From assembly GCA_028571685.1 (NCBI GenBank), contig CM053141.1, positions 930,001 to 994,000 of the forward strand: DNA of 64,000 nucleotides, written 5' to 3'. Position 1 is the stretch's first letter; each line of letters opens with the position of its first letter. The position numbers and the translations under genes were made by a program. This DNA comes from Heterohyrax brucei (taxonomy: Eukaryota; Chordata; Mammalia; Hyracoidea; Procaviidae). The notes beneath the pieces are model-generated. The model was not told the DNA's origin, ran no database searches, and saw only the letters and a program-made list of their open reading frames with translations. Positions 1-64,000 of this stretch are shown one piece after another.

Positions 1-85
1 CTCCTGCTGCTGCAGGGCGTCGCGGGTTCCAGGCCGCTCAGCCGCTCCCTCTTGCAGAAAGACCTGGGGTCTGTGCTGGTACAGC

Positions 86-272
86 GCAGCCTGGAAACCC
101 TGTAGGGTAGTTCTAACCCGTCCTATCTGGGACCTGCTCACAGCCCTGGAAGCCCTATGGGGTTGTTCTCTTCAGTCCTACTTAGGATCTGCTCAGAGCT
201 CTAGAAACCCTATGGGGTCCTTCTACTCTGTCCTACCTGGTCACTATGAGTCGGAATCTCCTTGAGGGCATA
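86..272 (+). repeat. AfroSINE with internal 55-bp triplication
   Basis: The 3' half of an AfroSINE (CTGGAAACCCTATGGGG followed by TCTGTCCTA) occurs three times at 91, 146 and 201, an exact 55-bp period. The last copy continues into the usual end, CACTATGAGTCGGAATC. The tRNA-related head is absent. See findings. Confidence 0.75.
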
Positions 273-841
273 CAACAACACAGCTGCTCCCAAAACTAGT
301 CTTTTTTGAGGGATGAGAGTGGGGCTCCGCCACCTACCCATAACAGGCGTCCATTTCTCTCCACGTCCCCAGGACCCTGCTGCTGTGCCCTATCAATAGC
401 CCCAACATCTTGCTAGCTTCAGGAGCCCTGCCCCACCATGGCCACACCTTGTCAGGCTACTTGGGGACCCCAAGTTGCCCCTTCATGCCCCTCCCCACTG
501 CAACGGGCCCTGGTGGCCACACCAGCACCCCAGCCCTGCTGTGAGGAAACAGCACACCAGCTCGTAGGCCTCCGAAACAGCAGACACGATGCCCTGTGGC
601 CACACTGGACCCCCTCCCCGAAACCACCCCCTCTGCTCAGCGGCCCCCAACGGGGGCTCCTGTGAAGGGCCCGGGGTCTTGCACGGGCAGCTCTGCCTCT
701 CCCCAGCCCTTCACCCACAAAGACGGTGGCGGGCAACACTGGGTGCTTGGAGTCCTCCGACAGGACAGTCAGGCAAGCTCTCGCCTGCCATCGGGAACAA
801 GTGCAGACACGTCTGAACCCCAGGCCCACTCCTAGAGCCTG

Positions 842-1013
842 AAACCAAACCAGAAAACCCGAGCCCGCTGCCATCGAGTCAATGCCAACTGGCAACGACC
901 CTACAGGTCGGGGAAGAACTGCCTGACAGAGCTTCCAAGGAGCAGCTGGCAGAGCTGAACTTCAACCTCTCAGTGAGCAGACGCAGCACTTCGCCACTGT
1001 ACCCCCTAAACAG
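842..1013 (-). repeat. AfroSINE, minus orientation
   Basis: Reads as the reverse complement of an AfroSINE: GCCATCGAGTCAATGCCAAC tail, GACCCTACAGG and TTCCAAGGAGCAGCTGGC body, and a degraded tRNA head ending near CACTTCGCCACTGTACC. Confidence 0.85.
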
Positions 1014-1410
1014 AGCTGTCCGAGTCCTCACCCCAGTGCCTGTGAACACGACCTTGTTAGGAAACTGGGTCTCTGCGATGTTATCAGTTCATGGGAGTCC
1101 ACACAGCGACAGGGCGGGCAGCGAGTGACACTGCAGCTGAGAGCCAGGGAGCCCAGGAGCCACCAGGAGCTGAGACAGGAGCACGGCCCTGCCGGCACCC
1201 TGCCCTCAGACCCCCAGCCTCCAGAACTAACAGGCGATACGTCTCCACTGTCACAAGTCTCCCCCAACGGCAGTCTTTTGCCCCAACGGTCCCAGGAAGC
1301 AGACACCCGGCAACACCATCTAGCATCACCTGTCCCTCCCCCAGGGGACAACTGAAGACTGTGGCACTGTCACTCACTCCCTCCCGCCACGGCTCCAGCA
1401 CATCTACGCA

Positions 1411-1482
1411 GGTTTAACTGTGCCATGAAATTCACATGGTGACACAGGTTTAACTGTGCCATGAAGTTCACATGGTGACACA
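1411..1482. repeat. 36-bp direct repeat, two copies
   Basis: GGTTTAACTGTGCCATGAA begins at 1411 and again at 1447. The copies differ by one or two bases over 36 bp. Confidence 0.8.
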
Positions 1483-3008
1483 CACATGGCTGAGTTCCAG
1501 TGACGTGCACACTTGGGCACCTGAGCCCACCAAAAGGGAGCCCGGCCCCCAGCCCACACCTGCACACCTGAGCCCAGGGAGGCAGAGGCTGGTGAGCAGC
1601 GCACAGCTGTGCATCTCCATGGCGACGGGGCCCAGCCCTCAGCCTGGAGGCCCTTCTGTTCTTCCTGGCAGCACCCCCACCCCCCACTCAGAGCAACCCC
1701 GGTGTCAGGTTTCACCCAGATTCTCAGACACCTCACTTCTGACCTCACATCTTCTTTCCGACCTCATCTTTCTGGCTCCTGACATCTCTGTATGATCCAG
1801 TGTGTGACCCCAGTGTCCAGGGTCTCCGCTAGAGCAGTGCCCAGAGGCCCCAGGCGGGGCAGAGGCTGCCAGCAGGGCGAGGGCAGCCTTTGCCCCGAGA
1901 AAACCCCGCGAGGATGGAGCGGCAGGCACAGTACCCCGCCACCCAGGCTCGGCTCCTTGGTCACCCGGTCAGACCGTGCCTCCTGCCACGTCCCTTTCCC
2001 CGCAAGGACAGTCTCGCAGGGAGACGTGCTCTCCCCCAGCTCCCGCCAGCCGTCCTGTTTGTCCCTCCCAAAGGACAAGAGCAGAGCCCCCGTCGGAGCT
2101 GGTCTGCCCACCCTTCTGGGTGGTTGGCACACTCCTCCCAGCTCATCCTCTTCCTAGGGCCAGGACTGGAGAGGGACATTCCATGACATCCTAGGGACTG
2201 CCACCAAAGGTCAGAACAGGGTGTGACCTCAGGCTCAGAGCCCAGAAACGTCCCTGGAGACCCCAGTGCCCACTTCTGCCCAGCTCGACATCACAGGAAC
2301 CCACCCAAGGGGCTCAGGCAGTCCTCAGGGTGCTGACAGCACCTGAGGACCCTGCCTTTCCAACCACCTTTACCCTGGAGGGGTCCCCTACAGCAGAGTG
2401 GCCCCCTGAGTAGCTCACCATAGAGTCAGCTCCAGGCCCCAGGGCACCCTCCCCCACACCACCTCACAGGCAGCTGTGCTCTTAGAATGTATGAAGCTGG
2501 ATGAGGCACTCAGGCTCCATGACCCTAAAGGTCCACGACTTCAAAACCACAGCCCTTCACTCCTGGCTTCTGACCCTGCCCTCCACACCGACCCCGGCTT
2601 TGCACCAGAGAGTGTACCCTGAAAAGCCACAGTCGGCAAAGTCCCTGTGGGTCTGGCTCTGACCTCAAGCTCTCGGCTGTGAAACACCAAGACTGGAGGC
2701 TGGAGCCCTCACTCCTGCACAGAAACATTCTCGTAGAAACAGAGGGCACACTGAGCCAGGCCGCCCCCGTCCCTGACTAGGATGACATTTTCCTCCCGGC
2801 ATTCTTTCCTGGAGAACTCGTTACGAGGATCAGCGCTGGGTTTTGTTTCAAGAGAGGAGAGGGACAGGCCTGTGGGCGTGATTATGGGGGCCTGCGCCCA
2901 CCCCGCAGAAGCCCTCAGAGGGGCAGACAGCTGAACTCCCTGCCCGGGCCACAGCATGGCTGCTTCAGCCCTCCTGGCAAGGCGGGCGAGGTCATCCCCA
3001 CCCGAGGA

Positions 3009-3290
3009 GAGGACACGGGCACCAAACATTCCCCCACTCCGGGCACCAGACACCTCCTGCCCAGGGCAAAGACAAGGGTGCCAGATACCCAACTGCCCAG
3101 GGTGAGAACATGGGTACCAGAAAAAAACCCTGCTCAGGGCAAGGACACAGGCCCCAGACACTCCCCGCCGAGGGCAAGGACACGGGCACCAGACACCCCC
3201 TGCTCAGGGTGAGGAGACAGCCACCAAACACCATAAAGGCCCAGGGTGAGGACACAGGCACCAGACAACCCCTGTCCAGGGTGTGGCACC
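3009..3290. repeat. ~36-bp minisatellite, about 8 copies
   Basis: The core GGGCACCAGACACC followed by CTGCTCAGGGCAAGGACAC recurs at about 3017, 3041, 3076, 3112, 3149, 3184, 3219 and 3256, mostly 35-37 bp apart. Copies differ by substitutions and small indels. Confidence 0.85.
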
Positions 3291-4117
3291 TCGACAGCAA
3301 ATTGACAGACCCTCCCCGCACCTGTGACGCACTTGCCACCCCACCTGTGACCCACCAACACCAGCAGCCCTTGGCTGCCCCACGCAGAGAGCACAGCTGA
3401 GAACCATGGACGGTGTCTGCTGCAGGGACAGCAGTGTGGGCACGTAAGCTCAGGTGTCCCCACACAAGAACCCCTCCTCCAGGTCACAGAGCCTCACAGA
3501 GCCCAAACCCTCCCTCCAAGAAGGAGGCATCAGGTGAGGCCAGCATGCTCCCTGAAGGCCCACTTTAGGGACATGGGGCGGTTCTGGGGGGAACGGAAGA
3601 TCCTTTCCTGTGGGTGTGAGTCACTTCAGCCAGCTGGCCAGGTGAGCTGGCCCACCAGCGTCAGGAGGCCTCACCGAGCAGCACAGGTGGGCAGCAGCGC
3701 CCCTGCGCACCCCCACAGGTCAGGGCCTAGATGTGGGAGCAGGCCCGCAGGACTCCCGGGGAGCCTTCTGAGACACGGGAGCTGAGTCACAGCAAGCCCT
3801 GGTCGCGGCACCCTGAGCAGGGCTGCCCGGGCCAATGACTTGGAAGCCACCAGACCCATCCTGGTCCAGTGTGAGGGTGGGGGTTCGGCGCCCCGAGCAG
3901 GGGTGGGGCGGGGGTCTGCACTGGGAGCAGGGGTGAGCATGGCTGCCCACGGATCTGGTCTCCCCACAGAGGCGGACTGGCACTCACCCTCAGCCAGCCT
4001 GTGGCCTGGGCTGTCCCGGTGGCAGCCGTGCAGGAAGCATGGTGAGCGCGCCAGGACATTCCAGGAGCAGGGCCCAGGGCGGGGGGACAGCTGATGAAGG
4101 GCGCTGTGAACCACCCA

Positions 4118-4300
4118 GCACTCACAAGGCGGCCTCAACTAACAGCCGGCAGCTGGAACCCACCGAGTGATGGTGCAGAAGAAAGGCCTGCCCACCTGCT
4201 TCTTGACGGGTCACAGCCATGGAGAATCCATCAGGCCATCCTACGCCAGGACACGTGGGTCCGTGATTCAGAACTGATTTGATGGCGACGGTCTGTGCCG
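4118..4300 (+). repeat. AfroSINE, plus orientation
   Basis: Forward copy: AACTAACAGCCGGCAG and a B-box-like GGAACCCACC, then GAAGAAAGGCCTG and GGTCACAGCCATGGAGAATC, ending with the tail GATTTGATGGCGACGG. Diverged, but each block is in order. Confidence 0.75.
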
Positions 4301-5746
4301 GCTCATAACCTAGGCCACGATGAGGAAACGCAGGCCACGTGGTGGGAACGACAGACCGTGGGAGTCAACGGAGGGGGGCAAACTGGCCTCCCCCAGGAGT
4401 CAGCTGATGGAGACGGAGGCTTCCCTGCAGAAGACGGGGCAGCCCACGTACAGCCTCGGTCCTTCGGCCTCCCCCACACCCCAAACAGTGACTTCAGAGA
4501 GTGCACAGGAGACCCGGAGGACCCCACCTCGGCCAGGCTGAGTGGCCACCACCAGCAGGGGCAGGCGTGATGGGACAGGCGGCCATGCCCCAAACCCCCC
4601 AGCTCTGCAGACACACCTCTCACCGATACCTGGCCGGCACCTCTCCTACTGTGGAGGCCTGAGGAGTGGGGAGGCCGGCGATGAGACGGGCCTGCAGAGG
4701 GGAGGCAGGAGGGGACACTACAGGGGCTCGGCAAGGACAGCACACAGACACGGCTCGCCCACTGTGACAAGGGGCCGCACTGCACAAGTAGGCAGCGGGG
4801 GCAGGAAGGCACCCAGGAACTGAAAGTGGACAGACAGCCTGTGAGCAAACCACACAGCTGTCCACACAGAGCCAGGGCGTGGCCGGCAACAGCCGTGTGG
4901 TCCTGCTTGCCACTGGTCACCAGGCGGGGGGGCTTTGGTCACCTGCTAGCCCTGCCACACGGCCATGCTTTCACCATGGTGCTGTTTGGGGCTGGCTTCT
5001 CCTCTGGTGCCCTTTGCCCACAGTCAGCCACGCCTCCATGGCCACCTGCGGGCTGAGACCCTGTGCCACCCAGTTCTGCTAGGCTTGAGGAACCCCCAGG
5101 GAGGGCGTGCCCCAGGCTGCCAGGGTGCCCCGAGTTCAGCCCAGCCACTGCGGGCTGAGGCCGTGTCTGCACTCACCTAGAGCCCACTGCCTGTCGGGTG
5201 CCTCTGCAGCGGGCCGTGACAAGCACAGGCACAGCACCCCCGCATTCCCGAGCCCTAAAGGGTGGCTGCCCAGGCCGCTAGCCCACCAGGGGAGGAGGCC
5301 GCCAGGAGTCACAGGCCCACGCTGTGTCGGCAGCGATGTCCGGGCCACCCACATGGTACTGCTTTCCCGGCCCCCCCGCTATGGCTGTGTCCTGAGCTCC
5401 TCTGAGCAAGGTGGCCACTGTCCCAGCCGGCCCTCCCGGAGGGGATCCTCCGGTCCAGCACCTTCTGCGTCACACAGCCACAGTGCTCTGGGTTTGCCCC
5501 ACACCGACAAGGACGACCACTCGCCCAGGTGAACATAAACGGCCAAATCCAGCAGACACCAGCCCCACTGTGTGGCTCACCCCTGCCGAGTGACCCCCAG
5601 GGCTGGAGGAGAGCTAGGGGACTCCCGTCATCTGAGGACCAAGTGCAGCACACGGCTTCACACCAGGACCCACGTGCTGGTGCGGCACACGCTGGACCTG
5701 ACCACTGCCCCGCAGACCCCAGAGCCCAGGGAGGACAGGTTCCGTG

Positions 5747-5760
5747 AGGCCAGGGGGCGC
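5747..5760 (+). promoter_or_regulatory. Weak CTCF-like site in SLC12A7 intron 1
   Basis: AGGCCAGGGGGCGC matches the right-hand 11 positions of the 14-base CTCF core but not its first three bases. Listed only as a candidate. Confidence 0.25.
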
Positions 5761-6621
5761 AGCAGCAGACTCTGGGGTGTGTTCTGGAGAGAGGAGGCCT
5801 CGCCCACACCACTCAGGGAGGCTTCCTGTCACAGCCAGGGCCAACACCGCAGCTAGCACATTCATCTTCCTCAGACGCAGACTCCACCGAGCTTAGAAAC
5901 CGGGGGAGTCCGGAGGGAATGTCCCGCCTCTCCATCCAGAGGCCCCACTGCAAACAGCAGACAGTAAACAAGGAAGTAGCCCTTGGAAAGTACCCAGCAG
6001 GCCTCCACTCGGCAGAGGCAGCTGGAGGGCTTAGGGCCGGGCCCCGACAGAGACCCTAACAGTGGGGCTGTGGGATGCCCCAGGTACCCCGCCAGCAGGT
6101 CACCTGGCCTGTGCCATCCTGACCCATCACCTAGACAGAAGACAGGAGTCTCAGCCCTGCACGTCCTGGGAGAACAGAAGCTGACGAGGCAGCTGGGGCA
6201 GGGCTGTGGGGCAGGGTCATCTGGGACACCCCCTCTCAGACACAGGGAGAATCTGAGCCACAGTCGAGACCCCCTGGAGGGAGAGAAACCCAAAACCGGG
6301 CACTCGCTTACGACTCCACTCAGTCTCTCCCTTGAGATGGCCGTGAGGAGCCCTAGCCACAGCCGGCAGATGAGGCCCGGCTTCTGCGTCTGCAGCCGCC
6401 AGGAGAGCACCAGGAAACCCAAGTTAGGGCCTCCAATGGGGCCATGTCACTTTGAGGGTGACACCTGTGTGAGGACGGGTCACACAGACCTCAAACTGAG
6501 TTGCTACCAGAGCCTGCAGGACACGCCACCCAGCAAGACTGTGTTGGAGTCGCCCAGCCCCTGGGCTGGGGTCACAAGTCCCTCACATCACGCGTGTGCA
6601 TCAGCCCCGGCTGTTGGCTGG

Positions 6622-7390
6622 TGTGCATGTCTGCACTGACCAGTGTACACATGTGTGGGTGTGGACTGACCAGTGTACACGTGTGTGGGTGTGTGCTGAC
6701 CAGTGTGCATGTGAGTGGCTGGGTGCGCATATGTGCAGGCATGTCTGCTGACCAGTACACATGTGTGGGTGGGTGTGCATGTGTGTGGATGGGTGTGTGG
6801 ACCGGTATGCCTGTGAGTGGGTGGATGTACCCGTGTGCAGGCATGTGTGCTGACCAGTATATGTGTGTGGGTGTGTGCTGACCCGTGTACATGTGAGTGG
6901 GTACGCGGTTGTGCTGACCAGTGTGGATGGATGTGCATGTGTGTGCAGACCGGTGTGCTGTGAGCAAGTGGGTGGGTGTGCATGTGTGTTGACCAGCGTA
7001 CATGTGTGGATGTGTGCTGACCAATGTACATGTGTGGGTGTGTGCTGACCAGTGTGCATTTGAGTGGGTGGGTGTGCATATGAGCAGGCATGTCTGCTGA
7101 CCAATGTACATGTGTGGGTGTGGGTGCTGACTGGTGTGGATGGGTGTGCGGACCAGTGTGCACGTGAGTGGGTGGGTGTACCAGTGTGCGGGCTGTGTGC
7201 TGACCAGTGTGTGTGTGTTCTGACTGCTGTACGCAGAAGTGGGTGGGTGTGCATGTGTGCTGACCAGTGCACGTGTGTGGGTGTGTGCCAACCGGTGTAC
7301 CTGTGAGTGGGTGGTCATGCATGTCTGTGGATGCATGTGCTGACCAGTGTACACGAGTGGATGTGTGTGGGTGTGCATGTGTGCCATGTG
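6622..7390. repeat. TG-rich compound minisatellite
   Basis: Some 770 bp built from alternating modules: a ~26-bp module around GTGCTGACCAGTGTACATG and a ~32-bp module around GAGTGGGTGGGTGTGCATATG. The order of modules suggests a higher-order unit. Long frames on the minus strand (275, 288 and 223 codons, rich in His, Thr and Pro) come from the lack of stop codons in the repeat and are not genes. Confidence 0.9.
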
Positions 7391-8711
7391 CACACTCACA
7401 GGTGTGAGCTAGAAGCACCTGTCCAGCCCTCCAGGACAGAGCCTGGCCTGGCACTGCTCCAGCACCAAGCCTGCCCGCCCCCTCCTACATACCAACAGGG
7501 ACGCACCTGGTGACGCACAGATAGGGATCCCTTGACAACAGGCCCCCTGGGCAGGTCCTCCTTCTGAGGACCCTGAGTGCATGGAGCTCCATAGGCCCTC
7601 CTGTGGACAGCCCCTCCTTCACCCAGGACCCGCCTGCCCCCCCGGCCCACTCTGACTGCTTCCTTCCAGCAGAGACTCCGAGACAGGAAGCCATGCCGGG
7701 CATGCAGGACACCACGTGGCCATGTCCCAGCATCACCCCAAAGCCCCAGCTGCGGGACTCACAGCACCCCTGTGCCACAGGGCCACATCTGCACCATCTG
7801 GCCACAGGAACCCTGCCCACAGGACCACTCACCAGTGCTCTGGGCCCAGGGCTCCAGGTCGCAAGCACCATCCACGGCCATAGACAGGGCCAGGGTTGCA
7901 GTGGCCAGCAGCCAGAGCTGCCACACACCCCAGGAGGTCTGGCCTTATCAACGCAGACCAGGCCGCTCTCCTGTGGTGCCCCCACCGCCGAGGACACAGG
8001 TTAACTCTTTCAGCTCTTCCCAGCGCCCAGAGCCTTGCCTCTTCCCTAAGAAGGGAGACTGCCCTCCATACTAGACCCCTGCAGGGACCACAGCCAGCTC
8101 TTTCAGCCCTTCCCATTGCCCAGACACAAACCCCACCCTGCTGCCCCTAATGGTCCCCACAGCCTGCACCTACGAGGTCCTGGGATGGCCACCCAGCACA
8201 CCCCTGCTCAGCCCCCTGGACAGTCAACACAGCCCCTATACTGGGACCCAAGACATGTTAGGCTCCCTGAGGCCATCAGGACCCCTCACCCTCCAATGTC
8301 AGCCCCTTCCCAACCCAGGATTCTCCACTACATACCTGGTGACCACACACCAGAGGTGGAAAGGTGAGCTCCCCAGGGCCAGCTACACAGGGGCAGAGAT
8401 CCCGAACTCAGTGGAGCCCATGCAGAGAGGCTGTGCCACATGGCAGGGCGGTGGGCCCAAGAGGCAAGTCCATGTCCTCGTGTGTGACCTCGTCCAGCAA
8501 CATGCGCCCAGCCCCACGCAGGCTGGACGCCCACAGGGACCCTGCATTTCCCACCCCACCAGTTACTGTACCCCACAGCAGCTGGAACCGTCCATGCACA
8601 GAAGTGGGGGTACAGCAGTGACCGCCACCCTTGACCAGCCAGAAAGCTGACGACACCAGTGAGCACGCATCCCAGACCTCTGCAGCAGCTGTGCCAGGTC
8701 CTCAACACTAT

Positions 8712-8872
8712 CTCCCCGCGACGGCCCGGAGAACAGACGATCCCACGGCACCTCCCCGCGACGGCCCGGAGGACAGATGACTCCACGGCACCTCCCCGCG
8801 ATGGCCCGGAGGACAGACGATCCCGCGGCACCTCCCGTGAGAGCCCCGAGGACAGAGGACCCCAGGGCACCA
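8712..8872. repeat. 40-bp minisatellite, 4 copies
   Basis: Copies start at 8712, 8752, 8792 and 8832, an exact 40-bp period, with the core CTCCCCGCGACGGCCCGGAG. CpG-rich and well conserved except for the last copy. Confidence 0.9.
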
Positions 8873-8920
8873 ACCACTGGATCACCTGCCACCCAGCACC
8901 CCCTTGCATCACATGAAGTG

Positions 8921-9090
8921 CCTGTTAGGCTCAGGTCACCCCACGTGATGCCTGTCAGGCTCGGGTCACCCCATGTGATGTCCATCAGGCTCGGGTCACC
9001 CCACGTGATGTCCATCAGGCTTGGGTCACCCCATGTGATGCCCAGGCTCGGGTCACCCCATGTGATGCCCGTCAGGCTCAGGTCACCCCA
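8921..9090. repeat. 30-bp minisatellite, 6 copies
   Basis: Copies at 8921, 8951, 8981, 9011, 9041 and about 9067 share CAGGCTCGGGTCACCCCA followed by TGTGATG. The fifth copy lacks 4 bp. Several copies contain CACGTG, an E-box. Confidence 0.9.
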
Positions 9091-10069
9091 CAGGCCCCCG
9101 CGTTTGAGAACCTGGAGGATGGGGTCTACACTTCTGGAACAGAGACCACTGTGACCTCATCCTCGTGCATATCTGAGGCCAACCACACACAAGGTATGGA
9201 CAGGATGCACCCCCCTGCCGAGCTGCAATCCTGCCTTGAGACCATGGAGAACCCCCAGACAACTTGGGGAGGCTAAGCTGAGTGGCCAGCAGCCAGATGA
9301 CCACATGGCCATGGATCAAGGCACATGGGACCCCAAGGTCCAGTCTCCACACGGACAGGTTCATCTCTGGCCAGGACGGGGGGCAAGCCTCCAGGAGCCC
9401 CCGCCCCTCCTTCCTGGAGCCCCTTCATCTGTTCTCAGCCCGGGCCTTGCCCAGAGTCACAGGGACTGGGGCCCCTCCCTCCACAGGCTGCCCTCTGCCC
9501 CAGCCTGCCAGCCCTCAGAGCTCTGTGTCACCTCTGGCTGCTGGGACACTGCCCCCAAGCAGCCAAGTCCTACTCAAGCGTCCTTCCCACTGAGGCCACA
9601 CCAACACCCAGATCCTTCATCCCACACTCTGTCCCCCATGGCCCCTGTGTCGCCTCTTGCAAGAGCACCCTACCAGATAAGAATGGAGACTCCTTGTGAC
9701 ACAGTTGCACCAGGATATGACAGGGCACAGAGACACCCCACAGACCTCTGTAGGATGAATGGTGATGGCTCTGGGCCACACCTTTGGGGGACGGCATCAG
9801 AGTCCACGGCTGCATAATCACGACTTAGGTCAGCCTCCCAGCCTTCCCAAGGCTCCTCCCATCCCACCTGGCTTCCAGAAGAGACCAGAGAGCTGGGTGA
9901 AGGAACTGGCTCCCCACCCCATCAAGGGGCCCACGAGCTGGGACGTTTCAGACCCAGGGCAACGAGGTGCCCACCATGTCCTCCATGGCCACAGAGGGAG
10001 CACAGGGTGCCCCAGTACTCCAATTCTGTGTGGCCATCTACAGGCTACCAGCAAGTTCCCTATGAATCT

Positions 10070-10315
10070 CTGAGTGCATGTGTGTGTACATACACACATG
10101 TATACACATGGGCAGTCACATACACACACAGATGTACGTATGGGCACAGGTACACGTGTGGGCACTCATGTACTCGCAAGCAACACTCCCATACACATAT
10201 GCTCATGTGCACACACATGAGCATATGTGTGTGTGTACATGTACTGGTACACACAGATGCATGTGTAACATACACACATGTGCATACATATACACACCCA
10301 CATCTGCGTGCACAA
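10070..10315. repeat. CA/TG-rich simple repeat
   Basis: Degenerate tract of alternating purine and pyrimidine built on ACACATG and GTGTGTACATG. No regular long period. Confidence 0.8.
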
Positions 10316-10847
10316 GCTCAGCAGGGTCATCTAAACTCCTCACCACACAATATGTAACCAGAAGAGCTGTCCCCAAGGACAGAGAAGCTGCCCGTGGCCC
10401 GGGGTCACTGTGGCCTCACTTCTGCTCTGTGGTGTCTCTGAACACAGTGCCTGACATACATGTCCTGTGGCCGCGTCACAGGAAACTTCCTATTTGTCAT
10501 CCACGACTGGTGCCTCTGCAGAGGGCAGGCCGGACATGGGAGGGCACGTGGGAGGGATGCAGACGCCTGCCCAGCCTCTAGGGGCACTTTTCTCTGGGTG
10601 GTGTGGTGTCCGCCCCCCCAAAGCCCGGTGAGCTCCCCACGTCCTCCCTCCATGGACACGAGGGGTGCTGCACCAGGCTCCGCTCTCAATGACAACGCTC
10701 CCTGGGACCCTGGGTACTGGCAATGTCCCCAAGAAGAGCCCCACAAGCAGGACCACCCCTGCCCATGCCCCCAAGGCCTGCAGGAAGTCAGGGTGGGGCC
10801 TCAACAGACCCCAGGGTTCCCACAGCGCCCTGCCCAGCCTGCCCCTG

Positions 10848-10875
10848 CACACACGTGCGCACGCACGCACGCGTG

Positions 10876-10906
<31 letters not shown>
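10848..10906. repeat. (ACGC)n/(AC)n microsatellite
   Basis: CGCACGCACGCACGCGTG followed by about 17 uninterrupted AC units to 10904. Alternating purine-pyrimidine throughout, so a Z-DNA candidate. Confidence 0.9.
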
Positions 10907-11375
10907 CTTGAATGTCTGTCAGCTTGTCTGGGGACACATGGTCACCAACACGTGCTCAGCCACAGGGGCCAAATCACAGAGCAGGAAAGAGTCAGGACGA
11001 CAGCGGCCACCAGAGGAGCTGGAAGGAAACTTGTGGAAAGTTCCATGTGAGGACAAGGTGCCACAGCAGAGCCGTGGGCAGGGGACCAGGGGTAGCTACC
11101 TGACAGACCTCTCCAGGGGGTGAGGGCCACCCAAACAGTGGCAATACTGGGCCCTGAGACAGCACCTTCTCAGACACAGGACTGGAGTGCCCAGGGCACA
11201 GGCTGGCCATCCCCCCAGTCCTGTGGTCTCACATAAGGTCACCATCACCCCACAGCTGGGCAATGGACACCATCTCAAGTCAGCCAGCCTGTGCTCTGAA
11301 GTCAGAACCATCTCCACACAGCCTCACAACTGTCCCCCTTGCCTTCCCTTTCTATGAAGCTGTCCCCTGAAACTC

Positions 11376-11560
11376 AAGGCAGTTGATACAATGTATATAC
11401 AAGGTCCACCTGGAGCTGAAGGCAGTTGATACAATGTATACAATGTATATACAAGGTCCACCTGGAGCTGAAGGCAGTTGATACAATGTATACAATGTAT
11501 ATACAAGGCCCACCTGGAGCTGAAGGCAGTGGGTACCATGTATATACAATATCCACCTTA
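11376..11560. repeat. 43/52-bp minisatellite, about 4 copies
   Basis: AAGGCAGTTGATACAATG begins at 11376, 11419, 11471 and, diverged, 11523. The second and third copies are 52 bp because an internal 9 bp (TACAATGTA) is duplicated; the first is 43 bp. Confidence 0.9.
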
Positions 11561-13439
11561 TATTAGGAGCTCAAGCTGAAACAGACTTCACTTCACATCA
11601 AAATAAATCACCTTGGCCTCCTCTGGGTCTTCCAGAAAAGCTGACGGCCTGGTGGCTGGCCTGACACTCCAAGTGCCAGCCACTTTCGCCCCTGGGGACA
11701 GGGAGGGGGTAGGAAGGGCCCGTGTCCCTGACCTGAGCTGGAAGCTAAGATGCACAAATAACATTCATCTTGCCTTGACCTTCCCACCCCCTTCCCTGCC
11801 CGATCAATTTTCAGTCCTTTGGGAGGAGAGGGGACACCAGTGAGGCAGGCCTAGGCACTCGATGAAGCAGACACATGGCGCCTGGGGTCAGAGTCAGCCC
11901 TGGTGCAGGGACAGCTCAAGGTTAGTGCACAGCCAGCATCTCATTCCTCTGGCGGCCTCACCCTTGAGTCTCCCACCCTGTGTGACCACAGCCTCCCCCG
12001 GAGCCCTGCCCAAGAGTGGGGGCTCCATGAAAGGGTCCTTCACATTTCCAGCTCCAAGCCCTGCTGCGGATGTGTCACCCTGAGAGCTGCCTGCCCCTCT
12101 GACTGTCCCATCCTGCCCATGCCCTGTAAGAAGGAGCACCCTGGCCTCATCCTGGAGGCTGCGGGGGTTTTGAGAATCAAGAGTCACAGTCAGGGTGCTA
12201 TCTCAGCGCAACCAGGAGATTCTCTGGGTCCAGAGGGCTTGAAACTAGCCCCTGAATGCTCAACACGAACCCCCACACAACATGGATCCCCCACCTGACG
12301 TGGACCCCACATGACATGGACCCCCACACAACATGTGAACCCTGGAGGGAGCTCAGGAGACCAAGGCCAAGCAGGTGGAGCTGCTCAGAAAGAGGCAGGA
12401 CAGGCCCACGGCACCAACCGGCCCTTGGGGGCACAGCCCTCCAGCACCCAGTCAGTCCCAGCTCTGCCCTGAGTTTGGTGGCTCTGGAGAGGGAGGCAGG
12501 CAGGCAGGACCCCACCTCCAGCTGCAGACTGGGAGCAAATCTGACCGGTCGCCCAAGGAGGGTCCATGACCAGACCCCGCCGCTGCCAGGCTCTGCTTCC
12601 TCGGTTTACCCGTGCAGAACACTCCTGACCACCCAGTGAGGGGGTGGGCCTGGTGCCACCTTCATGCCCCGGAAACCAGGCTGACCCCCCGACCCGCAGG
12701 ATGGGACACCCAAAGGGGCGTTCTCACTGGCACTCCCAGAGGCTCCCTCACTGCTCACAAATGTCCCTGGCTTTGCTGGCCAGGGCCACAAGCCACAAGG
12801 ACCCACAGCCCTGCTTCCGACTGAGCCACAGCAGCTGACCCTAGCTCTTCCTGCTATGCTGGGACCAGGAGCCACATGGACAGGGCACAAGCAGGATGGC
12901 CACACTTCCCTGGCTGTAGGTTCCTCACCACCCAAACTCACCGACGACCCCACAATCCTCCAGGAGGGGCCAACAGCACCCTGATTTCACAGTAAAGGAC
13001 CCCACCCACGGAAAGGAGAAGGCTGGGGGTGGGGCGTGGAGGGCTGAGTCTCTCCCTGGGGATCCTGAGGGCAGGAAGCCCAATGCACCCGCCCTGCCCA
13101 GGGCTGTCCTGTGTAACACCCAGGGTCAGCCCGTCCAAGGTCAGCCGTGGGGAACGGGACTCCAGCCAGGGCTTATCAGGCAGGCCCTTCAGCTCACTGC
13201 GGGACGGAGCCTAGGCCCTCAGGGAGGAAGCAGGAAGAGCCAGTCGGGGTCTTGGTCTCCACCGCGCCCCGGGGGTGGTGCTGATGGGCAGCACAGCCCC
13301 TCACCTGGGGAGTCTCCACAGCTACCCCCAACTTCCCACTGACCCTCCCACTACTCCCCGCACGGAGCTGTGCCACAGAAAGTGTCCCTGGGGTCGCGCA
13401 CAGGGTGGGCGTGCACAGCGGAGCAAGAGGAGAAGCTCC

Positions 13440-14130
13440 CAACCGTTGGGGAGCCTGGGGGCGCTGAGGGCCCGGGGTGCAGGGCTGGGAATTCGGGGGG
13501 AGGAGCAGCGGGAAACGCGGAGAGCCGGCGAGGGGAGACAGGAAGGGAAGGGAAGGGGGTCGCAGCGCCCCGCGCCCCGCGCCGTCTCGGGCCCCCGGCC
13601 CGGTTCGCGTCCCGCCCGGTCCGCAGGTGCGCCCCCCGCCCCCCGCGCTCACCCGGGCCGAGGCTGGCGCTCGGGCAGTCGGGATCGGGCTCCGCGCGGC
13701 CCTCGGGGTCCCCCTGCGCCGCGGGGCGCCCGGCCGCCGGGTCCCCGCCGTCCTGGGCCTGGGCCGCGTCCGCGCGCGCCTCCACGGGCACCACGGTGAA
13801 GTTGGTGGGCATGGCGGGCTCGGCGCCTCTCCGTCCCCGCGGCCGCCCGCGCGCTGCCGCTCCCGGAGTCGCGGTGGCCCCGCCCCGGACGGCGACCCAC
13901 CCCCGGCCGACCCCGCCCGCCGGGCCGGCCCCGCCCCCGCCCGGGCCGATCCGGGAAGACCCCGCCCCCGCTGGGTCCAGGTGACGCACCTGCCCGCCGC
14001 CGCCCCCGCGTCCCAGAAGTGTCCCGGGCCGCGCCGAGCCTCTCGCCCTCCAGGCCTGCGAGAGCGGCCGCCCGGGCGATCGCCTGGCGTCCCCGCCGCG
14101 GGGACCCGACCCACAGTGACTCCTGCCTGG
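13440..14130 (-). promoter_or_regulatory. CpG island and TATA-less promoter of SLC12A7 exon 1b
   Basis: CpG is dense across this interval, unlike the flanks. Upstream of the ATG (higher coordinates, minus-strand gene) there are at least four GC boxes read as CCCCGCCC on the plus strand, at about 13878, 13911, 13929 and 13960. No TATA box is obvious. The transcription start is probably between 13850 and 14000 (inference). Confidence 0.8.
13653..13812 (-). CDS. SLC12A7: SLC12A7 (KCC4) first coding exon, usual form (exon 1b)
   Basis: This encodes the cytoplasmic N-terminus of the electroneutral K-Cl cotransporter KCC4, a plasma-membrane protein that moves K+ and Cl- out of cells in volume regulation and epithelial transport. 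The minus-strand frame begins MPTNFTVVPVEA, which I recognise as the conserved start of mammalian SLC12A7, and continues with an Asp/Glu/Pro/Ala-rich low-complexity stretch as in orthologues. The ATG at 13812 has a GCCGCC-type context with G at -3. The coding part is 53 codons plus one base and stops at a GTGAGC splice donor (intron from 13652), leaving phase 1. A 458-codon frame runs through the exon, but only this part is supported. Exon 2 (the ENSPF region) was not found, so it lies beyond the left edge. The place where other KCC isoforms have a kinase-docking RFxV reads NFTV here. Confidence 0.9.
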
Positions 14131-15930
14131 GCTGCCTCTGGTCGGGACAGTCCCCTCTCCTCGGGCAGTTCCCCTCAAGCCGTCCCCCGAGTCTCTTGTG
14201 CAGGGGGCGCGGCGCTCCCACACTATCCGCAGGCACTCCTGCAGCCCGGGAGCCCCCTCCTCACTGCCGAGGCAGACCCTTTGCGCGGCCAGGGGCGAGG
14301 GGGACGGCTCGCATCTCTTCCGGCAGGCAGCTGGCTCGGGGGGCCAGGGAGACATTTCAGGCGGCACACCTGGCTTACTCGGGGAGGGGGTGCGCGAGCC
14401 CTTGTCCACAGGGAACAGAAGACGGCACAGAAGTCCCCAGGCTTTGGGAGCCTCACAGGACCTGTTTCCCTTCCCCCACCCCTGGGCAACATCTGTCCCT
14501 TCCCGTCCTGGGGGATGTTGCTTACCCTGGCACTGTCTGGGCAGCCCAGGCCAGGCAGATGCAGACGCCCCTAGGCCTCTGCTGACACCCCAGAAATGAA
14601 CAGGGCCTTCCTTAGGCAAATCAGGGGGACACATAGCACGCAGACTCAAGGCTCCCATCTTCCAGGGCCTGGTGGGTTCCTTGAGGAGTGAACCACAGGT
14701 GAGGGAGGGGCAGCAACACGTACACAACAGGGGACTGGTCTAAAGCACCAGCGTCAACGCACGCAGTCACCCCAAACCCTGTTGCAACAATCCTGTAGCA
14801 ACGAGGCAGCGTGGGCCAGAACACTAGCAATAGTTCACAAAGTGAGAACAGCTGAATGTGCACACCCTGTTGTAACAAGTGTGTGGGTCTGTGTCTGTGT
14901 GTCCCCAGTGACCAAGGGGGTGCCGGAGGTCTGTGGATTCCTGTGGCTGAGGGAAGTCAGGGTCCTCGATTCCTACGTGATATAAACGCTAATCTGAGAA
15001 CAACTATTTCTGACCCAAGAGGAGACAGGAGCCTGGGGATGGGTGGCTGATTCCACTTCCTGCCCCTGCTGGGGGGCGGGGGACTGCAGAAGCCAGTTGC
15101 CTGGGCAGCTCTGGAAGGGAAGGCTCCCTGACCCAGCCCCTCACCCACACCCTGACAAGACACCAGTCATCTGAAGGTCACCCGCAGTCCTGCCCCCCAC
15201 CCCCTCCTCCTCCCACCGTGGCAGGTGAGGGTAAAGACACCCAGTGGGTTCTCAACAGGACTTCAAGGAGGTAGGGGCCCCAGGAGGTTCTGGTGGGGCC
15301 CACAGGTCTGGAAGAGTGGGAAAGGCTCCCCTACACAGACACCCTCCAAATAAAACCGTTTCCTGTGTCCTTCCCAGGAGAGACCAGCTTTGCTGACAAA
15401 ATCAGAGTTCTGCTCTGAGTTGCCCAGAGCGCGGGTGCTGGGGCAGGATTCATTACCAGCCTGCCACGCGGACAGCTGGCCAGGGTGTCTGTGAGCTCAG
15501 CACCGATGGCCAGGGCTGGGACCACAGGAGGTCACCAGCAGGTCCCCCCACTTCATTTTATAGACGGGGAGACTGAGAGCCAGGAGGTGAAGGCCGCTTG
15601 GCAGACCCTCAACAAGACGGACTGACACTGTGGCTGCTACGGGCCGCATGCAGAGGAGGGGCTGTGAGCAGAGTGCAGGACTGCGCAGAGTCTCTGGTGT
15701 GCGTAGGGTCCCTGGGAGCCAGAACCCAGTCAGCCACACCTAACAACAACAGAGGTTGAGCTGCACCCCCCGAATTGAGCTGCACCCCCCGAAGACCTGC
15801 GGGAGCGCCCGCCCTGGCACCTGGGTGGTGGCCGTCTCTCCGGTCGTGTTAACGGAGCCGTACCAGCTTCAGGTGTGTCCTCGGCCCAAACCCTCTACAG
15901 AGCTTCCTACAAAGGGAGAGAATGACACAG
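14131..15930. other. No gene seen; unique sequence upstream of exon 1b
   Basis: No recognisable exon or transposable element. A perfect 19-bp tandem duplication (TTGAGCTGCACCCCCCGAA) lies at about 15756-15793. Confidence 0.5.
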
Positions 15931-15939
15931 GACAGGATG

Positions 15940-16115
15940 ACAGGCTCTGAAAAGGACGCCTGGGGCTGCGGACGAGGAGGGGCCTGCCCTGAGACCAACG
16001 CCCAGATTTGGACAGGTAGCCTCTAGGACTGTGAGACAATACCATACATTCCTGTCCCTCGGAGCCACCCGCTCTGGTATGTGTGCGTCAGCAGCCCCAG
16101 GCAACAACTCAGACT
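15940..16115 (+). mobile_element. Ancient MLT1-like MaLR LTR fragment
   Basis: The order GACTGTGAGACAATA, then GGAGCCACCCGCTCTGGTAT, then CAGCAGCCCCAGG follows the 3' end of widespread mammalian MaLR LTRs (GTGAGACAATAAAT, AAGCCACCCAGT, GCAGCCCTAGG). Short and diverged. Confidence 0.55.
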
Positions 16116-16417
16116 GCCGGGAAGACCCTGGTCAGGCCCTCGGCTGGACCAGCCCCTTCTCAGCAGTCACAGACTCTTCCTCTGGTAGGATCCGACTCAA
16201 CGGCACTTGGCTTGGCCTCTGGACTCCAACCAGAGACTGCGGCTGGTGCCCCAACATTTTAAGGGCACTGCTCAGGGGACACTGAGCACCTTCTAAGAGT
16301 GGTGAAAAAGTCTGGAAAGGAACAGTGGCTGTGTGATTAGCATCGCGGAATCACACGTGCGAAGACTGTTGGAATGGCAAGTGTTTTGTTATACAGATAC
16401 TTGTGTTGTGTTGTGTT

Positions 16418-16900
16418 CTGTTGTCAGGTGCCGTCGAGTCGGTTCGGATTCAGCCGCGACCCTGTGTACAACAGAAACACTGCCCAGTCTTGTACCATGT
16501 CCACAATCGTTTTCATGCTTAAGCCCATCGTTGAGGCCTCTGTGTCGATCCATCTCGTCGAGGGTCTTCCTCTTTTTCGCTGACCCTCCACTCCACAAAG
16601 CATGATGTCCTTCTCCAGGGCCTGATCCTTCCTGACAACATGTCCAAAGAATGCGAGGTGTGGTCTCACCAGCTTTGCTGCCAAGGAGCACTCTGGTTGT
16701 ACTTCTTCCAGAACAGATCTGTTTGTTCTTTTGGCAGTCCATGGTAAGGCCAACATTCTTTTCCAACACCACAATTCAAAGGCATCAATTCTTCTCTCTT
16801 TTTGTTCACAATCCAGCCTTGACGTGCATATGATGCGACTGAGAATACCATGGCTTGTCTGCTTCCTGTCAAATCTTTTCCAACTTACGGCTACCACAAT
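16418..16900 (-). mobile_element. RTE/BovB-like LINE, 3' end
   Basis: The minus-strand frame 16897-16424 contains RRIDAFELWCWKRML, then FFGHVVRKDQALEKDIMLC and GRPSTRWID, the region that follows the reverse transcriptase in RTE/BovB elements. The plus-strand left end (GTGCCGTCGAGTCGGTTCGG) is the tail shared with AfroSINEs. The element is 5'-truncated and carries no catalytic domain. Confidence 0.88.
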
Positions 16901-17681
16901 GAAATGAAATAAAATAACCCACTGATGCGTTCACTTAAATTTTAGACGAGGCCTGGGGTAGAGCAAGGCAGCTGGTGTTCTGAAGTTTAGTTTGTTATAA
17001 GATCAACACGCAGTAACCACTGTCTCTCAGAAACAAGAACTCCCAGTCCCCAGACAGCCAGGCCGGAGCAGAGGCCCAGTCCCCGCCCCTCCCCTCCCTC
17101 GGAAAGCAACCATCCTCCTTCCTCCTGACACACACAGACACTTCCTTTCCTTTACGTTTTTTGTTTTTACAATCAAGAGTCCACCCGTACACATAACAGC
17201 TCGGGTTTTGCCCGGTTTTCAGGGTTCTGTCCTCCCCATCTCTTTTTATCTACAGTCTCCTTTCCGCTGTCCCCCTCCCTGACAAGCATCTGCTGCCTTA
17301 CGCCCACTGAAGGCAAAACCCCCAGTGCCTTGGGTACAATGTGTCTACTGCAGGACCTAGCCTCCCTGCTCTGGATACAGTGTATCCACTTGGGACTTGC
17401 TCTGGATACAAGGGACCTGTTGCAGGCCCAGCCACGGGACAGAGGCCCCGCTCTGGGTTTGCTGATTGCCTGCTCAAACCAGCAGAGCGGCCCCCTCCCG
17501 CCTGGTTTCCTGGTGCTGGGTAGCTGGAGCCAGAAGCTGGTAGGGTTCAGGTTCCCTCTGCAAGGGACTCCTAGGGGTGTCTATTCTTTCAGTGAGACGC
17601 AAGCAACATCTGGTTGTCACTCTTGGTGATATTAGCAGCCGTTAGTGGTCATATCTAGATTTATTGACCCAGTCAGCGAAA
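16901..17681. other. No gene seen
   Basis: Unique sequence with a T-rich patch at 17157-17170. No exon, tRNA or recognisable element. Confidence 0.5.
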
Positions 17682-17893
17682 CCAGTCATAGTGCTGACCC
17701 TGACTCCTGATGGTCCTGTGTGTCAGAGCAGAACTGAGCTCCGTAAGACTGTCAGTGGCTGACTTCTAAGAGCTGATCGCCAAGCCTTCCTTCTAAGGCA
17801 CCTCTGGGTGGTCTGAGACACCCCTGGGTGGATTCCAACTGCCAGCCTTCAGGTTAACAGCCAGGCTTTTTACCTGCACCACCGAGAATTCCC
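17682..17893 (-). repeat. AfroSINE (long variant), minus orientation
   Basis: Reverse copy, with CAGAGCAGAACTGAGCTCCG, then CTTCTAAGGCACCTCTGGGTGG, then the head TTCAGGTTAACAGCCAGG and GCACCACCGAGAATTCC. Same long variant as the copy at 37008. Confidence 0.75.
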
Positions 17894-18064
17894 ATTGATT
17901 CATTAGGTGAGGAAAACAGCGATTTCCTAGCCCATCGATTCCTGCCGTTCATGCCTCCAACTCACTGGCTGTGCAGTGGGGACCCCCTGTCTGGGATGGG
18001 GCTGTTGAGTGTGCGGTTCCCACAGGGCAGGCAGGGAAACGCTTGGGGCATCTCCCTTGCCCAT

Positions 18065-18248
18065 GCTATTGAGCGGATTCCACCTCCCAGTGACCACGGT
18101 AGAACTGCCTCATAGGCTTCTCAAGACTTTAGATCTCTAAGGAAGCCAACTCCCACACCCTCCTCCCGCGGATGGAGCCGGCGGGAAGGCACAACTGCCG
18201 TTCCCTTGGTTAGCAGCCAGGAGTGTAACCACTGCGCTATCAAGGCCC
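18065..18248 (-). repeat. AfroSINE, minus orientation
   Basis: Reverse copy: AGTGACCACGGTAGAACTGC, CTCATAGGCTTCTCAAG, then the head TTGGTTAGCAGCCAGGAG and CCACTGCGCTATCAAGGC. Confidence 0.8.
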
Positions 18249-18769
18249 CGCCTGGGCCCCTGACTACAGCACCTCTAACACTGAGGTGGTTTGCTGTCAT
18301 GCCCCTGGACTTCCACAGACGTGGCGGCTTCAGCCAGCAGCAGTCATCATCCTTTGGGAAGCTAGTTGTCCACGCGGCCCTGTGCCCTTGACAGATGCTG
18401 GCAGTGACAATAGCAGCTCTGTACTGGGTCCTAGGTTGGCCAGTGGACCAGCACTGCTCTGCAGGCAGACTTGCCCATGGCCCCTGCTGTACTCTGCCCC
18501 CCTGAAGAGCGATTTCCAGGTTGCTCTGGTGGCATGTTCCAGCCAGGTGCTGGCTGCAGGATATATGTGCCCACTAGGGCCTTCTCTGAGTCACAGACCT
18601 GCCACCCTGAGGTCCTCCGTGCCCCATGGGCCCCGGAGTGGGGATGTCCCTTCTCCAGAGTCCTTGGAATCAGGCACCCAATGGATGCACACACAAGGCC
18701 CGGGTCCGCCACCAGTCAGGCATGGGGGGGCAGGGGGAGGCGGTGAAAGGCGTTGCTGCACAGTTTCCT
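18249..18769. other. No gene seen
   Basis: Unique GC-rich sequence. The 170-codon frame at 18286-18798 has no recognisable content and runs into the minisatellite. Confidence 0.5.
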
Positions 18770-19042
18770 GCGTGATCACTGCACAGCTCTCGGTGTGATC
18801 AAGACATGGTTCTCTGTGTGATCGCTGCATAGTTCTCTGTGTGATCGCTGCGTGGTTCTCTGTCTGATCGCTGCGTGGTTCTCTGTCTGATCGCTGCGTG
18901 GTTCTCTGTCTGATCGCTGCGTGGTTCTCAGCATGACTGAGACATGGTTCTCTGTGTGTTTGCTGCGTGGTTCTCAGTATGATCGAGGCATGGTTCTCTC
19001 TGTGATCGCTGCCTAGTGCTCAGTGTGATCGAGGCCTACTTC
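18770..19042. repeat. 23-bp minisatellite, about 12 copies
   Basis: Unit GTGATCGCTGCGTGGTTCTC plus TGT. Central copies are nearly identical; edge copies alternate between GATCGCTGCGTGG and GATCGAGGCATGG, hinting at an older two-module unit. Confidence 0.9.
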
Positions 19043-19179
19043 TTGCTGTGACGGTGTTTTCAGCACTTGGGCAGCGGGGAGGGGCCCTGCAGAAGAGGGT
19101 ACCACAAACCGCTTCCTGAGAGCTCATGCAGGCCCGCCAGCCTGGGAAAGGGAAGAGGACACTGTGGCGGGACCCCATG

Positions 19180-19565
19180 ACCTCGAATGAGGGGCAGGGC
19201 TGGGGGAAGGGCAGTAAGAGGAGGAAAAACGAAGGGAGAGAGAGGAGGTGTGGGTAGAGGAGGAGGAGAAGGTGGGGAAAGGGGAGGAGAAGTGGGGGGG
19301 ACAGGGAGGGGAGGGGAGTGGGAGGAAGAGGAGAAAGAAGGGGAGGGAAAGGGAAGGAGAGGGAGAAGAGGAGAGAAAGGGAAAGAGGAAGGGGTGGGGC
19401 GGGAGAGAGAAGGGGCAGGAGGGGGGAGGGGATGGGGAAACGGGAGAGAAGGGGAAGGCAGAGACCAGGGAAGGGGAAGGAGAGGAGGCCGGAGAAGCCC
19501 TCAGGGGTCAGGAGCAGGGTCGGGAGGAAGGAGGGAGACAGGAGGAGGGGGAGGGAGGCCCCATT
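19180..19565 (+). repeat. Homopurine G/A tract
   Basis: About 385 bases in which the plus strand is almost entirely G and A (GGGAGGGGAGTGGGAGGAAG and similar), with only scattered pyrimidines. It gives a Gly/Glu/Arg frame on one strand and a Leu/Pro/Ser frame (183 codons) on the other, neither of which is a gene. Confidence 0.9.
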
Positions 19566-20589
19566 AGTCACCCTGGGCTAGTGTTATTACACAGTGGCGG
19601 CAGCGCAGTGGCCCCTCCTGGCAGGACAGGGTGGGGGACAGCAGGGTACCAGCCCTCACCTCTGGGAGCTGAGCTGTCTCAGCCCCTGCCACGCTGCAGG
19701 ACCTGGGCAACCCCCCATCTGAGGTGGGGGCTTTGGGAGACTCTCAGAGAAGATTGCCCAGGGACAGCACTGAAGGCCCCTGCCACCACCACCCTGAGGT
19801 GACTCAGCAAGGGCAGTAGCAGAAGGGCTGGCAGACACCCCCCGGGCCCTTCCTTCCCCTCTGCTGTCTGGCGTGGGGGCCCCTCCATCTGAGGAACAGC
19901 CAAGATGGGCTAGAGCAACAGCACTCCTCCACTGGAGGCCCTGTCCCAGAGGCCTGTGCCCGTGACACCCAGTGTTCAGCGTCTAGTTCCTGCTTGGGGT
20001 CGCCAGTTACTTCCCTGCAAACAAAGCTTTGACAAACATTCCCAGTGCAGCCTGGTAAGAAAGCCGTAGGGCCCAGAGCAACGTGGCCCTCGGAATCCAG
20101 AACTGGACACCCAAGTGGGGGCAGCTCAGTCACGGCCCCTACCTGGCCCAGCAGGGAGTGAGCCTGCTGTCTCCTCCCGCTCATGCAAATCTGAGTGGAC
20201 AGCAAGCCACGGAGCCAGCCAGGATGCCACATGCAGAAAAGGGGTCGGGGTGCATCTCAGAGCTGTACTGGGGACCAGAGAAACCCCTCAGAGGCAGGGA
20301 GGAGGCTAGACAGGGCACTGGGACAAGCTGGGCCCCTCTCCCCCAAATGGCCTGGGGGCCCTGAGCCCTGGAACAGGCTTGGTAGAGCTGGGAGGTGCCC
20401 TTCCTGCCCCTGACTTGTTCTGGTGACATTGGCCAGGTTGGAGATCTCAGGGTCCTGCAGACAGGACCAGCAGCCAGCTTCACAGGAATATTGGGAGCCT
20501 CAAGTCTCAGCGGGGGTGGTTTGCAGCCTCTGCAGGGGTGGGGGTTGGGTGGGCTGCTACCTTGAGCCCCTGGAACAGCAAAGATAAGA
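19566..20589. other. No gene seen
   Basis: Unique sequence; frames on both strands (142 and 177 codons on minus) match nothing recognised. Confidence 0.5.
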
Positions 20590-21090
20590 ACACTTGAACA
20601 GATGGTGCCCGGCCACCACCAAAGACAGCTGTGATGGGCCACACAATGTTGAGTCCTAGTGACAACATGAGGAAAGGAGGGGTGCACCCCAAGGAGTCCA
20701 CGAAAAGACCGCAACTGATGGCCTGACAGCCTGGGGGACCCCTGGGAGCACGGCCCCTAGACCTGCGGCCGTCCCTGACCAGAGAACGTTCCAGAGGTCA
20801 ACATTTCAGACAGGAATGGACTGAACTTGGGTGCACAACGTGACCACATGTAGGTGTATTTCATCCGACTCGACGGCACTTGGCTTGGCTCGATGCATCT
20901 ATAGGATTCTGTCCTACTGGCCTCCTACCGGAAGGGAGAAGAGAGGGTGGAGAGGAGGGGACAGGAGATTGTTAAGAGGATGTACCAAGTGTAGAATGAA
21001 AAGAAGGAGTGAGCTGTCACTGGGCAAGGAGAGCAGCAGGAGCTTGGTTTGGAGTGCAGACTTTCACTCAGTCGCAATAAAAAAAAGACT
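20590..21090 (+). mobile_element. L1 3' UTR fragment
   Basis: Aligns by eye block for block with the L1 3' end at 29040-29550: GATGGTGCCCGGCCACCACC, GACAGCTGTGATGGG, CTGATGGCCTGACAGCCTG, and the end CAATAAAAAAAAGAC. An AfroSINE/RTE-tail-like piece (CCGACTCGACGGCACTTGGC) is embedded at 20867-20886. Confidence 0.75.
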
Positions 21091-21094
21091 CGAA

Positions 21095-21250
21095 CTTGCA
21101 GTGCAACCTTGGAACATCACAGGGAACCTGTGGACACCACAGAGAATCTGGGGACACCACAGAGAACCTGGGGGCATCACAGAGAAACTGGGGGCACCGT
21201 AGAGAACCTGGGGACACCGTAGAGAACCTGGGGACATCACGGGGAACATC
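21095..21250. repeat. 21-bp minisatellite, about 7 copies
   Basis: Unit ACCACAGAGAACCTGGGGAC, 21 bp, with variants CATCACAGAGAAACTGGGGG and CACCGTAGAGAACCTGGGG. It begins immediately after the L1 poly(A) and may have grown from there. Confidence 0.88.
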
Positions 21251-23040
21251 GTCTAGAAGCTTACAGGAAAGGAAGACAGGCCACCTCCAAGGGACAGCAA
21301 CCAGATGGAGCAGAACTGCCCACGGCAGAGATGGGCTTGAGCAGCAGCTACAAGGGGTCACAAGAAACAAAGTGGCCTAATACACTACCACTTAAAACGA
21401 TGGCTGAGTCGAGCCATTCTCAGGTGTGGGGACGAAAGGGGTCCGGGAGAAGGATGCAACACAGCTGACGGACCAGCAGAGCCTAGGCAGGCTGATGGCC
21501 AGCGGGGACCGGGCACTATCTGCTGCCCTTCAGCCGACCTGGCTACAGCCGAAAGCACCAGCCTTGCCTGTGTTTGTTTGGTCGAGGGCGTGGGAGGGAC
21601 GCCTGTTTACGGGAAGGCCAGCCGGAGGAGCCTGGGGGGCCCAGAGGCATTGCCAGCAGCAGCTGCCTCGCTCCTGCTCGGGGCTCACCCCGCCCACCCA
21701 GGCTTGAGGGACCACAGGCATCAGTTTAAGGAATAACCAGAATAAAAGACAAGGAGCCTGCACAGTTCCCAGGGACAAGCACAGAAGCCCTTCCTCGGGA
21801 GGATGGGATGTCCTGGAGGCTGCCACTGGGGGAGCGGCTGGGGCTGCAGTGAAGGGGAAGCAGCAGCTTGGCACAGGGACCCCAAGTCACTTCTGTGACA
21901 CCAAAGTCTGAAGTGTAAAAATTCAGTCTCAGGGACACAGCACCTTCTCACACGTGACGGCACGCAGAGTTAAGCGTTAGTTGGGGAGTCCGAGGGGTCT
22001 TCTTTTACCCGGACACACCCAGGACACCAAGGGGGCTGGAGGAGGTCCCCAGGCAGCGATCTGAAGGCATGCCCAGGGCTGGAATGCAGGCTCCAGACCC
22101 TTCTTCCTGAATGCTGCCTCCTCTCTGGCAGTTTCCTGCTCATCTGGCTGAGCTTGGAGCCCACAGGAGGCTGTGGGGCCACAGTGGAGCCCCACCACCT
22201 GTCTGTGGGGCTCCACAGTCTCCCCTCGATGCCCCCAAGGTGACAGCTCAAGAGTGTACACTTCTCCTTGGGGATTCAGGAGGCAGGTGTGTTCAGTACC
22301 TTTGGAACGTCTGAAGCCACCCATCTGTCCACGCATGGCCCTCACACAACCACCCAGGGGCTGCGCATGGCCTCCCACCAGTGACAGAGTCCCTGGGCAG
22401 CGTTGAGCAGCAGCCCTAACCACCAAGGTGAAGCTTAGAGAAACCTGGGCAGCCGGCCACCTTGCCTCCAAGAGCTCCCCACCCCACAGCCCTGCAGACG
22501 TCTGCACCTTCTCCGTGCGATCACCCCACCACTCCTCCCACTTGTCTCCCATTTTCTATGGCCTGCATCTACCCCCACCCCAGCTCGAGAAGGCTCAGTG
22601 CACACGCAGCTCAGGAGGGCTGCTCCCCGCGAAGGCTAGAAGTCCCTGGCTTTGTCCTGGCCTTCCCACCGGCGTGTCAGGCTGCCCTGGGGAGGTGGGG
22701 GACAAGGGGACAGGGAGTGGGGTGGCCAGCAATAGACAGGGCCTGAAGTCGCTCAAGCCTCACTGTTGTTTGCACTTGGTTGCCTCACCCAGTCATGTTT
22801 AGAAGCCTAACACACACCAGGTTCTTCCCACCCGCTCAGACCCCCAAAGGAGGCTGACATAACGTTTCTAACGAATTTCTGGTGCTTATAGGGGCCTTTC
22901 TGCCCAGCTGACGGATGCCTGGGTCCCCTGTTTCACCCTCGGAATGCAGCAGAGCCCATCTGAAGCTGAGGTGAGCCCAGCACCACCCAGTAGTCCTCGC
23001 CCAGCTCTCTGTGGGTGGCCCCCAACTTGGAGGGGCCTGG
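21251..23040. other. No gene seen
   Basis: Unique sequence. The longest frame, 191 codons on minus at 22552-21977, has no recognisable motif or splice context. Confidence 0.5.
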
Positions 23041-23044
23041 TATG

Positions 23045-23225
23045 AGCAAATACCCACCACCGCCATTGCCTCCACCAATATCAGGATCACCACCACCACC
23101 ACCACCACCATCACCTCCACCATTGTCACCACCACCGCCACCACCATCACCATCACGACCATCACCTCCACCTCCAACACCTCCACCATCATCACCACTC
23201 CCATCACTTCCACCACCACCACCAG
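23045..23225. repeat. (CCA/TCA)n trinucleotide repeat
   Basis: Imperfect CCACCACCACCATCACC tract of about 180 bp, giving Thr/Ile, Pro/Ser or, on the other strand, Gly/Asp and Val/Met runs in the various frames. Followed directly by a reverse AfroSINE. Confidence 0.92.
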
Positions 23226-23362
23226 ACGCGTGTGTCAGAGCAGATGCGTGCTCCATAGGATTTTCAAAGCCGGATTTTTCAGAAGCAGATTGCCAGGCCT
23301 GGCTTCCAAGAGGCCTCTGGGTAGACTCAACTCCAACGCTTTGGTCAGTGGCTGAGCTTATT
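23226..23362 (-). repeat. AfroSINE fragment, minus orientation
   Basis: GTGTCAGAGCAGATGCGTGC, GAAGCAGATTGCCAGGCC and GGTAGACTCAACTCCAACG follow the reverse AfroSINE order. The tail end was lost into the trinucleotide repeat. Confidence 0.7.
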
Positions 23363-24019
23363 CCCTCTCTATGCCACCCAGATTCACACCCAGAAAACAG
23401 TGACTGCAGGACTCCTTATGGTCTCACAAAGTACTCTTCCTAAAAGATGAATGTATATAAGAAAAATAATAAAGTAGTAAACTGGTGTTCATTAAAGCGA
23501 AATACTTTCACTTGTCAAAAGTTATGTTTGCTGCACTCGTAATCAACACAGGCCTTACATCTGAGTAACTCAACCACCTCATGCGGTCAAAAAGAAAAGC
23601 CAAACCCAAGAGAAAGGCTGCCAACTCAAGCAGACACTTGACAGAGCAGGCTGTCCAGGGCTGCTCACAAAATCCTGAGTCTGCCAGGCACACCTGGAAA
23701 GTACTGGAGACACCACTCCATGTCAGCCAGAGCACACTCTAGTGACCAGCTGGAAAAACAGTACCAAGCACTGCTGAGGACACGGAGCCACTGGAATGCC
23801 TGCACTGCTGCGGCTGGGGGTGTGGGCCGTGTGTCCACACTGTAGAAGGTTGGGGTCAGGAGCCTCTCAAACTCAGCGGGTGTCTCCCTTATGGCTCAAG
23901 TGATGCCCCTCCCGAGGGAACATTTGTTTGAATGACATCACCTAAGGCTGTTTCCAGCATCAGGCTTGCATCAGCCCAGAACGGAACCAGCAGAGCATCC
24001 ATTCTGATGCTCGTCACTG
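23363..24019. other. No gene seen
   Basis: A/T-richer unique sequence with no recognisable element. Confidence 0.45.
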
Positions 24020-24118
24020 TTGCTCTTGTTAGTTACTATCCAGTTGGCTCCGATTCCTGGCAACCTTAGGTCTAACAGAACAACATGTCACCTGATCCTG
24101 TGCCATCGTCAGACTCCT
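24020..24118 (-). mobile_element. RTE/AfroSINE tail fragment
   Basis: Reads GTTAGTTACTATCCAGTTGG, CTCCGATTCCTGGCAACC and CCTGATCCTGTGCCATCGTC, the 3' end of an RTE element in reverse. Only about 100 bp remains. Confidence 0.55.
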
Positions 24119-24139
24119 TGGCAGATTCTCCGTGGTCAC

Positions 24140-24684
24140 TATCATAGTCATCTGGTACTGGTCTGTAACAGAAGTACCACAGGTGGATGGCTTTAACAAA
24201 GTTTATTCTGCACAGTCCAGTAGGCTACACATTCAGATTCTGTGGGCTCGGGAGGAAGGTCCTTGTGTTGCATCTGTCTTTCCTCAGTCTGACATTATCT
24301 TGGCACATGAACCTCAAGTCTGAAGGACACGCTTTGCTCTTGGTGCCACTTCCTTGACGGTACGAGCCAATGCGCCCTTCCCTTGCCCCCTCCCAGCCCT
24401 GGCTTGCTTCTCTTTCCTTTAATCTCTTGTAGGTTGTATAAAAGGTAGTGTAAGCCACACTCTCGCAAAATACCCTTTACAGTGGATCAGGGAGGTGACC
24501 TTGGGAAGGGTGTGACAGTCCCACCCTAATCCTCTGTGACATAAACCAGTCTATTTACCACAGGCAGAGATTAGGATTTACAGCCCAGGAAAATCTCAAA
24601 ATAGAGCAATCGCACAGCAGTGGGAATCATGGCCCAGCCAAAGTGCGACACGCATTTTGGGGGGAACACACTCAACTCATGACA
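24140..24684 (-). mobile_element. MaLR-type solo LTR, minus orientation
   Basis: Same family as the other LTRs listed here: TAGTCATCTGGTACTG at the left edge, GGCTTTAACAAAGTTTATTC, CAGTCCACCCTAATCCTC-like block, and the right edge CACACTCAACTCATGACA. Flanked by GTCAC and GTGAC, a possible 5-bp target duplication with one change. No coding content. Confidence 0.75.
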
Positions 24685-24909
24685 GTGACAGAAGAAGAGC
24701 TGCTCTTATCAGCCACACGGGCCACCTCGCAGACGCAGTGTGGGTCCAGGCAAGCACCGTGTGACTCTAGGACATGAAGTCCAGCCCACGGGCAGTTATC
24801 TGGGTGCAGGGTGTGCCAGGGAGTGATTCTGGTGCATTGCAGTACAGTGAGCTCCTTCAGATGGCCCTTCTAGTCGCAGACTTTGTGACTCCCACACAAA
24901 CATAGGCAG

Positions 24910-25431
24910 TGTTTCAGTCAGCCAGTGCAGTTCTAACAGAAACACCACCGAGGAGGAGGCTAACACCGGAAAGTTTGTTCTGATGCAGTCCAGTAGGCTA
25001 CAAGTCCAAATTCAGGGTGTCCATTCTAGAGGAAGGCTTTCTCTCTGTCAGCTCTGGAGGAAATTCTTTGTGTGGCATCAGTCTTTGTCCAGGGAGCGTC
25101 TTGGCCCAGGAACCTCAGATCTGAAGGATGCGCTCTACTCCTAGTGCTGCTTTCTGGATGGTGTCAGGTTCCCAACTCTCTGCTTGCTTCTCTGTCCTTC
25201 CATCTCTCGTAGGATTAAAGAATAAGGAGTGGCACAAGCCATGCTCCAGGAAAAATTCTCTTTGCAGTGGAGCAGGCAGGTGATTTTATGAAGGGACGTA
25301 CAGTCCCACCCTAATCCTCTAACACACAGCGTAGCAAAATCACAAAATGGAAGATAATCACACAATACAGGGAATCCTGGCCCAGCCAAATCACTACACC
25401 TATATTTTGGGGACACAATTCAATCCATACA
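24910..25431 (-). mobile_element. MaLR-type solo LTR with 5-bp target duplication
   Basis: Complete LTR from TGTTTCAGTCAG to AATTCAATCCATACA, flanked on both sides by GGCAG (24905-24909 and 25432-25436). Together with its length of about 520 bp this marks an insertion that later lost its internal region by LTR recombination. Confidence 0.85.
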
Positions 25432-27089
25432 GGCAGGGGCTATGCAAATAAGGCGCTTGTGGCCCACCCAGGGAACTGGACAGCTTGCAAATAAGGTACA
25501 CAGCACCACTGTGGAGGCGGGACTATGTTAATAAGGTGTATGGAGCTGTAAGAGGGTATTGGTTAGTTTTGTAGTTTTGTTGAGCCATCCTAGAGGATGA
25601 ATGATCTCACTATTACCAAGAAAAAAGATCTGAGAGCCCAGTACATCTTTGGCTCCCAAGGTCCCTGTGCTGAGAAGTTCCTAGACCCAGGAGACAGTCA
25701 GAAGCTAGGGCAGAGAAACTGTGGCAGCAGAGGCAAAAGACCAGTGCCAGACAGTGCGGCTGGCTTCAGGTATGCTGACTCACAGAGCGTGTGGGGAGAG
25801 AGGTCTCCTGGCAGACTGGAGGGCCTCCAGGCACTTCTTGGCAGAGTGAAAGAGTTTTGTAACATTTTTTCCAAGCAGGGCAGTGGCCAGGCCATGGAGC
25901 CAAGGTACCAAGGGCCAGACAGAGACCTACCTACCTGCAGCCATGGCTGAAAAGAGGCTGTCCTATTAAAGAAGTGTATCCTGCAACATCCCTGATCCCG
26001 AATTATAATCTATCACTTCTCTAATACATTCCATAATCATGAATATTGCCTATAAATTCTGTGTGACCATTGCAACAAATTACTGAACCCAGCAAAGAAG
26101 TTGGGCATGCCATGGGAGGGATGGTTGGTGGTAGAACTGCTAAAAAGTTTCCAGAGAGGAAGTATGTCTGACTTTTGCCTCACTGAGATTGGCTCCGGCT
26201 GATGATTTTGCTTCTTTCCACTTGTGAAGTTAGAGGAAGTCGGATGCCCCCAGCACCCTGCTGTTTTCACAAGGGTGAAGTCCAAGGCCAGAGATTACCC
26301 AGAGGCGGAAGGGACACCTGGGTGGGACTGGGCTGGGCTTTGACCTGGAAGGGCAGCACACACCTACACGTGCGCAGAAGTCATCCATTTAAAAAACAGC
26401 ACCTGTCAGAGACACCAGGGGTGACTGACCGCCCACATCCCCAAGAGTGGAGCCCACCCCGCTGCCCACTGTCCTGCAGCTGGCTCCTCATTGGGAAGGC
26501 AGCAGCAGTGCTGGCCAGCTCCTGGTACACCCCTGGTGTCCTGCCCGGCGTCCCGACCCTTCTCTTCCTGGAAGTGGGGAACCAGGAAGAGAACCAAACT
26601 GCTGTTTATAAACACAGAAAGGGTAGCCAGCAGATGTTTGTTTACTCACCAAGTGCTCTGGACACAAAAGGGCCTCATGTGTAAACAAAGCCCTGACAAA
26701 AAGGCCTGGCTTCTGTGGCATGTGCTCCGGGTGGTCAGTTCTCAGACAGTGACAGTCCCGACCCTGGCGGCGTCCTTGGAGAAGCCTTGCCCACAGCAAA
26801 CAGGAAACAGCAGGAATGCAGGTCCTCCCCTCCTTGGGCCACAGCCTCCATTGGGGGCAGAGGTGGTTCCCAAGCCTCCTCAATGGGTCTTCTGTTCCCA
26901 CGGCAGCAAGCTGGGTGGAGGGGCCTGCCCAGGCTGCAGCAGCAGGGGTGGGGGCAGGCTAACTCTGTCTCAAAGGGGCAGGGCCAGCCACCCTCCCATG
27001 TACACCTGCCTGACCTGGTCCACTTTTCCTTCCTTGTTGGGCTCACTGCGCCTTGTGTGCCACACCACTCGGGACCCTCTGTCCAGACC
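25432..27089. other. No gene seen; possible old LTR-like sequence in the left part
   Basis: Three imperfect copies of CTATGCAAATAAGG at 25441, 25493 and 25531 open the interval, the first containing a perfect ATGCAAAT octamer. Positions 25440-26200 have the texture of an interspersed repeat but I cannot name it. The 117-codon frame at 25597-25950 matches nothing recognised. Confidence 0.4.
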
Positions 27090-27378
27090 TCAGGACCTCC
27101 CCATGTAGCATCTAGAACCTTCCAGTCACAAAGCCAAGATCTCCAACATGGAGCTAGGACCCCCAGTGACAGCCAGGACCCTGATACAGGGTTGGGATTC
27201 CAGACACAGAGCCATGACCCCGAGGCACAGCTGGGACCCTCAACATGGAGCCTGGGAGTCCTGACACTGAGACACATCCCCCAGTGTGACATCTGGGAGC
27301 CCTGACACAAAGCTGAGACCCCAAACATTGAGCTGCAACCCTGACACAGAGCCAGGACCCCCAATGTAGAGCCCAAGG
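27090..27378. repeat. Degenerate ~28-bp minisatellite
   Basis: Loose repeats of CACAGAGCCAGGACCCCCAA and CAACATGGAGCTGGGACCC types, about ten copies with much divergence. Confidence 0.6.
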
Positions 27379-27624
27379 CAGGAGCAGTACCTCAGGGACT
27401 GTGACAGCCACCTTGTATCCTGTGGCCCATGGGTGCTCCTCAGCTCTGAGATACTAGAGGAACACTTGCCCAGAACCGGCTCTCCCCTTGTGTCTCCTGG
27501 GGTCTGTGGGGCCCAGCATCTTGCCCCACTGCTTCTGACTCCTTCTCAGTCTCACCAGCCACACCTCCACACCATCCTGGGTTTCTTAGCAACTAGAGCC
27601 ACACCAACCTTCCTGGCTCCCCAG

Positions 27625-29550
27625 AGCAACAGTGTATCATGGTTTTTGGTCACCAAAACATCACAAGACCATCAAAAACTAACTCAAAATGGATCAAAGA
27701 CCTACATACCAAACCGAAAACGATAAAGATTAAGCAAGAACAAATAGGGACAACAGTGGACATCCTAACACACAGCTTAGACAGGCTACAAAATCTGGCC
27801 AGCAATGCATGAACAACAGAAGAAAATAGATAAAGGAGAACTATCAAACACTTTTCTCATCCAAAGACTTTATCAAGAGAGTTAAAAGACCACCACAGAA
27901 TGGGAAAAATAGTGGGCAGCTACATGTTGGACCAACATCTGATTTCTGTAATCTACAAGGTTCTGCAAAGTATCAACAAGGAAAAGGTAAATAACCCAAT
28001 TAAGCAATGGGTAAAGGAGATGGACAAACACCTCACTAAAGAAGACATCAAGGGAGCCAAAAGACAGATGAGGAAATGCTCACCATCATTAGCTATTACA
28101 GCAATCTAAATCGAACCTACAACAAGGTTGGCCGTACTTCAAACAACACAAAACAACAAATGCTGGAGAGGGTGTGGAGAGACTGGAACTTTCCTACACT
28201 GCTGGTGGGATTGCAAAATGGTACAACTTCTTTGGGAAGTAATTTGGCACTTCTTTAAAAAGCTAGAAATAGATACACCATTTGATCCAGTAATCCTGCT
28301 GCTCAGAATATATCCTACACAAACAAAGGCAGTCACACAAACAGACACATGCACACGGATGTTAACAGCTCAGTCCGCAATAGCAAAAGGATGGAACCAA
28401 CCTAAGTTGCCCATCAACAGATGAAAGGGTAAACAAACTACAGTGCAGATATTCAGCGGAGCGTTACGCAATGACAAACAGCAGTGATAGTTTTAGCAAG
28501 CATCTCTTAACCTGGTTTCAACTAGAAGACATGATGCTGAGGGAAATCTATCAGCAGCAAAAGGACAGGTATTGAGGGAGACTCCACTGTAAGGATTTAT
28601 AAACAGGCTTACGCACAGAAGAAAAGACTAATGGCTACAAGTTTTGGAGGGGAGGGAGAGGGATGTTCATAGATCAGATTATCAACCAGAATTTGGTTAG
28701 GTGGAGGGAATGAGAGCACGCAGTAGATGGCACGTCACCGTAACTGGACTACACCATAAACTAAAGGTTTTCTAAGCTCAACCCAACATCAGGGGTGGGG
28801 GTCCAGGAACCACGTTTTCAGGCAAGGTCGAGGTCAACCGGCATAACTAGCCTTTTGCTAAGAGTCTCCTGCACCCCCACATTGGTGAGTGGCATCTGGG
28901 GTCTTAAAAGCTAGCAAGCTGCCATCTGAGGAATACCCAATGGTCCCAACCCATCTGGAACAGATGACGACAGAGAACATCAAAGACACGAGGAAAAACG
29001 AGCCCAAGAGACAGAGGGACCCATATGAATGGGAGACTGCATCAGCCTGAGACCAGAAGAACCAGATGGTGCCTGGCCACCAACAAAGGCAGCTGTGATG
29101 GGGGACACACTGTAGAGTCCCTGAGACAACACAAGAAAAAGAGATAGGCAGTTTAAGAGCTCTCCTGAAAGACCAGAATTGATGGTCCGACAGCCTGCAG
29201 GGTCCCCTGGAAACATGGCCCCTAGATCTGCTGCTGGCCCTGACCAGAAACCAGTACTGCAGTCAGCCCTTCAGGCAAGCACAGACTGGACTCACGGACA
29301 CAGTGTGAGCATGTGGTGAGTGTACTTTATGATTTTATACATTTATAGAAGGCTGTCCTACGGGTTTCTTCCTAGATGGGAGAGGAGAGGGTGGAAAGGA
29401 GGGGAAAGGTGTTAAGAGGTACTAGAAGTCAAGAATGAAGAGGAGTTTGCTGTCAGGGTGAGGAGAGCAGATGGAGGTGCAGAGGTGCAGAGAGGCAGGC
29501 ATGCAAAGCTGCTTTGAGTTGTAAGTTTTTACTGAATCCCAATAAAAAAA
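27625..29550 (+). mobile_element. L1 LINE, 3' part of ORF2 plus 3' UTR
   Basis: The frame at 27900-28424 (interrupted by a stop at 28110) contains IYKVLQSINKEKVNNPIKQW, then CWRGCGETGTFLHCWWDCK and FDPVILLLRIYPTQ, the conserved C-terminal zinc-knuckle-like region of L1 ORF2. It continues through the 3' UTR to AATAAAAAAAATCAC. 5'-truncated and dead. Confidence 0.92.
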
Positions 29551-30000
29551 ATCACAAGGACAATTTAACACTGTGACCAAAGGACGCAAGTTGTCCTCAA
29601 ACCCTAGGACTTGGCAGGCCCCTCCCCTCGAGGCCACCATGGCCACCTCCCTCCCCAGGCTGGAGGCCTCATGCCTTCCAGGTGTGGACCTGGGACAGTG
29701 TTCCCCGGATACCAGGGAGGGAGGTCAATGCCTCCATGCAGGACTGCTGTCACCGCAAGCCTGCCTCTACAGTGTCCGCAGACAGGCCACTGTCACTGCG
29801 GGGGTACTCTGCACAGCGCCCTCCCCAACCTGCTTCCTTCAGTTATAGTGGCAAGCTGACCCCTTGTCACTCTTTCTCAAGTAATTTCTTAAAAAATAAA
29901 AATAAAAAAACCTACCACCTATAAACAGTGACAGGGAACAATTTCCAGGGCGTGAGGGTAAGTAAAACATAATAGCATGCCAAGTATGTTAATGCTTCTG
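29551..30000. other. No gene seen
   Basis: Unique sequence between the L1 tail and the CA repeat. An A-rich run lies at 29890-29910. Confidence 0.45.
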
Positions 30001-30001
30001 C

Positions 30002-30037
<36 letters not shown>

Positions 30038-30290
30038 CACAGGTCTACATAATGTACACAGAACACACGCATGCCCAAAGGTACATGTGTGCCCAGTCAC
30101 ACATGTGTGCACACATACACAGGCACAAGCACATACATGTGCACACTCACACAAGAACATCCTCACGCGTGCACACACGTGCACGTGTACACAGGCACAC
30201 ACTCACAGGCATGCACACACCTGTGCATACTCACACACAGGTGCACACAGGCGCACATGCTCACACAGGCACACACACAGACAAGGTCAT
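30002..30290. repeat. (CA)n microsatellite with CA-rich extension
   Basis: An uninterrupted run of about 16 CA units at 30003-30035, then degenerate CACACAGGCACACAC and ACATGTGCACAC modules to 30290. Confidence 0.9.
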
Positions 30291-31105
30291 GGATATGCAT
30301 CATCTCTCTGCAGGAGAAAGGAGGGGCCAGAGTGCGGTTGTCCCGGGGGGAGGGGGGGCCACCCAGAGGGGGCGGACTCCACGTCATTCCCAGGACCGTT
30401 GACACATCTCAGCTGGCGCCTGACTTGCGCTCGCTGTGGTTTACATGGCACAGCTTCTGCAGCCCCGCGGCCTGGAGCCAGGGGGGTCACGTGGAGCACT
30501 CTCCCACCTCCTGGCTGGTGCCCCACAAGCCTTCCTGCCTTGTTGTCAGCCCAGCTTAGATAAGAGGTCCTCCCAGAGCCTGTCCCCAAGGTCAAATGGC
30601 CGTGTCCCCAGTGGGGACTGCCCGGGTTGCCAGCCCAAGTGCCCACACCACCAAGCCCTCTGAGCAGTGTCCTGGGGTCTGCAGGGCTGCTGGCGACACT
30701 CAGCCTGAGAGGGCAGAGGAGAGCTGTGACTCTGAGTCCCCAGGCTGAGAGCTGATGCCCAGGGGTCCCAGAGGCCTGTGGGCTGAAGAAATGGCCCTAC
30801 CTGGCCCTGACCTCTGTCCCCTTCAAGGGGCAGCGAAGGGGCCATGGCAGCCTTGTGCCTGGGGCCTCCTGTTCTTGCCCCCAGGCCTGTGATCCCAGCG
30901 ACCGGGTGGAGGCCAGCATGCAGATGCCCTACGGAAGAAGTGAGACACCTCCTCCTGGCTTTGAGACGGAGGAGACTCCGCAGTGCGTCTTCCCTCTCGC
31001 TTCCTCACAGTCTCTCCTTCAGGAGGCCCCATCCGTCTGCCCCCCAGCTCTGTCCGCCAGCACGCCCCACCCTGTGGTCAGTGGAGCAGTGGCCCCTGAA
31101 CACAG
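30291..31105. other. No gene seen
   Basis: GC-rich unique sequence. No recognisable exon. Confidence 0.5.
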
Positions 31106-33068
31106 TGTCTTGGTCATCTGGTGCAGCTCTAGCAGAAACACCACAAGTGGGTGACTCTAACAAGGAGAGGTATATTCTCACATGGTCCAGTAGGCAACAA
31201 GCTGAACTCAGGGGGTCTGCTCCAGAGGAAGGCTTTTCCTCTTTGTTGGTTCTGGAGGAACGTGTTACCTCAGTTTGTCTTTGGTCAGAGAGCATCGTGG
31301 TGCAGGAACCTCAGGTCCAAAGGACACACTCTGCTCCTGGTGCTATTTTCTTAATGGTATGATGTCCCCAGCTCTCTGCTTGATACTCCAGGGAAGCTCC
31401 TTTAGGAAGGGTGATGCAGTCCCACACAGATCCTCTCTAACATACTAACATAATCCAGTCTGTTAACCGCAGGCAGAGATTAGGATTTACAGCACAGGAA
31501 AACCACACAATGGAGGGAAATCACACAATCCAGGGAATCATGGCCCAGCCAAATTGTTACACATATTTTTGGGAGACACAATTCAATCCATAAAATTCCA
31601 CCTTTTGGCCACCCCAAAAATCACATCTTTGCAACATGTGAAACATTCACCCCATCATATCATAGCAAAAGTCCTAAATCAACACCAAGTCCGAAATACA
31701 AAAAATTTTCTACACCTGTGAAACCTAGAATACAAGCTCTCTGCTTCCAAAGGCACAGTGGCAGAACAGGCCCAAGTCAGACATTCCATTACCAATGGGA
31801 AGAAACTTCAGGGAAAGACAGGCTAACAGCCAACAAGCAAGTCAACAAAACATCACATCAGCCCTCAAAACTCTGAAAACAGTCTTCACTTCTCAGATGT
31901 TTCACACAATGGTCCTGTTCTCCAGACTCCAGATTCTGAGTGGAAGCCCCCTGGCTCTGTGCTACAGCTCTCCCTTCCAGACCCACTGGGACAGCAACAA
32001 TTTTCCTAGTCCATCTGAGTGGCAACACCACCTTTAGAAACACCAAAGGGCTATGCCCCACCCTGTCAAACCCCTGAGGTCATGGCCAGGCCTTTCAGAC
32101 TGAGGCAGCTCAGCTTCTCATGCTCTCCGTGTCTCCAGCTCCTACTTCCTGTGTCCTCATGGCCCAGGCCTCAGGCCCACATCTGCCCGGCTGGGGGAAG
32201 TGTCCCAAAGCTCTGTATCTCCACTGATTTAAGTGTCAGGAGGCACCCCACTCCACCAGGTAGCCTTCTGCACACAACCACTCAGCTCTCTCACTCTGTG
32301 GGTTGGTTCCAGCACTGTGTTGTGTGGCTCCAGTTCTGCTGCTGGTGGTTGCCTGCTGCTCACGTCTCACAGTCCACGGTCTCTTCCGTGTTAACAGTTT
32401 AGCTCAGTCCCTTCCTAGTCTTCCAGCTATTCTTAGTTTTGAAATCACTTCCACATTTCAGGTGTCTGTCAGAGCACTGCCTCACTCCTGGTACCAACTT
32501 CTGTCTCAGTTATCCGTAAGTGCTCTAACAGAAACACCACAAGTGGACGGCTTTAGCAAAGAACAGTTTGTTCTCACACAGTCTAGTAGGCTACAAGTCC
32601 AAATTCAGGTTAACTGCTCCACGGGAAGGCTTTCCCTCTTTGCTGGCTCTGGAGGAGGGTCTTTGTACTGCGTCAGCCTTTCTTTGGTCTGAGAGCATCT
32701 CAGCACAGGAACCTCAGGTCTGGAGGACATACTCTGCGCCCACTGCTGCTTTCTTGATGGCATGAGGTCCCCAATTCTCTGCTTGCCTCCCTTTCCTTTT
32801 CTCTCTCATAAGACAGAGCCGTAAAAGGTGGCACAAGCCACACTCCAGAGACACACCCTCTATATTGGAGCAGGAAAGTGACCTTAAGAAGAGTGTGACA
32901 GTCCCACCCTATCCTCTCTAACCTAATCCAGTCTATTAACCACAGACAAAGATTAGGATTTACAGCACACGAGAATCACAGAACAGAAGAAAATCACAAA
33001 ATACTGGGAATTTTGGCCCAGCCAAGTTGTTACACACATTTTAGGGGGACACAATTCAATCCATGACA
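31106..33068 (-). mobile_element. MaLR-type provirus with both LTRs, minus orientation
   Basis: Two LTRs of the same family (31106-31592 and 32502-33068) flank a 909-bp internal region at 31593-32501. The primer-binding region next to the 5' LTR reads (minus strand) TTGGTACCAGGAGTGAGG, as in MST/THE1-type MaLR elements. The internal part is non-coding and far too short for gag-pol, as is usual for this non-autonomous class. I find no matching target duplication at the outer edges (CACAG versus GACAT). Confidence 0.85.
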
Positions 33069-33654
33069 GACATCCATGTTCTCATCCCTCCAGGCTGTGA
33101 CATGGCTCTTCGCAGCACCTTGTGATGGGGAGGTGGCCCTGGACTGTCAGGGTGACCCACTGTCACCACGGGGGCGGCAAGAGGATCAGAGTCCGGGGAC
33201 AGAAACGTGATGTTAGAAGCAGATGGACAGAGAGAAACAGATCCTGGAAGATGCCACACTGCTGGACTGAAGCTGGGGAGGGCCACAGGCGAGGGACGCT
33301 AGAAGCCTCTGGAAGCTGGAAGTGGCAAGAAAAGAATTTTCCCCTGGAGCCCCAGAAGCAACAGCCCTTGCCAACTCTTGGATTCAGGCACACTGAGATC
33401 CCTGTCAAGCCCTGGCCTCCAGACAACCTGAGTCTAGTCACCTGGACTGCAGGGACCAGGCTGAGCCCCGCCACCCAGAGGCTGAGAGCGCGGCTCGGCC
33501 TGAGCCCGTCAGGGAGCGGCTCCCGCCGGGATGGGGCAGGCTGGGCACAGGCAGGGGTCTGCGGGCTTGCTGGACGCCGAGCCACTCACCAGTCACCGTG
33601 TGCTTGACTCTGGAGGATGTCTCAACCCCACAGCAGGGCCGGGAAGTCCTCCTG
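33069..33654. other. No gene seen
   Basis: Unique, moderately GC-rich sequence. Frames of 140-161 codons match nothing recognised. Confidence 0.45.
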
Positions 33655-34300
33655 GTGCGCAAGAGTGCGAGGGGTGCGTGAGAGTGCATGCGTGTGAGCA
33701 CGTGTGAGTGTAGGTGTGTATGTGGGGGGGGTAGCATGTGTGTGAACACACGTGGGTGTGTGAGCACATGTGTGTGAATACATGTGAATGTAAGTGTGTA
33801 TGTGGGGTGGTGTGTGTGTGAACACATGCAAGTGTATCAGTGCACATGTGTGAATACATGTGAAGCATAGGCATAACCCTGGGTTAGTGTGTGTGCGAGT
33901 GTATGTGGGGTGGCATGTGTGAGCACACGTGAATGTATGAATGCATGTGTGCGAGTACATGTAAGCACAGGCACACATCTGGGGCAGTGTGTATGTATGT
34001 GGGGTAGCATGTATGTAAAGACATGTGAATGTGTGAGTGCATGTGTGTGCTTGCATGAGTGTAGGTGTATGTCTGGGGTAGTGTGTGAGTGTGGGGTAGT
34101 GTGTGTGAGTGCATGTGGGGTAATGTGTGTGTGACGACATGATGGGTGAACGCATGTGTGACTACATGAGTGTAGGTGTATATGTGGATAGCGTGTTTGT
34201 GAACACGTGTGAGTTTATGAGTGCATGTATGTGAATACATTTGAGCACAGGTGTACATCTGGGGTAGTCTGTGTGTGAACACACATGAGTGTCTGTTCGT
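33655..34300. repeat. TG-rich higher-order minisatellite
   Basis: About 645 bp built from modules GTGTGAGTGCATGTGTG, AATACATGTGAATGTAAG and GTATGTGGGGTAGTGTGTG. The GGGGTAG module recurs roughly every 80 bp, giving about eight higher-order units. Confidence 0.88.
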
Positions 34301-34892
34301 GGGCATGGCATGTCCTCAGAGCTCCGCCCCACAGTGCTCTTGGTGGCCCTGAGCAGAGGCCCCACCCAGGTCCTCCAGCAGGGAGCTGTGGGGGAGCCGG
34401 CTGGGGGCGGGCCTCGTGCTGCTGGGGCCGTGCTTTTCAAACTGCGGCAGGTGAGAGCTGAATGCTACTGCTAAAGGGAATCTTTGTGTTGAGGCCTCTT
34501 ATTTGTTTTTGTAAATATTTGCATGGAAGGGCAACACCTTGCAGAGAGAATCCTCCATGGACACTGTTCAGTGATGAACCTCAACCACCGAAACTCTCGT
34601 GGAGGCAAACCCAGGTCAGGGCTAGGGCCTTCCCAGTACCTGAGGCCTTTCTCGGGCAGAGACCACTGCCCTGACCCCTCACCAGGCCCCCCGTGCCTGT
34701 CCTGACTCACCAGGAATGGAACCGTCCACAGCCATCCTCCACCTGACCCCACGTGTGTGAGTCCTCACTGTCAGCGATGTGGTCCACGGCCTCCCCACCG
34801 TGTCCACACGGTAGGCAGTACCACACAAGTGTGAGAATGTGTGTGCACACATGCATGCATGCACACACAACGGGATAGCTGCTGTTGGGTGC

Positions 34893-35389
34893 TGTCATGC
34901 ATTGAATTGTGTCCCCCAGAAATATGTGTAGCCATTTGCCTGGGCCACGATTCCCTGTATTCCATGATTGTCCTCCATTTTTTGATTTTACTGTGCTGTA
35001 TGTTAAGGGATTAGGGTGCGACGTAAACCCGTCAGAAGATCACCTCCCTGCTCCCCTATAAAGGGAGTTTCCCTGGAGTGGGGCTTGACCCACCCTTAAT
35101 CCTTTCATCCTAGAAGAGATAAAAGGAAAGGCAGAGAATTGGGAACCTCACACCTCCGCCACCGGGAGAAGACCATGTCTTTCAGACCTGATGTTTCTGC
35201 GCAAGACACTCCCTGGACAAAGACTGACACCCGACTCCTCCAGAGCAACAAGGAGGAAAGCCTTCCCCTGGAGCAGACCCCCTAAATTGGGACTTGAAGC
35301 CCACTGGACTGTGTACGAATAAACCTTCCTTTGCTAAAGTCCTGCACTCTGCGGTGTGTCTGTTAGAGCAGCCTTAGCTGGCTAAAACA
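34893..35389 (+). mobile_element. MaLR-type solo LTR with perfect 5-bp target duplication
   Basis: Runs from TGTCATGCATTGAATTGTG to TTAGCTGGCTAAAACA and is flanked by GGTGC on both sides (34888-34892 and 35390-35394). A polyadenylation signal (AATAAA) lies near 35319. This is the cleanest copy of the family in the window. Confidence 0.92.
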
Positions 35390-35394
35390 GGTGC

Positions 35395-36629
35395 CAACAG
35401 CCCTTGGCTAGGCTTCACGCTCTCCGTGGGCTCTTGTGTGACTGGGTGACATTCACATTGGACACCAGGCCTCTTACCTTCCTGGAGCAGCATGAATAAA
35501 GCAGCACTGGGTTGGGGAGCGTCTGTAAGACCAGACACATCTTGTCCTCCAGCCCTGGAGACTGGGAGGCCGGGGTGGGGGGGCCCCCTCCCTCAGCAGA
35601 GTTCCTCCTGAAGGCTCTAGGAGAAGACTCTTCTCTGCAGGCTCCTGGTTTCCCCAGGCACTCCTTGCTCAAATGATGTCACTCAAGGGGTCAGGGCCCA
35701 CCCACCAACACCCGCTTCTCCTCTGGTGTGACCTCATCTTCAAAGATCCTTTCCCCAAACAAGGTCACTTTCCCAGGCACAAGCTTCTAGACCAGGGGGT
35801 GCCCTCAGCCAGACAGTTCCAGACAGGGGAAGCTGTCTCAAGCTTTTGACTTCAGAGCCTGCAAACTGGACCACAACTTGGTTTTCTTGACTCTTCTGTT
35901 CCGTTAAGAAAAGAGAGAGGAGCGCTAGCTCTGACTTGACTTGGGACAACACTGGAGTCCCCTGTTCTAGAAAGTGACCCAGCTAGAGCTGGCCTCACAA
36001 AGACACGTCAGCTGGGTCCTGAAATTACAGCCAGGACAATCTTTGAAAACATCTTCTGGGGAAATCAACAAATCATAGAGCAGCACAAGTGACCTACATA
36101 CTCACCCCTTTTATCTTCCCTGTTAGCGTTTAGTGAAAAGACCATTTACTGGACTCAAGAGACCCTCCTGTCATTACTGAAACTCACACCAATGATTGTT
36201 TTGAAAGATGATTCGAAGTGGAGAGTCATAATTAGGCCAGTCTCTGAAAAGGAGATGCTCTCAGTGGCTTTGTCCGCTTGTAATGCTGGTGGACACCCAC
36301 AATTCCCGGGGCCCCGCAGACCAGGCTCCGGCAGCCCACTTGTCCACTGCCTATTTGTGCCTCTTGAGTGTATGCTGAATAAAACTTCCCTTTCTGCTTT
36401 ACTGAACCGGGTAATATTTCTACCTTAAAGCAGATTGACCATGTCTCCGTCAGGTAACAATCTCTTGGTTTAATTTCCTCATTCAAACTGCAATATGTGG
36501 GTTAAAGTACACGAGAAGCCAGACTAAGAGGCTGTTCAAGTTCACGGCTGTCTGCGGACGGCTACTCTCTCGCGTCATTCATTTCTGTTCTCCCAGGGCC
36601 TGTACCCCTTTGTGACCCGTTGCTGTCAA
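35395..36629. other. No gene seen; possible LTR remnant near 36380
   Basis: Unique sequence. CTGAATAAAACTTCCCTTTC at 36374-36393 resembles the polyadenylation region of class I retroviral LTRs, but I cannot define edges. Confidence 0.35.
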
Positions 36630-36763
36630 CCCTGACGTGCAGTGGCCCTGCAGGACGGAGTAGAACCACTCAGTAGGGTTTCCAAGCAACCGCCGGTTGA
36701 TTCAGACTGCTGACCTTTTGGTTAGCCGCCAAGGTCTTAACCATTGTACCATGAGGGCTCCCT
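36630..36763 (-). repeat. AfroSINE, minus orientation
   Basis: Reverse copy: CAGGACGGAGTAGAACCACT, TAGGGTTTCCAAGCAACC, then the head TTTTGGTTAGCCGCCAAG and ACCATTGTACCATGAGGGC. Confidence 0.85.
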
Positions 36764-37007
36764 CCTCGGGCCCAGGGAGGAGTTACAAACAAGGTTGCCT
36801 GGCTACTGAAAGAAGTGTCACACTCCAAATTCACAGCCAACACAAAGTCAGTCTGCCCCAAATTTAACTGATATTTCTTTCTTACGAGACAAATTTCACA
36901 GGTCAAAAACATTTAATACAAAGATGCCGGTCAGTAAAAGGAAAAACAAATGATTTAAAAAAAAAAAAAACCACCCCAAACTGGAGTCAACTAACCAACA
37001 ATAAACC

Positions 37008-37255
37008 AGCTACCATCAAGTCACCTCTGACCTGTGGTGGTCCGGGTGTGTTAGGACAGGACTGTGCTCCACAGGGTTTCCCCTGGCCAGTACTCCATCA
37101 GCAGATTTCCAGGCCTTTCTTAAATGGGACTTGGTGAGTGAAACCAATACAACAGCAGTGGTCTTTCTTCTGAGACCCTTCTGGGTGGACGTGACCCTCC
37201 AGCCTTGTGGTCAGTAGCCAAACAGGTCAACCGTCTGCAACACCAGCGATTTCCA
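37008..37255 (-). repeat. AfroSINE (long variant), minus orientation
   Basis: Reverse copy with CTACCATCAAGTCACCTCTG, GTTAGGACAGGACTGTGCTC, the extra middle block GCAGATTTCCAGGCCTTTC and CTTCTGGGTGGACGTGACC, and the head end CAACACCAGCGATTTCC. A poly(A) run lies just before it at 36959-36973. Confidence 0.8.
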
Positions 37256-37276
37256 GAGCCAACAACAGCAAAACCA

Positions 37277-37412
37277 AGCCTGTTGCTGTCGAGTCAATTC
37301 CAACTCACGGGGACCCAACAGGACAGAGAAGAGTTGACCCATAGGGTTTCCAAGGAGCACCTGGCGGATAAGCAGATGTAGCACTTAGCCACCGCACCAC
37401 CAGAGATTTCCA
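37277..37412 (-). repeat. AfroSINE, minus orientation
   Basis: Well-preserved reverse copy: GTTGCTGTCGAGTCAATTCC, CATAGGGTTTCCAAGGAGC and CACCGCACCACCAGAGATTT. It lies 20 bases from the preceding copy in the same orientation. Confidence 0.9.
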
Positions 37413-38344
37413 GAGCCGACTAAGACTGTTTAATTGCCAGACTACTCATCTGAGGTGACAAGGCATGTACATTGGTAGCAAATGAAAGAGATGTGCGTGT
37501 CTGTTCTGGCACAGATGACAGCAGGCCTGCAGGTGATAGTAGACACAGAATTTCACAAAGCCCACTTAGTTTCCATCTCCTGCCCCTTGCCACTCTCCCA
37601 AACTGGATCTGGGGTAGTAAATCAATTATTTCAAATCTTCTGGAAGGTAATGACAGTGTTTGATAAGATATAAAGGAATCTTGTGACTCACTATTCCATC
37701 CTGTGACAACCTTTGACATTTTCCAAATGTGACTCCCTTTTTAATCTGGCCTTAAAAGCTACTGGAATGGTAACCACGTGGGACAGTCTTGCAGAAATTA
37801 TTCTCCCTGTCTACCAGGCTTGCGGCTTGTCTGTTAATAAAGCATTGCTTGAACCTTTCTACCTGTGTCTGAATTTGGCTGCAGGGACAGATGGAACGAA
37901 CTTGCTTTTGGTTCAGCAACGCAGGGACACAGAAGAGGAGACAGAGGCCAGAAGACAATGGGACAATATCTCTAAATTGCTGCAGGAAACGGTCCACTGT
38001 GATCTCCACACCAGCAAATACACTCACACAGGCAAGGGCAAAATAAAGACATTCCCAGACAAGCAAAGGCCAAGAGGAAGCATCCCCCACATGGGGCAAG
38101 TGATTCCCGAGGCAAGCCCGAATGCAGAGGCTATGAACACGTGGGGGAGGCGAGAACAGCAGGGATGACACAGGGTAGGTGTCAGTACACCAAACACGAA
38201 GGAGCTGCAGAATCAAAACACAGGGTAACAACAGCACCCGAGACAGGATGGGGTGCTTCGTGGCCTTTCAGCGGTTTGGTAGACAGTCCTGGGGTGTGCC
38301 ATCTGTTCCTAAGCTCAGTTGCTCATCAAAGTTTCTCAGTGAAG
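37413..38344. other. No gene seen
   Basis: A frame of 151 codons on plus (37713-38168) and one of 161 on minus (38237-37752) overlap. Neither is recognisable. TTAATAAAGCATTGC at 37834 may be an old LTR polyadenylation site. Confidence 0.4.
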
Positions 38345-38490
38345 TCTGCCGAGAAATGCTTCAGCAGAAAGGTCTGGCAATTTACTTATGAGAAACCAGT
38401 CACTGCAAACCCCAGGAGCACGGTTCTGCTCTGACACACACAGGCTGGCCGTGAGTCGAGCAGAGAGTGACGGCTTCAATGGGGCAACGT
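38345..38490 (+). repeat. AfroSINE fragment, plus orientation
   Basis: TTTACTTATGAGAAACCAGT, GGAGCACGGTTCTGCTCTG and the tail GTGAGTCGAGCAGAGAGTG follow the forward order of the long AfroSINE variant. Confidence 0.65.
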
Positions 38491-40239
38491 TCTGTGCTTT
38501 TCTGGGTGACGGTCATGGGATCACTTTTTGATTATCCACAAAACAGCAAATGCAGGGTCTGTGTCTTTTTGGCTCCCCATGCTGCCTGAGCACAAGTTTG
38601 CATGAGAAGCAGAGTGTCCCCGAAAGGAAGATGCCGTATGGGTGGGAGTCGGAGGCCTGCACGCTCCCACAGCCGCAGGTCCAGCTGCGAAGGCTGCCTC
38701 CAAAGAAACAACGTCTCAGTCTGGCAGGAGGTCAGCCTTCAACCAGTCTCTAGGAAAACCAAGGTCACTGAGATCCTGTCTGCCTTGATAAACTCTCTGG
38801 GTTGTTCAGTTTGAAAGGCTGATGGCAGATTCCCTGTTCCTAAAGTCTGTGCAGTTCTGGGGGGGAGAGGGGACTGTCACTACCGTCCTCAAACCATGAA
38901 GGGAGGGAGCAGCGTAAGAGGGTAGTCTCAAGGAGTCTAGAATTCTCCCGAGGGCTGGGGTTGGCACTGCAGGTCAGCCAGGTCCCCCCCCCAACCCTCT
39001 AGTCCTTGGGGGTGTGAGGACCCCACCCAGGAGGAACCATTAGGGTCCCAGGTCCCAACAGGAGCTGCAGGAAGCTTGGGGTGCCCAGCTGTTTCCTTGA
39101 TCTTAGTCAGCCCTCGGGTGTGACCAGGCTAACTTGAGTGTGTCCAGCCAGGGCCCCCAAAGACACAGCAATGTCAGAAAACCCCAGCTGCCCCCAAGTG
39201 CATGCTGTTTCAGAGAGGAGGTGCCGGTACCCCACTGTTGGGACACAATTTCTGGGAGTGATGAAACAGGAAGCAAAGACCCAGAAGCCAACGCATTCAG
39301 AAACACCCCATAGCCCCACTTTCTGCCCAGCGTTGTCCTGTAAACGCTGTGATTCAGAAGGGAAGGAGTCACGTGGTCAGAGAGGAAACTGAACAGCCCA
39401 TTGTCCCAGGACACACTGAATGGCAACCTGATCCCTCAGCTAGTGGTCCACAGCCTAGGGTCAGACTGAGGGAATGCCTCACCCTGTGCTCTCCGCCCCA
39501 TCCACCCAACACCTCCCTCCCTGCTCAGGCTTCTGGACGGATTTAGAAAACACACTGCAAAGTCCAGGCATGAAACCCTGGGCTACAGACTCTTGTCCTG
39601 CCCCAGAAGGGGACTGTCCTGACTTCCCAGAGCTCCCCAGAAGCCAGGACTTGCTTCCTAGGACATGGAGGACCCCACCTGTGGGGGGTGGGCTTCATGG
39701 AGCTGCCCTAAGCACACACCTCCGGGAGGTCCTGGCAGGTGGAGCACTTAGGGGTGCTGGGGCAGCCTTAGGGAGATGAGCCCTGAGCCCCAACAGGTGG
39801 GAGGATACAGGGACCAGTGTATCTTGGGACCAGCAAACACTTATCTATGCAGAAGTGGGGGATGGTTTCCCCACCCTCCCAGGGTCTGCAGTGGTGGTCT
39901 CCAGGGACTGAACCCAAAGGCCCGACACCCACCCAGGAGGGCCAGTCTGCAATTCCAGCCAGGCTCCCTCTCTGTCAGGCTGGAGAACAGGGGCTCATTG
40001 TAGACAACCCTGTCCATGAGGGGGGGAGGGCAGAGAACGTCTTAAGGGCACACTTGAGCAGGTGGAGGGGGCCTTCCTACAGGGCCGCCACTAAAGCCGT
40101 GGTGTCTGCCAGGCAGGAGGGGCCAGGTCGCAAGGCCTTTCCGGGACAAGGCAGGAGACAGGAGGGTACGAGGTGACCTGAGGAGAGGAGGGGACAGGAA
40201 GGACGGACTTGGGAGGAGGGGACGGCGGGAGAGGTACAC
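38491..40239. other. No gene seen
   Basis: Unique sequence leading into the orphan CpG island. No exon recognised. Confidence 0.45.
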
Positions 40240-40659
40240 GGAGGCTGGGTAGGGAGGCGGAAGGGGCACCGTCGGCGAGGCAGAGGCCGGGCTGACTTCG
40301 GCAAGGCCCCGCTCCTTCCCCAGGGGAGCAGGGTGGCCCGACTGCGGGGTGGGGGGCAGAGGAGAGGAGGTGCGGCGAGGGACAGGCGGCAGCAGAGGGT
40401 AGCCCGTCGGGGTCCCCGCTGGACCGTGGGCAGTTCGCGGGACTTGGCAGGAAAGGAGGCGGTGGCGCCCCGGGAACGAGGGGTGAAGCCCCGCTCAAGC
40501 CCACCCAGCAGGATTACGAACGGGTGAAGGGATAGCCGGAGCAAGTCTGACCCCGGACCTGAACCCGGTTACCGGGAGAGACACCAGGTGAACGCCTCCT
40601 GCCTCTAGTTCTACGGCTCCCCGAGGGTCGTCAGGGACCCCGTTGGGCCGCCCACAGCG

Positions 40660-40925
40660 CCGCCAGGCCCCGCCCCGAGGGCCCGCCCGGCTCGCTCTCC
40701 GGAGGCCCCGCCCACCCCGGCCCACAGGCCCCGCCCACCCCGGCCCACAGGCCCCGCCCCGAGGGCCCGCCCGGCCAGCTCTCCGGAGGCCCCGCCCACC
40801 CGGCCCACAGGCCCCGCCCCGAGGGCCCGCCCGGCCAGCTCTCCGGAGGCCCCGCCCACCCCGGCCCACAGGCCCCGCCTCGAGGGCCCGCCCGGCCAGC
40901 TCTCCGGAGGCCCCGCCCACCCCGG
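40660..40925. repeat. 60-bp GC-box minisatellite, about 4 copies
   Basis: Units starting near 40665, 40745, 40805 and 40866 repeat almost perfectly with a 60-61 bp period; the first copy carries a short extra insertion. Each unit holds CCCCGCCCC, GCCCGCCCGG and CCCCGCCCA, so the array carries roughly a dozen potential Sp1/KLF sites. Reading frames through it on the minus strand give a periodic Gly/Arg/Ala-rich peptide that is an artefact of the period. Confidence 0.85.
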
Positions 40926-40950
40926 CCCGGTCCGCCGCCGCTGACCTCCT

Positions 40951-40964
40951 GCGCCCCCTGCCGG
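40951..40964 (-). promoter_or_regulatory. CTCF-like binding site
   Basis: The minus strand reads CCGGCAGGGGGCGC, which agrees with the CTCF core CCASYAGRKGGCRC at 13 of 14 positions. It sits at the edge of the GC-box minisatellite in the orphan CpG island. Occupancy cannot be judged from sequence. Confidence 0.5.
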
Positions 40965-41420
40965 CCGCCTGTGGCCGTTGGTGGGGAGGGGTCCCAGGGC
41001 CGGGAAGTCGCCCTTCAGGGGGCCGCTGGGCCCACCTGGCGTCTCCGCGCGCACCGCCCTGTGCCCTTGCCCCTAGGGGCGCCGCCTGAGGAAGGACCGC
41101 TCGCCGCGGGCCCCTTTCACGGGAGACGTGGCGCCGGGCCGCGGGGACCCACTAGTGCCGGCGGGCGTCGCGGGCCTCCACGACCCGGGGCCCTCCTCTC
41201 AGGGCCGCCGCTCGGGCACCACGGGGACCACCGCAGGCCCTGGGACAGCGGCGGAGGCGGCAGCCGGCGGCCTGCCTTCTGGGCCCTCTTCAGCTGCGTG
41301 GCGTTGGGAGCGGGGCCTCACTTGGAACCGGGCGCTCCCGGGGCCATCCACGGTCACTCCGCGGCAGACGGCTGGGCAGCGCGCTCCTGTCCAAAGGCCT
41401 GGTCCTTGCTACCTCCAGGC

Positions 41421-42239
41421 CCTCACGCACCACCTCGGTCAGGGTTCAGGGAAGATGGGTTCCAGCTTCGGGGAGGGTAGGTAGCAATCCTCAAGCCAAC
41501 ACTGAAGATTTGGGGCCACCTCAGGGTGCAGCCTGGGGCAATCTCGTTTGTGTAGACATCACTCCTGCCCTTTATCATTACTTCTGTTTCATTTTTAACC
41601 TAAAACCGAGGCTGTTTCTCAGAGATTCTGTCCCCCGCCCCCTCCCCACTTCCTGACTCCACCTCTCTGGTGCAGGAAGCCCCAATGGTCTCTAGTTCAG
41701 CCCTCAGCCCCCAGTCCCACACTCACGCTGTCCTCCATCCCTCCTGGACTCTGGGTCAGGGGCACTGTCCGCATCCACCTGGGCTCTGGGTCAGCCCCTG
41801 TCCCCATCCCATCTGGACCCTGGGTCAGGCACTGCTCACATCCCACCTGGACCGTGGGTGAGGAACTGTCCCCATCCACCTGGGCTCTGGGACAGCCCCT
41901 GTCCCAGTGTCCCAGCTCACTGCTCCAGTCACTCCCACTCGACAGTCCAGCCTTCCTTCCTCCTAGGACAGCTCCCCAAGACAGCATGATCATCAGTGTC
42001 CTGAAATGTCACCGTGATGGCAGTCACAGTCAAAATGTCACCCACTCAATGTCATCGGGAAGATGCCAGTAAGAACCCCAGTGAGACACCACCTCATCCC
42101 ACCATGACGGAAATGGTCAGAAAAATGGGGACAATGGGTGCTGGTGAGGACGGCACAACACTGGACCCTCGTCCATGGTGCTGCCGCAGTGGAAGACGAT
42201 CCTACAGTCCTTCACAGCTCTGACCTAGAGCTGGTGCGC
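41421..42239. other. No gene seen, apart from a minisatellite
   Basis: Downstream flank of the orphan CpG island; holds the ~40-bp minisatellite listed separately. Confidence 0.45.
41735..41925. repeat. ~40-bp minisatellite, about 5 copies
   Basis: Unit CATCCACCTGGGCTCTGGGT followed by CAGCCCCTGTCC, five copies spaced 35-42 bp with substitutions. Confidence 0.85.
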
Positions 42240-42398
42240 TGTTGCTGTTAGGTGCTGCCGAGTCAGCCTGGGCCCCCGCGACCCCCTTGGACAGAGTAGG
42301 GCTGCCCTGTAGGGCTTCTAGGGGGCAGCTGGTGACTCTCAACTGCCAGCCCTTTGTTTGGTAGCTGAGCTCTCAACCACCGCACCACCAGTGTTCCC
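42240..42398 (-). repeat. AfroSINE, minus orientation
   Basis: Reverse copy: GTTGCTGTTAGGTGCTGCCG, GGACAGAGTAGGGCTGCC, then the head GTTTGGTAGCTGAGCTCTC and CCACCGCACCACCAGTG. Confidence 0.88.
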
Positions 42399-45243
42399 CA
42401 GGACCCAGGAACTCCACTCCAAAGGCTGTGCCCCAAGGAACTGAAAGCAGGGACTGCGAGAGAAACCTGCCCAGCAGTGTCTACTGCTCACCACTCACAG
42501 ATGGAAAGGTGGACACGGCCCGGGTGTCCACCCCAGAGGACAGGACAGGCATGGTGTGGTCCATCCACACAGCGGGCTGGCACTCAGCCACACTGAGACA
42601 CAAAGTCGCAACACAGGCTGCGACGCGGATGGACCCTAGAAACGTACTGAGTGAAAGAAGTCAGACGGGAGAGGACAGACACTGCAGGAGCCCCTCACAT
42701 AAAACACGGGAGACAGGCAGCTGTGCAGAGCCCTAAGGTTGTTAGCGGGCAGGGGGCTGCGGCCAACAAGGAGGCTCCCTGCTTGGGAGGCAAAACGGAC
42801 CGCAGAGACCCTTGTGAGGAGCTCGGCCGATATCCCTGAAGCGTACGTGTAGGGGTTGCTGAAGCCACAAGCGTCTGTCCACGTTCGTGCTCACCATTCG
42901 GACGCCACCCACCAGAGGCCGTACCCCCACCCGAGCTGTGCTCAGTAATTGCACATGCACGGTGATCAGCTGCGCTTTGTCCTTTGTCACGGAATTGCAG
43001 TAATCGGGATCTGTGGCTCTGTGGAAGACTGGGAACACGCCTGGGTTCAGAGACAGTATTTCACATACCCCAACTATTTATAATAAAAACAAAGTGAAAT
43101 AAGAAGAGGGTGGGAGGGAGATTCTGCCCCAGACTGGAGGTGAGGCAGGGCGCGCTGTTGGCTAGCCGCAAGCATCCCGCAGACAAGGGGTCCTCTTCAG
43201 TGTCATGTGGCCCAAACACAGCTTGTACTGAAACTCCTGTGCTGCGTGTCAGAATTCACTTATCTGAAACTTGGCTGGGTAGGCTGTACTTCCCCGCTGC
43301 ACCTGGTCACCGTGCCACCAGCAGCCCCGTGCATGCGGACAGAGGCGCGGCTGACCTTCCCAGTGGGCCCACCTTGTGTGTCCACACCCAGGGGTGGAGA
43401 TTCTCTGCCCTCCTCTCTCCTCTCTACAGTCCTAGGGGACCCCTGAGGAGAAACCAGGGCTCAGCTCCAGCCTGAGCTATTAGGCAGCTTTTTGTCGTTT
43501 GTAGTTAGTGGGGCCTAAAGCTAGAACTTTCAAGGACCAGCAAAGGTCTCCAGGGCCAGCTCTGCAGGCAGGAGGCTGGGGACACCAGAGGCAGCCATCT
43601 CAGCCATCAATGGGCAGGTCTGGGGGGGCTGGTGGACACCCCCACAGCTGGCGTCCCTCAGTGCTCACCGGATCCCAGGGTGGAGGTTTGTTTCGAAGTG
43701 GGGAATTCTGATGCGCAGCTGAGTTTCCTAGTCACCTGGGGTGTGCCACCCTGTCCCAGTCACCTGGGGTGTGCCACCCTGATGACCTAGCCCAGCACAG
43801 CCAGGGGCCAGAGCCTGGGACCAGAGGTGGGGGTGGGGCATTGTCCTGAGGGCTGTGTGGTCTCAGGGAAGCCCTGACTCTTGAATGTCAGGGCACCTAC
43901 GTGCAGCTGGACAGAGTGGACAGTGTCCCCAGATCTATGGGTTACCACACCACAGGAGCTTGCCACGACCTTCCCTGGCCATCCTGGAAGTCTCAGCCTG
44001 GAAAGTTGCTGCCCCAACTCTGATGTGGTAGGAAACTTGGACAACTGTACACCCTTCCAGCTTCACCATGTGACCCCAGGTCACTCAGGCATTCCAGAGC
44101 TTACAGCCAGTGCAGAGGTGAACTCAGAGCCAGCGGAGGAGGCCACAAGGAAAGCCATGGGTCTGGGGACCTCACGTGACTGCAGCTCAGACCTCGGGCT
44201 TCCCTGGGCCAGCACCCTGGTGTCACACCCCTCATGTCAGCACCCTGGGCCCTTCCCTGAAACTACAGGGCCTGTCCAGGAAGTGAAAGCGGAGCCGTCC
44301 TGTCCCCACCCTCCCGGTCTCCTTCCCCCACAGAGAGCCGCCGGGAGCCACCTCAGCTTTCTGTTTCACTTGGCTGGGCCGTGAGTTCCCGAAAGTCTGT
44401 GTTCCGGACCATGACCCCAGAGCCCTCGGGCCCCTCTGCTCTCAGGAGGAGGTTTGCTCTGGGCTCAGCCCTGGTGACCCCCATGGGCCCCCTCCTTCAA
44501 TGGGCAGGGCTTCCGCAGAACCAATGGCAGGTCTGGGGCTCCCTCCCAGGGACCCCAAATGTAGGCCAAGGTCTAACACACAATCATGCACACACATGAA
44601 GCACACATACACTGTCAAATGCCACACATACGCACATACACATGTGCATACGCATGCAAACCACATGCATGCACACAAAACACACATGCACACATACACA
44701 CATGTACACACATGGGACACCGCGGCCAGAAACGACAGGACCCTGCTCCCTGTCCTGTCACCCCGGTCTGCACCCAGAGGCCACAGAAGACAACAAAACC
44801 CGTCTGCACAGCCCACAGCACTCAGACCAGACGGCCAGGACCCGGCCGGCGGCCGCAACAGCTCCCTTGATGCTCGCCTCCTCTTCTAACTAGGGACCAG
44901 CCAGAGGGAACAGAGGTGCCCGAGCACCCCCGCAGGACCCGCCTCTACTGTCAGGGCACCCGAAGCCCCAGCTTTCCCTGTGAGCCTCCCTGTCCCACCT
45001 GCCCGTGTCACTGCCAGACACGGTGAGCAGCTGGCCCCTTGCTGAAGCAGCTCGGAGTCAGTGGTCCCCGATGTGCCCAGGGGCAATGTGTGTCTACTCT
45101 GAAGCCTGAGTGACCACCGAGTGAGAGCCAACAGCACGTGTCTACTGGCTGCGTTCCCAGTGGTTTGGCCCAACGCTGGACAAGTTGCTGTTCAGTGGGG
45201 TGATGTCATGTACTGCACTCTGGTGATCTTCCACAAGGCCACT
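42399..45243. other. No gene seen; two small repeats
   Basis: Unique sequence containing a 28-bp tandem duplication (43729-43785, GTCACCTGGGGTGTGCCACC) and a CA-rich tract (44580-44715). The 167-codon frame at 43881 has no recognisable domain. Confidence 0.45.
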
Positions 45244-47240
45244 CTGGCTGGCTGCTGTCAGGTCAGTTTCAACTGAGAGCGACGCTGCACGGCGGAAGGG
45301 AACCCTGCCTGGTCCCGGGCCAGCCTCCCAGTCCTTGTTGTATTGGAGCCCACTGCCCACTGTCACGGCCACTGAGCCAGCCCACCTGGTGGAGAGTCTC
45401 CCTGTTTCTGGCCGACTCTCCACAAGCATGACGGCCTTCTCTGAAGACTAATCCTTCCAGAGAGCACGTCCAAAGTCTCTGGGACACCCTCTGGACAACC
45501 TGGCTTCTAAGGAGCACTCTGACTGTGCTTCTTCCGAAAGAGAGTTGTTGGGTTTTTTAGCAGTCCACAGTATGTCCTCAGCACCACAATTTCAAGCATC
45601 AATTCTTCTGTCTTCGTTATTCAGAATCAACTTTTTACACGTATCTGAGGCAGCTGAAAACACTGTGTCCGGGATCAGACATGCCTTAGTCTTCAGGGTA
45701 ACATCTTTACTATTCAGTATTTTGAGGAGGTCTTTTGTAGCAGATTTGCTGAATGGGACGCACCGCTGGACTTCCCGAGTGCCGCTCCCCTGGGCCTTGA
45801 TAGTCCATGCTAGTATAATGAAATCCTTGACAACCACAATCTTTTTCTGCTTATCATGACATTGCTGATTGGTCCAGTGGCAAAGATTTTTGTTTTCTTT
45901 ATGTTGAGGTATAATCCATACCAAAGGCTGTGGTCTTTGATCTTCATCCTTAGGGGCTTCAAGTCCTCTTCCCTTCCAGCCAGTAAGGCTGTGTCTTCTG
46001 CATACTGCAGGTTGCTGATGAGTCTTCCTCCAGTTCTGTCACCCACTTTTTCTTCCTTGGGCACTCCAGCTTCTCAGATTACTTGCTCATCATGCAGAAT
46101 GAATAGGTGTGGTGAAAAGATACAACCCTGATGCCTTCGTTTCCTGACTTGAGAGCACGCAGTTGTGTTCCAGTGACTGCCTCTGTGTACAAGTTCCTCA
46201 TGAGCACAGCTAACTGCTCTGCAGTTCCCATTCTCTGCGTAATTTGCTATGGTTCACACAGTTGAAAGCCTTTGCGTAGTCAGTAAAACACAGATAAAAA
46301 TCTTTCTGGTATTCTCTGCTTTCAGTCAGGATTTGTTGGATATCAGCAACGACATCCCTGATTCCACACCTTCTTCTGAATGGGGCTTGAATTTCTGACA
46401 GTTCCCTGTCCATATGCAGTTGTAATCACTTTTGAATGATCTCGAGCAAAATTTTGCTGGTGTGTGACATTAATGATGCTGTTTGATAATTCTCCCCTTT
46501 GGCTGGATCTGGGGAACAGGCACACACGTGGATCTCTTCAGTCACTTGGCCAGGTAGCTATTCTCCCCATTTCTGGGCATAGACGAGTGAGCACTTCTAG
46601 AGATCATCTGTTTGTCGAAACATCTCAGTTGATATTCCATCCATTCTGGGAGCCTCGTTTTTCACCAGTGCCTTCTTCCTTCAGTACCGCTCATTCTCAG
46701 TTATGTGCTGCCTCCTGAAATGGTCGAGCATCAACCAGGCTTTTCAGTGTAGTGGCTCTGGGTAGTCCTGTCGCCTTCTTTTGATGCTGCTTGTGCTGTT
46801 CAATATTTTCCTCGTAGAATCCTTCAATAATGTGACTCAAGGCTTGAATCATTTCAGTTCTTTCAGCTTGAGAAATTCTGAGTGTGTCCTTGCTTTTTAG
46901 TATCTCCTCTTCGGGTCTTTGCACATCTCATTATAATAGCTGATTTTGTCTTCTTGGGCTGCCCTTTTGAATTTTGTGTTCAGTGCTTTTGACTTTGCCA
47001 TTTCTTCCATTCAACATTCAAGAGCAAATTTCAGAGTCTCTTCTGACATCTGTTTTGGCCTTTTCTTTCTATCTTGTCTTTTTAATGACCTTGTGTTTTC
47101 TTCATGGATGATGTCTTTGATGTCATTCCACATGTTATCTGGTCTTCGGTCATTAACGTCCAACATACTGAATCTGTTCTTGAGACAGTCCCTAAACTCA
47201 GGTCGTATGCTCAAGTTCACACTTTGACTCTTGTGAACTT
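45244..47240 (-). mobile_element. RTE/BovB-like LINE, reverse-transcriptase and C-terminal part, decayed
   Basis: Read on the minus strand from right to left: a linker region (NRFSMLDVNDRRPDNMWNDI, 47220-47011), the RT fingers (FRRRCGIRDVVADIQQIL) and motif A (CFTDYAKAFNCV, 46413-46210), motif C (NLQYAEDTALLA, 46064-45810), then the C-terminal region (45924-45592) and the tail shared with AfroSINEs. Fragments lie in different frames, so frameshifts are present. Motif C reads YAED instead of YADD, which removes a metal-binding Asp. About 2 kb of an element that is about 3.2 kb when complete; the endonuclease part is missing. Confidence 0.92.
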
Positions 47241-47424
47241 GTTCTGATTTTCTTCAGTTTTAACTTGAACTTGTATATGTGTAGTTGGTGCTCTGTTCTG
47301 CAGTTGGCCCTGGTCTTGTTTGGATTGGTGACGTTGAGCTGTCCCATCATCGTTTCCTACAGTCGTGATCAGTCTGATTCCCACGCATTTCATCTGGTGG
47401 GGTCCATGTATGCAAAGACTAAAT

Positions 47425-47552
47425 CCACTGCCATCGAGTCAATCCCAACTCACAGCATTCCTGTAAAACAGAGGAGAACCGCCTTGTATAGTTTCTAAGG
47501 AGCTCAAAGCAGATTTGAAAGCAGCACTTAACCACTACACCACCAGGGCTTA
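47425..47552 (-). repeat. AfroSINE, minus orientation
   Basis: Reverse copy: CACTGCCATCGAGTCAATCC, TAGTTTCTAAGGAGCTC and ACCACTACACCACCAGGGC. It lies 185 bases beyond the 5' end of the RTE copy. Confidence 0.9.
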
Positions 47553-48035
47553 TGTAGAGTCAGCAGTCACGTGGGTGGAAAACGTCTTTGCAGTGAAGTC
47601 ACTGGTCTTGCCACATTCTATCATGTGATCTCCAACACCAATTCTGTCACCAAGGTCAGAGTTTCCAGCTGCGAATCCTTCTTCTCTGTGTCCAGCTTTC
47701 AAATGCCCGTGGTGAGTAATTATCAGTGCACCCCAGTACTAATCTTCAGTTGAAAAGGGTAGTCCTTGGGGGTGCTCTGCCTCTAGACTGGAAGTGGATA
47801 CTTTGGCAGAACTCTCCGTGTCTTTCCACTCAGCACTCTTCCTGTCCCCTAATCTACGCATGGTCACCTGACCTACAGATCACGGAAGAAAGCCTGCAGG
47901 AGTCCCCCACCTGCTGCCCGAGCCACAGGCTTTGGTTGTGTCAGCCTCCACAGTGGCTGAGCTCACCCCTCCAGATCGACCTCAGTTGTAGGGCTCTGAA
48001 GGTATGGTGTGCGGGGGCCTGGCTGGCATCTGAGA
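47553..48035. other. No gene seen
   Basis: Unique sequence between two AfroSINEs of opposite orientation. Confidence 0.45.
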
Positions 48036-48165
48036 GGTTAGCAGTCTGGAACCAGCAGCGGCTGCAGGGGAGAGAAACACGGAAGTCTGTTTCTGTAGAG
48101 GAAGACAGCCTTGGAAACCTCGTAGGGTCACTAGGAGTTAGAACTGACTCAACGGCAGTGAGTGC
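48036..48165 (+). repeat. AfroSINE, plus orientation
   Basis: GAGGTTAGCAGTCTGGAACC (B-box region), CTTGGAAACCTCGTAGGGTC and the tail GAACTGACTCAACGGCAGTG. Confidence 0.85.
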
Positions 48166-50039
48166 ATGTATGTGTACGTGTCTGTCTGTCCACCTCACTG
48201 CTTCTGTCTCTCCAGAGAACCCTAAGACACACCACAAACCTGTTCTGCCCCAGGCTTAAAAACACCACTGTCTTCAGACTATTCTATGACAGCAGAGCGG
48301 AGCCCTCTTTGCCCGTGTGCTCCTGGAACCACAGACATGTTTTCTTCAAAGACACGGTTACCTTGTGGTTGGCTGCGTGCTGAACTGAGTTTTGTCTGCA
48401 CAGTCACTGACCGGGCAGAGCGCATGGGGACTGTCTGCTCCACTGCGCACACACAGAGTCCTGCTGCCCCACCTTGTGATGCCGCAGCCACTGTGCGCTG
48501 GGTCCCTGGGGCCTCGTGCTGGAACATTCCCCCAGAGCTGCGATGCAGAGTCCTGGCTGGGCCTTCCACCAATGTGACCAGAGAGCAAAGTTCAGAGTGT
48601 GACCTCTCAGCCATGACGCAGGCATCCTGCGGACACAAGGGCATGCAAGAACTTCTCCTCGTTCCCGCTGTGTGGCACTGTCCTTGGGGCCAGCACACAG
48701 TGGTTCTCCAGGACGACGTGCACTCCAGGCCTCAGTGGAGTACAGTCAAGTTCTGTTGGGTGAGGTCTGCACCACAGAGTCTGCACAGGAGGCTGTGCCC
48801 CAGCAGGGGGCATGGCTGGGGCAGCCCTCAGGATCAGTCACCAAGGGGGACCCGAGGTGGGTACCCTGCCCCCAGCCTCAGGGGCCTGCTCGTAGGAGCC
48901 TGGTTCAGTTCTACTCCAGGTCCGATGGTCTCCCATCTGGGCCCCAGTGCCAGCACTGCCTGTCCCTAGCAGGACTGTGTCAGGAGATGGATTGGCATCC
49001 AGGGCTGCTTCAGGCCGGTGCATCTCTCTGAGGCCTTCACCGGAGCAGACCTATCAGGAGAGAGCGCGGCATCTGGGTCCACCCACCCTCTCAGCTTCAG
49101 GGAGGCGGGCAGAGCATCTGGCCTGTGGTCAGGAGTGCCTGAGGGACACCAGAAGTCTGCGTCTCGGATGCCCGAGGCCTTAGCCAGCTGTGCTGTCTCC
49201 ACGGGCTTCAGGAGAGGTGCTTCCCTTGTCACGCCAGCTCCTGTGTCCCTGGGTGTGATGTGGCTTGTGGCATCTCTGTAGCACCTTCACAGAGCCTCTC
49301 CTCTGCAGCCCTGAGGGCCTCAAGTCTCCCTCTACTGCCTCCAACGAGGACCTGTGCAGCAGGCGCAAGGCTGCCCGGATGATCCCAGTGAGCTCCTGAT
49401 CGAGATCTGCACTTTACTTAACACACATGCAAACATCTTTTTCCAAGTGAGGTCACGTCACAGGTCCCGAGGGTCATGGTGTGGATAGTTTTATAGGTTC
49501 CAGGATTGAGGATAGGAGTGTATTTGGGGACCACCATTCAGTCCCCACCAACCTCCAAACTGAAATAAGATTGAGGTCCAAACTCACAAGCTTCCACACC
49601 GCAGAGGAGCGGTCCCAGGGTCCCCGTCACCGTCTTTCCTACCCTCTACCCAGGGGCCTCAGAGTGGTCCCTTCCCGGGAACGTAGCGCCGTCCGTTTTG
49701 CACCAGCTGTTCCACCAGGGAGAGAAAGCTATGGTTGCCGGGCAACGTGAAGCAATGCCTGGAGACGCCTGGAGACAAGGTGCCCAGAGCCCCTCTGGGG
49801 AGGCACAGGCAGCCAACGTGGGGTGGGGGGTGGCTTGTGGCTCAGCTGGAGCTTCCCAGGGGCAAGGCTGTAGGCCTGGTCCCTTCCTTACTGTGTCCCC
49901 AGACCTCACCATCCAGCACAGTGACCGCTGGGTACATATGGCCACACAAGGCTACATTTCAGTGTCTTAAGTGAAATCCAGCCACAGGTCCAGTGCTCAG
50001 AGCCATGTGTGGCCAATTGCTGGTTGACTTCTGCCCCTA
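48166..50039. other. No gene seen; MLT1-like fragment at about 49430-49555
   Basis: Mostly unique. At 49430-49555 the blocks TTTTCCAAGTGAGGTCACG, CACAGGTCCCGAGGGTCATG and GGGGACCACCATTCAGTCCC follow the reverse of old MaLR LTRs. The 227-codon frame at 48286-48969 has no recognisable domain. Confidence 0.45.
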
Positions 50040-50300
50040 AAAGACACATCCCAGTCCTCAGTCCATCCCAGTGAAGGTGGGCTTGTGTGGATGTCATTGA
50101 TCAGGCCACATCGGAATGGCATGGGTCCTAGTCTCTTTTAAGTGACAGAGTCACCCAAAGCAGATGCCACGTACGGGTCATCTACAAGCCAAGGAACGCC
50201 GAGGTCACCTGGGTTACTGACAGGGAGACACCCTCCCCTAGAACCCAGCTCCTGGTTTGGACATCTGGCCTCCAAAGCTGTGAGACAGCCCCCTTGCCTG
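50040..50300 (+). mobile_element. Ancient MLT1-like MaLR LTR
   Basis: Blocks in the forward order of old mammalian MaLR LTRs: CCATCCCAGTGAAGGTGGGC, GGTCATCTACAAGCCAAGGA, TCTGGCCTCCAAAGCTGTGA and GACAGCCCCC. More diverged than the afrotherian-type LTRs. Confidence 0.6.
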
Positions 50301-50884
50301 CAGTGTTCCCACCATCTATGGGACCTCCCATCCCGTGACATTCTGTCCCTCTGCAGGACCACACACCCTGTGGTGTTCTGTCCCTCTTTGGGACCACTGC
50401 CTCTGAGGGACAAAGTGAGTCCAGACCCCTGACGGAGACACTGGTGGGCAGTGCTGGTCCAGCTGGCGAGATCAGCAAGGGTCCAGTGAAAGGACAAACG
50501 AGAGGATGAGTGAGAGCGGAAGGAGGAGCTCCGAGGAAACGGGCCCCAGCATCCTGTGACGACGGAGCGCTCAGCTGTTAACAGCTCCCCACCACATTCT
50601 CCCGCAGCAGCAAACAGGGACCTCTGCTCTCGGGACCCTGACCCTGAGCACAGACCACGTGCCCACTCTGAAGGTCACAGGGCCGCAGGGGCACTCCCCA
50701 TGGCCACAGTCGGCTGGGTACCAGGCAACACGCCACCACGGGGGTCCCATGGTAGATAGAGAGCCAGCCTCGACCTGCCTGCAAGCTGAAGGAAACCTGG
50801 GCACATTTCTCCACGGACAGAAGGCTACAAAGGCATCATGCCCAAAGGTCAAAGGCCAGCTAAACCACAGAGCCTTCTGTGGCC

Positions 50885-50960
50885 CCTGTATGTCTCTGCA
50901 TGTGTGTCTGTGGGTACACACGTGGGTCTCTGTGTACGTGTAGGCACGTGTGTGCATGCA
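50885..50960. repeat. TG-rich tract, left of LTR
   Basis: GTGTGTCTGTGGGTACACAC-type sequence that stops exactly where the first of two LTRs begins. Confidence 0.7.
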
Positions 50961-51425
50961 TGTCATAGACTGAACTGCGTCCCCCAAAAGATGTGTGTCA
51001 GTTTGACCAGGCCGTGTGTCCCAGCACTGTGTGACTGCCCACCTTTGTCACCTGCTGGGATTTTCCCGTGTGTCACAGACCCTGTCCCTGTGATGTAATG
51101 AGGTGAGCTCGCAGTAGGCTTGTTGTGGAGATAGACCCACGAAAACCCAGTCTGAGACGCAGACGAGGAAAGCAAGCAGAGAGACACGGGAAACCGCTGC
51201 TAGGAAAGCAGTGCCAGGAGCGTGGTGTGTCCTGCGGCCCTCGTCCCTCAGCTGGGCGCCCTGAGGACAGGACCTTCCTCCAGAGCAGACAGACAGACTG
51301 CTGCCCCCTGGAGCTGGCACCCTGCCTGTGGGCTTCTGGCCTGCTACACTGGGAGGGGACGGACTTCCGTCGGTCGGAACCGCACACTTGTGTTCCTGTT
51401 ACAGCAGCACTGCGCTGCTAAGACA
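50961..51425 (+). mobile_element. MaLR-type LTR, plus orientation
   Basis: Runs from TGTCATAGACTGAACTGCG to CACTGCGCTGCTAAGACA, flanked by ATGCA and ATGCG, a near-match 5-bp target duplication. Slightly shorter than the other copies. Confidence 0.8.
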
Positions 51426-51878
51426 ATGCGTGTGTCTGTACACGTGTGTCTGTGTGCATGTATGCGTCTGCATGTGTGCACGTGTCTGTACACATGCAGC
51501 TGTGTATATGAGGGCCCTGTGTGTGCGTGTGCTTACAGTGTCTATGTGCCTGTGTGTACACGTATGTGTGTGTATGTGTGTGTGTACTTATGTGTCTTGC
51601 TAGGTACAAATGTGTTTAAGTGTGTATGTGTCTGTGAGTCTGTGTGCCTGTAGATGAGTGCATGTGCCTGTATATATGTGAGTGTGTGCATACCTGTTCC
51701 TGCCTGTTCTGTCTGTGTGTGCACGTGTGTACTGTGTGCATCCATGTGTGTCTGTGCACAGGTGTGCATGGGGCTCCCGTGTATGTGTGTGCACATGTAT
51801 CTGTGTGCATTCGTGTATCCGTGTCTATGGCCGTGCATGTGTGTGTGCACGCACATATGTGTACATGCATGTGAGCGT
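51426..51878. repeat. TG-rich degenerate repeat between two LTRs
   Basis: About 450 bp of GTGTGTCTGTGTGCATGTATG-like modules without a strict period. The frames here on both strands are repeat artefacts rich in Cys/Val or His/Thr. Confidence 0.85.
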
Positions 51879-52437
51879 GTATCCTGGATTGAATTGTGTC
51901 CCCCAAAATATGTGTGGTAGTTTGGCTGGACTAGTGATCCCCAGCACTGTGCGACTTCCCTCTGTCTTGAGGCTTTCGGACCCCGGCAGTCCTGACCTCT
52001 GCCCGCCGTTAACAGACTGCATCTTTGTCAGAGAGGGTTGGGATGGGACTGTGAATCTCATCCTAAGCTCACCCCCTGCCCCACTGTAAAGGCAGTTTCC
52101 CTGGAGTGTGGCTTGCCCTCCCCTTTATCCTTTCCTCCTACAAGAGACCAAAGGAAAAGGGAGCAAGCAGAGAGTGGGGAACCTCACACCACCCAGAAGG
52201 CCGCGCTGGGAGAAGAGCACGTCCTTCAGACCTGAGCTTCCTGTGCCAAGATGCCCCCTCGACAAAGGCCAATGCCACATCAAGGATCTTCCTCCAGAGG
52301 CAACAAGGGAAAGCTTCCTGGAGCGGACACCCTGGATGGGGATCTGTAGCCTACTACACTAGGGGAGAACCAACTTTGCTTTGTTAGAGCCATCCACTGG
52401 GGGTATTTCTGTTACAGCAGCACCAGCTGACCGAAAC
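51879..52437 (+). mobile_element. MaLR-type LTR, plus orientation
   Basis: Same family and orientation as the copy at 50961: GGATTGAATTGTGTCCCCCA near the start and CAGCACCAGCTGACCGAAAC at the end. The left edge is uncertain and no clean target duplication is visible. Confidence 0.8.
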
Positions 52438-52620
52438 AACGTGTGTCTGCGTGTCTGTGGCTGCCTGTGTCTACACGTGTAGTCACATGTCTGTGTGCAT
52501 ACGTGTACACACGTCTCTGTATGTGCCTATATGCACGCACACGTCTCTGCCTCTGTACACGCACGTGCATGTGCACTGTGCACACGTGTAGGCAGGCATG
52601 TGCACACGTGTAGGCAGGCA
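52438..52620. repeat. TG-rich tract, right of LTR
   Basis: Continues the TG-rich texture (GTGTGTCTGCGTGTCTGTGG, CACACGTCTCTG), ending with a 20-bp duplication GCACACGTGTAGGCAGGCA-type at 52583-52622. Confidence 0.75.
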
Positions 52621-55189
52621 CGCAGACATCCCTAGAAAGGCGCTCTTACCCAAACCTGCGCAGTGTCCGTCACCGCTCCCCGTCACCACGGTTTGAAACT
52701 TTTTCAGGACTCCTGAGCCCCAGGGCCCACAGGCTGTACAGCCTTCATGAGCTCTCATCACAGACGGGGCTGCCGTACGGGTAGAGGACACAGGCGTGGG
52801 GCCCTGGCTGGGGACCCACCTGTCATGGTCACCCCCAGTCTTCAGGCTGGGTTGCCCTTGACTGACCCCATGTGTGCCCATAAGGAGGTGGCCATGGGGG
52901 AGTGGGTCTGCTCTGACCACCTCCCCTTCTTGGATGTGAAAGCAGGAAGCCAGGACCAGCAGTCCAGACTCCCCCTGCCCTCCAGGAAGGGGTCACAAAG
53001 GAATTCGCTGGAAACAGGAAAGGCCCTGGCCAAAAATATCTCCTCCCGGCAGCCTGGCACTGTACCTGCAGAGAGCAATTTAGCAAGAACAGGGCCCAGC
53101 TGGGAGGGCAGCCACACACTGAGGTGGGAATTGATTTGCTACGACTGGCCTGGGGGTGGGGCAGGGACCCGCCTCTAGACCCTTCTGCCTCCTGCCCCTT
53201 TTGTCACTCCCGTGTGGGGGCCAGCGTCCCTCAACACCCCCCAGGGGAGAGAGGTGTGGAGGGGCAGGGCAGCAGGATTGGGTCCTGGGTAAACCAGGGA
53301 CCCAGAGGAGGGAGACAGAGCGTCACCGACCATGCAGCCCAGGTAGCTCCTGGGGTCCTCTAACTCGTGGGGGGGGGGTGGTCCTCTCACTTACGAGAGT
53401 GTTCCCAGCTCTCATCCAGGGGAAGGTCTTCTCATTTGGGGGGGTCCTCTCACTTCAGTGCATCCTCTCACTTTTGGAGGTTCACTCACCTAGGGGAGAT
53501 CCTCTCATTTCTTGGGGTCCTCTCACCTGGGGGAGGCCCCCTCTCTCAGGTGGTGGGGTCAGCCACTCTAGGATTCACACAAGCTGAGGGGACAAGCTCC
53601 ATTCACTTAGAAGGTTAAGTTCTGTATTTACAGAAAATTCAGGAATATGAAGGGTGTTCTGGACACCACGTCCCCCCATAGAGAAGAAGCTGAACTGAGC
53701 AGTAAACAGCAGCCAGAAGAGACCACGTGTGACTTAGGGATGCCAGGCAAGGAGCCGGTCCCAGGGCAGCTGAGGACCTGTGGGTTTACAGATTACCCAG
53801 CAGCCCTGGGCCCATAAAATATTTAAACAGAAGGACGGACAGCTCAGTGGCAGTGGATTCACAGACACCGGAGCTGCCTGGCCTGGGGAATGCAACCTGC
53901 TCAGTCCTGGGGGAGACAGGGACCCCACAGCCCAACCCTCACCTGCCAGGACACTTTCCCGACCCTGCAGACACATGAGGATGAGAGTCTGGAAGAGTGG
54001 TGCACTGGGCGGGGCGCTGGCTGTCCCCAGGGCAATGGGGGGGGCAGGGCTGATCCACCAGGCCCAGACCCTGTCAATAGTCAACCTGCTGAATGGCCAG
54101 CGGCTGCCCCAACCTCTGACTGTTCCCAGAGGGCAGGAAAACCGGTACGCATGATAGACACACAGACATACAAACAGACAGACGCAGATACAGACACTCA
54201 GGCTGTGGTCGTCAGCTCTCAGAGAAGGGCACACAACAGACCCTCAGGCACGACTGTCTGTTGTTGCGTGGCTAAGGGTCTGCACAGGGGACCCTCACGC
54301 TGCAGTTGTCGTGTGGGAACGAGCCTGCCCCAGACCCTTGCACGTGGGCTGCAGTCGTCTGCATGGAGAATGGTCTACACAGCACCACCACCCGGGCACT
54401 CTGGGAGCCCAGAGGACTGGGAAGCCGGCCCCTCGGGCTGCACGCCCGAGCGTGTAGGGCACCAGAACAAACCGGCCTCCCACGCTCTCAGGGAACTCTG
54501 CTCACATTTTTACGCTTAGTTCCCATCATCTCAGCGGCCTGTCAAATAGCAGGTCTGTTGTTGGCGTGTGGCGGTGGGAACACCGTTGGACGGGTGGCTG
54601 TGAGCGGGGCGTCTCTGCACCCTCCACAGCTCAGAACTGAAAGCCCGCAGCAGGCGCTGCCAGTGGGGTGGGCAGGGGACAAAGGGTCACAGCTTCCGCG
54701 CCCTGAGTGCCGGGCCAACAGAAGGACACACTGGGGTGGCCTGGGGCCCTGGGAAGCGGGGAAGGGACGGCCGAGGAAGAAGTGAAGGAGGGAGGGAGGG
54801 GATGGCGCCCTGGCCACTGTGTCCCCCTGGGCCTTCTAGGCTCAGAGCCTCTGGCCCACAAGAACTGGAGGACGTGGGCGTGGAGACCTAGGGGACAGGC
54901 TCACCCACCCGCCACGTGCAGAGCTCTGCAGCTGTGCCCTCCTCCATGCAGAGGGCAGCACCCACGGAGGGGTGAAGGTGGGGCAGAGCCTGAATGTCAC
55001 CTGACCTCAGACTCTTCGCAACAGCCACCGCGCAGAGCACTGACGGGAGTGGGGAGGGTTGGGGGTGATGGGTCCCCAGGCCCAGGGCCCCTAAGACTGA
55101 GCACTCACTGGGCATGACACTTCGGAGTTCAGGTGAAACCCAGACGAGTTAAGTTTCCACCAGCACCCGGATGACATTGAGGGGGGCGT
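52621..55189. other. No gene seen, apart from one minisatellite
   Basis: Unique GC-rich sequence. Frames of up to 209 codons (53890-54519) carry no recognisable domain. The array at 53365-53560 is listed separately. Confidence 0.45.
53365..53560. repeat. ~23-bp minisatellite, about 8 copies
   Basis: Core GGGGTCCTCTCACTT, with variable spacers of 5-15 bp. The G-runs on the plus strand (up to 9 in a row at 53370-53378) are notable. Confidence 0.8.
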
Positions 55190-55370
55190 GGAGCCTGCAG
55201 ACAGCCACTGCAGACAGCAACCACGGGCAGCCACTGCAGACGGCCGCCACAGAAAACCACTGCAGACAGCCACCACAGTCGGCCACCACAGACGGCCACC
55301 ACAGACGGCCACCACAGACGGCCACCACAGACGGCCCCTGCAGACGGCCCCCACAGACAGCCACGCAGGC
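55190..55370. repeat. 15-bp minisatellite, about 12 copies
   Basis: Unit ACGGCCACCACAGAC; the middle copies (about 55283-55335) are perfect. Because 15 is divisible by 3 every frame stays open and repeats a pentapeptide, which explains the overlapping frames of 110-145 codons on both strands. Confidence 0.92.
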
Positions 55371-55507
55371 CGTGCTGAGACGGAGGGCACCACGCCCTCC
55401 AGCTGCTTCCTCCAGCCTGCCACATCTGCTCATACACCCACTGCCTCTCTCTCAAGCTCACACTACACAGCCCATAGACTTTGGGGTCCCCCAACGGATA
55501 ATAAACC

Positions 55508-55665
55508 CCGATGGCATGGTGGGTTAGGTGCTACGTCTGCTAAGCCAAAGGTCAGCAGTTCAAATCTGCCAGGCAAGCCTTGGAAACTCTTTGGGGCAGT
55601 TCTTCTCGGTCCATGGGGTCACTAAGAGTTGGACCCGACTCGACAGCAGTGTTTTTTCTTTTTGT
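55508..55665 (+). repeat. AfroSINE, plus orientation
   Basis: One of the best copies: A-box-like head TGGTGGGTTAGGTGCTACG, B-box AGCAGTTCAAATCTGCC, body CCTTGGAAACTCTTTGGGG, and tail TTGGACCCGACTCGACAGC followed by T-rich sequence. Confidence 0.93.
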
Positions 55666-55959
55666 TAACTGAGGACAGGGCCACCACAGCCTTACGGGGA
55701 GAATCCACAGCAACACATCCTGGTGAGCAAGCAGGGCTGGGGCTCCCGAAAGCTCTTAGGCCCCGTGGGTCAGAGAGAAGCCCCTGCCCCCGGGGCAGCC
55801 ATGGAGGCAGCTCTGCTTGGGGCAGACACACAGCCCCAGGCAGACACGCCCCTCCCGGGGGCCGGGAGGCGCAGGACCCCAACGGCCTTTGGTCCCCAGA
55901 CCTGTCCCTGCAGCACACGTCCACGCCTGTCCAGAGTTCAGGGCCAAATGAGGTTGAGA

Positions 55960-55990
<31 letters not shown>

Positions 55991-57299
55991 CAGAACCAGC
56001 TTTCAAATGCACAGATACATAGAAGCCTCGTACACACAGGCCCACACGGACACACAGCACTCACGTACAGACACACAGACACACAAACAACACTGTTGCA
56101 AGCAGATATACTCAGGTACCTCCAAGACAGCACTGAAACACACAAAACCCTCATATGCACGTGCCCCTCGTGCACACTCAGACAACACAAATATACTCAC
56201 ACTCAGCACATGCAACCCTCTAACACACACAGGCAACCATCTAACACAGAGAAACAAATGACAACCCTCACACAGAGACACACGCCCCTCAGACCCTCCC
56301 AGACACGCATCACTCTCATGTCAGTCAGACACGCACAGGCACACACCCTGACACACACACCACCCTGGTGTGCCAGGCCAAATGGGAGCCGCTCAGGTTT
56401 CTCTGGGTGTGGGGTTCCCAGGTAAGACGACGCCAGGCCCTCAGAGAGACCATCTGAAGCCTCCGTGCTCCCGGCCCTGGGCTCCCGTGCTCTGCACCCC
56501 ACCGAGTGGCGTTCCCCATGCAGTCCCTGTACAGGCTTTTCTGTCCTGGAAGCCCACTCCTGCCAGCCGACCCCAGCCAGCCCCCTGCAACCCTTTGAGA
56601 CGAGTGGAGACTTTGGGGCAGAGATATCTCCCTATCAGGTCGAGGCCTTGGTCACCTGCCCGGGGACATCAGAGGTTGAAGCCCAAGACCCTGAGCCTGG
56701 CCTGGCAACACTGCCCTCCCTCACGCTGCAGTCAGAGGGCAGGGGATGTCAGACAGCACCCCGTAACCTGAAGTGGAAACACACTGGGACTTGGAGACCA
56801 CACTCACTCCCGGGACCTGAAAGCTGGGCTGGAGCTGCATTTGCCCCCCTCCTCAGTCCTCCCCGGGGTCAGAGAGCTACTTGTTCTCAGGAGGGTGCAC
56901 TCTGGGTTCAGGGTGGGGGCTGACCCCTGGTGCCCCGTGACTCAGGGTGGTCAGGAGCACCTGGCCACACCCTCCACCTGCTGAAGGAGACACTTCCTGG
57001 GTCACCTGGGTGGCTTCCTGGGAGCCTCGCCAGCCTGGTCTGTGGGGGCCCAGACCCTGGAGCACTCCACCAGAGTTAGCGGCTGTCCATGCCCCCAAAA
57101 GTGGCAGAGATGAGGACAGTGAGATGGGGTACTGACACCCACCCTTAACTCAGCATTGAGGGGCCAGGACTCTTAGACTTTGAGGGAAGTGGGGGGCTTT
57201 GAGAACCAAGGCTGTGAGGGGACCAGCTCAGCTCCTCAGCTCCAACCCATCCTCTCTCCGGCGGGCAGCAGAAGTGGCTGGCCTTTCCACTCTTGGCGG
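55666..57299. other. No gene seen; CA-rich tract at 55960-56370
   Basis: A pure (CA) run of about 14 units at 55966-55993 continues as degenerate CACACGGACACACAG modules to about 56370. The rest is unique sequence leading into the exon 1a CpG island. Confidence 0.5.
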
Positions 57300-58380
57300 A
57301 GGTGGCTCCGTTCAGACGCTCCACGCCCCGCGGGCAAGGCTGTCAGAAGGCCCCGCCGACAGTGCCCCATGCAGCCCGTCCCCGAAGGCCGCCAGACGCG
57401 CATCGGCGAAGATAGCGGTCCCGGGCCACCCCCGGCCCCACAACGCGTCCTAAAGGGTGGCGCGCCCCAGTCTCCCGCAGGCTCTGCGCCCCAGGTGCTG
57501 GGGCACCCCGAGGGTTCCTCCCAGGCCTGGCACACCCTGAGAGTTTCTCCCCGCGATCGGCGCACCCGAGGGTTCCCCACGGGTCCCCCGCACCTACCGT
57601 AGCGGCTCGGCTCGCGGCAGTAGAGCAGGATGGGCAGCGCGTCCTCCCGCTGCGGCTCGGGCTCCGCGCCCCGCAGCTCGCCCGTCGCGGGCGTCACCAC
57701 GAAGCGCTGGGACATCTAGGCGGCCTCTCCGGGCCGGGTGCCGCGGTGGCTGCGGGATGCTGGCCGACCACGGGCCCCGGGCGACAAGGGACTCGCCGGG
57801 CGGAGCCGGGGGGCGGGGCGGCCGAGGGGCGGAGACAGAAGGGGGCGGGACGGCTCGGGAACGGGGTTCAGCCGGGGAAGACCGTCCGCGCCGGGGAGGG
57901 GCTATGGGACCCGGGCGCGCTGGAAGCGCCAGGAGCACCGGAGGAGGCGAGGTCCGGGGCGAGGCGACCCTGGAGAGAGGGAAGAGGTGGCCAGGACCGA
58001 CCCGAGCGGCCTGGGCTGGTGTGGGTGCCAGGCGGCGGGTCGGACTTGGTGCCGACCTTCTCGAGGTCCCAGCCGGCAGACAGGGAGCCCTTGGTCACAC
58101 AGCTCGTAGGGTCGGAACAGCGCGGCGTCGGGGGTCGCGCTGGGGGACCTTGGAAACCTCAGCAGCCGGGTCAGGGCAGTCGAGCTGGGCCCGGAGGGAC
58201 GGACCCTGGGGCGCACCCGCACTGGAGCATCGCCGAGTTGGCCGTGTGATCCTGGGAAGGGCATCAAAAGCCCGCCGCAAGCGCCCAGGACGCCACGGCA
58301 CCCGAGGAGCGACAGCGCCCACCGCCGCCGGGATCCCTCAGGACGCCGCCAGGCCGGTGCCTGCGATTCCTGGAGTGACA
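57300..58380 (-). promoter_or_regulatory. CpG island and likely promoter of exon 1a
   Basis: CpG density is high throughout. GC boxes of the GGGGCGGGG type lie at about 57810-57832 and 57841-57849, about 100-135 bases upstream of the exon 1a ATG. Several long open frames cross the island (up to 309 codons at 57757-58686 on the plus strand), but they have no recognisable protein content and reflect the scarcity of stop codons in GC-rich DNA. Confidence 0.7.
57598..57715 (-). CDS. SLC12A7: Candidate alternative first coding exon of SLC12A7 (KCC4a-type N-terminus with RFxV motif)
   Basis: On the minus strand an ATG at 57715 is directly preceded by an in-frame TAG, so translation of this exon must start here or later. 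It encodes 39 codons plus one base, starting MSQRFVVTP and ending at Ser-Arg-Tyr, followed by a GTAGGT donor (intron from 57597). The start resembles the alternative first exons of KCC2a (MSRRFTVTS) and KCC3a (VRFMVTP). Residues 4-7 are RFVV, which fits the R/K-F-x-V/I docking site for SPAK/OSR1 kinases. The exon lies in a CpG island on the same strand as the usual SLC12A7 exon 1, 44 kb upstream, and ends in the same phase, so it could splice to the same exon 2. Assignment to SLC12A7 is inference from similarity, strand, phase and position. The Kozak context is weak (T at -3). It could instead be an exon of an unrecognised gene. Confidence 0.72.
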
Positions 58381-59059
58381 GCCAGGCGTTGCCTCAACGG
58401 TGGGCTTGGGGAGCCGTGGCCTGGTGCGCCACCCAGCTCCCACCTCCTGGCCACAGAGTTCAGCCCCTGTGGCTGGGAAGTTGGGCAGAAAGAGGCCTCT
58501 GACAGCTCTGTCTTCGTAGAGACCCTTGAGCGGGTGGGGGGCGGGGGCAAAGAGTGTCAAGCCCTGCTGGGACCAGTGGACAGAAATCCGGGGACAGCTG
58601 CCACTCTGGGTGCTCTGCTCCCCACACACAGTCACAGCTGGTTTCCAGCTCACTTTTCTTCTGGTGCCTTAGGTCTTTGTTGCTGAGCATATTAGCCATA
58701 TTGCCACCCCTTCACCCTTGTTAACCCAACAAAGTTTAGTGGTCACTGCCCCTGGGCATGAGATAGGTGACAGAGTGCCTGCCTCTTTGAAGTGTGCCTT
58801 CTACAGGGGAGATGAAGCACAGAAAGGGGAACTCTGAGTAACAGCTACCCAGGGAAAGGGTCTGGGAGGGTGAGATTTTAGGCAGGGTATCAGGAAAGGC
58901 CCTGGGAGAAGCTGAGGTTTGAAAAATGACTTAAAGAAAGTAAGTGGTCAGCTGTGCAAGGGTCTACTCACACACCTGCCTCATGGCCTATGACGGCTGC
59001 TGCTGGTCCAGCCATCACATCTAATTTCAGTGGCAAAGAGAGGAGATGCAGGAAAGGTA
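58381..59059. other. No gene seen
   Basis: Unique sequence upstream of the exon 1a island and left of the second MaLR provirus. Confidence 0.45.
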
Positions 59060-59739
59060 TGTCTCAGTGATCTAGTGCTGCTACAATAGACATACCACAA
59101 GCAGACAGCTTTAACAAACAGAAATGTATTCTTTTTCAGTCTAGGGGGCTGGAAGTCCAAATTCAGTTCCACAGCTCCAGGGGAAGGCTTTTTCTTTTTG
59201 TCAGCTCTGGAAAAAGGCCCTTGTCATGAGTCTCCCCGTGGTTTAGGAGCTTCTCTACACAGGGACCTCAGGTCCACAGGATGCCCTCCACTCAGTGCAG
59301 TGTTCTCAGTGGTGGGGGGTTCCTCTATCTCTCTACTTCGTTCTCTCTTTGATCTCTCGAAAGAGACTGCCTCCAGGTACAGCCTCACCTTCCACCTTGA
59401 GTCCTGCCTAGTTAGTATCACTGTTTCTAATTCTGACTCACTAACATCACAGAGGTAGGATTCACAACGCACAGGAAAGTCACATCAGATGTCAAGATGG
59501 AATCGTGGTCTAGCCAATTTGGTACACATCTTTGGAAGACACAATTAGGTCCCTAGCACTCCACCCTTTGGACTCCCCAAAATTCATATCACTGCTGCAT
59601 TAGACATTCACCCCCGTCGTATCATAGCAAAAGTCTTAAATCAACTCCAAGTCCCTAACCCAAAAGGTCTTTCCTTCTGTGAAATCAAGATACTAACAGT
59701 CTACTTCCAAATCGGAGGCACCAACAGGCTCAAGTGAGA

Positions 59740-60096
59740 CGTTTCTGTGAGAGCGGGATAGCTGGAGGGGAGGGAGCTACTGGCCCCAGGGGTCACGGAC
59801 CGAATCGTAGCTCTCGAAGCTGTGCAGACGCGTGGCTGGGCCATGCTGCCCGGTGCTCTGTATGCCGTGAACCCTCCCTCTGTGAGGTTAGTGACAGAGG
59901 ACGGTGGACAGTTGTGCTGCTGACCAGGGTCAGGAGTCACTGGGTGAAGTTGATTTCTTGTGCCTTGAGGCAGAGAGAGTGTGGGCCCCTGGAGCCGGCA
60001 TCGTGAATTCAAACTTGTAGCCTCCTGAACCAGCTTGTCTTTGCTGAGGTCATTAGTCGTGACATTTCTGTTAGAGTGGTACCGGGTGACTAAGAC
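59740..60096 (+). mobile_element. LTR-like insertion inside the second provirus
   Basis: The right end reads CATTTCTGTTAGAGTGGTAC and GGGTGACTAAGACA, the typical 3' end of the LTR family seen elsewhere here, in the plus orientation. The left part is unlike the other copies, so the subfamily is uncertain. Confidence 0.5.
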
Positions 60097-60961
60097 ACCA
60101 AGCAACTCAGCGAACACAGTAGCTCTCACGACTTAAACGTACTCCTCTGTTTAGACAGTGGCCCTGACCTCTGGACTCTCACCCTGGCCACACTCTCCAG
60201 GTTCTGAGCTGAGGCCCCTCGGCCCCTGGCTTCAGCTCTGCCTCCCGGGCCCACCAGGAGGGCCGCTCCGCTCCCTCGCACTTGGGCAGCCCCATTCTCT
60301 CAGTCCATCTGAGTGGTGGCCCTACTCCCTTGGCCCCGGCAGGCCCACTTCTCTGCTCCCTGGGCCCGGCAGCCTCCCCCGACAACCAGCAGCAGATCTA
60401 GCCCCCTCCCTCGGCACACATGAACAGCAGCCCCACACTCCACAATCAAGCTGGTGAAGATCTGACTCTTGGAGACCTAGAAGGCTGCGGTCTCACCTGT
60501 GGAAACATCAGAGGCCACAGCTTCGCCCTTTGAGACCTCAGAGGCAGTGGCACTGCCCTTTGAGACTGAGGCAACTCTGCTTCCTGGGCTCCTTCTCTTT
60601 TCAGCTTCTGCTTCCTGGTTCCTTGGGCTCTCCGCCCCTTGGGCCTCTCTGCCCAAGCCCGCCCAGCTAGCAAGGGTTCCAAAACTACGTAGACATACTG
60701 AAAAAACCCAGAGGCATCCGACTCTGCGAGCAAACTTCAGCCAGAGGGCACCCAGCCGTCTCACCGCTCCGTGGGTCGGCTCCAGCACTATCTCCCATGG
60801 GTCTCCGGGTTCTGCAGCTGCGGTTTCCCTTCTCTCCTGCTCCTTCTTGCCACCTGCGCCATCCCCAGTATAAGAGCTCGCCTCATTTCCTTCTGAGTCC
60901 TCCCCAGAACTGTCTCTGATATCATAATTCCACCAAAAGTCTCTTGAAGGCAATCTAGGCT

Positions 60962-61440
60962 TGCTGTTGTTAGGTGCTGACAAGTTGATTTCAACTCATA
61001 GTTGAACCGTGCCCAGAGGAACCAAACGCTGCCCTGTCCTGTGCCACGCGGGACTGTTACTCTGGAGTCCGTTGTTGCAGCCATGTGTCAGTCCAGCTTG
61101 CTGGGGCCTTCCTCTCTCTCACTGACCCTCTACTAAGTGTGATGTCCTCCACCAGGGACCGATCCCTCCTGACGCGATGTCCAAGGTGTGTAAGAGGTAG
61201 GACTCCACCCTTGTTCGTGAGGAGCACTCGGGTTGCACTTTTCTAAGACTGATCTGTTTCCTCCTGGGCGGTCCGTGGTACACTCAGTGTTCTCCTCCAG
61301 CACCACAATGCAAAGGCGCCAATTCTTCTGCTGCTTCCTTATTTATTGTCCAGCTTTCACACGCAGGTGACGTGATGGCACATATCACGGCGTGGGTCAG
61401 ACACTTTTACTACTAGGTATTTTAAGTCTTCCGCCTCCAT
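60962..61440 (-). mobile_element. RTE/BovB-like LINE, 3' end
   Basis: Plus-strand reading matches the copy at 16418 throughout: GTTAGGTGCTGACAAGTTG tail, CTACTAAGTGTGATGTCCTC, GAGGAGCACTCGGGTTGCAC and CACCACAATGCAAAGGCGCC. 5'-truncated; stop codons throughout. Confidence 0.85.
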
Positions 61441-61474
61441 GTGTTCCTTGTCTCAAAACAAATTCCACACTTTA

Positions 61475-63655
61475 AGTGTGGGGCCTCACACTGCCTAACT
61501 TTAGAAACTGTTGTACAACCACATTAGTTAAAACAGCCTAGGGCTGGTACCACAATGGGTACACAGGCCAGCAGAACAGAATTGAGACTCCAGACATAAA
61601 ATCATCAGCTATGGGCAGCTGATATTTGACAAAGGACCAAAGTCCATTAATTGAGGAAGAGGCAGTCTCTTTCACAAATGGTGCTGTCACAAGTGAATTA
61701 TCTAGCAGCCAAAAAATGAAACAGGACCTGCACTTCACATCATACACAAAAACTAACTCACAATGGATCAAAGATTTAAATATAAAATCTAAAACAATAA
61801 AGATGATGGAAGAAAAACTAGGACAATGCTAGGATCCCAATATACAGCATAAACAAAATACAAAACATTGCTAACTATGCACACGCTCCACAACAGAAAA
61901 TAGGTAACTGGGATCTCCTCAAAGTCAAATGCTTATGCCCGTCCAGAGACTCACCAAAAGAGTGAAAAGACAACCTGCAGACAGGGAAAAGTTGGCTACA
62001 ACAATTCTGATCAGTGTCTAGTCGCTAACACCCACAAGAAACTATAGTATGTCAACAAAAAAAAAGACAACCTGACTAACAAACGGGCAAAGGGTGTGAA
62101 CAGATATTGCACCGCAGCAGGCCTTCGGCAGGCCAACAGACACGTGAGAAAATGCTCATAATCATCAGCCATTAGAGAAATGCAGATCAAGACTACAGTG
62201 AGGTACTGTCTTGTACAAGCAAGGCTAGTGTTAATCCCAGACCCTCAGAATAATAAACATTGGAGAGGCTGTGGAGAGACTGGCACACACGCATTGCTGG
62301 TGAGAACGCGGAATGGTACCACCACTTTGGAAATCCATTTGGTATGCCCTTAAAAAGCTAGAAATAGAAACACTGTACAATCCAGCAACCCCCGTCTTCG
62401 GAATACAGCCTAGAAAATAAGAGCTGTCACACAAGTAGGTAGACACATACCGGTGTTCGCTGCAGCAGGCTCCACAACAGCAAAAAGATGGGTCCAGCCT
62501 AGGTGCCCTTCAGCGGGTGAGTGGATGAACCAGCTACAGTGTGTTCCCATGATGGAATACTGCGCGCTGATAAAGAACAATGATGAACTGGGGAAACATC
62601 TCATGACCTGAAGGCATGTGGAAGACATCACGCTGAGTGAAATTAGTCAGTCACAAAAGGACAAATATTGTATGAAACTACTGTTATAAGAACTCAAGAA
62701 AAAGTTTAAACAGTCTGATGGTTACAAAGGTGAAGAGGATGGGAGAAGGAAATCACTGACTAGATTATAGACAGGAATCGTTTCAGGTGAAGAGACAGAC
62801 AACACACAGTGCAGGAGGAGTCAGCACAGCTAGACTCAACCAAGAGTTAAGAAATTTCCGGAATAAAAACAAACACTTCTAGGGACACAGTAGCAGCAGC
62901 AGTTGTCTAGGAACCCTGGTTTCAGGGGACATCTGGCTTGGTTGGCATAAAAAAATGTTTATGAAGAATACATGCTACATCCCCCCTTGGTGAGTGGTGT
63001 CCGTGGTCCTAAAAGCTGGCAAGCAGCCGTCTAAGAAGCATCAGCTGCTCCTCAAGCACCTGGAGGAGAGGAGCACGAAGACCACCAAAGACAGTGGGAC
63101 AACATGAGCCTGAGAGACAGAAAGGGCCACGTAGACCACAGGCCCCATCAGCCTGAGACAAGAACTAAACTGTGCCAGTTGTCACCACGGCTGCCACGAC
63201 AGGGAGCACAACAGAGTTCCCGATGTAGCGGGAGAGAAGTTGGGTACCAAGCCTGAATTCTAGCAAAAGACCAGAACTGATGGTCTGACACGCTGACAGT
63301 CCAGAGAAGACACGTCCCCCAGACTCTCTGTTAGCCCAGAACTGAAATCCTTCCTCAAGTTAACTTTTTAGACAAGGATTGGGCTGGACTACAACACACA
63401 GAATGACACGGATAAAGAGTGTGCTCCTTAGGGTGACTAGGTACATGAGGCAGGCTCAAGGGGCAGCTCCCGTCACAGGCGAGAGGAGAAGGCGGGAGGA
63501 GATGGCGGCTGATCGGATGTGGCAAATACAGGGTGGACAGGAGGCGTGTGCTGCCGCCGGCTGGGGAGAGCGACTGGGGTCACGTAACAAAACATATGCA
63601 ACTTTTTATAAGACAGACTGACTTTTTCATTTACAACACAACAAAAAATATATAT
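61475..63655 (+). mobile_element. L1 LINE, ORF2 C-terminal part plus 3' UTR
   Basis: Begins with the L1 ORF2 block for CTGGTACCACAATGGGTAC and ACAGGCCAGCAGAACAG. The frame at 61626-61832 and later pieces (HWRGCGETGTHALL near 62250) follow L1 ORF2 but with stops and frameshifts. The 3' UTR matches the copies at 20590 and 29000 and ends in an A/T-rich tail at about 63655. 5'-truncated and dead. Confidence 0.88.
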
Positions 63656-64000
63656 ATATTTTTTAAAAAAGCAACCACTTCCATGTTTCAGGCGTCTGTT
63701 AGAGTAGCAGCCCCTCCAGTACTAAGCCTCACCTTAGCCACTAGTGCTCTGCACTGGCGCCCTCCTGGAAGTGGGACTTCCAGAAGGAGTGACTTACTCT
63801 CTTACGGCCAAGGGGCTAAAAGTCTGCACTCGGGGGGGTGGCACAGGGAGGGCTGTCTCTCTACTGCTGCTGGGGGAAGGCCCTTGTGGACAGTCTTCCC
63901 CTCAAGGAATTTAGCACAAGAGCTCTGAGACATCCTCGGCTCCCAGGGCTGCTTTCTTGGGGGCAAGAGTCTCCCCCATTGCTGGGTTTGTATCTCTCTT

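Follow-up and report, generated by a model that had tools for sequence, protein, structure and literature searches.

Does SLC12A7 (KCC4) have, far upstream of its usual first coding exon, a second one that gives the protein a docking site for the SPAK/OSR1 kinases? We analysed a stretch of 64,000 nucleotides of the Heterohyrax brucei genome (contig CM053141.1, positions 930,001 to 994,000; hereafter the window, to which plain coordinates refer), in which an earlier note had reported a minus-strand ATG directly after an in-frame TAG, 39 codons plus one base, a GTAGGT donor and a protein start of MSQRFVVTP. All of these observations were confirmed by reading the sequence. The stretch from 57715 to 57598 on the minus strand is very probably a genuine alternative first coding exon (exon 1a) of SLC12A7.

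Exon 1a and the layout of SLC12A7

Exon 1a occupies 57598..57715 on the minus strand and reads MSQRFVVTPATGELRGAEPEPQREDALPILLYCREPSRY. Its ATG at 57715 is immediately preceded by the in-frame TAG, and the 39 open codons are followed by a single base (57598) and then by the phase 1 splice donor GTAGGT (57592..57597, minus strand). Among the 15 GT dinucleotides found over 401 nt counted from the exon 1a ATG, the junction between ACG and GTAGGT scored highest on a splice-donor matrix. The start-codon context is weak in the Heterohyrax genome, with T at both -3 and +4. The exon is single-copy: a search of the genome returned its own match (E 2.4e-19) and one other at E 3.1. Over the two strands of the 3.49 Gb genome, a loose M-S-x-R-F-x-V-T pattern had 370 matches, which corresponds to ~0.005 expected for each 100 kb of a single strand. 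The reversed pattern matched 671 times in the same genome, so the motif by itself shows no enrichment. A search of PDB sequences with exon 1a alone gave no match (E up to 10).

The usual first exon and the other SLC12A7 exons were placed using a human KCC4 sequence as the query. Exon 1b, the usual first coding exon, lies at 13653..13812 on the minus strand and begins MPTNFTVVPVEARAD; it has 53 codons plus one base and a GTGAGC donor. All later exons are left of the window, the last about 44 kb past its left end, and the gene spans about 101 kb from exon 1a to the last exon. Exon 1a is thus 43.8 kb upstream of exon 1b, which bears out the earlier placement at 44 kb, and 73 kb from exon 2 (G000:C2:914571-914698, outside the window), which is preceded by the acceptor CCCCAGCAG at G000:C2:914699-914707. 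Exon 1a and exon 1b each end in phase 1 and read into exon 2 as GDGSPRESSPF. Because the exon 2 acceptor is a tandem CAGCAG, both SRYGDG and SRYAGDG are allowed. The extra alanine is present in 7 of the 31 KCC4a proteins described below, and bats, for example Rhinolophus sinicus, have models of both forms. Exon 2 also carries an in-frame repeat, FFEGKN-GAQENFLEGKN, of which manatee P0002 has a modified version and which the other seven placental KCC4 proteins compared do not have; it is probably an afrotherian exon 2 duplication. A search for SLC6A19 in 224 kb (the window plus 80 kb on each side; E 1e-3) gave no match.

The earlier note had also placed exon 1a in a CpG island with GC boxes, and this holds. 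The island, with a putative exon 1a promoter, extends over 57101..58600 (GC 0.71, CpG o/e 0.74), and five CCGCCC (Sp1-type) boxes were found by motif scan on the minus strand at 57798..57848, 88-133 nt ahead of the ATG. The 585 nt that precede the start codon contain no TATAAA, CCAAT or GGGCGG. By base composition, exon 1b lies within a separate CpG island (13151..14500). Exon 1a probably has a CpG-island promoter of its own, located 44 kb upstream of exon 1b. A third CpG island (40001-41650; GC 0.72, o/e 0.66) is located between the two first exons.

KCC4a proteins in other placentals

Three protein searches yielded 31 KCC4 proteins with the exon 1a segment, from 25 named placental species and the record P0014. 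The first, with residues 1-60 of the joined protein as the query, gave 30 matches (E up to 10) among 58 candidates; 28 were KCC4 proteins starting with exon 1a, P0014 having three extra residues in front, while P0030 (goat) and P0031 (muntjac) were models running through exon 1a without a KCC body. The second, with a loris protein as the query, gave 32 matches among 137 candidates and added three KCC4 proteins, P0032 (desman) and P0033 and P0034 (bats). The third, meant for non-placental KCC4a, gave 7 matches among 15 candidates, none of them non-placental: six were placental a forms already found, and one was the horse b form P0035.

The best protein match to the exon 1a segment was that of the manatee, one of the species in which the earlier note had proposed to look for a conserved MSQRF. 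The species span the four superorders of placentals: Afrotheria (manatee), Xenarthra (tamandua), Laurasiatheria (including horse, cattle, cats, bats, pangolin and hedgehog) and Euarchontoglires (loris, guinea pig and squirrel). For the horse genus, there is both an a form (A0A3Q2GUB7) and a b form (P0035). No human or mouse KCC4a was among the proteins listed from this database, whose clustering at 90% can hide isoforms.

In 29 of the 31 proteins, the exon 1a segment joins exon 2 (GDG) directly, with 0 or 1 extra residue. Squirrel P0029 has an insert of ~24 residues at this point, and desman P0032 (Galemys pyrenaicus) is a fused model in which the exon 1a segment begins at residue 87 and exon 1b (MPTNFTVV) comes later, after intervening sequence. 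P0033 starts with MAQRF instead of MSQRF. Most of the proteins in support bear model-isoform names and do not count as independent of each other. P0014 (1108 aa), on the other hand, is on an ENA contig of 4,710 bases, which is too short for the gene, so this protein is probably transcript-derived. The proposed second first exon of SLC12A7 is supported by these 31 proteins, 29 of them directly joined, and the question of whether other annotations contain it, left open earlier, can be answered: they do, as automated gene models. Judged by sequence comparison, exon 1a is conserved in placentals and correctly assigned to SLC12A7.

Which parts of the exon are conserved? In an alignment of 29 exons (the 28 from the first search plus Heterohyrax, with P0032-P0034 left out), MS.RF.VTPA and DA.PIL.Y..EP.RY were invariant, while the exon length ranged from 39 to 70 residues and the linker between the two blocks varied. 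The second block is at the end of the exon, where 57599-57643 encodes DALPILLYCREPSRY, with conservation about equal to that of the docking block; by eye, it has no counterpart in KCC2a or KCC3a.

The RFxV motif and kinase control of KCC4

Could the first conserved block serve as a landing site for the kinases? The CCT domain of SPAK/OSR1 binds RFx[V/I], and a change in one CCT leucine weakened the binding of a WNK4 peptide by ~100-fold (PMC4512625, excerpt). The codons for R-F-V-V, residues 4-7 of exon 1a and a candidate docking motif of this type, are at 57695..57706 (minus strand). RFxV is kept in 31 of 31 KCC4a proteins, at residue 4 in 29, at residue 7 in P0014 and at residue 90 in P0032, and in 30 of them it is the sole [R/K]Fx[V/I] of the protein, hedgehog P0011 having one further copy. 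No [R/K]Fx[V/I] was found in Heterohyrax exon 1b or the approximately joined KCC4 body, and no RFx[V/I] in the horse b form P0035; exon 1b, which starts MPTNFTVV, is also without any [R/K/H]Fx[V/I]. As a motif, therefore, the docking-type sequence claimed for exon 1a stands. Since the proteins were found by their similarity to exon 1a, the complete retention of RFxV is partly ascertainment; set against the variable middle of the exon, it is still an informative contrast. Of the 29 aligned exons, 27 have Val at the x position and 2 have Met, and among the three later proteins it is Val in two and Thr (RFTV) in desman P0032. In Heterohyrax KCC4a it is Val, not the Thr that corresponds to KCC2a Thr6.

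A docking role for exon 1a is likely, and from its motif we infer that the KCC4a RFVV probably docks SPAK/OSR1. Transcripts from the exon 1a promoter would make KCC4a, whose RFVV would bind the CCT domain, and the docked kinase would be brought to the inhibitory threonines in the KCC4 C-terminus. Consequently, WNK signalling (low Cl-, shrinkage) should shut down KCC4a more easily than it does KCC4b. Transcripts from exon 1b, on the other hand, would make KCC4b; this form is without a consensus docking site but retains an FTVV threonine that is absent from KCC4a.

The putative target sites are present in both the Heterohyrax genome and the KCC4a proteins. The context SAFTYE[KR]T occurs in all 31 proteins and V[QH]MTWT in 30, all but tamandua P0004; the two are taken here to be the sites numbered Thr926 and Thr980. 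In rat choroid plexus, a SPAK inhibitor lowers the phosphorylation of KCC4 at Thr926/Thr980 (PMC6946680, excerpt). KCC4 is thus already a target of the SPAK pathway, and exon 1a would tune kinase control, not create it; the earlier idea that this exon is the source of WNK-SPAK/OSR1 control of KCC4 does not agree with that result.

The same phosphorylation data lend weight to a different view of the exon, namely that it is real and translated but that its main role is tissue-specific promoter use, with RFVV adding little to kinase control. The motif would add little because KCC4 is phosphorylated via SPAK/OSR1 anyway and because the weak start would keep KCC4a scarce, and the second conserved block, DALPILxYxREPSRY, has no nameable docking role. 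This account overlaps with the docking explanation and differs from it solely in docking. Against it stand the persistence of RFxV in all KCC4a proteins while the linker varies, and the KCC2a/KCC2b precedent (PMC7865768, excerpt). We consider it unlikely, though it deserves serious thought.

Could exon 1a instead be an annotation artefact, a conserved CpG-island ORF stitched onto SLC12A7 by predictors and copied between species? The many "isoform X" records and the odd models, including the insert in squirrel P0029, desman P0032 running through exon 1b, and P0030 and P0031 without a KCC body, would fit such a history. Nevertheless, P0014 is on a transcript-sized contig, two protein blocks are conserved across distant placentals around a linker of variable length, the phase is correct, and MSQRF aligns with the KCC2a start MSRRF. 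We therefore reject an artefact as the main explanation and regard it as very improbable. Still less credible is a different gene starting in the same CpG island: the 73 kb to exon 2 and the ruminant models P0030 and P0031 would suit it, but the 29 direct joins to KCC4 exon 2, with a fitting phase and acceptor, lead us to reject another owner. A chance ORF is rejected on the conservation of the two protein blocks across distant placentals.

Returning to docking by KCC4a, the threonine of the usual form also deserves consideration. Thr6 of usual KCC4 is reportedly a SPAK/OSR1 site as well, in the work of de los Heros (2014). If it is, the use of one promoter or the other would exchange a phosphosite for a docking site. 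Tentatively, and as a single joint reading, the choice of SLC12A7 promoter may swap kinase features, with RFVV but no Thr at the N-terminal phosphosite position in KCC4a, and the FTVV threonine without the docking Arg in KCC4b. In cells of the acid-secreting kidney, the inner ear and the choroid plexus, the two forms might then sit at different WNK-SPAK/OSR1 set points, and DALPILxYxREPSRY, found in KCC4a only, might be a further regulatory element. As a whole, this combination is possible rather than probable.

Prior descriptions and comparison with other KCC forms

Has this exon been described? No description of SLC12A7 exon 1a or of a docking KCC4a was found among the literature matches listed, mainly open-access papers, and in the available excerpt of a KCC review, N-terminal splice variants are given for KCC1, 2 and 3 only (Hartmann and Nothwang, PMC4301019). 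As far as we have seen, exon 1a is known as a database annotation, in automated models, and undescribed as biology. The name "KCC4a" is also in other use; in fish papers, it appears to mean a gene. Q9H2X9-1 is a KCC2 accession. This UniProt code accompanies a human construct called "KCC4a" in an excerpt of PMC13294203, and in an excerpt of PMC8280820 the name is used once, in residue numbering.

Should KCC4a dock SPAK/OSR1, WNK control would be underestimated in experiments on KCC4b, and any knockout, antibody or construct directed at exon 1b would fail to reach KCC4a. KCC4a would then be relevant to acid secretion by the kidney and to hearing, both of which fail in KCC4-null mice (PMC7606576, excerpt). 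Both solved KCC4 structures among the PDB matches listed, 6UKN and 7D99, have the MPTNF-type start, and both entries align from NFTVVP.

How closely does KCC4a resemble the known a forms? Like KCC4a, KCC2a arises from an alternative first exon (SLC12A5 exon 1a; MSRRFTVTS at C17:74409365-74409484 of the Heterohyrax genome), with a phase 1 donor, by eye, and an exon 2 that begins GDG. The starts are MSRRFTVT in KCC2a and MSQRFVVT in KCC4a, so that x of RFxV is Thr in the former and Val in the latter. This Thr6, inside RFTV, is a SPAK/OSR1 site (PMC9355526, excerpt). KCC2b is without RFxV/I, and SPAK overexpression reduced the transport of KCC2a only (PMC7865768, excerpt); in the 3.2 kb downstream of the Heterohyrax KCC2a exon, no KCC2b exon was found by motif. 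KCC3a likewise has an alternative first exon (SLC12A6 exon 1a; RFMVTP at C12:32936170-32936412, phase 1 donor by eye), with VRFMVTPT where KCC4a has QRFVVTPA. Its exon is longer than that of KCC4a, at 90 aa, and KCC3a and KCC3b arise from alternative promoters (PMC9301082, excerpt).

For KCC1 (SLC12A4), an OSR1-binding H/RFxV is claimed at residues 3-6 of the N-terminus (PMC8280820, excerpt), with H where KCC4a has R. Together with the SPAK-pathway phosphorylation of KCC4, this claim implies that docking and non-docking starts are not sharply separated. The proposal that the family arrangement of a docking a form and a non-docking b form extends to SLC12A7 is largely supported: there is an a exon with RFxV and a b exon without it, although KCC4a does not simply replicate KCC2a, having Val where RFTV has its kinase-site Thr. 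KCC4b, the form in 6UKN and 7D99, is the same protein as KCC4a from exon 2 on, and unlike KCC4a it starts MPTNFTVVP, without R/K before F.
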